Below are positions 1 through 63,287 of a DNA stretch of 63,287 nt, piece after piece (within the stretch, counting starts at the first letter, position 1; every line of letters begins with the position of its first letter). The notes beneath the pieces are model-generated. The model had not been told where the DNA came from, did not search any database, and saw nothing but the letters and a program-made list of their open reading frames with translations. This DNA comes from an uncultured Cycloclasticus sp. (GTDB taxonomy: Bacteria; Pseudomonadota; Gammaproteobacteria; Methylococcales; Cycloclasticaceae), in NCBI GenBank assembly GCA_913060865.1, contig CAJXTU010000013.1:1-63287 (forward strand). Direction: 5' to 3'. The translations under genes and the position numbers were made by a program.

Positions 1-40
1 CTGCATATCGTCGGCAGCGTCAGATGTGTATAAGAGACAG
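1..40 (+). other. Untrimmed Nextera adapter (read-1 side) with partial index
   Basis: Bases 8-40 match the Illumina Nextera read-1 transposase adapter, ending in the 19-bp Tn5 mosaic end AGATGTGTATAAGAGACAG. Bases 1-7 (CTGCATA) match, from memory, the S506 index lacking its first base. This is library sequence, not genome. Genomic sequence starts at 41. Confidence 0.97.
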
Positions 41-2204
41 GATAAATATCTTTGGGTGTTGTATAGGACCAATTAAAGCCTAAACGTTGAGCGATCTGAT
101 TCGTAATCCACCAATCAGGTTTTGCATGGCCCGGCGATTCAACCGCTTTACGGCCCATTTGAACTTGCCTGTTTGAATTGGTGACGGTGCCGTTTTTTTC
201 TGGCCATGAGGTCGCTGGCAAAATAACGTCAGCAAACATAGCGGTTTCCGTTAGAAAAATGTCTTGTACAACGAGGTGGTCTAATTTAGCTAGAGCCGCG
301 CGAACATGGTTTAGATTAGGGTCCGACATAGCGGGGTTTTCACCCATGATGTACATGGATTTAATCGTGTCGTCATGAATGGCATGCATAATCTCAACCA
401 CCGTTAAACCTTCTTTAGCATTCAACGTTGTATCCCATAAGGATTCAAAAAACGCTTGTGCTTCAGGGTCGCTGGTTTTTCTATAATTGGGGTAAAACAT
501 CGGGATTAAAGCGGCATCCGATGCGCCTTGAACATTATTTTGACCACGTAACGGGTGGAGACCTGTGCCGGGTCTTCCTATATGGCCACACATCAAGGCT
601 AATGAAATAAGGCAGCGTGCATTGTCCGTTCCGTGTGTATGTTGCGCGACGCCCATCCCCCAAAAAATAATGGCCGATTTAGCAGTCGCGTACTTCCTTG
701 CTACAGTTTTAATGGTGTCGGCATCAATGCCGCAGATGCTCTGCATTTTCTCAGGTGAGAAATCTTTAAGATGCGCAGCTAATGCTTCAAAACCGGAAGT
801 GTGTTGCTGTATGTAGTCTTGATTGTAAAGTTCTTCATTAACAATCACGTGCATGATAGCGTTAAGTAATGCTACATCGGTGCTCGGCGTAAACTGCAAC
901 ATATGCGTGGCTTGCTGTTTCAACGCTTGAGCTCTCGGGTCCATGACAATAAGTTCAGCGCCCAGTTGTGTCGCCTGTTTAAAAAAGGTCGCTGCAACGG
1001 GGTGGTTTTCGGTGGGGTTGGCCCCGATAACGATAATTAAGTCACTGTCTTTAACGGCCATAAACGGCGCGGTAACGGCGCCTGAACCAATGGTTTCCAT
1101 GAGTGCAGCAACGGAGGAGGCGTGACACAATCGTGTGCAATGGTCTACGTTGTTTGTTCCAAAGCCAGCTCGTATCAACTTTTGAAAAATATAGGCTTCT
1201 TCATTGGAGCACTTGGCTGATCCGAAGCCAGCGAGTGAGTCGGGACCATGTTGTTGTTTACTGGCGGAAAAGCCATCGGCAGCCACACTGAGCGCTTCTT
1301 CCCAGGTGGCTTTTCTAAAGTGCGAATAGGGATTGGAGGGGTCAATATTAATGCCTTTTTCCATGCCCGTCTTTCTGATTAAAGGCTCGGTAAGTCGCTG
1401 GTCAGAGGTGATGTAATCATAGCCGAAGCGGCCTTTAACGCATAAGCGCCCTTGATTAGATGGGCCATTAGCACCATCAACAGAGGTGATTTTGTTATCT
1501 TTAACGTTCAATTTAACTTGGCAACCAACGCCGCAATACGGGCAGATGGATTGAACTTGTTTGTCTATGTTGGTTGTTTTAGGTATAGCAGGCGAGAGTG
1601 CATTGGTTGGGCAAGCTTGAACACACTCACCACAGGCGACGCAGGTTGAGTGACCCATTGGGTCGTCGAAATCAAAGGTGATTTTTTCATGATGACCGCG
1701 GTTGGCTAAGCCGATAACGTCATTGACTTGAACTTCTCGGCAGGCGCGAACACACAACGTACAATGAATACAGGCATCAAGCCGTACGGACATCGCCGGA
1801 TGAGAAAGGTCGCTTTTGTTGGGCGACTTTTTTGGAAAACGTGAGGGTTGAAGGTGTAAGGACTGAGCTAAATTCTCAAAATCTGAACCCGCCAGCGTTT
1901 CGTGGTTTAAATCGGTGCTTAATAGCTCCATGACAAGTTGACGTGTTTTTGTGGCGCGCTCGCTTTGTGTATGAATAACCATGTCAGGAGTGGGAGTTCT
2001 GCAACACGATGCGGCGAGCGTACGTTCACCGTCAATTTCAACCATACATGCTCTGCAGTTACCATCAGACCGATATCCGGGTTTGTCGTTAAAGCATAAA
2101 TGGGGAATAGTCGTACCGAGCCTTTGGGCTACTTTCCAAATGGTCTCTCCCGGTTCTGCGGAGACTTTTTCGCCATCCATTACAAATGAAATAGAATCAC
2201 TCAC
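41..2204 (-). CDS. fdsA: NAD-dependent formate dehydrogenase, alpha (molybdenum) subunit, C-terminus cut by contig end
   Basis: Catalytic subunit of cytoplasmic NAD-linked formate dehydrogenase, which oxidises formate to CO2. About 721 codons are present of roughly 920-960 usual, and the C-terminal end is lost at the contig edge. Domains in order: an N-terminal 2Fe-2S domain (HLCFNDKPGYRSDGNCRAC); a His/Cys 4Fe-4S motif (DACIHCTLCVRAC); a ferredoxin motif (CVACGECVQACP); the molybdopterin-oxidoreductase 4Fe-4S motif (CPYCGVGC...GRLCVKG); then the bis-MGD domain. In DHCTRLCHASS near residue 360 the second Cys sits where E. coli FdhF has selenocysteine, so this is a Cys-type enzyme. The GTG start at 2204-2202 directly follows the TAA of the upstream subunit. 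Its Shine-Dalgarno sequence (GGAGAGGAGG) lies in the last codons of that gene, implying translational coupling. Confidence 0.93.
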
Positions 2205-3896
2205 TTAAACCTCCTCTCCAAAATATTTAATAGTTGAAAGGATCGGGTTCGGTGCGGCTTGGCCTAGCCCACAGATAGATGCGTCTGCCATAGTCGAGCA
2301 CAATTCTTTTAAAAGAGGCTTGTTCCACTGCTGTTCAGATAGCAGTGAACTGGCTTTTTCACAGCCGATTCTGCAAGGGCTGCATTGACCGCAGCTTTCA
2401 TCGTTAAAAAAAGCTAACAGGTTTTGGCTGGTGGCTTTAATGCTGTCTTTATCCGATAAAATAATAACGGCGTGTGAGCCTATAAAACAGCCGTATTCGG
2501 TTAAACTACCAAAGTCTAACGGTATGTTATCTAAGGATGCTGGAAGTATGCCGCCTGAGGCGCCACCGGGGAGATAGGCTTTAAATGAATGGCCTTTAAG
2601 CATACCGCCTGCTAAATCAATTAATTCACGTACAGAACTGCCTGCAGGCGCGATGATAACGCCGGGTTTATTAACACGACCCGAGACCGAAAATGAGCGT
2701 AGTCCACTAGCCCCATTTTTGCCCTGTTGTGCAAAGCGTTCACCCCCATTTTTTAGGATGCTGGGTATCCAATACAAGGTTTCAACGTTTTGAACTAAGG
2801 TCGGCTGACCAAATAACCCTTGATGGGCAACATAAGGTGGTCGTTGACGAGGGATACCACGTTTGCCTTCAATTGACTCAATCATCGCGGATTCTTCGCC
2901 GCAGATGTAAGCGCCCGCGCCGCGTCTTATTTCAACATAATTCTCTTTGATTATTTTGTGATCAATAAGATGTTGGATTTCGCGGTGCAATAGTTGGTTG
3001 ATGGCCGCGTATTCGTCTCGCAAGTAGATATAAACTTTACTGGCATTGATAATATGCGCGGCGATGAGCATGCCTTCTAAAAACTGATGGGGTGCAGTCG
3101 ATAGGTAATGGCGGTCTTTAAACGTACCGGGTTCACCTTCATCTGCATTGACGCAAAAGTATTTAGGTGAAGGTTCGCTCTTTACGATGCGTAATTTATT
3201 AGCAGTGGGGAAACCCGCACCGCCTAAGCCTTTTAAATGACTTGTTTCAAGCTCGTCAAGAACACTGTCGGCGCTTAATGTTTGATTGTTAAGTGAGGCA
3301 AGTAACTGATAGCCGTTTGCTTCTAGGTATTGCCCATAACTTTGGTAGGTGGGTAAAACGGCTTGTGTTTGTTTGTTTTCAGCAGCATTAAGAAGCGAGG
3401 CGACTGTTACCTTACCGATGTAGTTTTTGCCAACCGCAGCGGCGGGTGCTTGGTTGCATAAACCCATACATGGCGCCGGTTTTATGCGAATTGTATCAGG
3501 CTGCTGTTCTTTTAATTCCTTTATTAAATCATCGGCTCCGGCCATGCAGCAACTTAACGAATTACACACGCGTATGGTCAAAGGAGGTGGTGCTATTTCG
3601 TTCTCTTTAATAACGTCAAAATGGTGGTAGAAAGTCGCTACTTCGTAGGCCTCCGCTTGCGATAAATTAAGCGCTTCGGCTAACGCCATTAAGTGATGAC
3701 TGCTGATATGAGACCACTTATCCTGAATAAGGTGTAAGTACTCGATGAGAAGGTCTTTTCGAAGCGGCTTGTTAGCCAGTAACTCGTCTACATCCTGTTG
3801 AGCGCTCATATCAAGTTGACGGCCTTTTTGCGTTAACCTGCCTTTACGTTTCTTTTTACTGCCGGGCCTGACTAGCTGTGTGGATTCATGTGGCAT
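2205..3896 (-). CDS. fdsB: NAD-dependent formate dehydrogenase, fused gamma-beta (NuoE-NuoF type) subunit
   Basis: Diaphorase subunit that carries electrons from the molybdenum subunit to NAD+. Residues ~40-175 are a thioredoxin-like 2Fe-2S domain (NuoE/FdsG type) with Cys111, Cys116, Cys143 and Cys147. The rest is NuoF/FdsB-like, with the FMN/NADH-binding GLGGAGFP (223-230) and a 4Fe-4S motif SCGQCSPCRIGC near the C-terminus. The two parts are separate genes (fdsG, fdsB) in some bacteria and are fused here. The start chosen is the Met of MPHESTQ, giving 563 aa. The frame is open 19 codons further upstream, but that stretch is the pckA terminator hairpin. A start at MSAQQDV (residue 30) is also possible. 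The N-terminus is strongly basic (KKKRKGR, 14-20). It is followed without a gap by the alpha subunit gene. Confidence 0.9.
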   Translation of the reverse strand: MPHESTQLVRPGSKKKRKGRLTQKGRQLDMSAQQDVDELLANKPLRKDLLIEYLHLIQDKWSHISSHHLMALAEALNLSQAEAYEVATFYHHFDVIKENEIAPPPLTIRVCNSLSCCMAGADDLIKELKEQQPDTIRIKPAPCMGLCNQAPAAAVGKNYIGKVTVASLLNAAENKQTQAVLPTYQSYGQYLEANGYQLLASLNNQTLSADSVLDELETSHLKGLGGAGFPTANKLRIVKSEPSPKYFCVNADEGEPGTFKDRHYLSTAPHQFLEGMLIAAHIINASKVYIYLRDEYAAINQLLHREIQHLIDHKIIKENYVEIRRGAGAYICGEESAMIESIEGKRGIPRQRPPYVAHQGLFGQPTLVQNVETLYWIPSILKNGGERFAQQGKNGASGLRSFSVSGRVNKPGVIIAPAGSSVRELIDLAGGMLKGHSFKAYLPGGASGGILPASLDNIPLDFGSLTEYGCFIGSHAVIILSDKDSIKATSQNLLAFFNDESCGQCSPCRIGCEKASSLLSEQQWNKPLLKELCSTMADASICGLGQAAPNPILSTIKYFGEEV

Positions 3897-3941
3897 AAAC
3901 AAGTTGGACACTAGTTGTTGCTGAAGTATTAAAGATAACAC

Positions 3942-3970
3942 AAAAAAGGCCATGCGTAAGCATGGCCTTT
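3942..3970 (-). terminator. Rho-independent terminator after pckA
   Basis: Read on the minus strand this is an 11-bp perfect stem (AAAGGCCATGC / GCATGGCCTTT) with a 4-base loop, followed by a T run. It starts about 20 bases past the pckA stop and separates pckA from the formate dehydrogenase genes. Confidence 0.9.
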
Positions 3971-3990
3971 GAGGTTGAAGTAGGTGTTAA

Positions 3991-5595
3991 TTAGTTCAGT
4001 TGCGGACCGGCAGCAACGAGAGACTTGCCTTCATCGTTATCGGTGTATTTTTCGAAATTAAGTTCAAATAAGTGAGCGAGCTCATGCGCACGTTTTGTCC
4101 AGTCTGCCTCATCCTCATATGTATTACGTGGATCAAGAATATCAGCTTTCACACCCGGTAAAGCCGTCGGTATTTCTAAATTGAAATATGGAATATGTGT
4201 CGTTTCTGCTTCTTCGATTGATCCATCAAGAATGGCATTAATAATACCGCGGGTATCTTTAATCGAAATACGTTTGCCTGTACCGTTCCAGCCAGTATTA
4301 ACCAAATAAGCTTCAGCATTAACAGCTTCCATACGCTTAACTAATTCCTGTGCGTATTTAGTGGGGTGTAATGATAAAAAGGCTGCTCCAAAGGCGGCTG
4401 AGAAGGTTGGGGTTGGTTCTGTGATACCTCGCTCAGTACCGGCTAATTTTGCGGTAAAGCCCGACAAAAAGTAATACTTAGTTTGCTCTGCCGTTAATTT
4501 TGAGACGGGTGGTGTTACACCAAACGCATCGGCTGTTAAAAAGATGACCTTTTTAGCATGACCACCTTTTGAAATAGGTTTAACGATATTTTCGATGTGT
4601 TCTATGGGGTACGAAACACGTGTGTTTTCGGTTTTTGAATTATCAGTAAATTGAATAACATTATCATCAGATAGTGTCACGTTTTCCAGTAGGGCATCGC
4701 GGCGAATAGCCCCATAAATCTCTGGTTCATCATCAGCGCTTAAATTAATAACTTTGGCGTAACAACCGCCTTCAAAATTAAAGACACCGTCATCATCCCA
4801 ACCATGCTCATCATCACCGATTAGCTGACGGTCTTTGTCGGTTGATAACGTTGTTTTGCCGGTGCCAGATAAGCCAAAGAAGATAGCGACATCGCCGTCT
4901 TTTCCAATGTTGGCTGAGCAATGCATAGACGCCATGCCACGAAGAGGAAGGAGGTAGTTCATCATACTGAACATGCCTTTTTTCATTTCGCCGCCATACC
5001 AAGTGCCGCCAATGAGTTGTATTTTTTCAGTGAGGTTAAAAGCTATGAAGTTTTCTGAATTCAGGCCGTGATCTTTCCAATCAGGGTCATTTGTTTTAGC
5101 ACCATTTAAGACAACGAAATCAGGCTCAAAGCTTTCCAGTTCTTCTGCGCTAGGGCGAATAAACATGTTTTTTACAAAGTGAGCCTGCCAGGCTACTTCC
5201 ACAATAAAGCGTACAGCTAAGCGAGAGTTTTTGTTAGCGCCGCAAAATGTATCGACAACGAATAAACGTTGGCCAGATAATTGGTCCGTTACGATTTTTT
5301 TAAGGTTGCCCCAGTTTTCTTCTGATAGTGGCTTGTTATCATTTTTACCTTGAGTTGACCACCATACCGTGTCACGTGATACATCATCCATGACGATGAA
5401 TTTGTCTTTTGGTGAGCGTCCGGTAAAAATACCTGTATCAACAGCAACAGCACCTAGGTTAGTGATTGTTCCTTTTTCATATCCAGTCAAGTCTTCACGA
5501 GTTTCTTCGTTAAATAAAACCTCGAATGAAGGGTTGTGGATAATTTCACTGGCGTTGGTTATTCCGTATTGGGTTAGGTCAATGGTGTTAGACAT
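3991..5595 (-). CDS. pckA: Phosphoenolpyruvate carboxykinase (ATP)
   Basis: Converts oxaloacetate and ATP to phosphoenolpyruvate, CO2 and ADP, the first committed gluconeogenic step. At 534 aa it has the usual length. Visible signatures are the oxaloacetate-binding FTGRSPKDK (58-66), [12 protein letters not shown] (~198-209), the kinase-1a P-loop GLSGTGKT (241-248), and the kinase-2 metal-binding [14 protein letters not shown] shortly after. A ribosome-binding GGAGCACC precedes the ATG. It lies only 20 bp after folE2 on the same strand, so read-through from the dxs/folE2 block is possible. A strong terminator follows. Confidence 0.97.
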
Positions 5596-5615
5596 TGTTT
5601 GGTGCTCCGATAGTA

Positions 5616-6398
5616 TTAAGTTAATTTGTTGTTTTCAATCACAGCATATGCGGAATGATTGTGAATGGATTCAAAGTTTTCTGCTTCTAAGGTGTAGGCT
5701 AGAATTCGAGAGTCGTTATTAAGTGAGTTAGCAACATCTCTTACAACGTCTTCAACAAACTTAGGGTTGTCATAGGCTAATTCAGTGACGTATTTTTCAT
5801 CGGGCCTTTTTAATAAACTATAAAGCTCACTAGAAGCTTGCTTTTCAACCAGTCGAATAATATCTTCAGCGCAAATGTCATTTTTAATCGCTGCGTTAAC
5901 GGTGATGTGAGAACGTTGGTTATGGGCGCCGTATTCAGAAATTTTCTTAGAACAGGGGCATAAGCTCGTGACGGGAATGACGACAGTAATGTTAACTTTT
6001 GCCTCAGACTTCGACCATTGGCCTTCTAGTTTTATTTGATAATCCAGTAAACTTTTAACGCCGCTAATAGGGGCTGATTTATTAACAAAGTATAAAAACT
6101 CCATCGTTATATAACCCGTATCAGCTTCAAGCTTATGGGTCATTTTTTCTAATAGTGTAGGGAACCCTTTGATAGAAAATTGTTGGCAGTCTTCATTTAG
6201 CAGTGCCACGAAGCGTGACATATGAGTGCCTTTTTGGTGGTGTGCTAAATTAACGGCCATGTTAAAAGTACCAACAGTTGCTTGTTGCTGGCCTTCTTTA
6301 TCAATGAATTTAAAAGGATGGCGAATATCCTTGATACCTACTTTGTTAATCGCTATGTTCCTAGAGTCAGGATGATTTTGTACGTCTTCGATGCTCAT
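5616..6398 (-). CDS. folE2: GTP cyclohydrolase FolE2 (type IB)
   Basis: Converts GTP to 7,8-dihydroneopterin triphosphate for folate synthesis. The 260-aa length and the motifs KGTHMSRF (57-64) and [13 protein letters not shown] (145-157) fit the FolE2/COG1469 family. Its catalytic Cys is in the CPCS motif and its metal use is relaxed compared with the zinc enzyme FolE. In many bacteria folE2 is the zinc-starvation paralogue of folE. No Zur-like site was recognised here, and the gene lies 30 bp after dxs, which suggests housekeeping co-expression instead. Confidence 0.95.
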
Positions 6399-6428
6399 AT
6401 GTATCCAAATGAAATGGGTTGTATCAAC

Positions 6429-8294
6429 CTAATGGTTGATTAAGTACTGTTCTATAGATTTTTTTATACCGACAACATCAAGCCCGGCTTCTTCTAGTAA
6501 TTCTTCCCTAGAGCCATGTTCAAGGTTAAGATCCGGTAAGCCAATATTAAAGACGTTCACATTAATGGAATATTGGTTAATAAACTCATTAACGCCGCTT
6601 CCTGCACCACCTTTTACAACATTATCTTCAAGTGTAAATAAGGTTCCGTGAGCGCTAGCGACTTCTTTAATCATTTTACCATCGAGTGGTTTTACAAAAC
6701 GCATATTGATGACAGTAGCGTTAAGCTCTTCAGCAACCTTGATAGCTGAAGTGACGGTTGAACCAAAAGCGAGCAGAGCGATATCTTTACCCTCACGAAC
6801 CTTAATGGCTTGGCCAATTTCAATGCATTCTAATGTGTCGCTGATGGCAACGCCCGGGCCTTTACCGCGTGGGTAACGGACGGCAACAGGGCCATCGTAA
6901 TGAATGCCAGTTGTTAGCATTTGGCGACATTCATTTTCATCAGCAGGTGCCATAATGACCATGTTGGGCAAGCAGCGTAAATAACTGAAATCATAAGATC
7001 CTGAGTGAGTCGGGCCATCTGGACCGACTAAGCCTGCACGGTCTATAGCAAAAAGTACGGGCAAGTTTTGTAAGGCAACGTCGTGAATAAGTTGGTCGTA
7101 GCCGCGTTGTAAAAATGTGGAGTAGATGGCGACAATAGGTTTTAAACCTTCACAAGCCATGCCTGCTGCAAGGGTGACAGCGTGTTGTTCGGCTATCCCA
7201 ACATCAAAATATCGATCTGGGTGCTCTTGCTCGAACTGAACTAAGCCCGACCCCTCACGCATCGCGGGGGTGATTCCAACGATTTTGTCATTATCGTCAG
7301 CGATATCGCACAGCCACTGCCCGAACACTTCTGTGTACGTGGGTGAGCTAGGTGCTTTTTTCGGTAGGTTTTCTCTATCGGGGTCGAAGGTGGAAACACC
7401 GTGATAACCTACTGGGTCAGCTTCAGCGGGCGAGTAACCTTTGCCCTTTTGTGTGACGACATGAAGGAATTGAGGGCCTTGTAAATCTTTTAAATTAGAC
7501 AGCGTTTGGATTAGCGTTGGTAAATCATGACCATCAATAGGGCCGATATAGTTAAAGCCTAATTCTTCGAATAAAGTACCGGGAATGATCATGCCTTTAA
7601 CGTGTTCTTCGGTCCGTCTAGCCAGCTCCCATACACTGGGCATATTAGACATGACTTTTTTGCTGCCTTTTTTAACCGTTGTATAAAACTTGCCGGATAA
7701 AATCTTAGCGAGGTAGTTTTTCATCGCCCCAACATTAGGAGAGATAGACATATCGTTGTCGTTTAAAATCACTAATAAGTTGGCATCTAAAGCGCCAGCA
7801 TGATTTAACGCTTCGAAAGCCATACCGCCCGTTATGCCACCGTCACCAATAATGGCAATCGTACGTTTTTCATCATTGTTGATTGCCGCTGCAATGGCCA
7901 TACCTAAAGCAGCGCTGATGGATGTGCTTGAGTGGCCTACTCCAAAGGCATCGTATTCACTTTCTGTGCGTGTAACGAAGGGGGTGATGCCATTTTTTTT
8001 GCGGATAGTGGAAATTCTATCTTTACGCCCAGTTAAGATTTTATGCGGGTATGCTTGGTGGCCTACATCCCAAATTAGCTTATCGTTAGGCGTGTCAAAA
8101 ACATAGTGTAGCGCAATGGTTAATTCGACGGTTCCAAGCCCGGCTGATAGGTGGCCGCCAGATTTGCTCACGGATGATATTAAGAACTCACGTAATTCGT
8201 GTGACAGGCTAATCAGTTCGCCTTCACTTAGCTGACGTAGGTCGCTAGGAAGGTTTACTTTATCAAGAGTGGGATGTTTTGCCGTCGATGTCAC
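6429..8294 (-). CDS. dxs: 1-deoxy-D-xylulose-5-phosphate synthase
   Basis: ThDP enzyme that condenses pyruvate and glyceraldehyde 3-phosphate, the entry step of the MEP isoprenoid pathway. At 621 aa it is full length. Visible features are the ThDP-binding region [15 protein letters not shown]...NDNDMSIS, the transketolase central-domain motif [15 protein letters not shown] carrying the catalytic Glu, and a normal C-terminal transketolase domain. The order xseB-ispA-dxs is the same as in E. coli and places it with the prenyl diphosphate synthase. The gap to ispA is 91 bp and no terminator was seen in it. Confidence 0.97.
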
Positions 8295-8385
8295 GTAATA
8301 TTCATAATACGTTGGATTAAGGGTGCGTATTATCGTTTGCTAGCAAAGACTATGCAAGTGAATACTAATTGTTAAGGGGCCTTAG

Positions 8386-9270
8386 CTAGGATATCCGTGA
8401 GATGGTGAACTGAGCGATACTTTTAAGGTAATCGGTGCGTTGATCAAATGGTGATAAGCTTGAAATGGCTTCGTTATATAGATCGTTTGTTAACTGCTTT
8501 GAAGCCCTTAGGCCGAGAATAGAAGGATAGGTGGATTTTTCAGCTTGCTTGTCTTTACCTTGGGTTTTACCCAGTGCTTCGGTAGACGAAGTTTCGTCAA
8601 GGATATCATCCTGCACTTGGAAGGCTAATCCGATGCATTCTGCATAATGTTTTAACTGGCGATACTGGTTATCGGTTGGATCAAACTTCAAACAGGCTAC
8701 TAAGGTGATGCAGCTGCAAATAAGCGCACCTGTTTTGTGCAGGTGCATGTTCTCAACTTCGGCAATGGAGATTGATTTGCCCTCATTTGCTAAATCAATC
8801 GCTTGGCCGCCAACCATGCCTCTAGAACCTGAGGCTTGTGATAACAGTTTAATGCAGTTAATTCGCTGTTCAGCTGCGCAGTCAGTCTTTGCCAGCACAT
8901 TGAAAGCAAGTGTTAATAATGCATCACCCGCTAAAATAGCGGTAGCTTCATCAAACGCTTTGTGGCAACTGGGTTTGCCGCGACGCAAGTCATCATCATC
9001 CATTGATGGCAAGTCATCATGAATAAGTGAGTACGCGTGGATAAGCTCAATTGCACAAGCAATGTTATCTAACGTTGTTTGCGGCACGTCTAATAAATAC
9101 CCTGTGGCGTAAACCAGCATCGCTCGAACGCGTTTACCGCCATTGAGTGTTGAATAGTGCATCGCCTCGTGCAAGCGTTTTGGCTCAATATGACTGGCGG
9201 GTAGATGATGCTTTAAAGCGGTTTCGACTCGTTCAATAGTACTGTCTTGAAATTGTTTGAATGGCGTCAT
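8386..9270 (-). CDS. ispA: Farnesyl/geranyl diphosphate synthase
   Basis: Short-chain trans-prenyl transferase building FPP from IPP and DMAPP. At 294 aa it is the usual size. The first Asp-rich motif is in SLIHDDLPSMDDDDLRRGKP and the second in QVQDDILDETSS; GGKRVRAML near the N-terminus is the IPP-binding region. It lies 22 bp after xseB and upstream of dxs, the classical arrangement. Confidence 0.95.
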   Translation of the reverse strand: MTPFKQFQDSTIERVETALKHHLPASHIEPKRLHEAMHYSTLNGGKRVRAMLVYATGYLLDVPQTTLDNIACAIELIHAYSLIHDDLPSMDDDDLRRGKPSCHKAFDEATAILAGDALLTLAFNVLAKTDCAAEQRINCIKLLSQASGSRGMVGGQAIDLANEGKSISIAEVENMHLHKTGALICSCITLVACLKFDPTDNQYRQLKHYAECIGLAFQVQDDILDETSSTEALGKTQGKDKQAEKSTYPSILGLRASKQLTNDLYNEAISSLSPFDQRTDYLKSIAQFTISRIS

Positions 9271-9292
9271 AATAGCGTACTAAAAAGAAGGT

Positions 9293-9517
9293 TTATTCAA
9301 AATCAACGGGTTTAGCTACCGTTGATTTTGACAACAAAATTTCAACTTTTTGTTCAGCTTCAGTCAGTGATTTTTGGCAAGATTGTACTAATTTAATGCC
9401 AGATTCAAACTCTTTAAGTGAATCTTCTAGGCTTAAACCACCACTTTCCATACGCTCAACCAGTTCTTCGAGTGATTGGAGTGATGATTCTAAGTCGAGT
9501 TTTTTTGCTTTGGGCAT
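9293..9517 (-). CDS. xseB: Exodeoxyribonuclease VII small subunit
   Basis: Small subunit of ExoVII, which degrades single-stranded DNA together with XseA. The protein is 74 aa with the family signature LEELVERMESGGLSLEDSLKEFE and the LVQSCQKSLTEAEQKVE helix. It opens the xseB-ispA-dxs block and is divergent from rubrerythrin, with 184 bp between the starts. Confidence 0.94.
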   Translation of the reverse strand: MPKAKKLDLESSLQSLEELVERMESGGLSLEDSLKEFESGIKLVQSCQKSLTEAEQKVEILLSKSTVAKPVDFE

Positions 9518-9610
9518 GATCGGTTTTCGTTGATTTTATGAGTGGAAATACGTTACCTTATCAATAAGATCTCGTCACTAATTTTAACGTCATTATTGAT
9601 TTTAATGATA

Positions 9611-9639
9611 TTGACATGTTGTTGGTGCTGACGTATCTT
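9611..9639 (+). promoter_or_regulatory. Sigma70-type promoter of the rubrerythrin gene
   Basis: A perfect -35 hexamer TTGACA (9611-9616) is followed after exactly 17 bp by TATCTT (9634-9639). Transcription would begin near 9646, 56 bases before the rubrerythrin ATG. Confidence 0.65.
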
Positions 9640-9649
9640 AAACTTACTC

Positions 9650-9683
9650 TTAGACCTAGTCTAAAAGTGGAAATGATATCATT
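9650..9683. promoter_or_regulatory. Two palindromes just downstream of the predicted start of transcription (possible operator)
   Basis: TTAGACCTAGTCTAA (9650-9664) has 6-bp inverted arms around CTA. AATGATATCATT (9672-9683) is a perfect 12-bp palindrome. Both lie between the inferred +1 and the ribosome-binding site of the rubrerythrin gene, where a repressor would act. No known consensus (Fur, OxyR, NsrR, IscR) is matched convincingly. Confidence 0.45.
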
Positions 9684-9701
9684 CAATGAAGAGGAATTAT
9701 T

Positions 9702-10121
9702 ATGTCACTTAAAGGTTCTCAAACAGAACAAAATTTAAAGGACGCATTTGCAGGTGAGTCACAAGCAAATCGTCGTTACTTATACTTCGCAAACAAAGCA
9801 GACATCGAAGGGTACAACGATGTATCCACTGTTTTTCGTTCAACGGCTGAAGGTGAAACGGGTCACGCACATGGTCATTTAGAGTATCTGGAAGAAACAG
9901 GTGACCCAGCGACAGGCTTACCGATTGGTGGCACAGAAGATAACCTAAAAGCATCGATTGCTGGCGAAACACATGAGTACACAGATATGTACCCAGGTAT
10001 GGCTAAAACAGCACGTGACGAAGGTCACGATGAAATCGCTGATTGGTTTGAAACACTTGCAAAAGCGGAGCGTTCACACGCAAACCGTTTCCAAAAAGCG
10101 TTAGATAACTTAAACGCTTAA
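9702..10121 (+). CDS. Rubrerythrin, short form without a rubredoxin domain
   Basis: Ferritin-like diiron protein of the rubrerythrin family, usually a peroxide reductase. The 139 aa hold only the four-helix domain. Iron ligand motifs are seen as FAGESQANRRYLYFA, AEGETGHAHGHLEYLEE (ExxH), AGETHEYTDMYP and KAERSHANRF (ExxH). The C-terminal CxxC rubredoxin domain of classical rubrerythrin is absent, so electrons must come from a partner. A strong ribosome-binding site (GAGGAAT) precedes the ATG. The next two genes, an Fe-S protein and a DUF3501 protein, are a recurrent partner set in proteobacteria and are plausible electron donors. Confidence 0.93.
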   Translation: MSLKGSQTEQNLKDAFAGESQANRRYLYFANKADIEGYNDVSTVFRSTAEGETGHAHGHLEYLEETGDPATGLPIGGTEDNLKASIAGETHEYTDMYPGMAKTARDEGHDEIADWFETLAKAERSHANRFQKALDNLNA

Positions 10122-10138
10122 GTGTTGGTATAGATTAA

Positions 10139-10170
10139 AAGGAGGGTACGTGTGTATCCTCCTTTTTTTT
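10139..10170 (+). terminator. Terminator or attenuator after rubrerythrin
   Basis: A 7-bp stem AAGGAGG / CCTCCTT is followed by a run of 8 T. The hairpin ends directly before the GGAG ribosome-binding site of the next gene. Some transcripts probably stop here and some continue, which would give more rubrerythrin than downstream protein. Confidence 0.7.
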
Positions 10171-10180
10171 GGAGATAAAA

Positions 10181-11506
10181 ATGAGAGAAGGTAGCTTAGA
10201 AGCCCCAACAAGGCACCCGTTAGATTGGAAAAACGCTAATTTTTATGACGAAGCTAATTTATTTAATGAATTAGATCGTGTGTTTGATATTTGTCATGGT
10301 TGTCGACGATGTTTTAATCTGTGTAACGCATTCCCGTTGTTATTTGATGTGATTGATGAATCAGAAACGATGGAGCTTGATAGTGTTGATAAAAAAGTCT
10401 ATTGGGATGTTGTAGATAATTGCTACCTTTGTGATATGTGCTTTATGAGCAAATGTCCCTATGTGCCACCTCATGAGTGGGACTTAGATTTTCCTCATTT
10501 AATGCTCCGTGCAAAAGCTGTCAAATTTAAAAAAGACGATGTAAAAAAGCGTGATAAGTTAATCACATCAACCGATAAAGTAGGCAAATTAGCGTCAATT
10601 CCTATAGTTGTTAATGTGGTTAATGCGGCTAATAAAAACACAGCCGTCAGGAAAGTACTCGATAGTCAGCTGGGGATTCACCAAGATGCCGTCATTCCTG
10701 CTTACCATACAGAAACGGCAAGAAAAAAATTCAGTAAACAATCGCATGCACAACCATTGGTTGAGGCTTGCGGTGAAACAACCGGCAAAGTGGCTATCTT
10801 CACAACGTGTTATGGCAACTATAACCGCCCTGATTTAGTGAATGATTTAGTTATGGTGTTAGAGCACAATAATGTAGCTGTGACGATGGCGAGCCAAGAA
10901 AGTTGTTGCGGCATGCCTAAGTTAGAATTAGGGGATTTGGAGGAAGTAGAGCGCCTCAAAAACAACAACATTCCACAGCTGGTGAAATTAATTGATGAGG
11001 GTTGGGATATCATTGCACCGGTTCCATCATGCGTATTAATGTTTAAACAGGAACTTCCATTGATGTTTCCTGACGATAAAGATGTAGCAAAAGTCCGCGA
11101 TGCAATGTTTGATCCATTTGAATATCTAATGCTCAGGCATAAATCTGCTCTACTTAATACAGACTTCAAAGATGAGCTTGGAACGGTTTCTTATCAAGTA
11201 GCCTGCCATCTACGTGTGCAGAATATAGGCTTAAAAACTAAAGAAGTATTAGAGCTCATCCCAAATACGGCAGTTAACGCCATTGAGCGCTGCTCCGGTC
11301 ACGATGGAACCTATGCGATGAAAAGTGAGTTCCATGATATTGCGATGAAGATTGCTAAACCTGTTATTAATCGTGTCAAAAAAGCAGAAGCAGACGTTTT
11401 CTCAAGTGATTGCCCAATGGCTGCTGACCATATAGCCAGTGGTTTAGACGATAGTAGTCATGTTAAAAGCCCCATTAGCTTGTTAAAGCAAGCCTATGGT
11501 CTATAA
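10181..11506 (+). CDS. HdrD/GlpC-like CCG-domain iron-sulfur protein
   Basis: Cytoplasmic electron-transfer protein of the GlpC/heterodisulfide-reductase-D type. Residues 38-48 (CHGCRRCFNLC) and 81-92 (CYLCDMCFMSKC) give two 4Fe-4S clusters. Further on are two Cys-rich CCG-type domains, the first with SCCGMPK and the second with the variant CSGHDGTYA. The start chosen is the ATG at 10181 with GGAG 7 bases upstream, giving 441 aa. The frame is open from a TTG at 10169, inside the terminator T-run. It lies between rubrerythrin and DUF3501 genes and probably passes electrons to the rubrerythrin. That role is an inference from the conserved neighbourhood. Confidence 0.88.
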   Translation: MREGSLEAPTRHPLDWKNANFYDEANLFNELDRVFDICHGCRRCFNLCNAFPLLFDVIDESETMELDSVDKKVYWDVVDNCYLCDMCFMSKCPYVPPHEWDLDFPHLMLRAKAVKFKKDDVKKRDKLITSTDKVGKLASIPIVVNVVNAANKNTAVRKVLDSQLGIHQDAVIPAYHTETARKKFSKQSHAQPLVEACGETTGKVAIFTTCYGNYNRPDLVNDLVMVLEHNNVAVTMASQESCCGMPKLELGDLEEVERLKNNNIPQLVKLIDEGWDIIAPVPSCVLMFKQELPLMFPDDKDVAKVRDAMFDPFEYLMLRHKSALLNTDFKDELGTVSYQVACHLRVQNIGLKTKEVLELIPNTAVNAIERCSGHDGTYAMKSEFHDIAMKIAKPVINRVKKAEADVFSSDCPMAADHIASGLDDSSHVKSPISLLKQAYGL

Positions 11507-11524
11507 GTAATTTTAGGTGTTGGT

Positions 11525-12106
11525 ATGAAAAAATTAGTAAAATCAGAGTTGTATAGCCTTGAAGAATATTCAAACATGCGTGCCGAATTTAGAACCAATA
11601 TTCGTGCGCATAAAAAGAATAGGATTGTCCGAATTGGTGAAAATATTAGTCTTCATTTTGAAGATTACCAAACCATGCTGTATCAGGTTCAAGAGATGTT
11701 ACGCGCAGAAAAAATATTTGAATCAGAGGGTATTCTCGAAGAGATCGAAACCTATAACCCATTGATCCCAGATGGTAGCAACTTGAAGGCGACGATGATG
11801 ATCCAGTTCGATGATGTGGCTGACCGTAAAGTCGCGCTAGAAAATATGATTGGTATTGAACGTGCTACCTGGGTTCAAGTTGAAGGGTTTGAAAAAGTTA
11901 ACCCGATTGCGAACGAGGATTTAGAGCGTGAAACAGAGGAAAAAACATCTTCTGTCCATTTTTTACGGTTTGAGTTTACAGAACAGATGGTTCAAGCAGC
12001 TAAAAAGGGCGTGGCCATTAAAGCCGGTGTAGATCATTCGGCTTATCAGCATGAGCTGACCTTGCCTGATAATATTAGAGAATCGTTGGTCAGCGATTTC
12101 GCTTGA
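11525..12106 (+). CDS. DUF3501 family protein
   Basis: A 193-aa soluble protein whose sequence style (LEEYSNMRAEFRTNI, RIGENISLHFEDYQTM, NPLIPDGSNLKATMMI) matches DUF3501. The function is unknown. There are no membrane segments and no Cys motif. In proteobacteria it recurs with rubrerythrin and the CCG-type Fe-S protein, as here (18-bp gap), so it probably acts in the same peroxide or oxygen defence unit. The next gene is convergent. Confidence 0.8.
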   Translation: MKKLVKSELYSLEEYSNMRAEFRTNIRAHKKNRIVRIGENISLHFEDYQTMLYQVQEMLRAEKIFESEGILEEIETYNPLIPDGSNLKATMMIQFDDVADRKVALENMIGIERATWVQVEGFEKVNPIANEDLERETEEKTSSVHFLRFEFTEQMVQAAKKGVAIKAGVDHSAYQHELTLPDNIRESLVSDFA

Positions 12107-12122
12107 CCCAAGACGTTTGTTT

Positions 12123-14714
12123 TTATCGGTTAGCTACTTTTTTTAATTGAACGTCGAGTAGTGTCTGTAGGGGTTTTGGTGTGTCTAAGTAAAACCCTTG
12201 TGCATAGTCAATACCGATTTCTTTCATTTTCTTAAGAGTGGCCGCGTTTTCAACAAATTCGCCGACTGTCTTCTTCCCCATAATATGTGAGATCTCGTTG
12301 ATTGATTTCACCATGGCGAGATCTAATGGTTCATCTAACATGTTTTGTATAAATTGACCGTCGATTTTTAGAATATCTGCCGGCAACCGCTTTAGGTATT
12401 CATAAGATGACAAGCCAGTACCAAAGTCATCTAAGGCAATTAAGCAACCGAGTTCCTGTAATTTATTTAAAAATTCAACACCAAATTCAGGGTTGGTGAT
12501 AGCGGCAGTTTCGGTTATTTCGAAACAGATTTTGCTTGGGTTGATATTGGATTTTTTGATACTTTCCTTGATAACATTGAAGCTATCTTTATGAGCTACA
12601 GTTTGCCCTGATAAATTAATGCTTACCCATTTAAATTGGTCTTGTATTGTGGCCATTGCGTGAATGGCGTTTTTTATGACCCAGTGGTCTATTTTATAAA
12701 TTAATTTATAGCGTTCAGCGGCTGGCAAGAAGATATTGGGCGGAATAACCCTTTCTTTTTCGTCAAGCATACGCACCAATATTTCATAGCTATCTTGACT
12801 GTTTTTTATGTTACGTTCATTGTCAGATACTGAATAAATTTTCTGCACATAGCAGGTGAAACGATTAGTTTTAAGCGCATCATGAATTTGGCTGACGACA
12901 TTATTTTGTTTTAAGCGTAATGCTACCGCCTGGTCGGCATTGGTATGGATGTGAATTTGATTGCGACCAGCCTCTTTAGCTATATAACATGAGGTGTCAG
13001 CCAATTTGAGCGCATCTTCATATGAATTGAAGTTTTTATCGATGGTGACGATACCGATGCTGACGCCAAGGTTATATTCTTTGTCATTTGATGTGAAAAT
13101 AAAATCATCGATCTCTTGCCTTATTTCGTCGCTCAATTTATGAGCTACATCAGGCGGGCAGTCCCTTAATAAGATACAAAATTCATCACCACCAACTCTA
13201 GCCAGTATATCTGCTGAACGGATCTTTTTTAACAGCAATTGACTCACTTCAATAAGGGCCATATCACCCGCTGCATGACCGCAGCTGTCATTGATTATCT
13301 TGAATTGATCTAAATCAAGGTAGAGTAGAGCGTGAACCGTATCGATCTGTTTTAACGTGTCAATGCAGAGACTAAGCTCTTTATCAAAGCCGCGTCGATT
13401 AACTAATTTTGTTAACGCATCATGGGTTGCTTCAAAGCTTAGTTTTTGTGTTAATAAGGTGTTTTCGGTAATATCTTTAAAATACCAAACACGCCCTTTA
13501 ATGGTGTTGTCATGTACTAAAGGAAAAGAGACTAAGTCTAATATCTTGCCGTTCTTTAAACGCATTATTTTGCTTGTCTTAATATCGGAAGTTGGACTTA
13601 AGGCAATGACATCTTGAGTGATTTTTTCACCATCATATATTGCTAGTGTACCCGCTTTAAGCATTTCCAAAGTTTCGTTGTTTTTTTCTTTTAATAAGTT
13701 AGGTGGAATATCAAAAGTATTGAAGAAAGTTTGGTTAATAGCGATAATCTTTCGATTGGTGTCCTCAACTAACATGCCATCATCGCTGGCCTCCATAATG
13801 GCATGTTGGATATCGCTGTAAGACTGGATTTGTTGCTGTGCGATGATTTTTTCACTGACATCATTAACTGTAATAAGGTAGTGCCGAGAGCCGTTATAAG
13901 TGATTAAAGAACCGTGTGCTTCGATGTTGATTATATTGCCATCGACAGTGGTCTTCATACCGTTATGGTCTGATTTACCATGCTCTAAAATATCATCAAA
14001 AAACTGATTAAATTTATATTGCTCTTCAAGTGGCAGGAATTGTTGCCCATGTTGGCGTAATAAACTGTTTAAGTCGCGTTTATTTAACTGGCAATAAGGT
14101 TCATTGGCATAAGCTATTTGTCTATCCATGCTGTATATCACTTGGGCCAATGGGGAATTATCAATGGCTTCTGTAGCTGATTCGGCGATATTTAAAAGCG
14201 TTGGGATATCTAAAAGAGAGGTGAGTATGGGAAGGATGGTATCTGCTACTTTATTTATAACGTCTTTAGTTTCATCAGTCCATATTCGAGCCGAGTTACA
14301 TTGTTGAATTGAAAGTCCCCATTTTTCACCATCAGGCAGTTCAATTAGTTTAACCATTTGCGCTTTAATTGAATATTTTTCATACAGCCCAAGTAGTTCT
14401 TTTGACTCAATGCTATCAAACTGAAACTCAATGGGCTCGTTAGTGCCCTCAACTGTTTTGCAAACATGTTGGAAAAGAGGGTTTGTTGGGATGTGAGCTT
14501 TTAGTTTACTAGTGCCAGGGTATTCGGGTGTTGTGGCTTCTATTGGAACAATATGCGTTGAAACATCCGTTCTACAAGGATAGAGCAATGAGCAGCGGTC
14601 AACACCTAAATGTTCCAATACTGAATTGAGCGTTTTTTTTAGCTTATGATAATCTGAAATGGGTAATGTCAGTGTGTCACTTATCTCAGCGAAAAGCATT
14701 TCCTTATGTATCAC
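12123..14714 (-). CDS. GAF/PAS/PAS/GGDEF/EAL cyclic-di-GMP signalling protein
   Basis: Cytoplasmic 863-aa c-di-GMP enzyme with no membrane segment. Residues 20-165 look GAF-like, 180-290 and 305-415 are PAS-like, 430-590 is GGDEF, and ~605-855 is EAL. The cyclase motif is intact (RVGGDEF, GGDEF at 508-512) with an inhibitory RxxD site at 499-502 (RSAD). The phosphodiesterase domain is off-consensus. The EAL signature is EIL (Glu644) and the usual AEGVET is VGEFVEN, while DDFGTGLSSYEYLKRLP is kept, so activity is uncertain. The start is GTG at 14714 with GAGGAG nine bases upstream. The gene is monocistronic, convergent with DUF3501 and divergent from parE. Confidence 0.9.
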   Translation of the reverse strand: MIHKEMLFAEISDTLTLPISDYHKLKKTLNSVLEHLGVDRCSLLYPCRTDVSTHIVPIEATTPEYPGTSKLKAHIPTNPLFQHVCKTVEGTNEPIEFQFDSIESKELLGLYEKYSIKAQMVKLIELPDGEKWGLSIQQCNSARIWTDETKDVINKVADTILPILTSLLDIPTLLNIAESATEAIDNSPLAQVIYSMDRQIAYANEPYCQLNKRDLNSLLRQHGQQFLPLEEQYKFNQFFDDILEHGKSDHNGMKTTVDGNIINIEAHGSLITYNGSRHYLITVNDVSEKIIAQQQIQSYSDIQHAIMEASDDGMLVEDTNRKIIAINQTFFNTFDIPPNLLKEKNNETLEMLKAGTLAIYDGEKITQDVIALSPTSDIKTSKIMRLKNGKILDLVSFPLVHDNTIKGRVWYFKDITENTLLTQKLSFEATHDALTKLVNRRGFDKELSLCIDTLKQIDTVHALLYLDLDQFKIINDSCGHAAGDMALIEVSQLLLKKIRSADILARVGGDEFCILLRDCPPDVAHKLSDEIRQEIDDFIFTSNDKEYNLGVSIGIVTIDKNFNSYEDALKLADTSCYIAKEAGRNQIHIHTNADQAVALRLKQNNVVSQIHDALKTNRFTCYVQKIYSVSDNERNIKNSQDSYEILVRMLDEKERVIPPNIFLPAAERYKLIYKIDHWVIKNAIHAMATIQDQFKWVSINLSGQTVAHKDSFNVIKESIKKSNINPSKICFEITETAAITNPEFGVEFLNKLQELGCLIALDDFGTGLSSYEYLKRLPADILKIDGQFIQNMLDEPLDLAMVKSINEISHIMGKKTVGEFVENAATLKKMKEIGIDYAQGFYLDTPKPLQTLLDVQLKKVANR

Positions 14715-14922
14715 GTGAGTTATCTCCTCAGTACTTTTTTATAATTTTTATTTAAGAATAGCTTACTGTCGCTATTATTCAAGTTAACGGCTGGAATTGC
14801 CGATACTTAAAATGTGAATTCTCAATAATATGTTGCAAAACATAACAGGCGCTTGTTAGTGGTGATTTAAGTGGTTAGAATCTTGCTCTTATTTTACATT
14901 TTAAATTCCAATAACTTAGTCT

Positions 14923-16809
14923 ATGAATAGTCAATACGAAGCCTCCGATATCGAAGTCTTAACTGGGCTTGATCCGGTTAGAAAAAGACCAGGAATGTAT
15001 ACCGATACGGTTCGACCAAATCACCTCGTTCAAGAGGTATTGGATAATAGTGTTGATGAGGCGATCGCTGGGTTTGCAAGTCAAATAAATGTGATCGTAT
15101 ACAAAGATGGTTCGATCAAAATTGAAGACGATGGGCGAGGGATGCCGGTTGATATTCACCCAGAACATGGCGTCCCCGGTATTGAATTAATTCTATCTCG
15201 TTTACATGCAGGCGGTAAATTTTCGAATAAAAACTATCAATTTTCTGGTGGCTTACACGGCGTGGGGATTTCTGTGGTAAATGCTCTATCTTCCCGGGTT
15301 GATGTGGAAGTTAAACGTGCTGGAGTTCGTTGGCATATGGCCTTTGAAAATGGCAATAAAGTGACCGATTTAGAAGAGTTAGGAACGGTAGGGCAACGAA
15401 ATACAGGAACATCCGTTCATTTTAAACCGGATCCTATTTATTTTGACTCGGCAACTATATCGTTAGCTAAATTGAAGCATGTTCTTCGTGCCAAAGCAGT
15501 GCTGTGCCCTGGATTACGTATTAATTTGAATGATGAAATTAATGCTGAAAAAATCGAATGGCATTATGAAAATGGTTTAACGGACTATTTGTTAGGGGAG
15601 TTAGAACATTTAGCATTATTACCGCCGGAAGGCTTTATATCAGGTGCGGCAAGTGAGCGTGAATCGGTTGAATGGGCAGTTGCTTGGTCGACAGATGCTG
15701 GGGAAGGTATTACCGAAAGTTATGTCAACCTAGTGCCAACCTCACAAGGTGGAACACACGTTAATGGGCTTCGCACAGGGCTAACTGAGGCGGTTAGAGA
15801 GTTTTGTGAATTTCAGTCATTGCTTCCACGTGGGGTAAAAATCACCCCTGATGATGTGTGGGAGCGCTGCCATTATGTTTTATCTATCAAGCTTGAAGAC
15901 CCGCAATTTTCAGGGCAAACAAAAGAACGACTAACTTCTCGTGAATGCGCCGCCTTTGTTTCTGGCGTTGCTAAAGATAGCTTTAGTTTATGGTTGAATC
16001 AACACCCATCGGTTGGCGAAGAGATTGCCCAAATTGCTATTCAGCGCGCACAAAATAGACAGCGGGCAGGTAAAAAAATAGTCAGAAAAAAAGTAACGGC
16101 GGGGCCAGCTTTACCTGGGAAATTAGCAGATTGCTCATCACAAGATTCAGATCGTTCTGAACTTTTTTTAGTGGAAGGAGATTCTGCGGGTGGCTCAGCA
16201 AAGCAAGCACGTGACCGTGAGTTCCAAGCAATTATGCCGCTACGAGGAAAAATTTTAAATACATGGGAAGTGGACCCTGCCGATGTTTTAGCGTCTGAAG
16301 AAGTACACAATATTTCGGTGGCGATTGGTGTGGAACCGGGTTCACCAAACTTAAAATCGTTACGTTATAACAAGGTTTGTATTTTGGCTGATGCCGACTC
16401 AGATGGTCTTCATATTGCCACCTTATTGTGTGCTTTATTTGTACGCCATTTTGCACCACTGGTAGATGCAGGGCATATTTATGTCGCGATGCCACCGTTG
16501 TACAGAGTGGATGTTGGCAAGCAAGTTTTCTATGCCTTAGATGATGCAGAAAAAGAGGGTGTGTTAGATCGTATTGCGGCGGAAAAATTAAAAGGCAAAA
16601 TTAATGTGCAACGCTTTAAAGGGTTGGGCGAAATGAATCCGGCGCAATTACGTATCACTACGTTGGACCCCGATACACGTCGGCTAGTAAGGTTAAGTAT
16701 GCAGGCGGGAGATAATACACATTCTAAAATGGATATGTTGTTAGCCAAAAAAAGGGCCTCTGACCGAAAAGCTTGGTTAGAAGAAAGCGGTAATTTAGCT
16801 ACTTTATAA
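14923..16809 (+). CDS. parE: DNA topoisomerase IV subunit B
   Basis: ATPase subunit of topoisomerase IV, which unlinks daughter chromosomes together with ParC. At 628 aa it has the ParE length rather than the longer GyrB. Seen are the GHKL ATPase motifs (EVLDNSVDEA, DDGRGMPVDIH, SGGLHGVGISVVNAL), the QTK loop (FSGQTKERL) and the TOPRIM residues EGDSAGGSA and ILADADSDG. The ATG at 14923 was chosen. ParC follows after a 183-bp spacer filled with tandem repeats. Confidence 0.95.
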   Translation: MNSQYEASDIEVLTGLDPVRKRPGMYTDTVRPNHLVQEVLDNSVDEAIAGFASQINVIVYKDGSIKIEDDGRGMPVDIHPEHGVPGIELILSRLHAGGKFSNKNYQFSGGLHGVGISVVNALSSRVDVEVKRAGVRWHMAFENGNKVTDLEELGTVGQRNTGTSVHFKPDPIYFDSATISLAKLKHVLRAKAVLCPGLRINLNDEINAEKIEWHYENGLTDYLLGELEHLALLPPEGFISGAASERESVEWAVAWSTDAGEGITESYVNLVPTSQGGTHVNGLRTGLTEAVREFCEFQSLLPRGVKITPDDVWERCHYVLSIKLEDPQFSGQTKERLTSRECAAFVSGVAKDSFSLWLNQHPSVGEEIAQIAIQRAQNRQRAGKKIVRKKVTAGPALPGKLADCSSQDSDRSELFLVEGDSAGGSAKQARDREFQAIMPLRGKILNTWEVDPADVLASEEVHNISVAIGVEPGSPNLKSLRYNKVCILADADSDGLHIATLLCALFVRHFAPLVDAGHIYVAMPPLYRVDVGKQVFYALDDAEKEGVLDRIAAEKLKGKINVQRFKGLGEMNPAQLRITTLDPDTRRLVRLSMQAGDNTHSKMDMLLAKKRASDRKAWLEESGNLATL

Positions 16810-16984
16810 AGTTGAGTTAGGCGGGATTGGTTTTCCGTCTATAGGAAACTTATGCTCTTTGGGTATAAAGTTGAGTTAGGCGGGATTGGTTTTCCGTCTA
16901 TAGGAAACTTATGCCCTTTGGGTATAAAGATGAGTTAGGCGGCAGTATTTTTCTGCCTTTAGGAAATTTATGCCCGCTGGGTAG
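16808..16984 (+). repeat. Three tandem copies of a 59-bp unit between parE and parC
   Basis: Direct repeats with a 59-base period begin at the parE stop (about 16808, 16867 and 16926). Copies 1 and 2 appear to differ at one base; copy 3 has diverged. Each contains GAGTTAGGCGG near its start and AGGAAA and TTATGC further on, and copies 1 and 2 end in GGGTATAAA. Every copy can form a small hairpin at the same place. The arms are AGGCGG/CCGTCT in copy 1 (16819-16824 with 16835-16840, one G-U) and GGCAG/CTGCC in copy 3 (16941-16945 with 16953-16957). The period is not a multiple of three, so this is not a coding repeat. Confidence 0.95.
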
Positions 16985-16992
16985 AGAGTGAA

Positions 16993-19239
16993 ATGAGTAC
17001 AACAGAATTTGAGAATATAGAAACACTGCCGCTAAAAGACTTCACTGAGAAAGCCTATTTGGATTATTCCATGTATGTGATTTTGGATCGTGCTTTGCCG
17101 CATATTGCTGATGGTTTAAAGCCTGTTCAGCGCCGTATTGTGTATGCGATGTCTGAACTTGGCTTATCTAATCAAGCAAAATTTAAAAAATCGGCTAGAA
17201 CAGTGGGCGATGTGCTCGGTAAGTTTCATCCTCATGGCGATACGGCGTGCTATGAAGCGATGGTGCATATGGCGCAACCGTTCGCTTATCGTTATCCGCT
17301 TGTTGATGGGCAAGGTAATTGGGGATCTCCCGATGATCCTAAATCTTTTGCCGCCATGCGTTATACCGAATCACGTCTAGCGCCTTATGCAGAAAGTTTG
17401 CTGAGTGAATTAGGTCAGGGTACGGTTGATTGGACGCCAAATTTTGATGGGACATTAGATGAGCCCGTTTTGTTACCGGCACGCTTACCGAACTTATTAT
17501 TAAATGGGGTGACGGGTATTGCCGTGGGTATGTCGACGGATATTCCCCCGCATAACTTAAATGAAGTCGCCAGTGCGTGTATTCGTTTGTTAGATGAGCC
17601 GAAAGCTGATTTAGCCACGTTAATGGAACATATAAAAGGGCCAGATTTCCCCACAGAAGCAGAGATAATTACGTCACGAGAAGATATTTTTGCGATGTAT
17701 GAAAAAGGCTTGGGAAGCATGCGGGCACGAGCTCGATATGAAATAGAACAAGGTCAGATTATTGTTACTGCGTTGCCGTATCAAGTATCGGGTGCGAAAG
17801 TCTTGGAGCAAATTGCTGCGCAGATGCAGGCAAAGAAACTTCCAATTGTTGAAGATTTACGCGATGAATCAGACCATGAGAATCCAACTCGCCTAGTCAT
17901 TTCACCAAGGTCGAATAGAGTGGATACTGAACAGTTGATGTCCCATCTCTTCGCAACAACTGATTTAGAGCGGACCTATCGAGTTAACTTTAATGTGATT
18001 GGCCTATCCGGTAAGCCACAGGTTAAAAATTTAAAAACCTTGCTAACGGAGTGGCTAACATTTCGTACGGAAACCGTTATAAAGCGTTTAAATTATCGTT
18101 TAGATAAGGTGAATGATCGTTTGCATATCTTAGATGGGATGCTGATCGCTTACCTTAATATTGATGAAGTGATCGCCATTATTCGCGAAGAGGACAAACC
18201 CAAGCAAGCGTTGATGGAGCGGTTTTCAATAACTGACGTTCAAGCTAATGCGATTCTTGAAATTAAACTACGCCAATTAGCAAAATTAGAAGAGTTTAAA
18301 ATTCGCTCAGAACAAGATGAGTTGGCTTTAGAGCGAGATGGGCTTGAAAAAATTCTAAACTCAAAGCAACGTTTGCGTACATTGGTAAAGAATGAAATTT
18401 TAGCTGATGCGAAATTATACGGTGATGCAAGACGCTCACCCATTGTTAGCCGTGATGTAGCAAAAGCATTAGATGAACGCGCACTTATTCCGAATGAACC
18501 GATGACAATAGTTATTTCTCAAAAAGGTTGGGTACGCGCGGCTAAAGGGCATGACATTGACCCAAAAAGTTTAACTTTTAGGTCGGGTGATGAATACTTG
18601 TCATCGGCCAAAGGTCGAAGTAATAACTTGGTTTATTTCTTAGATTCTACCGGCCGGGTTTATAACCAAGCAGTGCATGGATTGCCATCAGCCAGAGGTC
18701 AAGGGGAACCGTTGACGGGGCATTTAAAACCACCTGCTGGGGCTATGTTTACAAATGTAATAGCGGCGGGTAATGATGAACGAGTTATGTTGGCTTCTTC
18801 GGCGGGTTATGGATTTATAACTAAACTTAGCGACCTGCATACTAAGAATAAAGCTGGGAAAGCGTTATTAACGTTACCTCAGGGTGCAAAAATTTTGTCT
18901 CCAGCATTATTTGATGGGGATGAAGGACTTGTTGCAATTGTTAGCAAGCAAGGACGACTCTTGATTTTTCCTGTAAGTGAAGTGCCGGAATTATCTAGAG
19001 GTAAAGGTAATAAGCTGCTTCAAATACCGACAAAAGATTTAAGTTCTGGGGATGATGAAGTACTTGGTTTTTGTGTCGTTAATATAGATCAAACAATACG
19101 TATATATGCAGGTAAGCGGCATATAAACCTTAGGCTTTCAGACTTAGATGCTTATAAAGGAAAAAGGGGGCAGCGGGGTGCTAAGCTTCCACGTGGCTAT
19201 CAAAACCCTGATGGTATCGAATTGCTTGTTAAAGTATAA
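16993..19239 (+). CDS. parC: DNA topoisomerase IV subunit A
   Basis: DNA cleavage and rejoining subunit of topoisomerase IV. At 748 aa it fits ParC. The N-terminal part shows [21 protein letters not shown] and [10 protein letters not shown]; the catalytic Tyr is in [10 protein letters not shown]. GHxHPHGD of the family appears as [15 protein letters not shown]. The quinolone-determining region reads GDTACYEAM, with Ala and Cys where E. coli ParC has Ser and Ala. The C-terminal part is a beta-pinwheel domain. The ribosome-binding GAGAG lies just after the 59-bp repeats. A terminator follows the stop. Confidence 0.95.
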
Positions 19240-19256
19240 GGTAATTTGTTGGGTAT

Positions 19257-19292
19257 AAAAAAAGCCAAGCTTTTAACAAGCTTGGCTTTTTT
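19257..19292. terminator. Bidirectional terminator between convergent parC and fumarase genes
   Basis: A 12-bp perfect stem AAAGCCAAGCTT / AAGCTTGGCTTT around TTAAC is flanked by A-runs on the left and T-runs on the right. It can therefore stop transcription from both sides. Confidence 0.93.
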
Positions 19293-19305
19293 AGTTATTT
19301 AAAAC

Positions 19306-20829
19306 TTATTCGCTAATAACAGGAATACCCGCTATTTTAGATTGCCAATGGGCAGGCCCCGTTTTATGTACGGATTCGCCGTTCGAGTCTACTGCTACGG
19401 TAACAGGCATATCTTCCACATAAAACTCTCTGATCGCTTCCATACCTAAATCCTCAAAAGCAATAACCTTGGAGCTTTTAATAGCTTTTGATACGAGATA
19501 AGCGGCACCACCAATAGCCATTAAGTAAGTCGCTTTGTGTTTTTTAATCGCCTCAATACCCGTAGGGCCACGTTCAGCTTTTCCGATCATGCCAAGTAAG
19601 CCGGTTTTATCTAACATCATTTCGGTGAATTTATCCATGCGTGTTGCCGTTGTTGGGCCAGCTGGTCCAACAACTTCATCACGGACAGGATCAACAGGGC
19701 CCACGTAATAGATGAAACGATTTTTGAAATCGACGCCGTCAGGCAATGTTTCACCTTTAGCAAACATATCGGCGATTCGTTTATGCGCAGCATCGCGCCC
19801 AGTTAGCATATGACCACTCAGTAGTAAGCGGTCGCCGGGTTGCCATGCCTGTGCTTCTTCTTCGGTCACGGTATCTAAGTTAACGTGTTTTGTTTGGGCA
19901 TCAGGTGCCCAAGCAATATCAGGCCAATCTTCAAGTTTTGGTGGTTCTATATAGGAAGGCCCAGAGCCATCTAAAACAAAGTGTGCATGACGAGTGGCGG
20001 CACAATTGGGAATCATCGCAACCGGTAATGAAGCGGCGTGCGTTGGCATATGGTTGATTTTTACATCTAATACGGTGGTTAACCCACCGAGCCCTTGGGC
20101 ACCGATGCCGAGAGCATTTACTTTTTCAAAAAGCTCTAAGCGTAGTTCTTCTGCGCGATCATTGGGGCCACGATCTTTTAGCTCCTGAATGTCGATGTGT
20201 TCCATTAACGACTCTTTTGCCAACTTCATGGCCATTTCGGCAGTGCCACCTACGCCAATACCTAAAATACCGGGTGGGCACCAACCCGCACCCATCGTAG
20301 GTACAGTTTTTAATACCCAGTCGACAAGGCTGTCGCTTGGATTAAGCATGACGAATTTAGATTTATTTTCTGAGCCGCCACCTTTGGCGGCAACATGAAT
20401 GCTGACGGTATTGCCGGGTACGATTTTCATGTGCACAACGGCCGGGGTGTTGTCTCCAGTGTTTTTTCGCGCACCCAATGGGTCAGCCACAATAGAGGCT
20501 CTTAGTACATTGTCAGGGTGCAGGTAGGCTTGTCTTACGCCTTCATTACACATATCTTCAACGCTCATGGTGCTATCCCATTGCACATCCATGCCAATTT
20601 CTAAAAATAGGTTAGCAATTCCAGTATCTTGGCAAATAGGGCGGTGGTCCATCGCGCACATGCGTGAATTGAGGAGAATTTGTGCCATGGCGTCTTTTGC
20701 CGCGGGGGATTCTTCTAATTCGTAAGCTTTGCCTAAGGCTTGAATGTAATCTTTTGGATGGTAATAGGAGATAAATTGAAAGGCAGCAGCGACGCTTTCA
20801 ATAAGGTCATTTTGTTTGATAATAGTCAT
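19306..20829 (-). CDS. fumA: Fumarate hydratase class I
   Basis: 4Fe-4S hydratase that interconverts fumarate and malate in the TCA cycle. The protein is 507 aa with the N-terminal alpha domain (NSRMCAMDHRPICQDTG, with a probable cluster Cys) and the C-terminal beta domain in one chain, like FumA/FumB. Further motifs are GAGWCPPGILGIGVGG and GPAGPTTATRMDKF. It starts 27 bp after the large signalling gene on the same strand, so it may share a transcript. A terminator follows it. Confidence 0.93.
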   Translation of the reverse strand: MTIIKQNDLIESVAAAFQFISYYHPKDYIQALGKAYELEESPAAKDAMAQILLNSRMCAMDHRPICQDTGIANLFLEIGMDVQWDSTMSVEDMCNEGVRQAYLHPDNVLRASIVADPLGARKNTGDNTPAVVHMKIVPGNTVSIHVAAKGGGSENKSKFVMLNPSDSLVDWVLKTVPTMGAGWCPPGILGIGVGGTAEMAMKLAKESLMEHIDIQELKDRGPNDRAEELRLELFEKVNALGIGAQGLGGLTTVLDVKINHMPTHAASLPVAMIPNCAATRHAHFVLDGSGPSYIEPPKLEDWPDIAWAPDAQTKHVNLDTVTEEEAQAWQPGDRLLLSGHMLTGRDAAHKRIADMFAKGETLPDGVDFKNRFIYYVGPVDPVRDEVVGPAGPTTATRMDKFTEMMLDKTGLLGMIGKAERGPTGIEAIKKHKATYLMAIGGAAYLVSKAIKSSKVIAFEDLGMEAIREFYVEDMPVTVAVDSNGESVHKTGPAHWQSKIAGIPVISE

Positions 20830-20856
20830 TAAAAAACCCGGATTGTTTAGAAAAGT

Positions 20857-23800
20857 TTATTGTAACAAAGTGATTGGGTAGACGTTATCTATTACCTTAT
20901 TGAAAAATAGCTTTTCAAATTCTTTAGTGGGCATGGGTTTGCCGAAATAATAGCCTTGAACGTAGTCACAATTTAAACTCTTAAGTAGGGTGCTTTGCTC
21001 TTCTGTTTCAACCCCTTCTGCGATGACTTCTATACCCATACTATGAGCCAAAACAATAATGGTTCGTATGATGTCAATATCCACTTTATTATTAAGACTA
21101 TTGTTAACGAATGAACGGTCTATTTTTAATAGGTTGATAGGTAATCGCTTTAAATAACTAAGAGAGGAATAGCCTGTTCCAAAGTCATCGATGGCCAGTT
21201 TTATGCCTAAATTTTTAAGAATGTTTAACTTGTTAATCATCAGTTGTTCGTTATTCATGACAGAACTTTCTGTGATTTCAAGTTCAAGTAAATGGTGTGG
21301 TAATTGAGTTGTTTCTAAAATTGAAGAAATTTTATTTACAATTCCTTCATCTTCTAACTGAAGTGTTGATAAGTTAACCGCTACCCTTATAGGTTTAGCG
21401 CCTCGGTCAAGCCATTTTTTTAATGCTGAGCAAGCAGTTTCTAATACCCACTCTCCAATCATATGAATTTGTCCTGTTTCTTCAGCTAGACCAATAAAAT
21501 CATTAGGAGGAATAAGTCCTTTCTCTGGGTGAAGCCAGCGTACAAGCGCTTCCATGCCGACCAATTCGCCAGTCGATACGTTAAACTGGGGTTGATAAAA
21601 AACTTTTAATTCATCACGCAAAATAACATTACGTAATTCATTTTCTATCACTAAGCGTTTGTTGATACTTTCGGTCATAGTGTCATCAAAGAACACATAT
21701 GGGGTCTTTGACTGCTTAGATGAATACATAGCAATATCTGCATTTTTTATCAGGTTACTGATATTATCTCCAGTGGTGGGAAATACGCTAATCCCAAGAC
21801 TAGCATTTACATGCATTTCTTTTTCTAAGAAGACAAATGGTCTTGATAGGTTGTTTTGTATTTTACGGGCCAAGGTCTCAATTATATGATGCGACTTAAC
21901 ATCTGTTAAAGCGATAACAAATTCATCACCTCCAAACCGCGAAATGATATCTACTTCTCTAACGCTTCTTGAAAGGCGTTCGGCTACAATTTTTAATAAT
22001 AAATCACCTGCTTCATGGCCGTATGAATCATTAACGAGTTTGAAACGATCTAAATCTAGAAAAATAATGGCCATTATTTTCTCTTCACGTTCATGTTTAG
22101 CAATCAGTTCGGTAGCCCTTTTGGTAAATAAAGACCGGTTCATTAAACCAGTTAAATGATCTTTGTGGGCTAAGTCGAATATTTGTTTTTCGTTCTGTTT
22201 AGTCGTTAATATTCGATTAATTCGATGAATGAAAAGCGGCAGGTTCAATGGTTTTGAAAAATAATCAAGTGCGCCAACTTGAAATGCATTGTTAATGGAG
22301 GTTTCGTTTTCTTGATTTGAGGTGATGGTGAAAGGAATATTATTGCTGGATAATTCATGGCAAATTTTGTTAAAGCTATGATCATCATTGGATGAAGCAT
22401 GTTCTAAAATAACCATATCCGGTGTGTTTCGCTCGCAGTATAGCTCTCCTTGGTAGTTATTAATTACTTCATCTACATTGTGCCCTGTATCCTCCAAAGC
22501 ATTTTTTATTAAACTTCGATCTCTTTTATCAGTGTCAATTAATAGGATTTTAGCGGGGCTAAAACGTTGGTTTAACTCCATTGTTTTTGTATCTAGCTCG
22601 CTAAGTCTAGAGGAAACTTCTTTAATAACTAATTCAGCTTCGAACACAATAATTTTATGCTGTAGATTTAAAAATTTAGCTTCACCATCACCACAAGCAT
22701 TTTCAAGTTTTTGACAAGCTTGGGAAAGTCGTAAGGCGGCTATATTGGAAGCACTACTTTTTATTGATGCTGTAATGCGTTTAATATTAGCTCTATCAAG
22801 TTGGGAAACGTCCATTTTTAATTTAGTTAAGGAAAGAGGGGTTTCTTCAAGAAATGTCTCCAGTACAGTTTTAAACTCAGGCCCAAGTGTTTCTTGGCGT
22901 TTTAAATAAGACGTTTCATCCAGAACTGTTTTTATTAATATGTTGTTTTCAATACGCTGTTTAGGGTGGCTCTTTATGGCATCAAGTGATATCCATCGCT
23001 GTAAGGTATTTTTTAAGGACATGAGTGTTAATGGTTTTGCCATAAAGTCATCCATCCCTGCGGCTATACATTGTTCTCGGTCGATAGATTGCTGGTTCGC
23101 GGTTAAAGCGACGATAGGTGTGTGAGTACCTTGGGTTTCAAGTTCACGAATTTGGAATGTTGCTTCATAACCATCCATTTCAGGCATTTGGCAATCCATC
23201 AAAATAAGGTCAAATGCTTGGGCAGAGAATAGTTCTAGCGCCTCTAGGCCATCGTTAGCCAGGGTGATGTTGCACTTAAAACGCTCTAGCATGGCTTTAG
23301 CCACAAGTTGATTAGCTTTGTTATCTTCGACAACAAGAATATTCTTAAATTTATACTCGGGAAGGTGTTCTTCTACCTCCGCTTGTTCAACTAAAGACGT
23401 TGTTTTTAATGTTGTTGATGTGCTGAAGTTTAATATTAAATCTGATTGTTTAACAGGTCGGCTGATGTGTCCAAACACGTTTAATTCTTTGGTTGAGTCA
23501 AAGTGAGTTGAATTATTCGCAACCAGTGCGATTATTTTTGTTTCGTTTAATGTGTTATCGGCATTAATCATACGAATTAATGCAGTTTGGCTAATGCTTG
23601 AATGAAGTTTATCGATTAAAACAAAGTCGTAAGGGCGTTTTAGCGCTTTGTGTTGACGCATTTTTTTTATTGCGCCAGGACCATCACTCACATGATCTGA
23701 AAAATAAGAAAGAGCTTGGAATTGTTGCTCGATAAAGCGGCTAGAAAAATCATCATCACCGACATATAAAATATTAAGGTGGCTTGGCATTGTGGGTGCG

Positions 23801-25320
23801 TTTGACTGTTTTTGTTCATTGGCTTGCTTATCAATAATGAAATTTGCAGTAAACCAAAAAGTACTTCCTTTCCCCTCTTCGCTATTTACGCCCATCTCAC
23901 CGCCAAATATAGTAACAAGTTGTCGGCTGATCGCCAGGCCTAGCCCAGTGCCGCCAAACTCTCTAGTAGTTGAGTTATCGGCTTGTGAAAAAGCGTTAAA
24001 TATTTTATTTTGGACTTCCTGAGGGATACCCATGCCGGTATCTTTTACTTCAAACAGTAAGGTAATATTGCTTTCATGCAATGAAGATATTGATGTGGTG
24101 ACACTGACTTCGCCAGTGTGGGTAAACTTGATAGCATTCCCGAGTAAATTTTGTAGAATTTGTTGAAGCCTTAACTCATCTGCAATCAAATTAATAGGCA
24201 CGTCGCTGTTTAGGAAATAAGCGATGGAAATATTTTTTCGCTGGGTTTGAGTGCTTAATAGGGTAATGGAATTTTCTAATGTATTACGTAAGTTAAAGGA
24301 CTCTTCGTGTAATGCGACATCATGCTGGTCATATTTAGAAAAGTCTAAAACATCATCAATTAAGCCTAATAGTGAGTTGGCGCTAGTAGAGGCGACCTTT
24401 AAATATTCTTTTTGTTGGGTGGTAAGGTTCATATCAGACAGCAGCTCTAACATACCAGAAATACCATTTAAGGGTGTCCTGAGCTCGTGACTAACATTGG
24501 CTGCAAATTCACTTTTGACTTTCGCAGCTTCAATAGCAATGTCGCGTGTTGTTACCAGTTCTTTTTCGCGGTTTTCTAGAATGTGCATCATGTCAGTAAA
24601 TGCTTGTTCCATTCTCATAATGTCTTGTGTGCTACCAATACTTTTTCGATCTGTTACGTTGCCTTCTGCAGCGTTAAGCATGTTCTGAGCAAGGTTCTCG
24701 ATGGGTTTGCTGATACGTTTTGTAATGATTAAAAGAGCCCATAATAAAAGTAGGGCTAAGACACTGATAACGATTAAATTATATTTATAAAAATCATTTT
24801 TAAGTGCACTGAGTACATTTTTACTGACCGTTAGGCGGACGTAACCTAATAGTTTTGGCTCAAACTCATTATCGGAATAAAGAAAGGTTTCTTCATCATG
24901 GGTACTAAAAACAGGTGAACTATACGTCCACTCATTTTCATTTTCATAGTCTAATAAAGTGGAATTTGTGGGGAGGGTCGTTGTTTGCCTTTCTGATAGA
25001 TCACTACTTTGATAAATAACTTGCATTTTATCGTTATAAATACCAGCTGCCTTAACGTCTGGAAAGGAGAGAATTGATTCTACGACTAATTGGGCCTCAG
25101 CTTCGCTGAGGTACAATAGTGCGATACGGCTGTTATTTGCAAAAGACTCGACAAGTTGGAGCCCTGTTTTATTAAGGCTATCATGAACACTCCTTGAAGA
25201 TAAGTTTGAAGTGACTAGCGTAGCAATCGTTATTAAGAGTGCAATTCCTATAAAATAGGTTGTGGTCAGTAGATTTTTAAAACTGCGTTGCGTTAAAAAT
25301 TTGTATAGTTGCTTAATCAT
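20857..25320 (-). CDS. Membrane hybrid sensor kinase with three receiver-like domains, a degenerate Hpt, GGDEF and EAL
   Basis: A 1,487-aa inner-membrane signalling protein. Positions below count from the in-frame GTG two codons upstream; the ATG start at 25320 is preferred. TM1 is at ~20-40, TM2 at ~183-203, with a CHASE8-like periplasmic sensor between, then HAMP. HisKA has the phospho-acceptor His280 (NVSHELRTPLNG), and HATPase has the N, G1 and G2 boxes. The first receiver (~517-635) keeps Asp572 but has Arg for the conserved Lys. The second (662-780) is normal, with Asp711 and Lys764. An Hpt-like segment (~810-910) reads ASIKSSASNIAA, with Ala853 where His belongs. The third receiver (~925-1040) has Glu975 for Asp. 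GGDEF is intact (1132-1136, RxxD 1123-1126), and EAL is intact (MEALVRW, IDDFGTGYSS, AEGVET). It overlaps the binding-protein gene by 8 bases. Confidence 0.93.
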   Translation of the reverse strand: MIKQLYKFLTQRSFKNLLTTTYFIGIALLITIATLVTSNLSSRSVHDSLNKTGLQLVESFANNSRIALLYLSEAEAQLVVESILSFPDVKAAGIYNDKMQVIYQSSDLSERQTTTLPTNSTLLDYENENEWTYSSPVFSTHDEETFLYSDNEFEPKLLGYVRLTVSKNVLSALKNDFYKYNLIVISVLALLLLWALLIITKRISKPIENLAQNMLNAAEGNVTDRKSIGSTQDIMRMEQAFTDMMHILENREKELVTTRDIAIEAAKVKSEFAANVSHELRTPLNGISGMLELLSDMNLTTQQKEYLKVASTSANSLLGLIDDVLDFSKYDQHDVALHEESFNLRNTLENSITLLSTQTQRKNISIAYFLNSDVPINLIADELRLQQILQNLLGNAIKFTHTGEVSVTTSISSLHESNITLLFEVKDTGMGIPQEVQNKIFNAFSQADNSTTREFGGTGLGLAISRQLVTIFGGEMGVNSEEGKGSTFWFTANFIIDKQANEQKQSNAPTMPSHLNILYVGDDDFSSRFIEQQFQALSYFSDHVSDGPGAIKKMRQHKALKRPYDFVLIDKLHSSISQTALIRMINADNTLNETKIIALVANNSTHFDSTKELNVFGHISRPVKQSDLILNFSTSTTLKTTSLVEQAEVEEHLPEYKFKNILVVEDNKANQLVAKAMLERFKCNITLANDGLEALELFSAQAFDLILMDCQMPEMDGYEATFQIRELETQGTHTPIVALTANQQSIDREQCIAAGMDDFMAKPLTLMSLKNTLQRWISLDAIKSHPKQRIENNILIKTVLDETSYLKRQETLGPEFKTVLETFLEETPLSLTKLKMDVSQLDRANIKRITASIKSSASNIAALRLSQACQKLENACGDGEAKFLNLQHKIIVFEAELVIKEVSSRLSELDTKTMELNQRFSPAKILLIDTDKRDRSLIKNALEDTGHNVDEVINNYQGELYCERNTPDMVILEHASSNDDHSFNKICHELSSNNIPFTITSNQENETSINNAFQVGALDYFSKPLNLPLFIHRINRILTTKQNEKQIFDLAHKDHLTGLMNRSLFTKRATELIAKHEREEKIMAIIFLDLDRFKLVNDSYGHEAGDLLLKIVAERLSRSVREVDIISRFGGDEFVIALTDVKSHHIIETLARKIQNNLSRPFVFLEKEMHVNASLGISVFPTTGDNISNLIKNADIAMYSSKQSKTPYVFFDDTMTESINKRLVIENELRNVILRDELKVFYQPQFNVSTGELVGMEALVRWLHPEKGLIPPNDFIGLAEETGQIHMIGEWVLETACSALKKWLDRGAKPIRVAVNLSTLQLEDEGIVNKISSILETTQLPHHLLELEITESSVMNNEQLMINKLNILKNLGIKLAIDDFGTGYSSLSYLKRLPINLLKIDRSFVNNSLNNKVDIDIIRTIIVLAHSMGIEVIAEGVETEEQSTLLKSLNCDYVQGYYFGKPMPTKEFEKLFFNKVIDNVYPITLLQ

Positions 25321-26278
25321 TTGCACTGACCCTTGGGTATGTCAAAGCAAAGTTAGTTTTTTGTTTTACATTGATGATGTTTGAGAGATGTTTAGCGGTC
25401 CTAAGGTTAGCAACGACGAGTGATGACTGCATGGGCATAATGTTAACTTTTTGCCCATTTAATAGACGAATAGTCGTGAGAGCTAAATCTTTTCCTATTT
25501 GCTGGTTATCGGGGAGTAATGATAAGAGTGCTCCCCGGCGCACATGTGATGGATTGCTAGATATAACGACTTGTTTGTATTTCCAAGCATCAGATAAAAT
25601 CCTTGGTAATAAACTTTTACTATCAAAGGTTGGGTCATGATGTAAAAGCCATAAAGCACTCTTAGTATGATCACTATTACGAACTATTTTTTTATATATT
25701 AAAGCAGATTGTTGTAGGTTTGATGCTTCATGAGGAATGATAGTAATTCCATTTTTAGCCGTGCTTTCAATAGCTCTTTGAACTAACCAGCCGTTAGTTG
25801 TTGGGTCAAATACAACATGAATTTCTTTAATGGTGGGCTGTATTTTTTTTAATTCTGCAAAAAGAAGGATGGGGTCTGGGCTCATAGATACGCCACTACG
25901 ACCTCTGTTAATGTCATGACCGGAAAGAAATGAAGCGCCACGAACGGTTTTAAATGATGCGTCTATTTTTTCTTGAAGGGATTTAAACCCTCCACCGAGT
26001 AATATGACTAGGTCGGGATTCTTCTGTTGGAGAAACTGTAAAACGTCACTTTCTTGTGAGGATTTGTTAATACTACGTGTTTGTAAATTAAGGTGAGGTT
26101 GGTCTTTAATTCCATCGATAATAGCATCAAAAAATGTGCTGTACGGCTTTCTGGCTTCAGGGTAAAAAATAGTTACGTTAAACGTGGTGTTAGCCATTAG
26201 GTCGTCATCCGCAATAGTGCTTGCGCAAAACAGTAGAACAAGTATCAGCGCGCTATAAAAATTTTTAAAATATATCAT
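25313..26278 (-). CDS. Periplasmic ABC-type substrate-binding protein (PF04392-like)
   Basis: A 321-aa secreted protein with a signal peptide (hydrophobic FYSALILVLLFCAS, then ADDDL). The fold style (FDAIIDGIKDQ, PDLVILLGGG, IHVVFDPTTNGW, ALWLLHHDP) matches the ABC_sub_bind family (PF04392). The C-terminal part carries MPMQSSLVVANLRTAKHL. No permease or ATPase gene is nearby. Instead it lies between a TonB receptor and a membrane hybrid kinase, and its stop overlaps the kinase start. It is therefore likely a periplasmic ligand detector for the kinase rather than a transport subunit. The ligand cannot be named. Confidence 0.82.
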   Translation of the reverse strand: MIYFKNFYSALILVLLFCASTIADDDLMANTTFNVTIFYPEARKPYSTFFDAIIDGIKDQPHLNLQTRSINKSSQESDVLQFLQQKNPDLVILLGGGFKSLQEKIDASFKTVRGASFLSGHDINRGRSGVSMSPDPILLFAELKKIQPTIKEIHVVFDPTTNGWLVQRAIESTAKNGITIIPHEASNLQQSALIYKKIVRNSDHTKSALWLLHHDPTFDSKSLLPRILSDAWKYKQVVISSNPSHVRRGALLSLLPDNQQIGKDLALTTIRLLNGQKVNIMPMQSSLVVANLRTAKHLSNIINVKQKTNFALTYPRVSAND

Positions 26279-26337
26279 TGAATTTTAATCGTCCTTGATT
26301 ATTTTGTATTTGCCATCTGCATACGGTTAGAGCAAAC

Positions 26338-28419
26338 TTAATGCAGTGATTTTCGTAATTCAATAAACAAGCCTCTACCAGCCAATGGTAAATCATTAGT
26401 AATTGCACCCGGTGCTAGTGACGGCTCTCGCGCATCTTCATCAAACAAATTTCTTGCAGATATTGCGAACTCGTACCCAGGTGAAAACTCTTTAGCACGT
26501 AAGGTTAAATCTACAATGCTGTAATCATCAATATCTGAGCGAAGGTCGCCACTGGCTCGTTGCCTGTCCATTACATGGTTAAACTGCGAATTGATTGACC
26601 AAATGGGGCTTAAGTCATAATTGGCTCGTATATACATTTGTTGTTGAGGCGCATCGGCAGCATCACTACTAGTGGCTTTGTCCTCAGATGATTGATAGGC
26701 ATAATTACCGTAGACAGCTAATTTATCGGTCGCTTTCCAATTAACTTCCATTTCTAAACCATGACCTGTTTGTTTGCCGGTATTGTTGGCGGTGGTTGGG
26801 TCAAAGCGGATAATATCGTCTATTTGATAATAGAATATATTGAAGCCGATTTTTAAATCGTTAGTGGCGGCATAGTCAAAAGCAAGCTCATAGGTATCGA
26901 TAACTTCTGGGTCAAGGTCTGGGTTACCAACAGCCACGGGGTTATTAATATTAAATTGTTCTGCAAAAGAGGGCGCTCTGAATGATCGGCCATACAGTAG
27001 TTTACTGGTTAAACGGTAATTGGTTTGCCAAACAAGAGCTAATCTTGGGTTAACTGTGCTGCCAAAATCTGAATAATGGTCATATCGTAAGCCAGCTGTT
27101 AACGTCCAATCAGGGGCGAAGTCCCATGCATCTTGGATAAACCCATAATAAATTTTACGGGTTTTTTCTTGGTTAAATGGTGCGGTGTCTGTCACATCCA
27201 TAAGACTTCCAAGAGGAATAAGAGCCGCTCCAAAAGGTACATAGTTTTTCATTTCCTCAATTTTGTACTGGTCTTGATGGTGGAAGCCAGTGCCAACGCG
27301 AATATCATGGTTGTTTATACCGGTGTAAAACGTAGAGAGGTCTAAACGGTTATGTCGCTCGTATATGTTTGGTTTAGCCAATACGCCATTAGGGAAAGTG
27401 TGAATTGGAAGCCCGGTTGTATTGGTACCGGGTGGAAGTAATACTAGGTCTGAGCGAGTAATGCTGTTAAAAATACTGTATTGTGCTTTAAACTCCCACC
27501 CTTCTATTGAGTCCTTATTAAGATAAGTGATATCTGCATTGTATCGATCGGCTTCAACTTCTCCAGTTAAGTCAATTGCTTGGAATAAACCGGCACCTGT
27601 TTCACCCTTTCTTCGACTTTGATAGCCTAGTCGAACCTGCCATGTGTCTTTAGAAATATCTAAGCGGGTATCTAATGATTGACGGCCTAATGTTACTCCA
27701 TTAGGCGCTAATGAAGCATTTGTGTTAAGAAAAGGATTAGCGTCAAGGGCAGATTGAAAATCATTTTCAATTTTTTCATGTTGCCCGTGTGTGTCTAAAA
27801 CCTGTGCAGAGAAGGCCGTATCCCAACCAGCAATTGAACCACCGTATTGTAACCAACCGCGGTATTCGTCAAAACTACCTGCGGATGCGCCTATTTCTAG
27901 CCCATCAATTTCGGTAGAGTTTTTAGTAATGATATTAATGGTTCCAGCAAACGCATCCGCACCATAAATAGCGGAGCCTGGGCCTCGAATGACTTCAATA
28001 CGTGAAATATTCTCAACGGGCATGCCGCCCCATGCTTGAGAGCGGTCACCTGTAAAAATATTAGTGATGGGGATGCCATTGATCAGCATTAGAACTTGGG
28101 AGTTAACATTTGATGAAATGCCGCGTATTTGGTAAATGGGGTTGTAGCCGCCAGCTGTGTATGAAACGTGTAAACCCGGTATGGTTTCTAGTACCTCGTC
28201 AATGTCCCTAGCTCCAATTTGACGAATCGTTTTTGCTGAAATAATACTGGCAACGGCAGGGGCTTGAGACACGGTTTGTTTTCGCCCTGTGGCGATATAA
28301 ATATATTCCTCATCACCATAGATGCCCTCTAACGTATTGTCGTCTCCATTAAATGCGTATGAGGTGGTTCCAAAAGAGAAGAGTATAATTAAGAGCAACC
28401 AAGCAATCGTTTTTTTCAT
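26338..28419 (-). CDS. TonB-dependent outer-membrane receptor
   Basis: A 693-aa receptor with a signal peptide (WLLLIILFSFGTTSYA), a possible TonB box in EEYIYIATGRKQ, a plug domain (IPGLHVSYTAGGYNPIYQIR; RIEVIRGPGSAIYGADAFAG) and a 22-strand barrel with the typical terminal Phe-like ending (GRGLFIELRKSLH). Plug and barrel resemble the BtuB/colicin I receptor branch, which takes up siderophores, cobalamin or other scarce ligands. The substrate is unknown. It lies 56 bp after the citrate-synthase-like gene with no terminator seen, and 59 bp before the binding-protein gene. Confidence 0.92.
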   Translation of the reverse strand: MKKTIAWLLLIILFSFGTTSYAFNGDDNTLEGIYGDEEYIYIATGRKQTVSQAPAVASIISAKTIRQIGARDIDEVLETIPGLHVSYTAGGYNPIYQIRGISSNVNSQVLMLINGIPITNIFTGDRSQAWGGMPVENISRIEVIRGPGSAIYGADAFAGTINIITKNSTEIDGLEIGASAGSFDEYRGWLQYGGSIAGWDTAFSAQVLDTHGQHEKIENDFQSALDANPFLNTNASLAPNGVTLGRQSLDTRLDISKDTWQVRLGYQSRRKGETGAGLFQAIDLTGEVEADRYNADITYLNKDSIEGWEFKAQYSIFNSITRSDLVLLPPGTNTTGLPIHTFPNGVLAKPNIYERHNRLDLSTFYTGINNHDIRVGTGFHHQDQYKIEEMKNYVPFGAALIPLGSLMDVTDTAPFNQEKTRKIYYGFIQDAWDFAPDWTLTAGLRYDHYSDFGSTVNPRLALVWQTNYRLTSKLLYGRSFRAPSFAEQFNINNPVAVGNPDLDPEVIDTYELAFDYAATNDLKIGFNIFYYQIDDIIRFDPTTANNTGKQTGHGLEMEVNWKATDKLAVYGNYAYQSSEDKATSSDAADAPQQQMYIRANYDLSPIWSINSQFNHVMDRQRASGDLRSDIDDYSIVDLTLRAKEFSPGYEFAISARNLFDEDAREPSLAPGAITNDLPLAGRGLFIELRKSLH

Positions 28420-28475
28420 GAATGAGCCTATGTAATTTTTATTTGTTGTTTTAAGGTTAGTTCATATTTTGTAAA

Positions 28476-29276
28476 TTACCAGTTTCGATCTCCTCGTCCT
28501 TTATAACTTAGGCGACTACAGGGTAGAGGGAAGAATGTACCTTCTTCGTGACTGACTGCATCAATAAAACATGGCAATATTCCTGATGAAAAAGCAATGA
28601 TTATTCCGTAATACTGTTCTCGCGTTGTGAAGCCAATGTCTGCTATTAAGGCAGAGTTAATACCAGCAGCATTCATTCTTAATTTGTACCTAGATTCATA
28701 AAGAATTTTTTCAATTTCAAAAGTAAGTTGTGTGTGGGGGCCATTAGCTAAACCTAGTTTTTTTGCCTCGTTGAGCAAAGGTGTAATTCTTTCATCTGAA
28801 TTTGCAACAGGCCGCCCAAACCCTGGGATTGAACGATTTGTTTTTAATTCATTTAATACAAATTTAGCTAAGTCTTTATTTTTATCAACAATAGATTGGG
28901 CTCTTTTGATGAAGTCTATTGCCAGAAAGCCAGCATTTGTACCATAGACGTTTGCTTCTGAACAAGCAGTTGAGGCAGCAATCGCGAGTGCACCAGTTGA
29001 TTTTGCAGATGCGCTGAGAGCTGCAATACGATTATTCCAGATTCTAGGGTCTGGGTAACTCATCGTTAATGACCATATTTTTTCCATTAATTTAATTTCA
29101 TTATCAGAGAACATTTTATTCGTGATCCCAAAAATAAAATGTTTAAACCATGAAATATCATTAAGCTCTGTGAATAGGTCTTTTCCTCTAAAAACGACCC
29201 GTTCACCTACAAATGCTGCGCCGATATCAGTATGCCAATTATCTTCAGCCTTTATTAGAGTCCCTGGACCTTTCAA
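28476..29276 (-). CDS. Citrate-synthase-fold protein (citryl-CoA lyase-like), catalytic residues apparently absent
   Basis: A 266-aa protein with the helical style of the citrate synthase/citryl-CoA lyase family (MSYPDPRIWNNRIAALSAS, RSIPGFGRPVANSDERI, GFTTREQYYGIIIAFSSG). Aligned by eye, the three catalytic positions are changed. The His of the HGGANE motif is Tyr111 (VYGTNAG), the His of GFGHP is Arg155 (GFGRP), and the Asp of NVDG is Ala204 (MNAAG). The start is TTG at 29276, in a TTGA overlap with the stop of the previous gene. Length matches single-domain citryl-CoA lyase rather than full citrate synthase. With the next entry it forms a pair of related but different subunits. Family placement is good; function is unknown. 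Confidence 0.78.
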   Translation of the reverse strand: MKGPGTLIKAEDNWHTDIGAAFVGERVVFRGKDLFTELNDISWFKHFIFGITNKMFSDNEIKLMEKIWSLTMSYPDPRIWNNRIAALSASAKSTGALAIAASTACSEANVYGTNAGFLAIDFIKRAQSIVDKNKDLAKFVLNELKTNRSIPGFGRPVANSDERITPLLNEAKKLGLANGPHTQLTFEIEKILYESRYKLRMNAAGINSALIADIGFTTREQYYGIIIAFSSGILPCFIDAVSHEEGTFFPLPCSRLSYKGRGDRNW

Positions 29277-30100
29277 AGTGAGGCCTCTGTTATTGGTTGA
29301 GAACTTGCTGGACCTGGGTCGTTAGTAAGCGTTAATCCCTCACCAAAGAATGGGTATTTACGCCAGCCCAATTTTTTCTGCTCCAGTGAATGAACGGCAG
29401 CGCCTGGTAAACGTAATAACAAAAACAACATCTCAGCTTGTTCATCAGTTAATTCAAGATCTGTGAATGCAGCAGCAATAACACCTGTCATAGCTAACGG
29501 ACAATCGGCAGCTTGCTCCAGTTGCTCTCGATGAGTTGATAAATAAGCCAGGGAACCGTCAGGGCAAATAGTCGCTAAATGATTTAAGGTTTGTAAAACG
29601 GGTGTAGCGCAACTTGCTCCATACGGATCAAAACCAGGAGAGTGCTCACTGGCGGGCCAAACTTCCACCTCTTCTTCATCTTGATAGTTGGATAGTTTTT
29701 GTTGCCACGTTGATAGATCAAATTGGCACTGTTGCCATAAACGCATCACTTGATAAACTTCTCTAGCGCCTCCATTTTTACCAGCGCCAGGTGCCAATGC
29801 GGCCATTAAACAGGAAGCGGCTGTTGAGCCGCCAACACCGCCATTCATTGCACCTCTAACGCTTAAATCTCGCGGGCCTGGGTTGGCAATGGCAATGGCA
29901 ATAGCTTCCAATAATTCAGCTTGCCATGGCTGAGGTTTTTCTAATTTGAAGAGCAAGTATATATATTCAGACCAAGATATCTTACCTAACAAATCGCCAT
30001 AAACATCATAGCCAGAGCAATAAGATCTTTTAGCTGCGAAAGGGTTGTTGGGCTCTTCTTCTTCAAACCATATTTTGGTGGTTATTTTTTCTTTTTGCAT
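29273..30100 (-). CDS. Second citrate-synthase-fold protein (citryl-CoA lyase-like), catalytic residues apparently absent
   Basis: A 275-aa protein of the same superfamily but clearly distinct from its neighbour. Family features are the N-terminal SGYDVYGDLLGKISWSEYIY, GGSTAASCLMAALAPGAG, and the C-terminal RLPGAAVHSLEQKKLGWRKY, where CS-type proteins have GxxAHxLEQ and citryl-CoA lyases have GWR. The HGGANE His is replaced by Asn109 (KNGGARE), the GFGHP His is lost (GFDPYG, 156-161), and the NVDG Asp becomes Thr205 (AMTGVIAAA). His237 of the C-terminal motif is kept. It starts 2 bp after the ThDP gene stop and overlaps the next gene by 4 bases, so all three are translationally coupled. Confidence 0.78.
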   Translation of the reverse strand: MQKEKITTKIWFEEEEPNNPFAAKRSYCSGYDVYGDLLGKISWSEYIYLLFKLEKPQPWQAELLEAIAIAIANPGPRDLSVRGAMNGGVGGSTAASCLMAALAPGAGKNGGAREVYQVMRLWQQCQFDLSTWQQKLSNYQDEEEVEVWPASEHSPGFDPYGASCATPVLQTLNHLATICPDGSLAYLSTHREQLEQAADCPLAMTGVIAAAFTDLELTDEQAEMLFLLLRLPGAAVHSLEQKKLGWRKYPFFGEGLTLTNDPGPASSQPITEASL

Positions 30101-30102
30101 TG

Positions 30103-31932
30103 TTATTTCATGCCTTTTAAACGTGTTGCAATTGGAGGTACTTCTTCGGCATCTATTCTAATGTCGAGTAATGTGGGTCCGTTACGGTTGCACATTTTAT
30201 CTATATCTAAGCTGAGTAAATCGTCGGCTGTTTCAATGGTTTGGCTCATGATGCCCATCGCTGAAGCCATTAACGCATAACTAATATTAGGTAATTTGTT
30301 TGCAATATCAGCTGATTTATTCAACCGTTGGCCGTGTTTAACCATGCCTAAATGTTGATCATTCATGATGAGGAAAATAACGTTTAATTTTTCCTGTAAT
30401 GCGACGGTTATTTCGTTTCCTGACATAAGAAAACTTCCATCACCAACAATGCAAACAACGGGGTCATTTGGATGGGCTAGAGCGGTGCCAATCGCACTGC
30501 CGACAGACCAGCCCATTGAACAAAATTCAGCACAAATTTGTAACAGCCCCGCACTATTTGAACGCCTATCATGCTCATCTCTTTTTGCTACTCTGCGGTT
30601 GGAGTAACGCCTATCATAAGGGTTAAGGTAATGAATGGCCCAAGCGAGATTATTGCCAGTATCTGCTAGGTACCGCGCGTTGGCCGGAAATATTTGGGTT
30701 AATTGAGCCATTAAGTATTGTGGTTTTAAGGGGCTGGATGAATCGGTCGTTTTTATAGGCTCATCAAATTCAAAATGAAGTAGCTTTTGGTTATCAATTT
30801 GCATATGAGAGAAAAACTGAGCTTTATCAATCACAGATTGGGCGGGTGTCGATGTTTTTTCTTTGTCGAGGGTATTATGGTTGTCCAAAATGGCTTCTAA
30901 AATGGTGGGAATATGGCCACCTACTTGAAGTTTTGCCATAGATGATCGAGTAAAGTTCTCTTGATTACTATCAATATGTATAAGCTTGCTATTCAGTAGT
31001 GTTAACTGATCCCATGCGTTGCTCGTGAATTCACCTAAAGCAGAGCCAATGACAACAACGGTATCTACAGCGTTACTCTGAAGAGCCCTGTTTGCACTTT
31101 TATGTCCAGCAAAGCCTATCACACCACGGTAAGAGGGGTGATAGGGGTTGATGAAGCTTTTACCATCTGGTGTGGCGACAAATTCAACATCTAACTGGTT
31201 TATGCATTGTGCAATTAAACTACTGCAAACCTTTGCGCCTGCACCGACAACAAAGATTATTTTTTTTGAATTATTTAATTCTGTTAATAAATCTTGTATG
31301 GCATTTTCATCTTTTAATATCGGCCGTCTTAATAAATTTTCTATATTGATTGGTTGTTGTTTGATTGGGATACTGCTTTTTAAAATATCGGTTGGGATGC
31401 TCAGGTGTGTTGGCCCACCAGGTGAATTAAAAGCCGACATAATGGCGGAGACAAGTTTATGTTCAAATTGTTCAATATGGGTAACGTAGCTGTTGTATCT
31501 AGTAAACAGTTGAAACATACCAGAAATATCTATCCCAGTATCGCCAGATTCTTGCATGGCTTTTTTGCCTACTTTATCTTGAGCAGTTTGGGGTGTGATA
31601 ATCAATAAGGGTGTGTTATTTTCGTAAGAAGAGGCGACCCCAGTAATCATATTGGTAGCGCCTGGACCAGTTGTAGAGCAGCACACTCCAAGCTTACCTG
31701 TATTTCTAGCGTAAGCATCAGCCATAAAAACGGCCCCTGTTTCATGTCTTGCGGTTATGGCCCTTATGCCGCCACGCTTTTCACTTTTAGCTAAGGCATT
31801 ATAAAGCGGTTCTATGGCGCCACCAGGAATACCAAAGATAAATTCAACCCCTATTTTTTCTAAATAATCGAGTAGAAGGTCACAGCTAGCAACCTCATTT
31901 TCTGGGTTGCTTTTTGAAAGAATTGCACTCAT
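30103..31932 (-). CDS. ThDP-dependent enzyme of the acetolactate synthase / benzoylformate decarboxylase superfamily
   Basis: A 609-aa enzyme with the three domains of the IlvB-like family. The Pyr domain has the activating Glu64 (ARHETGAVFMADAYAR) and CSTTGPGATNMITG. The central domain has VVGAGAK. The PP domain has the ThDP/metal motif GDG (497-499) through MND (523-525). The catalytic set therefore looks intact. An unusual Arg-rich insert, roughly residues 441-458 (RRYSNRRVAKRDEHDRR), precedes the PP domain. It is not the biosynthetic acetolactate synthase in its usual setting, because no ilvN/ilvH regulatory subunit follows. Two citrate-synthase-fold genes follow in a tightly packed operon. 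The substrate is unknown; a 2-oxoacid is likely. Confidence 0.85.
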   Translation of the reverse strand: MSAILSKSNPENEVASCDLLLDYLEKIGVEFIFGIPGGAIEPLYNALAKSEKRGGIRAITARHETGAVFMADAYARNTGKLGVCCSTTGPGATNMITGVASSYENNTPLLIITPQTAQDKVGKKAMQESGDTGIDISGMFQLFTRYNSYVTHIEQFEHKLVSAIMSAFNSPGGPTHLSIPTDILKSSIPIKQQPINIENLLRRPILKDENAIQDLLTELNNSKKIIFVVGAGAKVCSSLIAQCINQLDVEFVATPDGKSFINPYHPSYRGVIGFAGHKSANRALQSNAVDTVVVIGSALGEFTSNAWDQLTLLNSKLIHIDSNQENFTRSSMAKLQVGGHIPTILEAILDNHNTLDKEKTSTPAQSVIDKAQFFSHMQIDNQKLLHFEFDEPIKTTDSSSPLKPQYLMAQLTQIFPANARYLADTGNNLAWAIHYLNPYDRRYSNRRVAKRDEHDRRSNSAGLLQICAEFCSMGWSVGSAIGTALAHPNDPVVCIVGDGSFLMSGNEITVALQEKLNVIFLIMNDQHLGMVKHGQRLNKSADIANKLPNISYALMASAMGIMSQTIETADDLLSLDIDKMCNRNGPTLLDIRIDAEEVPPIATRLKGMK

Positions 31933-32205
31933 TATGCCTAACCGCCTTTATTATTTTAAATGTATTTATAAATCAGTAAGTTAAAAGATTAACTTAAATA
32001 GATATATTAAGAGAGTTAAAAATAATCGAATTAGGTCTTTTTGTAAAGGGTTTCTATTTAAATTGTTTTTAATAATATGTTTTTAAAAGCAACTATAAGG
32101 AAGTTGAAATAATAATTTAAGTAAGCAATAGGGTATGGAGCCAAGAAAATAGCCATATATGAATAACGCTAGTTAGCTAGTTGTTTTGAGGGGAGAAAGA
32201 AGAAT
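31933..32205. other. AT-rich intergenic region upstream of the ThDP operon
   Basis: About 270 bases with no credible gene. It is very AT-rich (TTAAAAG, TTTAAATTG, TAATAATATG runs) and must hold the promoter of the ThDP gene on the minus strand. No single -35/-10 pair stands out and no riboswitch fold was recognised. Confidence 0.5.
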
Positions 32206-32230
32206 CTATTGCCCTAGAGTAGGGCAATAG
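32206..32230 (-). terminator. Hairpin terminator after sucAB-lpd
   Basis: A perfect 10-bp stem (CTATTGCCCT / AGGGCAATAG) around a 5-base loop lies about 60 bases past the lpd stop. On the minus strand it is followed by a pyrimidine-rich but not pure T tract (ATTCTTCTTTCTCC). Confidence 0.7.
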
Positions 32231-32288
32231 TGTAGGACGTTCTAATAATAAAAAAGATCAATGACTAATATCCTGTATTACGAAATAG

Positions 32289-33734
<1,446 letters not shown>

Positions 33735-33743
33735 CTACTTTGT

Positions 33744-35009
33744 TTAAACGTTTAGCAATAATCTTGCAGGGTCTTCCAAGAAGTCTTTAATCGTGACTAA
33801 GAAAGATACGGCTTCTTTACCATCAATAATACGGTGATCATAAGATAAAGCGAGATACATCATTGGGCGAATGACCATTTCACCATTTTCTACCATGACG
33901 CGTTGGTTAATGGCATGCATACCTAAGATGGCACTTTGTGGTGGGTTTAATATAGGTGTAGACATCATCGAACCGAACACGCCACCGTTAGTAATGGTAA
34001 ACGTACCACCAGTTAGGTCATCCAAACCTAACTTTCCATCACGCGCTTTTACGCCAAAATCGGCTATACCACTTTCAATGGCCGCAAAGTTCTTTAAGTC
34101 AGCATCTCTTAAAACGGGAACGACTAAACCGCGAGGAGAAGAAACGGCTATACCGATATCGTAGTAACCATGATAAATAATATCTTGCTCGTCAACAGAT
34201 GCGTTAACGGCTGGGAAAAGCTTGAGCGATTCAACGGCGGCTTTAACAAAAAAGGACATGAAGCCTAATTTAGTATCGTGCACTTTCGAAAATTTATCCT
34301 TGTATTTACTGCGGATATCCATAATGGGCTGCATGTTAACCTCGTTAAAGGTTGTTAGCATGGCAGTGTTTTGTTGTGCTTGAATTAACCGCTCGGCAAC
34401 TTTTGCACGAAGACGTGTCATGGGGACGCGTTGTTCTGCACGATCGCTTGTTGGTAAAGTTGGCATCGGTGTTGCTTCTGCGGCTTTGCTAGGTACGGAG
34501 CTAGCCATTGAAGAGGAAAGGCTTGCTTCGCCGTTGTTTGGTTGAGACTTAATATAATTAAGCACGTCTGTTTTGGTTATTCTGCCGCCTTTACCGCTAG
34601 CTGAAATTTTTTGCGTGTCTAATCCGTGGTCGGCAACTAGTTTTCTAACCGCTGGACTTAATGCGGCCGTTGAGCCTGAGTTCTTTTCAACCGGTAATGA
34701 TGGTGTCGTTGTTTGAGCAACAACTGAAGCAGGCTGAGGAGCAGGAGTAGAGCTTGCTGTTGAGGCGGCACTACCCACTTCAATACGAGCAAGTAGTTGA
34801 CCGCTTAATACAGTAGAGCCTTCGGGTTCGATAATTTCAGCCAACACACCATCGGCTAGAGCAGGTACTTCAAGAACAACTTTGTCTGTTTCAAGATCAA
34901 CTAGGTTCTCATCTTTTAAAATAGTGTCACCGGCTTGTTTGTGCCAAGTCACTAAAGTAGCGTCTGCGACTGATTCTGGAAGGCTAGGTACTACGACTTC
35001 AATGCTCAT
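33744..35009 (-). CDS. sucB: Dihydrolipoyllysine succinyltransferase (E2 of 2-oxoglutarate dehydrogenase)
   Basis: A 421-aa E2 core of the 2-oxoglutarate dehydrogenase complex. It has one N-terminal lipoyl domain with the lipoylated Lys in [11 protein letters not shown] and an Ala/Pro/Thr-rich linker. An E3/E1-binding domain follows ([14 protein letters not shown]...[14 protein letters not shown]), then the catalytic domain ending in [15 protein letters not shown] with the active-site His and Asp. AAGGAATAAAC precedes the ATG. It lies between sucA (26 bp) and lpd (21 bp). Confidence 0.96.
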
Positions 35010-35035
35010 GTTTATTCCTTTTTTAACGTCTATTA

Positions 35036-37855
35036 TTAATAAAGTGCTTTGTGGATTAATTTTTGTTGCTGTTCAACATGCAAGCTAAATTGACCAACAG
35101 CAGGGGAAGCTGACATTGGTCTACCGGCATATTTGAGTTCTAATTTTTCACTTAGTAAGTCAAAGAATCGATGTCTAATTTGATACCAAGCACCTTGATT
35201 CATAGGCTCTTCCTGACACCAGACAAGTTGCTTTAACTTTGGGTACTGGTCAAATGAGTCATGTAGTTCATCGATTGGAAATGGATAAAGTTGCTCTGCT
35301 CTTAAGATGGCCACATTCTCAAGACCATCGTTTCTACGCTGTTCAAGCAGATCGTAATAGACTTTGCCTGAGCAGACGACAACTCGAGTGACCTTTTTAG
35401 GATCAATGTCATCAATTTCTTGAATGAGCGGTTGAAAATTACCTTCAGTGAGTTCTTCCAATGTAGAGGTTGCCAGCTTATGACGTAGCAAGCTTTTTGG
35501 ACTCATGACAATAAGCGGTTTACGGAATTTGCTTAATGTTTGACGGCGAATTAGGTGGAAAATTTGAGCAGGTGTTGACGGTACACATACCTGCATATTG
35601 TGTTCTGCACAAAGCTGCAAATAACGTTCAAGGCGAGCGGATGAATGCTCAGGCCCTTGTCCTTCATAGCCATGTGGCAATAGCATAACAAGACCGCATA
35701 AGCGCCCCCACTTTGTTTCACCGGAACTAATAAATTGATCCATAAGAACCTGAGCACCGTTGGCGAAATCACCAAATTGCGCTTCCCAAATGACAAGGTC
35801 ATCAGGTTCAGTAGTTGCATATCCGTATTCAAAACCGAGTACGGCCTCCTCAGATAAAAATGAGTCGTAAAGAGAAAATTTACCTTGATCTAAAAATAAG
35901 TGCCTAAGTGACGTATAGGTTTCGCCATTTTGTGTGTTGTGTAAAACTGCGTGGCGATGGAAGAATGTTCCACGGCCAACGTCTTGGCCTGTCATTCTAA
36001 TATTTCGGCCTTTACTTAGCAGTGTTCCATAAGCCATATTTTCTGCATAGCCCCAGTCGATGGGTAATGCGCCAACAGACATTCTTTTTCTGCTTTCTAG
36101 AACTTTCTCAACTCGACTTTGTACAGAAAACTCAGGAGGCAAGGTTAACATCAGCTCAGATATTTGATGAAATTCTTTCGCTGCTACTGTTGTGTCACAC
36201 GGGTCGTCCCATTTACTAGATAAAAATGCATCCCACTTAGCAACGAATGGGTTTACTTTATGTTCAAGAATAGGGCGTGACACAATGTCGCCTTTCTCAA
36301 GAGATAAGCGATAATCGGATTCTAGTGATGCGGGGGTGTCACTACTTAGTGAGCCTTCATTAACAACACGGTCAGCATATATTTTACGAGTCGTTGGTAG
36401 TGAACGAATGGTTTTGTACATCAATGGTTGAGTAACAGCAGGTTCGTCTGCTTCATTATGGCCGCGGCGACGGTAACAAACCATGTCTAGTACGATGTCT
36501 TGGCGGAATTCATGACGGAAATCAACCGCTAATTGAGCAGCAAATAATACGGCTTCAGGGTCATCGGCATTAACATGTAAAATAGGTGTCTCAAGCATCT
36601 TTGCAACATCTGTTGCATAGAGAGTCGAGCGGGTATCAGCTGGGTTGCTGGTTGTAAATCCAACTTGGTTGTTTATAACAATATGAATGGTGCCACCTGT
36701 GCCATAGGCGCGAGTCTGTGACATCTGTAGTGTTTCCATAATAACGCCTTGGCCTGAAAACGCTGAATCACCATGAATTTGAATGGCGACCACTTCATCT
36801 TCACCGGTCTCACCACGACGATCTTGTCGAGCTCGCACAGAGCCTTCAACAACCGGGTTGATGATTTCAAGGTGTGATGGGTTAAAGGCTAAAGCGATAT
36901 GCATGTCTCCACCGGGTGTGCTGATGTCCGATGAAAAACCCATATGATATTTAACATCGCCGGAACCATTTTTAGCAGGGGACGCTGAACGTTTACCTTC
37001 AAATTCCTCAAAAAGAATAGAAGGTTTTTTACCAAAAATGTTAATGAGAACATTCAAGCGGCCACGATGCGCCATACCAATAACAGTTTCTTTGACGCCA
37101 TGCTCACCTAGACGTTGAAGCATTTCATCTAGCATCGGTATTAAGCTTTCCCCGCCTTCAAGTGAAAAGCGTTTTTGACCAACATAGGTTCTATGTAAAT
37201 GGTTTTCGATACCTTCAGCCGCCGTTAGGAGTTTTAGTAGCCACTGTTTTTGCTCAGGCTCTAAATTTAAATGAGCGCGAGGCCCTTCCATGCGACGCCT
37301 CACCCAAGAGCGCATTTCAGTGTCGCTAATATGCATGTACTCAACACCAATGCTACTACAGTAGGTTTCTTTTAGAATGGGAAGAATATCTTTAAGTGCC
37401 AGTTGCTCAGGGGTGTTGTGTAACGTGCCTGTATCAAACTGTGTATTAAGGTCAAGTTCACTTAAACCATGGAATGCAATGTCTAGCTCAGCAAGAAGTT
37501 TAGTTTTTTCAGGCTCAAGCGGGTTAACGTGCGCTTGTTTATGGCCGTTAATTCGATAAGCATTCATCAGTCTTGAGACGGCAGCTTGTTTAGCCAATTG
37601 TTCAGATGAAAGGCCGCCTTGTATGACGCGAACGCCCGTTGGTGCTTTAGCTAAATCAGAAAAGTGTTTTTTTATGGATGAATGCGGAATATCAACGGTA
37701 TCTGCGTCAGCGCGTATGGCTTGAAATTTTTCTCGCCATTGCTCATCTACGGAATCTGGGTCGTTGAGAAATTGTTCGTATAAGTCTTCAACAAAATTTG
37801 CATTAGCACCGTTTAGCGCAGAAGTGCTTTTAAATAACTGCATTAAGTTGTTCAT
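35036..37855 (-). CDS. sucA: 2-oxoglutarate dehydrogenase E1
   Basis: ThDP-dependent decarboxylase of 2-oxoglutarate, 939 aa, full length. Signatures are the N-terminal [33 protein letters not shown], the central ThDP site [20 protein letters not shown], and the C-terminal [11 protein letters not shown] and [17 protein letters not shown]. The ATG at 37855 was chosen over the in-frame TTG one codon before it; GGAA lies 8 bases upstream. With sucB and lpd it gives a complete oxidative TCA step. This argues against an obligate methylotroph of the type that lacks this enzyme. Confidence 0.97.
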
Positions 37856-37969
37856 CAAGATATTCCGTGAGTCTGAATTTATGTAAGTTTATTAAGTGTA
37901 ATCGAGTTTTTACAAAAGGTTACAGTTTAACGTGTTCATTTTATCAAGGGCCGATCTTTAGCACCAAAA

Positions 37970-38046
37970 TGGTGCCCCGAGCAGGATTCGAACCTGCGAC
38001 TTCACCCTTAGGAGGGGTGCGCTCTATCCAGCTGAGCTACCGAGGC
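37970..38046 (-). tRNA. tRNA-Arg (anticodon CCT)
   Basis: On the minus strand a 77-base cloverleaf begins GCCTCGG and ends with an encoded CCA. The D arm is AGCTCAGCTGGATAGAGC. The anticodon stem CACCC/GGGTG encloses loop CTCCTAA, so the anticodon is CCT (reads AGG). The T arm is GCAGG-TTCGAAT-CCTGC. The acceptor pairs GCCTCGG with TCGGGGC using G-U pairs. The encoded 3' end lies inside a small inverted repeat (GCACCA/TGGTGC, 37961-37975). Confidence 0.96.
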
Positions 38047-38177
38047 TATATAAAAAATTACTAAATGAATTTTAAAAATGGAACCCTGATCAATTTGGGT
38101 GAAATAATATCACTATTGGGCTTTTTAGGGATAGCGCAAAACGCTTATTTTTATAGCTTTGTCACCCCTTGGACAGG

Positions 38178-38918
38178 CTATTTTTTTGCACGCTCACGCT
38201 CACATGCGGTAATAAATTTGTGAATACTTCTTTTTTCTGTGGCGGGTATGTTAAGGAACTGACAACCGACTCGTGTAAAACCTTCTTGTAATGATTTTTT
38301 AACGGAGCAGACAGTCAAATCGCTGTGGATAATATGACCGTCTTTAAGCGTCATGCTCGCGGGCGAAAGAATGGCCCCTTTTTTTACGTAGGAGTTTGAA
38401 TAAACAGCGATACATATACCACCGAAACTAACATCATAAATATAGCCGGAAACTAAGTTTTCGGAAAATTGTATGGCGCCAGTAAATTTGTGCTTTTCGA
38501 TATTCTCTAATGGAACTCGAAAGAAGGCTCTTTTTTGTGGGTGATATATTTTGTCTGGCATTGACACTAGATAACCACCATCAGGTGATGTGCCAGTGAT
38601 GGTTGTGCTGAAATTAAAGGGCACCGAGTGATGCTTTGCATTAATTTGAATAACGCTACCTTGAGCCATTTTATTGTGGGCTACTCGGTTGTTTAATTGA
38701 TCGAGTGCTATATTTGCATCAGAAACACTTAATACGCGACTTGTGTAGTCAGACTGGTCATCTAGCAAAATAGATATTTGAACATGAGACTCCATCAGAA
38801 TTTGGAGCATATGTTTAATGCGCGAAGGGCGCACGATGAAATTTGGGTTAACGTTGCGTGCATCCTCTCTCTTTTCTTCTGACGCTAAGAGGGATTTTAA
38901 AGACGTTATAAAACTCAC
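38178..38918 (-). CDS. ycgR: PilZ-domain flagellar brake protein (YcgR type)
   Basis: A 246-aa c-di-GMP receptor that slows the flagellar motor. The N-terminal half is the YcgR_2-like beta domain; the C-terminal half is PilZ with both ligand motifs, RxxxR in QKRAFFRV and DxSxxG in DVSFGG. It lies 6 bp after flgN in the flgA-flgM-flgN-ycgR cluster, linking c-di-GMP (two GGDEF/EAL proteins are in this window) to motility. Confidence 0.88.
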   Translation of the reverse strand: MSFITSLKSLLASEEKREDARNVNPNFIVRPSRIKHMLQILMESHVQISILLDDQSDYTSRVLSVSDANIALDQLNNRVAHNKMAQGSVIQINAKHHSVPFNFSTTITGTSPDGGYLVSMPDKIYHPQKRAFFRVPLENIEKHKFTGAIQFSENLVSGYIYDVSFGGICIAVYSNSYVKKGAILSPASMTLKDGHIIHSDLTVCSVKKSLQEGFTRVGCQFLNIPATEKRSIHKFITACERERAKK

Positions 38919-38924
38919 GATGGC

Positions 38925-39416
38925 TTATACAATTGAAATATTTCTTGAAACTTTAGTTTTCATCGTTTGTCCATCTGAGCCGTAGGTTGAATTGGGGGTG
39001 CTGATTTGCCCTCGCAGCACATCGAGAGACCGTTGCGTATGCCGACGGTTAAGCTCAATAATGGAACCATTAGTATTGTTAAGTTTTTTATTCTCATCGG
39101 ATAAAGCTTGGATATTAAGCCATGCGTCATTGACTAATGTTTTCTCATCACTGGATTTTATTTGAGGTAAAAAGTCAGATAAACCGTATAGTCCTTGACT
39201 GATACTCATGTTTCTTAAAAAGATATGCGTGGTTTTCGTCTGTTTTTCTAGGTTGGAGACGAGTGCCTTTTTTGTTTTAGATAATTCTAACAATTGCTGA
39301 CTATCATTAGATTTTAGTACAACTTGTTCTTGGTTTAGAACATCGTTTAATTGGCTTGATAGGTTTTCAAGTATTTGAATTAACTCAAGGAGTTGCTCTG
39401 GTAATTTGGTCATCAT
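38925..39416 (-). CDS. flgN: Flagellar export chaperone FlgN
   Basis: A 163-aa helical chaperone for the hook-filament junction proteins FlgK and FlgL. The sequence is Leu/Gln/Asn-rich and coiled-coil-like, with no membrane segment. Position directly after flgM (2-bp gap) and the FlgN-type LEQLIQILENLSSQLN pattern support the call. Sequence similarity in this family is weak, so context carries weight. Confidence 0.85.
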   Translation of the reverse strand: MMTKLPEQLLELIQILENLSSQLNDVLNQEQVVLKSNDSQQLLELSKTKKALVSNLEKQTKTTHIFLRNMSISQGLYGLSDFLPQIKSSDEKTLVNDAWLNIQALSDENKKLNNTNGSIIELNRRHTQRSLDVLRGQISTPNSTYGSDGQTMKTKVSRNISIV

Positions 39417-39418
39417 AA

Positions 39419-39736
39419 TTATTTATTCCTACGGTGGAGGGCGCGCTCATTCTTTATGATTCGATCAGCTACTTTTTCATTATCAATGGTGTACTGTCCA
39501 TCCTCGATGGATTGGCTAACGGCTTCTACTCGAGCGCTATCCACCACTGGGATATCACCGAGCGACTGTTCGATTTGTTGTAACCTAGCGGCATTATCAG
39601 TTAAATCAACGCGGTCGTTATCAGGTTTTTTAGTAGCCGCTTGTGCTTTATTGCCACCGCTTTTCTTTGCACCACCAGTGCCGCTGGACGATGGTTGAGC
39701 GGGCTTGTTAGTCGTTCTTTTGATATTAATAGACAT
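39419..39736 (-). CDS. flgM: Anti-sigma-28 factor FlgM
   Basis: A 105-aa inhibitor of FliA (sigma28) that is secreted once the hook is complete. The N-terminal part is disordered, rich in Ser, Pro, Lys and Gly. The C-terminal sigma-binding part reads DRVDLTDNAARLQQIEQSL and VEAVSQSIEDGQYTIDNEKVADRI, typical of FlgM. A sigma28-type promoter lies just upstream (39764-39790). Confidence 0.93.
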   Translation of the reverse strand: MSINIKRTTNKPAQPSSSGTGGAKKSGGNKAQAATKKPDNDRVDLTDNAARLQQIEQSLGDIPVVDSARVEAVSQSIEDGQYTIDNEKVADRIIKNERALHRRNK

Positions 39737-39763
39737 ATTGATTCCTAGTGGTCTGTATCTCTT

Positions 39764-39790
39764 CTATCGGCAGTTTGGGATAATACTTGA
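39764..39790 (-). promoter_or_regulatory. Sigma28 (FliA) promoter of flgM
   Basis: On the minus strand TCAAGTAT, exactly 11 bp, then GCCGATAG. The consensus is TAAAGTTT-N11-GCCGATAA. It lies 28 bases before the flgM ATG, giving the classical autoregulatory loop. Confidence 0.8.
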
Positions 39791-39805
39791 TAATTAATGA
39801 ACGTG

Positions 39806-40507
39806 TCATAGCGTTACTTTAACAGTCTGTGCATCAAAAACTATTCCTTGGATAACTTTCTTTGTTTTGATGTTTTTGACCTTGATTTTGTCACCTTTGC
39901 TACCGGCCATTAAGGCAACTCCTTTCATGCTAATTTGAAAGCCATTATTTTTTGCAACGATGGTGATCGTCTCGCCTTTCTTAATGATGATGGGTTTTGA
40001 CAAATTATTGACACTAACAACCTCATGACGATTGATGCGCTTTTTTAGTACCTGATTAGTTGCTTGCTTTATATCAGAAAGGTGAGATGACCTAAGCTGG
40101 GTTAATTGTATTTTTTCTAATTTAAGGTCACTTTCCTTAATTAAATGTCCTTTATTGAGAGGATGTTTTGAGACGACTGCATAGCTGAAAAGCTTGACGC
40201 GTGCGGTCATAAATACTCGCCATGGAGTTGAGCCGACGCACTGCATAATTAGGGTGTTTTTGCCAGGTTTTATATGGGCTAGGGTTGATTTTATTTCAAT
40301 ATTAGACGGGCATTTCTTAAGCTTTAGACGTGAGTCTATATTTTGAATTTCAATTTGATAATCCGCTTCTTGGGCATCTAGTGTAGCGCTTAAATAAGCA
40401 TAGACTTTCTTGTTTAGATCTTGATGGTTTTCAAATGGAGTATCTATTGCGTAGGCGCATGAGGAAAATAGCAATGAACTGAGTAAGAGATGTAAAATTA
40501 ACTTCAT
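39806..40507 (-). CDS. flgA: Flagellar P-ring assembly chaperone FlgA
   Basis: A 233-aa periplasmic protein needed for assembly of the FlgI P ring. It has a signal peptide (LILHLLLSSLLFSSCAYA) and the SAF domain with LNKGHLIKESDLKLEKI and KRINRHEVVSVNNLSKP. The C-terminal ending (MKGVALMAGSKGDKIKVKN) is typical of the family. It heads the minus-strand group and has a sigma54-type promoter. Confidence 0.93.
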   Translation of the reverse strand: MKLILHLLLSSLLFSSCAYAIDTPFENHQDLNKKVYAYLSATLDAQEADYQIEIQNIDSRLKLKKCPSNIEIKSTLAHIKPGKNTLIMQCVGSTPWRVFMTARVKLFSYAVVSKHPLNKGHLIKESDLKLEKIQLTQLRSSHLSDIKQATNQVLKKRINRHEVVSVNNLSKPIIIKKGETITIVAKNNGFQISMKGVALMAGSKGDKIKVKNIKTKKVIQGIVFDAQTVKVTL

Positions 40508-40553
40508 ACGTTTTATAGTGATAAATCGGTAATTTGGTTGTGAAATTTAAACA

Positions 40554-40569
40554 TGCATTAAATATGCCG
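40554..40569 (-). promoter_or_regulatory. Sigma54 (-24/-12) promoter of flgA
   Basis: On the minus strand CGGCATATTTAATGCA. The invariant GG (40568-40567) and GC (40556-40555) are 12 bases apart as sigma54 requires, and both boxes agree with TGGCAC-N5-TTGCA apart from three bases. It lies about 50 bases before the flgA start. Confidence 0.65.
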
Positions 40570-40912
40570 CGATTTAGATTATCAGAGTAATAAATATTGC
40601 TTAATTCAAACCGATTGTTTGTATCGACTGATAACGATAATATTAAAAATCCAAATGAGGTGCTGATAATCCATTATGCAAATATTAGAGATGAGAAAAG
40701 GTCGTGAGGTAGCGAGCATGCATGCTTATAACCACTTAATAGAGTAATGGGGCTTATATGGTTACTTTAGATATAATTTATACCTAATGCTAGCCTGCTT
40801 AATTAGAGGGCTAGTTAAACTTATACACATTGTTTCTTGCCGCAAGGAAGTCACAACCCGTCAGCGTCAACTCAATATGTATCAGCCCTCTGGCAAAGAG
40901 GAGTGTTATTAA
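40570..40912. other. Intergenic region between divergent flgA and cheR
   Basis: No gene was recognised. It holds a perfect 12-bp palindrome AGCATGCATGCT (40715-40726) and a Shine-Dalgarno site (AGAGGAG) before cheR. A master-regulator or FleQ-type site could lie here, but none was identified. Confidence 0.5.
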
Positions 40913-41725
40913 ATGTTTATCACGGCTATGGAGTTTCAGCGTCTTAGCAAGCTTTTAAAGCGAAACAGTGGTGTCGTACTGGCAGATGATAAGCAATATT
41001 TAGTAGCGAATAGGTTGCAGCCTCTTGTTGAGGATATCGGTTTGGATCGTTTGTCAGATTTGTTGGAGATGATTGCTGTTTTGCCGAACAACAGTTTGAT
41101 GACCAAGACCCTTGATGCGATCACCACCAATGAAAATAATTGGTTTCGGGAGACCTCTCATTTTAATTACCTAGAAACCACTCTCTTCGCTCAATTAATT
41201 AAAAATAATTCGTCATTGTCAGTATGGTCAGCTGGGTGTTCATCGGGTGAAGAGGCCTACAGTATTAGCCTTTCGCTTAATAAGTATGTGCAAAAATCGG
41301 GTCAGCAAGTTGATGCTAAAATTATAGCTACTGATATGTCGACTAGCCTGCTAAGTAAGGCGGAAGCAGGCGTCTACACCGATAAAGAATTATGTAGAGG
41401 CTTATCAAACGAACTTCGTAACGAGCATTTTTTTGGTATTCGGGGTGGTTTCCAAATTTCATCGGTTCATCGCGAAAGAGTCTGTTTTAGTCAGCTAAAT
41501 CTTCTTGATGACTTTTCGTCTCTAGGACAATTTGATTTGGTTTTTTGTAGAAAAGTGCTGCCTTATTTTTCAACGTTGTTAAGGCAAGATATTTTAAATC
41601 GTATTGTCGATTTAATGAAACCTGGCGCGTACCTATTTTTAGATAGCTCAGAAGCGAAGCCCGTTGACGTAACTGGGTTAGAAACAATACGAAACAGCAC
41701 TTGTAAGTGTTACCGCAAGCGTTAA
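40913..41725 (+). CDS. cheR: Chemotaxis protein methyltransferase CheR
   Basis: A 270-aa SAM-dependent glutamate methyltransferase of chemoreceptors. It has an N-terminal helical CheR_N domain, then TTNENNWFRET (usual form TTNETxFFR), the SAM-binding VWSAGCSSGEEAYSI, and DLVFCRKVLPYFS (usual FCRNVxIYF). The N-to-K and related changes are uncommon but keep the frame and fold. It immediately precedes flgB, a common position in gammaproteobacteria. Confidence 0.9.
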   Translation: MFITAMEFQRLSKLLKRNSGVVLADDKQYLVANRLQPLVEDIGLDRLSDLLEMIAVLPNNSLMTKTLDAITTNENNWFRETSHFNYLETTLFAQLIKNNSSLSVWSAGCSSGEEAYSISLSLNKYVQKSGQQVDAKIIATDMSTSLLSKAEAGVYTDKELCRGLSNELRNEHFFGIRGGFQISSVHRERVCFSQLNLLDDFSSLGQFDLVFCRKVLPYFSTLLRQDILNRIVDLMKPGAYLFLDSSEAKPVDVTGLETIRNSTCKCYRKR

Positions 41726-41754
41726 AAAGCTGGCTGTAAAAAAACCGCGCTCCT

Positions 41755-41789
41755 TTTGCCGCTTTGCCGCTTTGCCGTGTTTTTGCCGC
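41755..41789 (+). repeat. Short octamer repeat TTTGCCGC
   Basis: Three adjacent octamers start at 41755 (TTTGCCGC, TTTGCCGC, TTTGCCGT), with a fourth copy at 41782-41789. They lie between cheR and the flgB promoter. The cause may be slippage; regulator binding is possible because the sites are in phase and about 60-100 bases upstream of the -24 box. Confidence 0.8.
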
Positions 41790-41843
41790 CTATTTATATA
41801 GATTTAAATCTACTAACCTATTGATAAATAAAGTTTTATAAAG

Positions 41844-41860
41844 TTGGCATAGTTACTGCT
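41844..41860 (+). promoter_or_regulatory. Sigma54 (-24/-12) promoter of the flgB operon
   Basis: TTGGCATAGTTACTGCT has GG (41846-41847) and GC (41858-41859) 12 bases apart. It lies 31 bases before the flgB ATG and should drive the rod/hook operon. Confidence 0.75.
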
Positions 41861-41890
41861 CTATAGTTTTCAACGAAACAGGAGCTCCAC

Positions 41891-42283
41891 ATGGCAACAG
41901 CAATAGATTCTTTATTTGGCGTACACGAACAAGCGCTTATATACCGTTCAAAACGGGCAGAGGTGTTGGCATCTAATATGGCAAATGCCGATACCCCAGG
42001 GTACAAAGCAAGAGACTTTGATTTTAAGTCAGTTTTAAATAACTTAAACACACCGGCTGGTCACGTAAAACAAACCCATCACCAGCACATTGCATTTGAT
42101 AAAACCCCGGCAACCGTGGCATTGGCTTACAGAAACCCAATGAGTGCTTCATTAGATGGTAATACCGTCGACACGCAAGTGGAGCAAGCTAGTTATGCTC
42201 AAAATGCCTTGGACTATCAAACATCGCTGCGTTTCCTTAATGGAAAAATATCGGGTTACCTTTCAGCATTAAGGGGTGAATAA
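41891..42283 (+). CDS. flgB: Flagellar proximal rod protein FlgB
   Basis: A 130-aa rod component. The N-terminal rod motif RAEVLASNMANADTPGYKARDFDF and the C-terminal helix (YQTSLRFLNGKISGYLSALRGE) are typical. AGGAGCTC precedes the ATG. First gene of flgBCDEFGHIJ. Confidence 0.96.
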   Translation: MATAIDSLFGVHEQALIYRSKRAEVLASNMANADTPGYKARDFDFKSVLNNLNTPAGHVKQTHHQHIAFDKTPATVALAYRNPMSASLDGNTVDTQVEQASYAQNALDYQTSLRFLNGKISGYLSALRGE

Positions 42284-42285
42284 AG

Positions 42286-42705
42286 ATGTCTTTATATAAT
42301 ATTTTTGATGTTGCGGGTAGTGGCATGAGTGCACAAACAACGCGCTTGAATTTAGTGGCCAGCAATATGGCTAATGCGGAAACAGTCAGTAGCAGTACGG
42401 GCGAAACCTACCGGGCTCGTCAACCAGTATTCGGTACTGTATTACAAAATGAAATGTCCAAACAGGGTTCACCTTCACAAGGTGTTCGTGTGTTGGGTGT
42501 GGTTGAAAGCCAAACACCGCTTCGGACGGAATATGCACCGCAGCATCCAATGGCTAATGCAGACGGCTACATCTTTAAACCGAACGTCAACGTGGTTGAA
42601 GAGATGGCCAACATGATGTCGGCCAGTCAAAGCTACAAAAACAACGTTGAGATGCTTAATACCGCAAAACAACTTTTACAAGAAACATTAAAAATTGGTC
42701 AGTAA
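42286..42705 (+). CDS. flgC: Flagellar proximal rod protein FlgC
   Basis: A 139-aa rod protein 2 bp after flgB. Seen are FDVAGSGMSAQTTRLNLVASNMAN and the C-terminal PNVNVVEEMANMMSASQSYKNN. Length and order are standard. Confidence 0.96.
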   Translation: MSLYNIFDVAGSGMSAQTTRLNLVASNMANAETVSSSTGETYRARQPVFGTVLQNEMSKQGSPSQGVRVLGVVESQTPLRTEYAPQHPMANADGYIFKPNVNVVEEMANMMSASQSYKNNVEMLNTAKQLLQETLKIGQ

Positions 42706-42717
42706 CGGAGAATAATA

Positions 42718-43398
42718 ATGTCAGAAGTCGATTTCAATACGCTGCAAAATTTAGGCCTCGCTAAACAAACGACGGCAGCAGAAACGCAAAATTCAAGCAG
42801 TGATTTGGCTCAGGGAGATTTTCTCAAGCTAATGGTTACGCAACTTAATAATCAAGACCCAATGAAGCCGATGGAAAGTGGCGACTTCTTAGGGCAGATT
42901 GCTCAATTTAGTACTGTGACAGGTATTGAGGGCTTGAATACATCCTTTTCAGAGTTCGCGTCATCCATTTCAAATGACCAAGCCTTACAGGCAGCTAATT
43001 TAGTGGGTAGGCGAGTATCTGTTCCTCTTCAAGCGGGTGCGCTAACAGCAGGCGGAACCATTGATGGTGAGCTAACCTTACCCACCAGCTCACCTGATGT
43101 CTCAATCAACATTACCGATCAAGTTGGGCAAATAGTTAGAACGATTCCATTGGGTACGCAACCTGCGGGACCGGTCGCTTTTTCATGGGACGGTAAGCGT
43201 ACTGATGGCACGGTCGCTGAACCGGGCCTTTATAACGTTGATGCTCAAGCGCGTATAGACGGGCAAAATTTTGAATTGGATACGCAAATTTCGGCAGACG
43301 TTGAAAGTGTCACATTGGGTGGTTTAGGTAAACCACTCCAGCTGAATTTGTCTGGCTTGGGCAGTGTACCGTTCAGTAACGTTTCAAGAATATTTTAA
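42718..43398 (+). CDS. flgD: Flagellar hook capping protein FlgD
   Basis: A 226-aa scaffold on which hook subunits polymerise; it is removed later. The N-terminal LAQGDFLKLMVTQLNNQDPMKPMES is diagnostic, followed by the FlgD Ig-like and tudor-like region (FSWDGKRTDGTVAEPGLYNV). It lies between flgC and flgE. Confidence 0.96.
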   Translation: MSEVDFNTLQNLGLAKQTTAAETQNSSSDLAQGDFLKLMVTQLNNQDPMKPMESGDFLGQIAQFSTVTGIEGLNTSFSEFASSISNDQALQAANLVGRRVSVPLQAGALTAGGTIDGELTLPTSSPDVSINITDQVGQIVRTIPLGTQPAGPVAFSWDGKRTDGTVAEPGLYNVDAQARIDGQNFELDTQISADVESVTLGGLGKPLQLNLSGLGSVPFSNVSRIF

Positions 43399-43417
43399 AT
43401 ACTATTAGGAGAATACT

Positions 43418-44698
43418 ATGTCATTTCGTACCTCATTAAGTGGTTTAGATGCATCAGCAACAGATCTTTCTGTTATTGGTAACAATATTGCCAACGCATC
43501 AACAAATGGATTTAAAGAATCACGTACAGAATTTGCCGATGTGTTTGCCACATCATTTACCGGCGTGTCTGGTAATACACCCGGTAGTGGTGTTCGTGTT
43601 GCCAGTGTGTCACAGCAGTTTGGGCAGGGTAATGTTGAATTTACTTCTAGCAGTTTAGATTTAGCCATTAATGGTGATGGCTTTTTTGTATTAAGTGACA
43701 ATGGAACTAATGCCTATACAAGAGCGGGTGCCTATTCAACTGATAAGGATGGTTTTGTTGTAGATAGTTCTGGGCGACACCTACAAACATTTCCAACAAA
43801 TGGTAATGGTACGTTTAATACTGGAAATTTAACGTCGTTACAGTTAAGTACGGGTGACTCAGCCCCAGCGGCCACGACAACAGTAGAACCAACGCTGAAC
43901 TTAGACTCACAGCAAACGGTACCAACCACGTATACATCATTTCCGATTAACCCAGCGGAGTTTAGTGCTACAGATGCCGGCAGTTATAACCATTCAACGT
44001 CAACAACAGTGTTTGACTCTTTAGGTAATGATTTTCCTGCCACTATGTATTACGTTGCAAGTGATCCGAGTGTTAATGAATGGCAAGTGCACACCTATGT
44101 TGATGGTAACCCGTTAACATTAAATGGAGGAGCGAATGACTTCTTGACGATGACGTTCGATAGCCTTGGTGCCTTTCAACAGATAGCTGAAGCAGGCGTT
44201 CCAAGTAGCGGTAATGTTGCTTTTGACGGTTTACCGTTGGGGAATGGAGCAGCAGATTTAACATTGGGTTTTGACTATTCAGGCACGACTCAATACGGTG
44301 GCGATTTTGCGGTTAACTCGTTAAGTCAAGACGGTTTCGCATCAGGTCGTTTAAGTGGAATTAGTGTGGATGAAGCAGGCATTGTGTCAGCGACATTTAC
44401 TAATGGTCAATCATCCGAGTTGGGTCAGGTGGCCTTAGCAACATTCCCTAATTCACATGGGTTACGTCAATTAGGTGATACCTCTTGGGCGGATACTTTT
44501 GCTGCTGGAGACCGTGTTATTGGCTCGGCGGGTACTGCTGGTTTTGGGTCGCTTCAATCTGGCGCACTTGAAGCGTCTAACGTTGATATTGCTACGGAAC
44601 TGGTTAGCTTAATTACTGCCCAACGAAACTTCCAAGCCAATGCGCAAGCAATTTCGACTGAAAACGAGATTCAAACCGCCATTATTAATATCCGTTAA
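43418..44698 (+). CDS. flgE: Flagellar hook protein FlgE
   Basis: Hook structural subunit, 426 aa. The N-terminal FRTSLSGLDASATDLSVIGN with NIANASTNGFKESR and the C-terminal SNVDIATELVSLITAQRNFQ with ANAQAISTENEIQTAIINIR are the standard hook ends. The middle part is variable and Thr/Ser/Gly-rich. Confidence 0.96.
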   Translation: MSFRTSLSGLDASATDLSVIGNNIANASTNGFKESRTEFADVFATSFTGVSGNTPGSGVRVASVSQQFGQGNVEFTSSSLDLAINGDGFFVLSDNGTNAYTRAGAYSTDKDGFVVDSSGRHLQTFPTNGNGTFNTGNLTSLQLSTGDSAPAATTTVEPTLNLDSQQTVPTTYTSFPINPAEFSATDAGSYNHSTSTTVFDSLGNDFPATMYYVASDPSVNEWQVHTYVDGNPLTLNGGANDFLTMTFDSLGAFQQIAEAGVPSSGNVAFDGLPLGNGAADLTLGFDYSGTTQYGGDFAVNSLSQDGFASGRLSGISVDEAGIVSATFTNGQSSELGQVALATFPNSHGLRQLGDTSWADTFAAGDRVIGSAGTAGFGSLQSGALEASNVDIATELVSLITAQRNFQANAQAISTENEIQTAIINIR

Positions 44699-44726
44699 TT
44701 CTTAAATAAATTAAAAGAGAACTAAA

Positions 44727-45467
44727 ATGGACACAAGCCTTTACGTAGCAATGAGCGGAGCCAAGCAAGCGATGTTGGCGCAAGCGGTAAACTCGCATAA
44801 TTTAGCCAATGCGAATACCAGCGGCTTTAAAGCTGATTTGTCTCAATTTAGAAGCATGCCGGTGTATGGCGCAGGGCACCCCTCTAATGTTTATGCAATG
44901 GCTGAGCGACCTGGTATAGATTTTAATCACGGCACGATGCAGTCAACAGGTCGTGAATTAGACGTATCTATTAACGGCGATGGTTGGTTGGCTATTCAGG
45001 CGGAAGATGGAACCGAGGCCTATACCCGTGCAGGTGACCTAAGAATTACCCCTAATGGGTTACTCACAACGGGTACCGGTTTACCTGTGATGGGAGGTGG
45101 CGGGCCAGTCACTATGCCAGAGGCTCAAAAGATTGAAATTGGTAGTGACGGAACGATTAGCATTATTCCATTGGGTGATAGTGCAGCCACCTTATCTGTT
45201 ATAGATCGAATCAAATTGGTTAACCCAGACCTTGCGGATATCGAAAAAGGTAAAGATGGTTTGTTCAGGCTAAAAAACGGTGCAGATGCAGACCCTAGTG
45301 CGCAAGTGCGGTTGGTATCAGGTTCGGTGGAAGGCAGTAATGTGAGTGTGGTCAGCTCGATGGTTAGCATGATTGAGCTCGCTCGTAATTTCGAGCTGCA
45401 AGTCAAGATGATGAAAACAGTCAGTGAAAACGAAGCAACAAGCGCTCAATTGATGCGCCTTAGTTAG
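44727..45467 (+). CDS. flgF: Flagellar proximal rod protein FlgF
   Basis: A 246-aa rod protein. It shows DTSLYVAMSGAKQAMLAQAV, SHNLANANTSGFKADL, and a C-terminal SNVSVVSSMVSMIELARNFE. The FlgF-specific DTSLYVAMSGA start distinguishes it from FlgG, which follows. Confidence 0.95.
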   Translation: MDTSLYVAMSGAKQAMLAQAVNSHNLANANTSGFKADLSQFRSMPVYGAGHPSNVYAMAERPGIDFNHGTMQSTGRELDVSINGDGWLAIQAEDGTEAYTRAGDLRITPNGLLTTGTGLPVMGGGGPVTMPEAQKIEIGSDGTISIIPLGDSAATLSVIDRIKLVNPDLADIEKGKDGLFRLKNGADADPSAQVRLVSGSVEGSNVSVVSSMVSMIELARNFELQVKMMKTVSENEATSAQLMRLS

Positions 45468-45477
45468 GAGAATATAA

Positions 45478-46266
45478 ATGTCAACGCAAGCAATGTGGAT
45501 CAGTAAAACGGGGCTAGAAGCGCAACAAACGCGCATGTCGGTTATTTCAAATAATTTGGCCAACGTTAATACAACGGGCTATAAAAAATCCCGTGCCGTT
45601 TTCGAGGATTTGTTGTATCAAAATGTCAGGCAAGTGGGTGCGCAGTCATCACAAGACACTATTTTACCAACGGGCTTGCAGATTGGTACGGGTGTTCGTA
45701 CGGTCGCTACTGAGAAAACACACACGCAAGGGACGATTCAACAAACGGGAAATTCTCTCGATATTGCCGTAAACGGGCGTGGTTTTTTCCAAATTTTACG
45801 GCCTGATGGCAGTATCTCTTATACACGTGATGGTAGTTTTAAGCTGGATGGAGATGGTCAAATGGTCACCTCTGGTGGTTACCCACTAGAACCGTCTATT
45901 TCAATTCCAACCGATGCCTTAAGCGTGACGGTTGGTGTCGATGGCACGGTGTCTGTCCTCCAAGCCGGCAATGCTACGCCAACTCAAGTGGGGAGTATTA
46001 CGCTGGCCGACTTTATAAACCCAACGGGCTTGGACCCCATTGGTGAAAACCAATTTAGAGAGTCGTTATCAAGTGGTAGTCCAACGGTAACAACACCGGG
46101 TGAGACAGGTGTTGGTCTCCTGTCAGGTGGTTCATTAGAAACATCCAACGTTAACGTGGTTGAAGAGTTGGTCAGCATGATTGAAACACAACGTGCGTAT
46201 GAGATGAACTCAAAGGCGATTTCAAATTCAGATCAAATGTTACAACGTTTAATGCAGGATTTGTAA
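45478..46266 (+). CDS. flgG: Flagellar distal rod protein FlgG
   Basis: A 262-aa distal rod subunit. [40 protein letters not shown] and the C-terminal [20 protein letters not shown] are nearly the family consensus. AGGAGAAT precedes the ATG. Confidence 0.97.
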
Positions 46267-46282
46267 GCAAGGAATAATGACA

Positions 46283-46963
46283 ATGAAAGCCCTTAATCTC
46301 TTTATCTTAGTTACCATTTTACCCGGTTGCGCGATGATGGATAACATGAGCAAACCACGTCACGACCCAGAGTACGTTCCGGCGAAAGTGTCTTCGTATC
46401 AGGTGCCACAAAATAATAATGGTTCAATTTATCAAGCGGGTTACGAGGTGCGTTTATTTGAAGATATAAGAGCAAGAAACATAGGTGATATTTTAACGAT
46501 CAATTTAGTTGAAAAAACCAATGCGAAAAAACAAGCCGACACGGACATCAAAAAAGATAATAGTACGTCAGTTTCTGCCCCTACGATTTTGGGTATGGTT
46601 GATCCCTCTAAGTTTGGTTTAAACCTAAATAGCGGTCTAACATCGGCAAGTGACTTCGCGGGGGAAAGTGAAAGCACGCAAAACAACAGCTTGAGCGGTA
46701 GCATCACCGTTAGCGTGGTGGATGTATTGCCAAATGGCTATTTAAAAATTCGTGGTGAAAAACGTGTCCGCTTAAATCAAGGGAATGAATATATCCGTTT
46801 ATCCGGCATTATTCGTCCAACCGATATCAACCCCGATAACAGTGTTGAGTCTACAAAAATAGCGGATGCAACGATTATGTACACGGGTGAAGGTGCGCTG
46901 GCTGATGCCAATAAAATTGGTTGGTTAGCACGATTCTTTATCAGTGCGGTGTTCCCGTTTTAG
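46283..46963 (+). CDS. flgH: Flagellar L-ring lipoprotein FlgH
   Basis: Outer-membrane lipoprotein that forms the L ring. The signal sequence ends in the lipobox LPGC, with the lipidated Cys 13 residues from the chosen start. Family motifs are LFEDIRARNIGDILTINLVE and the C-terminal GWLARFFISAVFPF. The second ATG (46283) is preferred because GGA lies at proper distance; the first ATG two codons earlier is too close. Confidence 0.95.
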   Translation: MKALNLFILVTILPGCAMMDNMSKPRHDPEYVPAKVSSYQVPQNNNGSIYQAGYEVRLFEDIRARNIGDILTINLVEKTNAKKQADTDIKKDNSTSVSAPTILGMVDPSKFGLNLNSGLTSASDFAGESESTQNNSLSGSITVSVVDVLPNGYLKIRGEKRVRLNQGNEYIRLSGIIRPTDINPDNSVESTKIADATIMYTGEGALADANKIGWLARFFISAVFPF

Positions 46964-46972
46964 GAGAGAGTG

Positions 46973-48073
46973 ATGAAAACGTTAAAAACAGTAATTTTTC
47001 TTTTAGCCATTAGCATAACAAGTGCTTATGCAGAACGTATTAAAGACTTGGCCTCTATAACAGGGGTACGTTCAAACCAATTGGTGGGTTATGGTGTTGT
47101 TGTTGGTTTAAATGGAACGGGCGACAAGGTGAAGTCGGGTGATTTTACGTCACAAAGCTTACGCAGTATGTTGAGCCAAATGGGCGTTAAAATTCCCTCT
47201 AATGTTCAAATCAAATCTAAAAATGTTGCAGCGGTTATTATCCATGCATCATTACCTCCGTTTGCAACGCCAGGGCAAATGATCGACGTTACCGTAAATG
47301 CGATTGGTGAAGCAAAAAGTTTACGTGGTGGCAGTTTATTGATGTCTCCCTTAAAAGGTGCTGATGGAAAAATTTACGGTATTGCACAGGGTAACTTAAT
47401 CGTCGGTGGTTTGAGTGCATCCGGTAACGACGGCTCTAAAGTGAGCGTTAATATTCCAACTGTGGGTAATATTCCTAACGGTGCAACAGTTGAACGTTCT
47501 GTTTATAGCCCCTTTAATGAAGGGAGTTCATTAACGCTTAATTTGCATACATTTGATTTCACGACAGCGAATCGTTTGGCCATGTCTATAAATAAAGCGA
47601 TTGGCCCGCAAACATCGCACTCTATTAACGGTGGTAGTGTAAAAGTGAATATGCCGCGTGACCCTGCTCAACGTGTTGCATTTATGTCATTGCTTGAAAA
47701 CTTAGAAGTGCAACCCGCGCAATCATCAGCACGAATTATTGTTAACTCAAGAACTGGCACCATCGTTATTAATAATCAAGTAAAAGTGCGCCCAGCAGCG
47801 GTGTCGCACGGTAATTTAACGGTCACCATTAATGAGAATTTGAATGTGAGTCAACCGGGTGCTTTCTCAGACGGTGAAACAGTGGTGACGCCAGAATCAG
47901 ACATTACCATCACAGAAGAAGATAAACGTATGTTTGTGTTTAACCCCGGTGTATCACTGGATGAAATCGTTCGCGCTGTCAATCAAGTGGGCGCAGGCCC
48001 GAGTGACTTGGTGGCTATACTAGAAGCACTTAAAAGTGCCGGCGCCTTAACCGCAGAACTGATTGTTATCTAA
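46973..48073 (+). CDS. flgI: Flagellar P-ring protein FlgI
   Basis: Periplasmic P-ring subunit of 366 aa with a signal peptide ([14 protein letters not shown], then [13 protein letters not shown]). [19 protein letters not shown] and the C-terminal [20 protein letters not shown] are diagnostic. The ATG after the in-frame GTG was chosen, 6 bases from GGAG. Its stop overlaps the flgJ start (TAATG). Confidence 0.96.
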
Positions 48074-49011
48074 TGAATATCGCGGGCTCACAAGCAGATG
48101 TTTATGCAGACTTTAACGGCTTAGCACAGCTAAAAGCTAAGGCAGGTGGTGGCCAGGGTGAAAAGCAAGAAGCGCTTGAAGAAGTAGCGCGTCAGTTTGA
48201 AACCGTGTTCTTAAAAATGATGCTAAAAAGCATGCGCGATACCGTGCCCGATTCTGAATTGATAGACGGTGAAAAAACAAAGTTTTATGAATCAATGTAT
48301 GACGATCAGATCTCACTTGATTTATCCAAACGCGGCAATTTAGGCTTGGCCGATATGATCGTTCAGCAAATGGGTGGTCAAGCAAAGGATAAAGAAGTAA
48401 CAGCCAGTATGGGGTTGTCTGATTACCGTGATTTTTCTGTTCGCCGCATACAAGGTGCGTTACAAGAAGTAAACGTAGAAAAAACTAACGCGGTAAGCAA
48501 TAAAATCAGTTCGCCAGAAGAATTCATCAATAAAATGTGGCCACAAGCACAACAAGCAGCGCAAGAACTAGGCGTTGATGCCAAAGTACTACTCGCCCAA
48601 TCCGCACTAGAAACAGGTTGGGGTAAGCATGTCATGCAAAATAAAGCGGGGCAGAGCAGCCACAACTTATTCGGCATAAAAGCATCTCATGGCTGGGAAG
48701 GAAAAACCGTCTCTGTGCAAACCGTTGAATATGAAAATGGCATTGCAGAAAAACGCCAAGCCACCTTCCGCGCATACGACAGTTACCAAGATAGCTTTAA
48801 CGACTACGTACAGTTTCTAAAAGAAAACCCACGTTACCAGCAAGCGCTGGAATTGGTTGATTCAAATGAAGGCTTTATACAAGGCTTACAAAAAGCGGGG
48901 TATGCAACAGACCCAGCGTATGCAAAAAAAATAATATCTATCTTAGGGCGTGAGCAATTGAGTGAGCTTACGCCAGTAAAGTCTGCACCTGCTTCAGGTT
49001 TAGCAGGGTAA
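48073..49011 (+). CDS. flgJ: Flagellar rod-cap peptidoglycan hydrolase FlgJ
   Basis: A 312-aa two-domain protein. The N-terminal rod-binding domain reads VARQFETVFLKMMLKSMRDT and YDDQISLDLSKRGNLGLADM. The C-terminal part is a GH73 glucosaminidase domain with LLAQSALETGWGKHV (catalytic Glu) and HNLFGIKA. It acts in the periplasm to open the wall for the rod. A sigma28-type promoter for flgK lies in its last codons. Confidence 0.95.
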   Translation: MNIAGSQADVYADFNGLAQLKAKAGGGQGEKQEALEEVARQFETVFLKMMLKSMRDTVPDSELIDGEKTKFYESMYDDQISLDLSKRGNLGLADMIVQQMGGQAKDKEVTASMGLSDYRDFSVRRIQGALQEVNVEKTNAVSNKISSPEEFINKMWPQAQQAAQELGVDAKVLLAQSALETGWGKHVMQNKAGQSSHNLFGIKASHGWEGKTVSVQTVEYENGIAEKRQATFRAYDSYQDSFNDYVQFLKENPRYQQALELVDSNEGFIQGLQKAGYATDPAYAKKIISILGREQLSELTPVKSAPASGLAG

Positions 49012-49019
49012 GCCGATAA
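48993..49019 (+). promoter_or_regulatory. Sigma28 (FliA) promoter of flgKL
   Basis: TTCAGGTT, 11 bp, then GCCGATAA, a perfect -10 box with a partial -35 (5 of 8). It overlaps the end of flgJ and lies 54 bases before flgK, the same arrangement as the late flgKL promoter of enteric bacteria. Confidence 0.65.
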
Positions 49020-49072
49020 GTTAAAAATGGAAGACATAATATGACGTATCAACTTTCAAAAAGAGCAGCATC

Positions 49073-51001
49073 ATGAGTGACTTACTACTCACCGGCTTAT
49101 CAGGTTTAACCGCCTTTAGAAGCGTGCTTGATACAACCGGCCATAATATAGCCAATGTATCAACAGAAGGGTACAGTCGTCAGCGTGTTGAGCTAGATGC
49201 AAATAACCCACAACTAGCGGGCGCGGGCTATTTGGGTTCAGGGGTTAATGCAACCAACGTAAGCAGGCTTTACGATAGTTTTTTAAGTACACAACTAAGA
49301 AGCAGTAGTGCAGCTGCGTCAGAATTAGATAGTTACTTAAGTTTTGCCAGTCAAGTTGATGGCGCTTTAGGTAATGAAAATATTGGCTTAAGTTCGGCCT
49401 TGCAAGATTTTTTTAATGCCGTTCAAGCTGTAGCGGATGACCCAACATCTATTCCAGCAAGACAAGTGTTGCTAACAGAAGGAGAGGTGTTAGAAAATCG
49501 ATTTGGTACGTTAGATCAGCTATTTAACGATATAAGTACTCAGGTTAGAGGTTCCTTGCAAGATAATATTAACGAGGTTAATACGCTTTCTGAAAACATT
49601 GCTTTTATGAACAATAAAATTTCCATTGCACTGGGTAGCTCAGATGGGAATTTGCCAAATGATTTGCTTGATCAGCGCGATAAATTAATTGATGACCTAT
49701 CCAAGCTGGTTAATGTGCGGACCAATGAGCAAGAAAACGGTGCAGTTAATGTTTTTATCGGCAATGGACAGACGCTAGTCCTAGGCAATACGAGTAATAC
49801 ATTAGCATTACAACCCTCTCCGTTAGACCCAAACTCAGTTGATATCGTATTTCAACAAAGTGGTGCTAATACAGTTATCACCCAATTTATGACCGGGGGT
49901 GAGATAGGTGGGACCCTACGTTTTAAAGACGAGGTGTTAGATGAGGCAGTCCATAGGTTGGGTGAAATTGCCATTGGATTGTCGTATTCAGTTAATGAGC
50001 AACATACTAATGGTATAGACCTAGATGGTGAGCAAGGTCTGAATTTTTTTAGCAATGTCAGCATAACGCACATTAAAGCTGACACTAATGCGGGCTCTTT
50101 GGCGGTTAATATTTCCGATCCATCGCAAATAAGCAATAGCGATTACCGTGTAACAACTGATGGGACAGTGCTTCCGAATACAACGTATACCATTACTCGG
50201 TTGTCTGATAACTCATCCATAAATGGCGTCATTGCTTCTGGAAGCTCAATCGATTTTGATGGGCTAACATTCGATTTATCATCGGTAAATGTCAACAATG
50301 AATATAACGTGATTAACCCAACGCGTTATGCGGCTGAGAACTTTTCATTAGCGTTAACCGATCCTCGCGACATCGCCGTTGCTCTTCCAGTGGTTTCAGA
50401 GGAAACGATTGCCAACTCAGGAACAGGCGGATTGAGTGATATTGGTATAAGTGGCTTATCTACGGCATCCTTATCTGCCAGTGTTGTATTAACCTATGAC
50501 GACACACTAAAACAATATACCGTCAGCAATGCTACGGGCGGCCCGTTGGTTTACGATGCCACTGCAAACAGCGGCAATAACTATACCGTTAATGTAGCTG
50601 GTTTTGGTGATATTAGCTTCACACTAACAGGCCAACCTGATGACGGTGATTCATTCTCATTGGTTGATAATGCGGGTGGTATTGGTGATAACCGCAACGC
50701 GCACTTTCTTAGCGGCTTGCAAACGAGCTTAACCTTGTCGGGTGGCACGGCCTCATTCCAAGATGTGTATGGTCAAGTTGTTGCCGATGTGGGCCGTCGT
50801 ACCCAATCGGCTGAAATAAACGGAGCCGCACAAAATGGCTTGTTGGCACAAACCATTGCATCAAAAGATGCGGTCAGTGGCGTCAGTTTAGATGAAGAGG
50901 CGGCTAATCTCATTCGTTTTCAACAGGCTTATCAAGCAGCTAGCCAAGTGGTGTTAACCTCTCGTACGATTTTCGATACCCTTTTAGGAGCCTTCAGATA
51001 A
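49073..51001 (+). CDS. flgK: Flagellar hook-filament junction protein FlgK
   Basis: First hook-associated protein, 642 aa. N-terminal LTGLSGLTAFRSVLDTTGHN and NIANVSTEGYSRQRVELDAN and C-terminal SLDEEAANLIRFQQAYQAAS match the family ends. The length is above the enteric form (~550) because of an enlarged central domain. Its stop overlaps the flgL start (TAATG). Confidence 0.95.
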   Translation: MSDLLLTGLSGLTAFRSVLDTTGHNIANVSTEGYSRQRVELDANNPQLAGAGYLGSGVNATNVSRLYDSFLSTQLRSSSAAASELDSYLSFASQVDGALGNENIGLSSALQDFFNAVQAVADDPTSIPARQVLLTEGEVLENRFGTLDQLFNDISTQVRGSLQDNINEVNTLSENIAFMNNKISIALGSSDGNLPNDLLDQRDKLIDDLSKLVNVRTNEQENGAVNVFIGNGQTLVLGNTSNTLALQPSPLDPNSVDIVFQQSGANTVITQFMTGGEIGGTLRFKDEVLDEAVHRLGEIAIGLSYSVNEQHTNGIDLDGEQGLNFFSNVSITHIKADTNAGSLAVNISDPSQISNSDYRVTTDGTVLPNTTYTITRLSDNSSINGVIASGSSIDFDGLTFDLSSVNVNNEYNVINPTRYAAENFSLALTDPRDIAVALPVVSEETIANSGTGGLSDIGISGLSTASLSASVVLTYDDTLKQYTVSNATGGPLVYDATANSGNNYTVNVAGFGDISFTLTGQPDDGDSFSLVDNAGGIGDNRNAHFLSGLQTSLTLSGGTASFQDVYGQVVADVGRRTQSAEINGAAQNGLLAQTIASKDAVSGVSLDEEAANLIRFQQAYQAASQVVLTSRTIFDTLLGAFR

Positions 51002-52236
51002 TGGTCGATAGAATCTCAACAAGTCTTGCGCAGCAACTAGGCATTAATACCATTTTGTTGCAGCAAGCGCAGGTCAACCAAAGTCAGCAACAAATTTCAT
51101 TGGGTAAGCGTATTCTTACGCCAGCTGATGACCCATCGGGTGCGGCGCAGATTTTAGATTTCAATCAATCGATCAGCCGTATTACACAGTTCCAAACAAA
51201 TATAAATTACGCCGAAAGTCGTTTGGAATTATCAGATGGCACCTTGCAAAATGTCACCAACAGTTTGCAGCGTGTCCGTGAGTTGGCGGTACAAGGATTT
51301 AACGATACCAATACAGCGACAGATCGGCAGTCAATCGCTGAAGAAATGTTTCAGCGTTTAGATGAAATCATCGCATTAGCTAATACAAAAGATGCTAATG
51401 GAGATTATTTATACGCGGGTTTTAAAGGGCAAACGCAGGCAGTAACAGGCTCGGCTGAAACGGGCGTGTTTAGTTTTCAAGGCGACCAAGGGCAGCGACT
51501 TATTCAAATTGGTGAAGGCAGAACCGTTGCCGATGGGAATACCGGTGCAGAAATATTCTTTAATTTGCAAGATCAAAACGGCAATCCTGAAGATATGTTT
51601 AGTACGCTTTATAACCTAGCGACGGATTTAGCGACAAATAGGCCAGCAGCAGAAGAGACTGTTTTAACGTTTGATCCAGTAACGTTACCATTGGACGCAG
51701 AAACATTATCAGTTAATGGCATTGTTTATGAATTCGATACTGGAGGAGTAGTTACGGCACCTAATATTGCCGTTGATATTTCATTGGCAGCAAATGGTGA
51801 TGATATAGCGGCTGCTTTGCAGGGGGTGATAGCTGCAAATGATTTGAGCGTCACTGCGGTAGCAACGAATAACCAGGTTGTTATAACCGCCAACACGCTA
51901 GGTGAGGACGAGCTAACTATCGATGCATCGACTACAAGCACTGCTAGTGCAACAAGCGTATCCATTCCTTTATATGATCACTTGGATCAATTGGATACAG
52001 CCTTAAATCGTATTTTAGATGTACGCTCTCAAATTGGCGCAAGGCTTAATGTTATCGATAGTCAAAACGAAATCAACCAAGATTTCTTATTGAGTATTAA
52101 AAGCACAAAGTCGCAGATTGAAGACCTAGATATGGCAGAAGCCATCAGTCGGTTTAATTTACAAATAGTCGGTCTGCAAGCCGCGCAACAATCGTTCGTA
52201 AAAGTACAAAACTTATCGCTCTTTAATTTATTGTAA
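51001..52236 (+). CDS. flgL: Flagellar hook-filament junction protein FlgL
   Basis: Second junction protein, 411 aa, flagellin-like at both ends. N-terminal NQSQQQISLGKRILTPADDPSGAA and C-terminal DMAEAISRFNLQIVGLQAAQ are diagnostic. A central inserted domain (about residues 215-320) rich in Ala, Val, Thr and Asp makes it longer than the ~317-aa enteric form. Confidence 0.95.
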   Translation: MVDRISTSLAQQLGINTILLQQAQVNQSQQQISLGKRILTPADDPSGAAQILDFNQSISRITQFQTNINYAESRLELSDGTLQNVTNSLQRVRELAVQGFNDTNTATDRQSIAEEMFQRLDEIIALANTKDANGDYLYAGFKGQTQAVTGSAETGVFSFQGDQGQRLIQIGEGRTVADGNTGAEIFFNLQDQNGNPEDMFSTLYNLATDLATNRPAAEETVLTFDPVTLPLDAETLSVNGIVYEFDTGGVVTAPNIAVDISLAANGDDIAAALQGVIAANDLSVTAVATNNQVVITANTLGEDELTIDASTTSTASATSVSIPLYDHLDQLDTALNRILDVRSQIGARLNVIDSQNEINQDFLLSIKSTKSQIEDLDMAEAISRFNLQIVGLQAAQQSFVKVQNLSLFNLL

Positions 52237-52247
52237 TAAATGAAACC

Positions 52248-52277
52248 GTCGGTTGGTGGTTAAGCATGAACCCCAAC
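52248..52277 (+). repeat. REP-like palindromic element, copy 1
   Basis: GGTTGGTGGTTAAGCATGAA followed by CCCCAACA forms an imperfect hairpin of the GTTGGGG/CCCCAAC type. It belongs to the same family as the copies at 52951, 53117, 53160, 57922 and 58001, and lies 12 bases after the flgL stop. Confidence 0.75.
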
Positions 52278-52292
52278 AAAATAAGCTAGAAT

Positions 52293-52327
52293 AAACCCAA
52301 ACCCAAACCCAAACCCAAACCCAAACC
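52293..52327 (+). repeat. AAACCC hexamer microsatellite
   Basis: Five perfect AAACCC units and a sixth partial one (AAACC), directly before the ribosome-binding site of the RAYT gene. It is prone to slippage and could change the distance between promoter and gene. Confidence 0.95.
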
Positions 52328-52345
52328 GTTAAAAGGAATTAACGT

Positions 52346-52876
52346 ATGCAATACCGACGAGCAGACATAAAAGGCGCAACATATTTCTTCACCGTCAATT
52401 TAGCTAACCGTAAAAAGACCGCATTGGTGGACAACATTGACGCGTTACGAGAAAGTATTCGAACAGTAAAAAACCGGCACCCCTTTAAAATAGATGCAAT
52501 GGTCATTATGCCAAACCATTTGCACGCAATGTTGACCTTGCCAGAAGGTGATAACGATTACGCAACGCGTTGGTCGTTAATTAAATCAGGGTTTTTACGC
52601 CAAATACCAAAAATAGAAAGCATAAGCCCAAGCCGTGCAACGAAAGGCGAACGAGGCATTTGGCAGCGACGTTATTGGGAGCATTGTATTCGTGACGATA
52701 GAGATTATGAAGCACACGTTAATTACATACATGACAACCCCGTTAAACACGGTTATGTTAAACATGCCGTTGATTGGCCGTATTCCAGCATTCATCAACA
52801 TATAAAGAGTGGATATATTAATAAAGAGAGGGGGAATGGGCATAAAGAAGATAAAAAGAGGGTTTGGGGCGAATAA
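52346..52876 (+). CDS. REP-associated tyrosine transposase (RAYT, Y1/HUH family)
   Basis: A 176-aa single-strand transposase-like protein of the Y1 class. The HUH motif is in VIMPNHLHAML, and the probable catalytic Tyr is in VNYIHDNPVKHGYV. The N-terminal YRRADIKGATYFFTVN is typical of the family (DUF1568/Y1_Tnp). RAYTs are usually single-copy domesticated genes that spread short REP palindromes. REP-like copies lie on both sides here, so gene and substrate are found together. It interrupts the flagellar genes between flgL and fliC without breaking either. Confidence 0.92.
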   Translation: MQYRRADIKGATYFFTVNLANRKKTALVDNIDALRESIRTVKNRHPFKIDAMVIMPNHLHAMLTLPEGDNDYATRWSLIKSGFLRQIPKIESISPSRATKGERGIWQRRYWEHCIRDDRDYEAHVNYIHDNPVKHGYVKHAVDWPYSSIHQHIKSGYINKERGNGHKEDKKRVWGE

Positions 52877-52950
52877 TCAAGGTGGCGTATATATTGAAGC
52901 ACAAAAAAATATTGGGTTTAATGTTCAACCCCAAATGACAGTAAATGAAC

Positions 52951-53188
52951 CGTAGGTTGGCGGTGAGGCACGAACTCCAAAAATTTGAACAATCAACGAA
53001 TATTCAAAAACCAATGTAACCGATTATTGGGCTTCGCAAGCTCAGTAACTGCTCCTGCGTTACTCTACCTCCTGCGTCCATGCAGTCGTCAGCACCAACC
53101 TAAAATAAATCATGATGTTGGGTTTCGTAAACTCAGCGCCAACCTACATAAGTGCAATCGTAGGTTGGGGTGAAGAATGAACCCCAAC
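52951..53188. repeat. REP-like repeat cluster upstream of fliC
   Basis: Copies of one palindromic family: GTAGGTTGGCGGTGAGGCAC from 52952; a partial copy TTGGGCTTCGCAAGCTCAGT from 53027; an inverted copy running from GTTGGGTTTCG to CCAACCTAC at 53117-53147; and a direct copy GTAGGTTGGGGTGAAGAATG from 53160, ending CCCCAAC at 53188. The last two face each other 12 bp apart, a BIME-like pair. A 29-base segment starting AACTGCTCCTGCG (53047-53075) recurs exactly at 58072-58100. No gene was recognised in 52877-53388 apart from the fliC promoter. Confidence 0.85.
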
Positions 53189-53267
53189 AATCACCCCCCG
53201 ATATTGTAAAAAAAAGGTGATGAAAGTCACGGTTTGGCGTTATCCAACAAATCTTCTAAATAAACCC

Positions 53268-53294
53268 TAAAGAATATTTTTATGGCGCCGATAC
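53268..53294 (+). promoter_or_regulatory. Sigma28 (FliA) promoter of flagellin
   Basis: TAAAGAAT, exactly 11 bp, then GCCGATAC. Five of eight -35 bases, including TAAAG, and seven of eight -10 bases match the FliA consensus. It lies 94 bases before the fliC ATG, leaving a long leader. Confidence 0.88.
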
Positions 53295-53388
53295 CTTTAT
53301 CGGAGGCGGTGAATATCTAGCGACAGTAAAAGATATATCCGTCATGTTTAGAAAAAAGTAAGCGTTAAGCTTACATAGGAGCAATAAA

Positions 53389-55275
53389 ATGCCTCAATTT
53401 ATTAATAGTAATATAGCGTCTTTAACGGCGCAAAGAAATTTAAACACATCTCAAAGTGATTTAAATACATCATTACAAAGACTCTCTTCCGGGTTACGTA
53501 TTAACAGCGCGAAAGACGATGCTGCCGGCCTTGCTATTTCAGAGCGTTTCACTACGCAAATTCGTGGTTTAAACCAAGCGTCACGAAATGCTAACGATGC
53601 TATTTCATTATCGCAAACAGCTGAAGGTGCGTTGGGCGAAATCGGTAACAACTTACAACGTATTCGTGAATTAGCGGTTCAATCAGCTAATGCCACCAAC
53701 TCAAACTCTGATAGAGCAGCGTTAAACTTAGAAGTTCAACAACGTTTAGCGGAAATTGATCGAGTTTCTAGCCAAACATCGTTTAATGGTCAAAAAATTC
53801 TAGATGGTACGTTTGGTTCTGCTCAGTTCCAAGTGGGTGCAAATGTGGGCGAAACAATTAGCCTTGACCTTTCAACAAGCACACGTCAAGCAGACTTAGG
53901 TGCAGTTGCAACGGCAACATCAGTTGATTTAACAACTGTTATTTCAGCGGGTACCGCAGCTGTTACGGGCTCAGCTGCAACTTATACATTTGATGCTACT
54001 AATTTAATTGCCGATTACAGTACTATAGCTGCAGTTGCTGGTTCAGATACAGTTGACTTTTCAACCGGAACACCATCTGTTGGTGACACCGTCACAGTTA
54101 ATGGCGTTGTATTCACATTAGCAGATGCTACAGGTGCTAGTACTGTAGATAGCGCAACGGCAGTAACAGTTAACGTGGATTTCAGTAATGGTGCATCGGC
54201 GCAAGATGCAGTGGATGATTTTGTTACTGCATTTGGTTTAGCGGTAACTGATGCAGGTAGTACTGGAACAGGGACTGCCTTAACAGGCTTGAGTGCAGCG
54301 AATGCAGGTGGAACAAGCACTACAGCAACCATATCTGATACAGCTGCTGGTTTAGCGGCAACAGTTGGAAGAACTGTTGCTGCTTCTGATGCGACGGTTG
54401 CTCAAGATGTAACAGGTTCTGATGCGGATACTTCAGCCAATAGAATATTTACAATTGATGACGCGGATGGTGATGCTGCAGTGACTGTGACACTAAGTAC
54501 AAACATTACTAGTGCTACAGATTTACAAGGTGTGATTAATGCTGCACGAACAGGTACTGAATTTGCAGCGAGTGTGAGTGGTACAGAAATTACTCTAACT
54601 GATGATACTAATTTTACAGGAAGTTTTACAATTGGTGGTACTAACGCTACATTAATCACTGACGAACTTGTTAGTACAACGGCTGGTGTTACAGATGTTC
54701 CCTTAGTTGCTGGAAACAGTGTTACAGTTGCAGCTGACTTTAGTATCCAGATTGGCTCTGGAACAGCGGCTGCAGTAGCTGACGCAACATACTCAACCGT
54801 GCAAAGCTTAGTTGATGCGGTTAATTCTGCATTGGGCGGTAATGGTGAAGCTGTACTAAATGATGATAATACATTGAGTATTATTGCGAATGATACGGTG
54901 GCTGTTACAGGTACAGTGGGTAATACAACACTTGGTTTGGCAGCATCAACAGCAGTTAGTGGTAGTTTGACAACAGCAGCTGTTGATACGGTGGCAAATT
55001 CTGAAACAACCATTCGTCAAGTAGATTCTGCTTTATCAGCGGTGAGTTCATTACGAAGCACCTTTGGTGCGATTCAAAACCGTTTTGAGTCTACCATTGC
55101 TAACTTGGCAAGTACGACTGAAAACTTAAGTGCTGCGCGTTCACGTATTCAAGATGCTGACTTTGCTTCAGAAACGGCAGCGTTAACTAGAGCGCAAATT
55201 CTGCAACAAGCAGGTGTGTCGATTTTGTCTCAAGCTAACTCGTTACCACAAAACGTATTGGCCTTATTGCAATAA
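53389..55275 (+). CDS. fliC: Flagellin
   Basis: Filament subunit, 628 aa. The D0/D1 N-terminal part has [20 protein letters not shown] and [20 protein letters not shown]; the C-terminal part has [20 protein letters not shown]-like [17 protein letters not shown] and ends [10 protein letters not shown]. The exposed middle (about 172-545) is large, made mainly of Ala, Thr, Val, Asp, Ser and Gly. It contains no Lys, Cys, Trp or Met by eye, hence is acidic; only the conserved N-terminal part carries Lys. A good ribosome-binding site (TAGGAGC) precedes the ATG. No second flagellin gene is present in the window. Confidence 0.95.
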
Positions 55276-55288
55276 GATCGTTGGTTTT

Positions 55289-55320
55289 AATACCGGCTTT
55301 ATGAATTTAAAGCCGGTATT
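55289..55320 (+). terminator. Hairpin after flagellin gene
   Basis: A 12-bp perfect inverted repeat AATACCGGCTTT / AAAGCCGGTATT with an 8-base loop lies 13 bases after the fliC stop. It lacks a T-run (AACCTA follows). It may therefore act as an mRNA-stabilising or partial terminator that keeps fliC above flaG-fliD. Confidence 0.6.
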
Positions 55321-55340
55321 AACCTAACCAGGAGGTAGTT

Positions 55341-55748
55341 ATGGAAACATTAAATTTAGTAAACTTGACGGCAAAGGCGGCAACGCCTGCGGCGTCTAAT
55401 GTTGCCGTATCAACTGATCGTGTTATTGCTCAAAAGTTTAATAATCAGCCAGATGTTGGCCAAACAGTGCCGGAAGAGGCAAAGGAAAGTCAGCCTTCGT
55501 TAGTGCAAAAGATTGAAGAGTCGGTGAGTGATTTGAACAGTTTCGTTCAAAATGTACAGCGAGGTATTCAATTTAGTGTGCAAGAGGAAACGGGTCGTTC
55601 CATTATTACTGTAACGGATAAGGAGTCGGGAGATGTCATCCGTACCTTTCCTTCAGAAGATGTTTTGGCAATGGCTGCTTATTTAGCTGAAAACAAGGCG
55701 CAATCAGAAGAGGTGGCTCGTGGTTTGTTGGTTAATTCTAATGCATAG
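55341..55748 (+). CDS. flaG: FlaG family protein
   Basis: A 135-aa protein with the FlaG domain in the C-terminal half (LNSFVQNVQRGIQFSVQEET, VTDKESGDVIRTFPSEDVL). In polarly flagellated bacteria FlaG affects filament length. A near-perfect AGGAGGT precedes the ATG. It lies between fliC and fliD, its usual place in Vibrio and Pseudomonas. Confidence 0.92.
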   Translation: METLNLVNLTAKAATPAASNVAVSTDRVIAQKFNNQPDVGQTVPEEAKESQPSLVQKIEESVSDLNSFVQNVQRGIQFSVQEETGRSIITVTDKESGDVIRTFPSEDVLAMAAYLAENKAQSEEVARGLLVNSNA

Positions 55749-55802
55749 GAGGCAAGGTTTTTGCATAGTACCTTTTAGGTTTATGTAAATTAGGAATCCA
55801 TT

Positions 55803-57185
55803 ATGACAATTTCATCTGCAGGGATTGGGTCTGGAATAGATATTAGCACGTTGATTACTCAGCTAGTAGAAGCTGAGGGTGTTGATAAAGCTAACAGACT
55901 TAATTTGAATGAGGCCGAATATCTAGGTGATATTTCGGCTTTTGGTTCGTTGAAAAGTTCGTTATCTATTTTTCAAACGGCAGTTCAAGATTTGCAAGAT
56001 GTAACAGATTTTCAAGTGAGGTCTGCTTCATCAAGCGATGATGAAATTTTTACTGCAACAGCAGATGAAACAGCGGATGTGTCGCAATATGGCATTGAAG
56101 TGGTTCAGTTAGCGCAGGCACACAAGTTAATCACGACAGATGGATTTGCCGATACAGATGCTATAGGGGAAGGTACCCTTACGTTTACGCAGGGTGCCGA
56201 CTCTTTTTCTTTAGATATCAGTGATACAGATACGTTAACGGATGTTAGGGATGCCGTTAACGCAGCCAGTGATAATACGGGGGTTTCTGCGTCTATTATT
56301 AATGTAGATGCGGGTCAACAGTTGGTTTTTACTGCAACGTCAACGGGTTTGGATAATGCGATAACGGTGACAGCCGTTGATGGCGATGGTCAAAACACGG
56401 ATGAGTTTGGTTTATCTCGATTAGTCAATGCACAATTAAATACACCGACCGCAGCTCAAGATGGTCAAATTAAAGTAGATGGCCAATTAATTAGTAGTGA
56501 TGACAATACGTTTACTGACGTGGTAGATGGTATTACGATCAATGCTGTTTCAGTAGGGGCAGGTGAGCAATTAAAAGTTACCGAAGACCGAGAGGCGATA
56601 ACATTTAAAATTGATACGTTCATTGCAAACTATAATGGCTTGGTTGATACCTTCAATGCGCTCGGTTCATACGATGCAGCGACAGAAGCAGCAGGGCTGT
56701 TATTAGGGGATTCTACTTTACGAGGTATTAGTGCCTCAATTAGACAAGAAATCTCTTCATCTGTTACGGGGCTTTCAGGGTCTTTTAGTACGTTAGCAGA
56801 GTTGGGTATAACAACAGATGAAAATGGAAAGCTAAGTTTAAATAGCGAGACATTAAATAACGCGTTGGATAGTGACTTTGACCAAATTGGGCAATTATTC
56901 ACCGCTAGTAATGGTATTGCTAATAATTTAGACACAGTGATAGAAGGCTACATTGGTTCTAATGGAATAATTGACTCTAGAACAGCTGGTATACAGGTTA
57001 GTGTAGATGATCTTGTTGATCAACGAGAAGCGTTAGATAGACGGTTAGTGTCCTTAGAAAGCAGATTATTGGCTCAATTTACAGCAATGGATATCATTGT
57101 GAGTTCTTTGCAAAATCAAAGTAATTTTTTAACACAGCAACTGGCTAATTTGCCGGGTGTATATAAACCAAACCAAAATAATTAA
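55803..57185 (+). CDS. fliD: Flagellar filament cap protein FliD
   Basis: A 460-aa cap protein (HAP2). The N-terminal ISSAGIGSGIDISTLITQLV and the C-terminal Leu/Gln-rich coil (FTAMDIIVSSLQNQSNFLTQ) are typical of FliD_N and FliD_C. It forms the distal cap under which flagellin folds. The genes fliS and fliT follow. Confidence 0.95.
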   Translation: MTISSAGIGSGIDISTLITQLVEAEGVDKANRLNLNEAEYLGDISAFGSLKSSLSIFQTAVQDLQDVTDFQVRSASSSDDEIFTATADETADVSQYGIEVVQLAQAHKLITTDGFADTDAIGEGTLTFTQGADSFSLDISDTDTLTDVRDAVNAASDNTGVSASIINVDAGQQLVFTATSTGLDNAITVTAVDGDGQNTDEFGLSRLVNAQLNTPTAAQDGQIKVDGQLISSDDNTFTDVVDGITINAVSVGAGEQLKVTEDREAITFKIDTFIANYNGLVDTFNALGSYDAATEAAGLLLGDSTLRGISASIRQEISSSVTGLSGSFSTLAELGITTDENGKLSLNSETLNNALDSDFDQIGQLFTASNGIANNLDTVIEGYIGSNGIIDSRTAGIQVSVDDLVDQREALDRRLVSLESRLLAQFTAMDIIVSSLQNQSNFLTQQLANLPGVYKPNQNN

Positions 57186-57210
57186 AGTACATTTATAATC
57201 GGAGAATCAT

Positions 57211-57606
57211 ATGAATGGTGCAATAGCGTTAAAACAATATCAACAAATGGGTGCACATGGCGGTGTGATGGATGCATCACCACATAAATTGATACAAATG
57301 CTATTAGATGGCGCTTTGTCTAGAATACTGTCTGCAAAAAGCGCTTTAAAGCAGAATGAAGTGGCTAAGAAAGGCGAGCAGATTGGTAGTGCTATTTCAA
57401 TTATTGAAGGGCTTAGAGCCAGTTTAGATTTTAACCAGGGTGGCGAAATTTCAAAAAACTTAGATGCGCTTTATGAGTATATTAACCATGTTTTATTACA
57501 GGCTAATATTAAAAATGACGCTGCTTTGCTTGATGAAGCAGGCAAGTTATTAAGCGAAATTAAAATGGGTTGGGATGCGATAGACCCTAATGCAGCGCAA
57601 CGTTAA
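57211..57606 (+). CDS. fliS: Flagellin export chaperone FliS
   Basis: A 131-aa helical chaperone that binds the flagellin C-terminus. Family motifs are ALKQYQQMGAHGGVMDASPH, KLIQMLLDGALSRI and the EGLRASLDFNQGGEISKNLD region. It follows fliD by 25 bp. Confidence 0.95.
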   Translation: MNGAIALKQYQQMGAHGGVMDASPHKLIQMLLDGALSRILSAKSALKQNEVAKKGEQIGSAISIIEGLRASLDFNQGGEISKNLDALYEYINHVLLQANIKNDAALLDEAGKLLSEIKMGWDAIDPNAAQR

Positions 57607-57612
57607 TTATTA

Positions 57613-57921
57613 ATGACGAGCGATTTACAAAAACTGCTAAACATTATTGCAGATACGAAAAAGCTGATTGAATTAGCAGAAGAAGGCGAGTGGGATACAG
57701 TTGTAGAGCTTGAGAACACGCGAGATATTGCTATAAAAAAGCTGTTTGATTCAAAACCAGACATTGAACCTTCAAAACTCGCTGAGGGTATTCAATTTGT
57801 TTTAGATAAAAATAAAATACTCACAAAATATTCCCTTAGCCAACGGGACAGTATTCGCATGGAAATATCAAATGCAGGACATGCGCATAAGGCGATTAAT
57901 GCTTATTTAACAACGGCATAA
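57613..57921 (+). CDS. fliT: FliT-like flagellar chaperone
   Basis: A 102-aa small helical protein. Similarity within FliT is always weak. The call rests on length, the pattern LIELAEEGEWDTVVELENTR typical of FliT, and position 6 bp after fliS. In other bacteria FliT binds FliD and holds it export-ready. It is the last flagellar gene; REP-like repeats start at the next base. Confidence 0.8.
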   Translation: MTSDLQKLLNIIADTKKLIELAEEGEWDTVVELENTRDIAIKKLFDSKPDIEPSKLAEGIQFVLDKNKILTKYSLSQRDSIRMEISNAGHAHKAINAYLTTA

Positions 57922-58100
57922 CTGGGGAGAAGAATGAACCCCAACAAACAATATTTAACCTATTGAGTTTGGAGTAGCTAATTGAGCCTAGAGTAGATTT
58001 TGTTGGGTTTCGCAAGCTTAACACCAACCTACAAGATTGGCTTTGATTTAGTTGGGCTTCATAAACTTGGGAACTGCTCCTGCGTTACTCTACCTCCTGC
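57922..58100. repeat. REP-like repeat cluster after fliT
   Basis: A direct copy CTGGGGAGAAGAATGAACCC, ending at 57945, begins at the base after the fliT stop. An inverted copy starting TGTTGGGTTTCGCAAGCTTA occupies 58001-58032. A degenerate TTGGGCTTC copy is at 58052. The 29-base segment at 58072-58100 is identical to 53047-53075. These mirror the cluster before fliC. Confidence 0.85.
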
Positions 58101-58106
58101 ACCCAT

Positions 58107-59358
58107 TGTAATCCCGCCAATAAATAACCGGGATGGATTCAACTGGTCACTGCAACGCTCTCTCAAGTTTCTCAGCCGGCGTTAGAAACTTTAGTATTTT
58201 TCTCGGTCGGCTATTCAATTCTAAAGCAGTGTTATCCAGCTCGTGTTGAGAATACCCGGACAAACAGCTTCTTTTAGGGAAGTACTGTCTTAACAACCCA
58301 CTTGTATTTTCATTCGTACCGCGTTGCCAAGGGCTTGATGGATCACAAAAATAAACATCCATGCCTGTCGCTAATGAGAAGTTTTTATGGCTAGCTAATT
58401 CAGTCCCTCTATCCCAAGTTAGGCTTTGCTTTAGAGAATTTGGTAATTGACTCATTTGCTCATAAAGTCGGCTAACGACACTTTGTGTGCTCTTGCTCTC
58501 AACCTTAACTAATACAGTGAAGCGAGTTTTCCGCTCAACTACGGTTGCTATATGACTATTTTTTGACCCAACAATAAGATCACCTTCCCAGTGCCCAGGC
58601 TCTGATCGACCTTCTATCGTGGCTGGACGCTCATGTATAGAAACACCATCAACAATTTGCCCTCCGGTGCCTACCTTATGGTGTTTTGAATGACGAAACT
58701 TTCGCTTAGTGCGCAGATGGTTGCGCATCTTTTTATTGAACAGGCCTCGTGTTATATAAAGAGACTTTTGTAAATTGTTCATGTGATAAATGCATTGACA
58801 GATCATCAGGGTAAGACAACTTGAGCCAACCGGATATCTGTTCTGGTGACCAATTTTTTGACAACTTAGCTGTCACCGTTTCTTTGAGTTCGTGCTTTTA
58901 AGCTAATAAAGGAAGCTTAGGTCTTTTAGCTCGTTTCCAAGCCTGAGCAGCAGCATGTGCTGCCCTGTATTTTAAACGACCACCATTGTTAGTGATTTCC
59001 CTACTTATTGTTGACGGACTGCGGCCAAGCTGGTGTGGAATTACTTGCGCTTTGGTCGCCAACAATTCCTCTGGATATTTCTTCCCGCTCAGCTAACGTC
59101 AGATTTTGTGGCGACCGGTGTCGCCGATGTGGCTCAATACCTCCGTGATACCTTAAGTAAGAAAAAACGTCGCATGCGGCTTCTCAATTGTTCTAGCAAT
59201 ATTAATCATCGGGGAACTCTTTGTCCATAGTTCCCAAATGATAGCTTTCTTTTGTTCGTTCATTAAGCCTGACATCACAACAACCTTTTATCGTAGTTTT
59301 ATTGATGTGTTGCAGTGACCGGTTGAATCCATCTCGGTTATTTATTGGGGGGGTTACA
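58107..59358 (-). mobile_element. IS30-family insertion sequence, decayed
   Basis: A 1,252-bp element bounded by long inverted repeats. The core AATAAATAACCG with GATGGATTCAAC and GGTCACTGCAA at 58119-58155 matches the complement of 59310-59346 with two mismatches. Similarity extends outward over TGTAA.CCC.CC. The transposase inside is broken. The flanking bases (CCCAT on the left, TATCT on the right) show no target duplication, and soxA is present only on the right side. The element therefore marks a rearrangement junction rather than a simple insertion. Confidence 0.9.
58147..59275 (-). pseudogene. IS30-family transposase pseudogene
   Basis: The C-terminal part (58147-58806) is intact and has the IS30 DDE motifs: RSEPGHWEGDLIVGSKN, SLTWDRGTELASHKNF and FCDPSSPWQRGTNENTSGLL. 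The N-terminal HTH half can be read upstream (MNEQKKAIIWELW; LGRSPSTISREITNNGGRL; NWSPEQISGWLKLSYPDD). It is interrupted by several stops and frameshifts, for example a stop after RPKLPLLA and shifts between the three segments. It is not functional. Confidence 0.92.
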
Positions 59359-59440
59359 TATCTTGCTCTGGTGTTGTATTAGCCAGGCAAGATAATACTA
59401 ATAATGACGATATGAAGAGAGATTTAATCAGGTTTTTCAT
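59354..59440 (-). pseudogene. soxA: soxA remnant (signal peptide only), cut by the IS30 element
   Basis: An ATG at 59440 opens a 28-codon reading frame with a clear Sec signal peptide (LIKSLFISSLLVLSCLA) followed by NTTPEQDM. This resembles the start of the SoxA diheme cytochrome c in the usual soxYZA order. The frame runs into the IS inverted repeat, and the last codons (ATG TAA) belong to the IS end. The rest of soxA is not found on the other side of the element. Confidence 0.75.
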
Positions 59441-59447
59441 GGTAAAT

Positions 59448-59750
59448 TTATTTAATGATGGCGTCTTTTTTTTCAATGTCACCCGTATTGTCATTCCAAC
59501 GAAGTGCTAGTGAGTCTCCTTTTTTACCTCCTTCAAATGAAAAGGCAAGGTATGGGTTTTGTGAAACGGATGTACCGAATTGTGCAAGAAAAACAACCTT
59601 ACCTTCATATTCACACGTTAGTTCTTGGATATATTTAGCGGGAATTTTTTCACCGGTTTCTTTGTTAACCCGGCGGCCAGTTTCCATTGGGTGTTTTGCT
59701 AAGACGCGAACATTAGTGATGTTATTTTTTACTTTTGCTTTAACTTTCAT
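59448..59750 (-). CDS. soxZ: Sulfur carrier complex protein SoxZ
   Basis: A 100-aa partner of SoxY in the thiosulfate-carrying SoxYZ complex of the periplasm. Typical features are KVKNNITNVRVLAKHPMETG, RRVNKETGEKIPAKYIQELT and the C-terminal FEGGKKGDSLALRWNDNTGD. The start is the ATG at 59750, with GGAG upstream. The frame extends to a TTG overlapping that site, which is rejected. The gene is intact although its neighbours are broken. It lies 64 bp after soxY's stop. Confidence 0.94.
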   Translation of the reverse strand: MKVKAKVKNNITNVRVLAKHPMETGRRVNKETGEKIPAKYIQELTCEYEGKVVFLAQFGTSVSQNPYLAFSFEGGKKGDSLALRWNDNTGDIEKKDAIIK

Positions 59751-59826
59751 TACTGTCTCCAAATAGGATGGAATTACTCATAAGTCGTTTTCTAATTGAC
59801 TAGGTAAAGTGATTTCTTGATATTAA

Positions 59827-60285
59827 TTAACCGCCACAACCGCCGAGAGTCACTTTTACTTCTTGGCTCTTGCTAAAGAGCTTACCGTCTGCCTTGATTA
59901 CAGCGGTGACGGTACTCGTTTGTGCTAAACGAATGCGTGTAGATACATCGGGTAAGGTGCCAGCAGGTATTTGGAAAGTAGCGGTTAATGGTTGCGGGTT
60001 ATCTTTTACAAATAGGCTAATGGATTCCACATTTTTCATGCTAGTTTTGACAGAAACGGGCACTGCACCGCCATTTTCAGCAATTCTAGGGACTTTTAGT
60101 TTTACTTCATCGCTTTCAACGAGTTCGGTTGAGCCAAACAAATTTTTGTAAGCATCATCTGGCTTTTCTGCATTAAAAGCATCGCTTGCCCAAGCGGCCC
60201 ATGTCGTAAGAGGGGTCATTAATGCTAAGCAAGCAGTTGAGCTAACTGTTAATATATTTAAAAATTTTCTGCGTGTAATAGCCAT
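59827..60285 (-). CDS. soxY: Thiosulfate-carrier protein SoxY
   Basis: A 152-aa periplasmic carrier that holds the sulfur substrate on its C-terminal Cys. The Tat signal has the twin-Arg motif TRRKFLN followed by a hydrophobic stretch ending TTWAAWA. The diagnostic C-terminus GGCGG with the reactive Cys is intact. A GGAG ribosome-binding site lies at proper distance. It is co-oriented with soxZ and follows the soxD remnant. Confidence 0.95.
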   Translation of the reverse strand: MAITRRKFLNILTVSSTACLALMTPLTTWAAWASDAFNAEKPDDAYKNLFGSTELVESDEVKLKVPRIAENGGAVPVSVKTSMKNVESISLFVKDNPQPLTATFQIPAGTLPDVSTRIRLAQTSTVTAVIKADGKLFSKSQEVKVTLGGCGG

Positions 60286-60299
60286 ATTTTCTCCAGTTG

Positions 60300-60762
60300 C
60301 TGGTTAATTTGCGGTTATCTATATAAAAATTCTCTTTATTAGGCATTTTTAAAGCCGCTAAATTGTTTTGCGTTAGTACAAAGTCCTCTTCAACGAGGTC
60401 GTTTAAATAATAGTACATAAGCGGTAATGACGTATACCTCATTGGGAGTTAACGTTTTAGGTGAAGTAAAGGGCATCACTCTATTGATGTAGTCCCATAA
60501 TGTTGATACATATGGTTAATAACTACCAACGGTTTTTTTTGGCGGTCTTCGGCGAGTGAACCTTCCCCGCCAACTAAAGCGGGCCAGCGTCCTTCACCTT
60601 CGCGGAACAAACCATGGCAAGATGCACTCATATAAACCCTCGCCCTTTAAAACAGAGCCTTGACCTTCCTGCAGGCCTTTAGCATCAGGGCGGATATCAA
60701 TATCCCAGCCTGCGATTTCCTTAGTTGTCTCTTTTTTCCAATGCCAAAATGGCCATTTTCAT
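60300..60762 (-). pseudogene. soxD: soxD pseudogene (sulfane dehydrogenase cytochrome c)
   Basis: Pieces of SoxD can be read in different frames: EIAGWDIDIRPDAKGLQEG, then HGLFREGEGRWPALVGGEGS, then PYVSTLWDYINRVMPF with TSPKTLTPNEVYVITAY, then LNDLVEEDFVLTQNNLAAL and PNKENFYIDNR. The heme motif CxxCH is broken by a 2-base loss (TGC A TCT TGC CAT). A TAA stands where the family has Trp (GSYWP), and another shift follows near AYVL. The N-terminal region is missing or unreadable. The boundaries given are approximate. Confidence 0.85.
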
Positions 60763-60824
60763 AAGCAAATAATTAGTTAGATGTAGCCGTTTGGATAATC
60801 AAAGAACAAGCGATAATTACTTTA

Positions 60825-61530
60825 GGGGCTGTCCTAGATAAGTAAAATAATCTAGGATGGAAAAGTGAGAAAGAGTAAGTTAAGTCAGTACAAACAATCA
60901 AGGTTAATAGATCTATTTGTGGCAGGTACGACCGTACGAACAGCGGCTGCATTAGTTGGTGTTAATAAAACGACGGCGAGTTATTACTTTCATCGACTTC
61001 GCCAAATTATCTACGATAAGAGTGAGCACCTTGAATTGTTAGATGGAGAAATTGAAGCCGACGAAAGTTATTTTGTGGTAGACGAAAAGGAAAACGAGGT
61101 AGAGGTGCTGCTGGAAAAGTGCCGGTGTTTGGCCTTCTAAAGCGTAACGGCAAGGTATTTACAATGATTATCCCTGATGCCAAGGCCAATACATTAATGC
61201 CGATTATTCGGCAACAAGTAAAACCGGATAGTATTGTTTATACGGATACTTGGAGAAGCTACAACGTATTAGATGTGTCAGAATTCAAACACCACCGAAT
61301 AAACCACAATAAGCTATTTGCAAACAAGCATAACCACATTAACGGAATAGAAAATTTCTGGAACCAAGCAAAGCGACATATGCGAAAGTTTAACGGTGTA
61401 CCAAAAGACTATTTTCATCTTTTTTTAAAAGAGTGTGAATGGCGATTTAACAACAGTGATCCAAAAAATTAGTTAAAACAACTGAATCAATGGGTTAAAG
61501 AGAAAATGGGCTAGTTATCTAGGACAGCCC
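60825..61530 (+). mobile_element. IS1595-family (IS1016-like) insertion sequence
   Basis: A 706-bp element with terminal inverted repeats GGGCTGTCCTAGATAA at the left (60826-60841) and its complement at the right (61515-61530). It is flanked by a perfect 8-bp target duplication TTACTTTA (60817-60824 and 61531-61538). The 8-bp duplication, size and transposase all fit IS1595. It sits between the end of soxC and the soxD remnant; the right-hand duplication contains the soxC stop codon. Confidence 0.95.
60865..61472 (+). pseudogene. IS1595-family transposase, inactivated by a one-base deletion
   Basis: The first part encodes the HTH/zinc-less N-terminus and ELLDGEIEADESYF in one frame. The rest (RKGKRGRGAAGKVPVFGLLK, IIPDAKANTLMPIIRQQVKP, INGIENFWNQAKRHMRKFNG) is in the next frame. 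Restoring a single G near 61075, so that GTGGTAGA becomes GGTGGTAGA, rejoins the canonical ESYFGGRRKGKRGRGAAG. The break is therefore a simple point deletion. Start GTG at 60865. Confidence 0.92.
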
Positions 61531-61535
61531 TTACT

Positions 61536-62826
61536 TTATTTAAGCTGCACATTTTTGACGCTTTCGTTGTTAAGTAGTTGCCATGTATGGATAGAGTTTT
61601 CCCACGGGCTTGTCGAAGTTGAGTGATGGTCGGTTGGACATAGCTCGTTTCGTCGATTGCACGGCTTTGTAATAAGCTGGGAGCACCATTCAATTTATAA
61701 GGTAATTAAAAATGGGTGAGGGCTATGGCTAGAACGTGGCCTTTTAGTCGTGGGGGTCGCCACATGACACCGTCATCGATTGATACATCAACGTGTTTAA
61801 TTTTGCCTCGACCACTCTAGGCTAAACCTTCAATTTCGTAAGAGCCTTTTTGACCCCATGGGTTTTCAGGGAAGGTGTTGTGATGACTGAATTGGCTTTT
61901 CGCTCATATGAGAAGCGACGAGCGCGACCATCAGGCATAAGGTCGGTGTATTTGGATGTTTCTTCTCGGTGGTACTATGGTTAGTCACCAATTTCTAGAC
62001 GGCGCAACCATTTAACTGAGGTATTGCCTTCCCAACCAGGGTTAAATAACCGAACGGGATAGCCTTGCTCTGGGCGAAGTTTTTCACCATTTTGAGCGTA
62101 AACAATCAGAGCGTCATCTAGCGCTTTCTCCATCGGAATGCTTCGGCTCATGCCGGCACCATCGGCACCTTCTGCCAAAATCCATTTACCATCAGGTTGA
62201 ATGCCCACTTCGTCTAATAACGTTGATAAGCGTACGCCTGTCCATTCGCAGCAGCTGATCATACCGTGTGTAAACTGAAGTGCTTCCATTTGTGGGCCAC
62301 GCCATTCCATGCCGCCATTAGCCGGGCACTCAAGAAAATTGATAACAGATTCTGAAGGGAACCTCATCAAATCGTCCATACTAAATATTAAAGGATTGTC
62401 TACCAGACCATGGATCATCAGCCGATGCTCAGCGGGGTTAATGGTTGGGATCCCCGCATGGTAGCGTTCAAACACTAGACCATTTGGTGTAATAATGCCC
62501 TTTAGTTCCTGTAGAGGAGACATGCTGATAGATGAGATTTTATCGGCAGTTAGCCAAGGGACGGTGCGCCGAATGACATTTTTTTCGAAGCTGGAAGGGA
62601 CGCCGTAGGGTATTGAAACAACGCCTGGCCCTAATGATTTGCTCCAATTTGGAACATTTGGAGGTAAATTATCCGAGATAACCTCACCAGTTACTGCTGC
62701 AGCTGCGAGACCGGCGCTGAATTTAACGCCTTTTTTAAGAAAGTCCCTTCTTGCTGATGAAGGGACTTGGTTAGCTAATTCAGCAAGGTATGCTTTCGTA
62801 CTGTTTGTTTTTTTTGAGTTGGCCAT
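61536..62826 (-). pseudogene. soxC: soxC pseudogene (sulfane dehydrogenase molybdenum subunit)
   Basis: The N-terminal 281 codons are open: a Tat signal (SSARRDFLKKGVKF), then the molybdopterin domain with NFLECPANGGMEWRG and NPGWEGNTSVKWLRRLEIGD. The next codons read TAA CCA TAG where the family has Q-P-W, two transition-type nonsense changes (61981-61983 and 61975-61977). Downstream the reading continues in pieces: YHREETSKYTDLMPDG; EIEGLA-stop-SGRGKIKHVDVS, another Trp-to-TAG at 61817-61819; LLQSRAIDETSYVQPTITQL; and the terminal SVKNVQLK. Frameshifts separate them. The ancestral stop is at 61536-61538. A truncated product without the dimerisation domain would be non-functional. Confidence 0.93.
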
Positions 62827-62827
62827 A

Positions 62828-62869
62828 TCTCTGTTTTGTACAAATTGTTAATCAATTGCATAACAGAGA
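62828..62869 (-). terminator. Inverted repeat between fimV and soxC
   Basis: TCTCTGTT (62828-62835) pairs with AACAGAGA (62862-62869), and an inner AATTG/CAATT pair can extend the fold. It lies 44 bases after the fimV stop and directly before the soxC start. A weak terminator is possible, or a structure that covers the soxC ribosome-binding region. Confidence 0.4.
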
Positions 62870-62912
62870 ATAGAATATTCTTATATCGATATGGAATATA
62901 AAAGTTATATTT

Positions 62913-63244
62913 TCATAATCTATCAAGCATATCCTGTGCTCTTTGTTTCTCAGAGTCGTTATCTGATGATGCTAATATTTCATTTAAGGCATGGCGAGCA
63001 GACTCAATGTCTTCCATTTCAATAGAAGCTTGAGCAAGTGAGAACTGAGCATCAAAGTTGTCCTCAGAAGTATCGATTGAAGGTGCGTCAATTTCAATTT
63101 CATCGAGTGACACATCAAAGTCTTCCGAGCTTTCAGTCTCTTGTTGTATTGGGGCTTCATTTTTGATGAGATTGAAATCAAAATCAAATTCACTGCTGGT
63201 ATTGTCTTCAGTTAAGTTGCCAGTAGTCTGAGCTTCTTCAGTAC
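62913..63244 (-). CDS. fimV: FimV-like protein, C-terminal end (partial)
   Basis: About 110 codons of the end of a large acidic protein, cut by the contig edge. The last ~45 residues (AQFSLAQASIEMEDIESARH, ALNEILASSDNDSEKQRAQD) match the conserved FimV C-terminal domain. The preceding part is Asp/Glu/Ser-rich (SEFDFDFNLI; VSLDEIEIDAPSIDTSEDNF), as in the cytoplasmic region of FimV, a peptidoglycan-binding polar organiser tied to type IV pili and polar flagella. Confidence 0.85.
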
Positions 63245-63287
63245 CTGTCTCTTATACACATCTCCGAGCCCACGAGACCAGAGAGGA
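63245..63287 (+). other. Untrimmed Nextera adapter (read-2 side) with index
   Basis: 63245-63278 is the reverse complement of the Nextera read-2 adapter, starting CTGTCTCTTATACACATCT. The following CAGAGAGG matches, from memory, the N708 index. This is not genomic sequence. Confidence 0.97.

Follow-up and report, generated by a model that had tools for sequence, protein, structure and literature searches.

The window analysed here, a stretch of 63,287 nucleotides from an uncultured Cycloclasticus sp., harbours a module of six genes (positions 20857-31932, all on the minus strand) that encode a ThDP enzyme, two citryl-CoA-lyase-fold proteins without the catalytic triad (CS1 and CS2), a TonB-dependent outer-membrane receptor, a periplasmic ligand-binding protein and a hybrid sensor histidine kinase. 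This composition is near certain, and it is larger than the trio of ThDP enzyme, CS1 and CS2 described in the initial annotation. Our preferred reading, tentative and held at slightly less than an even chance, is that those three proteins would be the synthetic half of a make-and-sense module for a small molecule.

Organization of the module

The ThDP enzyme (30103-31932, 609 aa, Pfam TPP_enzyme_N/M/C), a member of the acetolactate-synthase superfamily, is separated by a 2-bp gap (30101-30102) from CS1 (29273-30100, 275 aa), which shares a 4-base TTGA overlap (29276-29273) with CS2 (28476-29276, 266 aa, TTG start); this gene order, gap and overlap had been described before and are all present in the sequence. 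The receptor gene follows at 26338-28419 (Pfam Plug and TonB_dep_Rec; PF00593 147 bits, PF07715 91.7 bits), then the gene of an ABC_sub_bind-type binding protein at 25313-26278 (PF04392, 46.8 bits for a cut-off of 25.9) and that of the hybrid kinase at 20857-25326, whose Pfam domains include a receiver, Hpt, GGDEF and EAL. Two minus-strand genes flank the module and lie outside it, lpd (32289-33734) and a fumarase gene recognised by Pfam (19306-20829); six Cycloclasticus genomes devoid of the module have the two as direct neighbours, with matches 24-138 bp apart.

The ThDP enzyme looks intact, as initially proposed, since the catalytic Glu and the metal ligands are retained, and 76 of 77 alignment rows agree at each of Glu64, Asp498 and Asn524. 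Its nearest solved relatives by phmmer are BbmA (8x3x, 273.5 bits) and CsmA (8x3z, 237.5 bits). An ordinary acetolactate synthase lying beside decaying citrate-synthase duplicates is very improbable: Pfam does give CS2 the name citrate synthase and the ThDP enzyme that of its superfamily, but the score with the acetolactate synthase model TIGR00118 is 285.5, below the cut-off of 538.35, and elsewhere in the genome there are another TPP_enzyme_N gene, which by eye resembles acetolactate synthase, and three further citrate-synthase-family genes. In the alignment with this own-genome homologue, the ThDP enzyme shows ALGEF in place of RFDDR, a stretch that in acetolactate synthase we take to be involved in FAD binding. 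Moreover, conservation of CS1 and CS2 extends across phyla, on which ground gene decay was rejected, and the observed conservation and co-inheritance are incompatible with this alternative.

Two citryl-CoA-lyase-fold proteins without the catalytic triad

The single-chain AF2 models predict a citryl-CoA-lyase fold for both small proteins, in agreement with the earlier statement that the fold is kept. The CS2 model (pLDDT 92.1, pTM 0.87) superposes by VIA on the citryl-CoA lyase 6hxp with Z 22.9, rmsd 2.3 and 231 aligned residues, and the CS1 model (pLDDT 88.8, pTM 0.85) with Z 20.1, rmsd 6.2 and 244 aligned residues. The same structure is the best PDB sequence match of the two profiles (CS1 E 1.4e-11, CS2 E 1.1e-11). 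With the citrate synthase family PF00285 (cut-off 27), CS2 scores above the threshold (28.7) and CS1 below it (10.5), and both fall under the cut-offs of the NCBIfam citryl-CoA lyase models. The NCBIfam model PRK06224.1-3, which matched 137 of 143 genomes of the class, was of no use for counting because ordinary citrate synthases match it too. In a phylogenetic tree the CS1 and the CS2 sequences form one clade each (100/98 and 100/99, respectively), and their grouping as sisters (90/77) has only moderate support.

The triad positions were compared by sequence alignment. The set is intact in 6hxp (HGGA, GYGH, NVDG) and in the GltA of the same genome, whereas neither window protein has a His/His/Asp set, as the initial annotation had read by eye; the residues that it named are present, and the alignments, searched for an intact set at the catalytic positions, placed none. 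The proposed equivalences stand in part. For CS1, MAFFT and HMMER agree on Asn109 for the first His and on Thr205 for the Asp, but the GFDP loop, expected opposite the second His, aligns in two alternative ways. For CS2, the alignments agree on Ala204 for the Asp, but whether Tyr111 and Arg155 are exact counterparts varies with the alignment: MAFFT places Val110 opposite the first His and HMMER a residue near 115, with no His in the window protein throughout that stretch, and Arg155 lies opposite the second His in one MAFFT alignment, while in the other, and by HMMER, this His is deleted and Arg155 corresponds to the Arg that follows it.

Column counts across 56 CS1 orthologues show a variable position 109 (L31 Y11 N6 S4 H1 C1 V1 A1), Ser or Thr at position 205 (S34 T22) and, at position 160, the next but one at the GFDP loop, 25 His, 20 Asn and 11 Tyr. 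Among 52 CS2 orthologues, position 111 is mostly Tyr (Y49 F2 V1), 155 is always Arg (R52) and 204 is A31 S9 G5 T4 V3. The idea of conserved substitute residues therefore holds for some of them, such as CS2 R155 (52/52), but not for CS1 position 109, which varies in the main clade. In a distant clade, 7 of 11 CS1 proteins have the first His, and all 11 lack the Asp and any His aligned with the second one; none of the three residues is found at the aligned positions of 11 distant CS2 proteins (from a set of 12, the broken L160 being unusable). The Asp is never present in any CS1 or CS2 orthologue aligned, and in none of them was a His placed opposite the second His. Taken together, the alignments support a loss of the triad that is conserved across orthologues, save for the first His in some distant CS1.

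The invariant residues raise the possibility, plausible but well short of even, that CS1 and CS2 are enzymes with catalytic residues relocated across a shared interface and not a scaffold, in which case a make-and-sense role may still hold. W148, H153, G156 and F157 are invariant in all 56 CS1 orthologues, and W80, T94, R155, P156, D161, E162, R163 and N202 in all 52 of CS2; H153 of the former, R155, D161, E162, R163 and N202 of the latter, and the first His of distant CS1 all speak for relocated catalysis. On the other hand, residue conservation by itself is no proof of catalysis, and the variability of CS1 position 109 in the main clade argues against it.

Inheritance of the genes as a unit

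CS1 is present in 9 of 18 Cycloclasticus genomes, and both the binding protein (E <= 1e-20) and the ThDP enzyme (E <= 1e-100) were found in exactly those 9. The receptor (E <= 1e-100) was found in 8 of them, and the ninth (G014) has the enzyme genes at a contig end. None of these four genes was detected in the other 9 genomes, 5 of which are at least 98% complete, so it is near certain that these four genes are inherited, or are missing, together in Cycloclasticus. In a sample of 274 genomes of the class, CS1 occurs in 30 and CS2 in 32, including all 30 with CS1, and in 28 of these 30 the two genes are side by side on one contig, a co-occurrence that exceeds chance.

A wider survey, with 80 main-clade loci fetched from at least 235 found, gave CS2 in 79, the ThDP enzyme in 78 and the receptor in 69. 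Carriers include, by their record titles, Gallionella, Dechloromonas, Collimonas and Geobacter. CS1 has 6 kb or more of sequence on each side in 49 loci; among these, a receptor lies within 6 kb of it in 48, any sensor part in 46, a binding or YfiR-like protein in 44, a kinase in 43 and a GGDEF-EAL protein in 41, versus 0 receptors, 0 binding proteins, 2 YfiR-like proteins, 1 GGDEF-EAL protein, 5 kinases and 6 cases of any sensor part in 20 control stretches from five module genomes. A chance neighbourhood is rejected by these controls (receptor 0/20 versus 48/49).

The module also recurs in distant lineages. In 11 loci of a distant clade, where CS1 is about a third identical and the gene order is shuffled, the receptor and some sensor part are each present in 10. 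The ThDP enzyme was found in only 5 (L156, L159, L160, where it is broken, L162 and L163), which counts against the make-and-sense reading; it is missing within about 9 kb on either side in L157 and L161, and the remaining loci without it are near contig ends or split. The CS1/CS2 pair of this clade thus stays with the receptor (10/11) more than with the ThDP enzyme (5/11), and the initial expectation that the three enzyme genes travel together is borne out in the main clade (CS2 79/80, ThDP enzyme 78/80) and more weakly in the distant one. Co-inheritance of synthase and receptor, an autoinducer criterion, holds within the genus and, in the distant clade, less so for the ThDP enzyme. Some single loci also count against the preferred reading: L106 (titled Planctomycetota) has the enzymes and lacks both receptor and sensor, L071 and L095 have a receptor and no sensor part, and the 11.6-kb contig of genome G278 carries CS2, receptor, binding protein and kinase, with no CS1 in that genome at E <= 1e-20.

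Several candidate accounts were discarded. No PADLOC match indicating an anti-phage role was obtained for CS1, CS2, the ThDP enzyme or the binding protein, and CS1, searched in protein mode, gave no hit on plasmids that would suggest such a location. PMC7522526 names a citryl-CoA lyase, an acetolactate synthase and a TonB-dependent receptor, but these are unrelated genes, and PMC12247030 (ThDP enzymes making tertiary alcohols), PMC12141560 (heteromeric enzymes) and PMC10199937 give no account of the module. No published description of it was found in the open-access papers searched, and print elsewhere may differ.

Receptor, sensor and tailoring genes

TonB-dependent receptors often carry metal chelates, and the presence of one in 48 of the 49 loci with sufficient flanking sequence would fit a metallophore system, with a small chelator made by the enzymes, its metal complex recovered by the receptor and the return reported by the kinase. 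This alternative is nevertheless unlikely: by Pfam, none of the six genes encodes a permease or ATPase of the inner membrane or an exporter, the window receptor scores 146.6 with the siderophore-receptor model TIGR01783 (cut-off 223.5), and in some lineages a YfiR-like regulator replaces the binding protein.

A catabolic and sensing module, whose receptor would import an environmental compound sensed by the kinase and converted or cleaved by the ThDP enzyme and CS1/CS2, seems equally unlikely. The closest fold relatives of CS1 and CS2 are lyases, and several carriers belong to genera that we presume to be hydrocarbon-degrading. In addition, one report gives the Thalassolituus TonB-dependent receptor TOL_0244 as up sevenfold on C28 alkane versus Tween 80 (PMC6304351). 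However, the window receptor scores 152.6 with the TOL_0244-family model (cut-off 645), the lyase triad is missing from CS1 and CS2, the module has no inner-membrane importer, and Gallionella, Dechloromonas, Collimonas and Geobacter share no obvious substrate.

The relationship between the genes was also explored by covariation in 27 loci, an exploratory analysis of 15 pairs of linked genes, in which the binding protein covaries with the sensor part of the kinase over and above the remainder of that protein (partial r 0.53, permutation p 0.0005) and CS1 with the receptor (partial r 0.66, p 0.0005), which would fit a relay. Neither the ThDP enzyme (partial r -0.20 with the binding protein, -0.32 with the sensor) nor CS2 (0.09 and 0.07) covaries in this way in the same 27 loci, and both results count against the make-and-sense reading. 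As regards potential tailoring genes, 5 of 80 loci have an SDR within 3.5 kb of CS1, and one also adjoins the CS1/CS2 pair in the distant loci L156 and L161; an O-methyltransferase lies no further than 6.5 kb away in 2 of the 80. That only a minority of loci have such genes counts against the make-and-sense reading, as does the lack of an exporter in the module. Receptor and kinase families of these kinds serve many ligands, which also weighs against that reading.

A possible make-and-sense route

The proposed route would start with the decarboxylation of a 2-oxo acid by the ThDP enzyme, whose ThDP-bound acyl carbanion would be transferred to an acceptor. CS1 and CS2, which would not perform citrate-synthase or citryl-CoA-lyase chemistry because the catalytic residues are missing, may form a heterodimer that uses the citrate-synthase fold to bind and present a CoA ester, which would be the acceptor itself or be turned into a keto-acid acceptor. 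The resulting small molecule would resemble a hydroxyketone or diketone and in some lineages could be reduced by an SDR or O-methylated. Finally, it would exit the cell and be recognised by the module's own TonB-dependent receptor, and the periplasmic binding protein, or elsewhere the YfiR-like one, would pass the signal to the kinase, whose GGDEF/EAL output would tune c-di-GMP. A bolder formulation, which we regard as doubtful, is that of a new signalling class in Gamma- and Betaproteobacteria and Desulfuromonadota, where a ThDP carboligase acts on a CoA ester bound to an obligate CS1/CS2 heterodimer and the product is read through receptor, relay and c-di-GMP hub.

If true, several bacterial phyla would share an undescribed make-and-sense route spanning the outer membrane, which would connect the sensed molecule directly to c-di-GMP and hence to surface life. 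It would also imply new enzymology by a citrate-synthase-fold pair beside a ThDP enzyme, kept in hundreds of orthologues after the loss of the triad. The labels acetolactate synthase and citryl-CoA lyase are misleading annotations for the ThDP enzyme, CS1 and CS2. The question is directly testable, given the small genes, the cultured carriers (Marinobacter, Collimonas) and the natural module-less sister genomes.

Comparison with known systems

The ThDP enzyme has in common with acetolactate synthase the ThDP fold, the catalytic Glu and the GDG...N site, but scores under the family cut-off and lacks the RFDDR stretch. With BbmA it shares the GFAGH stretch and W307, and its likeness to BbmA and CsmA, the depositors' names for enzymes that presumably join keto acids, is one of sequence. 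Similarly, CS1 and CS2 resemble the Hydrogenobacter citryl-CoA lyase (6hxp) and the citryl-CoA lyase module of ATP-citrate lyase in fold and length, but they are an unequal pair without the triad and have a ThDP enzyme, a receptor and a sensor as neighbours.

On the sensing side, the Marinobacter locus L098 encodes a receptor together with a TOL_0243-family YfiR-like protein (132.3 bits, cut-off 125), a CHASE8 kinase and a receiver-GGDEF-EAL protein. In this it resembles YfiBNR-type systems, which control c-di-GMP, and TOL_0243/TOL_0244 of Thalassolituus, whereas the window has an ABC_sub_bind protein in place of YfiR, plus biosynthetic enzymes. A synthase adjoining a histidine kinase, as in the module, is also the arrangement of the alpha-hydroxyketone signalling systems CqsA/CqsS and LqsA/LqsS; however, known alpha-hydroxyketone synthases are PLP enzymes, and Pfam detects no PLP-dependent synthase domain among the six module genes, where a ThDP enzyme would occupy the synthetic role.

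Organization of the module and its behaviour within the genus

The six-gene module lies on the minus strand, with sucA-sucB-lpd, also on the minus strand, upstream of the ThDP enzyme gene (31932-30103). This gene is followed by those of two small citryl-CoA-lyase-fold proteins, CS1 (30100-29273) and CS2 (29276-28476), and then, as assigned with Pfam, by a TonB-dependent receptor (28419-26338), an ABC_sub_bind protein (26278-25313) and a hybrid kinase of 1489 aa that carries receiver, Hpt, GGDEF and EAL domains (25326-20857), next to which comes a fumarase gene (20829-19306, minus strand, Pfam). The 2-bp gap between the ThDP enzyme and CS1 genes and the TTGA overlap between CS1 and CS2 are both present in the sequence, as first noted.

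CS1 was detected in 20 of 101 related genomes, and in 9 of the 18 genomes of the genus. The ThDP enzyme (E <= 1e-100) and the binding protein (E <= 1e-20) occur in exactly these nine genomes and the receptor (E <= 1e-100) in eight of them, whereas none of the three was found at these thresholds in the other nine; in each of the nine carriers, the fetched loci show CS2 next to CS1. In six module-less genomes lpd is followed by fumarase, 24-138 bp apart, which indicates that the module is a single insertion/deletion unit of ~11.1 kb situated between lpd and fumarase.

Compared with the window, the genus loci L002-L009 show 80-88% identity for CS1, 74-81% for the receptor and 54-60% for CS2, and that of the binding protein falls to 43-77% in full-length matches; the fast genes may hold specificity. 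In the single-contig genome G020 (loci L018/L030 and L167), CS2 is split in two, with its first 54 residues beside CS1, the remainder ~516 kb away and related unidentified ORFs at both breaks. Single stops, either real breaks or errors, interrupt the CS1 frame of genome G001 (TGA) and the ThDP frame of G005 (TAA; L005/L023).

Fold and catalytic positions of CS1 and CS2

AlphaFold2 models built with orthologue alignments reached pLDDT 92.1 and pTM 0.87 for CS2, and 88.8 and 0.85 for CS1. With VIA-align, where rows up to 1 Z unit apart were taken as tied, CS2 superposed on the Hydrogenobacter citryl-CoA lyase 6hxp with Z 22.9 and rmsd 2.3 over 231 residues, and CS1 on the same chain with Z 20.1 and rmsd 6.2 over 244 residues. 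Foldseek and sequence profiles are in line with this fold.

The initial annotation proposed that both proteins lack the catalytic His, His and Asp. In the alignment, these motifs are present in 6hxp and in the citrate synthase of the same genome (GltA) and missing from CS1 and CS2. Two aligners agree on CS1 Asn109 at the first His, and on CS1 Thr205 and CS2 Ala204 at the Asp. The residues proposed for the other CS2 positions are less firmly placed: Tyr111 is one of three placements for the first His, the others being Val110 (MAFFT) and a residue around 115 (HMMER), and Arg155 either replaces the second His or follows a deleted one, depending on the alignment.

Among 56 CS1 orthologue rows, position 109 is variable (L31, Y11, N6, S4, and H, C, V and A one each), position 205 is always Ser or Thr, position 160 is His in 25, and W148, H153, G156 and F157 are invariant. 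Among 52 CS2 rows, position 111 is Tyr in 49, position 204 is never Asp, and W80, T94, R155, P156, D161, E162, R163 and N202 are invariant. Decay of the active site was rejected, since the altered site is conserved. In CS1 of the distant clade, where no row has the Asp and no His aligns at the second position, the first His is kept in 6/9 (7/11 when L168 and L169 are counted). Loss of the first His is thus confined to part of the family, and the base of the usual chemistry has been lost everywhere examined.

A further citryl-CoA-lyase-like gene of the same genome (L042 1384-2163; C20:14191-14934), whose neighbours were identified by eye as a thiolase/DUF35-like pair on one side and an acyl-CoA dehydrogenase on the other, keeps GFGH, has Leu or Val at the first His and reads NATG instead of NVDG, so that partial loss of the triad also occurs outside the module.

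Distribution and history of the pair

A scan of one genome per species gave at least 235 relatives, of which 80 loci were kept, carried by Cycloclasticus, Porticoccus, Marinobacter, Hahella, Collimonas, Gallionella, Dechloromonas and Geobacter/Pelotalea records, together with one record titled Planctomycetota (L106) and a 3.7-kb contig titled Flavobacteriales (L096) that may be mis-binned. These 80 loci contain CS2 (79), the ThDP enzyme (78), the receptor (69) and a window-type binding protein (45). Of these loci, 49 extend 6 kb or more to each side of CS1; among them, the receptor was found in 48 (0/20 control stretches) and some sensor part in 46 (6/20 controls). Of 274 genomes sampled from the class, 30 have CS1, and every one of these also has CS2, with the two genes side by side in 28; two further genomes have CS2 only, one as a 59-residue piece. 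CS2 starts between -30 and +60 bp from the CS1 stop in 74/79 loci, and in 22 of the 79 the two genes overlap by the same 4 bases. In 63/78 loci no more than 66 bp separate the end of the ThDP gene from CS1; in 3 the ThDP gene is divergent, and in 12 it lies further away, several of these with an SDR gene in between.

The co-occurrence of the trio proposed at first stands for the main clade and is weaker in the distant clade (eleven loci, L156-L166, from ten genomes), where the ThDP enzyme is found in 5/11, and the receptor and a sensor part in 10/11 each, in shuffled order. Four of these loci (L158, L164, L165 and L166) are truncated by contig ends or split, and L157 and L161 show no ThDP enzyme within ~9 kb on both sides. 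Compared with its visible tie to the ThDP enzyme, the pair's tie to the receptor is thus the older or the stricter one. In the tree, CS1 and CS2 form two clades, each taking in distant forms, so the pair predates the split between main and distant clades.

In locus L156 (6078-16883), a single CS1/CS2 pair and an SDR gene are surrounded by two genes each for the ThDP enzyme and the receptor, and L160 (6901-12398, genome G134) has fragmented receptor, CS2 and ThDP frames, through decay or sequencing error.

Proposed function and comparison with known systems

By family, the enzymes of the module would form or break C-C bonds, and a few loci also carry genes for an SDR or an O-methyltransferase. 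The receptor, the transporterless periplasmic ligand binder and the GGDEF/EAL kinase read as outside-to-inside signalling; a YfiR-like protein occurs in Marinobacter and in L157. In an exploratory covariation analysis of 27 loci (partial r, 15 pairs, linked genes), the binding protein varies with the kinase sensor part (0.53) and CS1 with the receptor (0.66); neither the ThDP enzyme nor CS2 is tied to the sensor. Enzyme families, tailoring genes, signalling layout and covariation together favour a molecule both made and sensed by the module, at odds kept near even by the looser tie of the pair to the ThDP enzyme in the distant clade, which counts against a strict trio. We infer both a CS1/CS2 heterodimer that would bind a CoA ester and the class of the product. 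The module may be a small-molecule make-and-sense system or, possibly, a metallophore system.

No description of the module was found in the open-access literature searched, and no family model identifies it above its cut-off; to our knowledge, its synthetic core (the ThDP enzyme with CS1/CS2) has no characterised counterpart. The ThDP enzyme scores 285.5 against the acetolactate synthase model (cut-off 538.35), and its catalytic Glu64 and metal ligands Asp498 and Asn524 are each retained in 76/77 aligned rows. Its closest solved structures are BbmA and CsmA, for whose reaction no account was found in open-access literature. The SDR and O-methyltransferase additions resemble those of pathways with a lineage-varied product. 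Where the ThDP homologue of the same genome has RFDDR, the module enzyme has ALGEF, whereas with BbmA it has in common the GFAGH stretch and W307.
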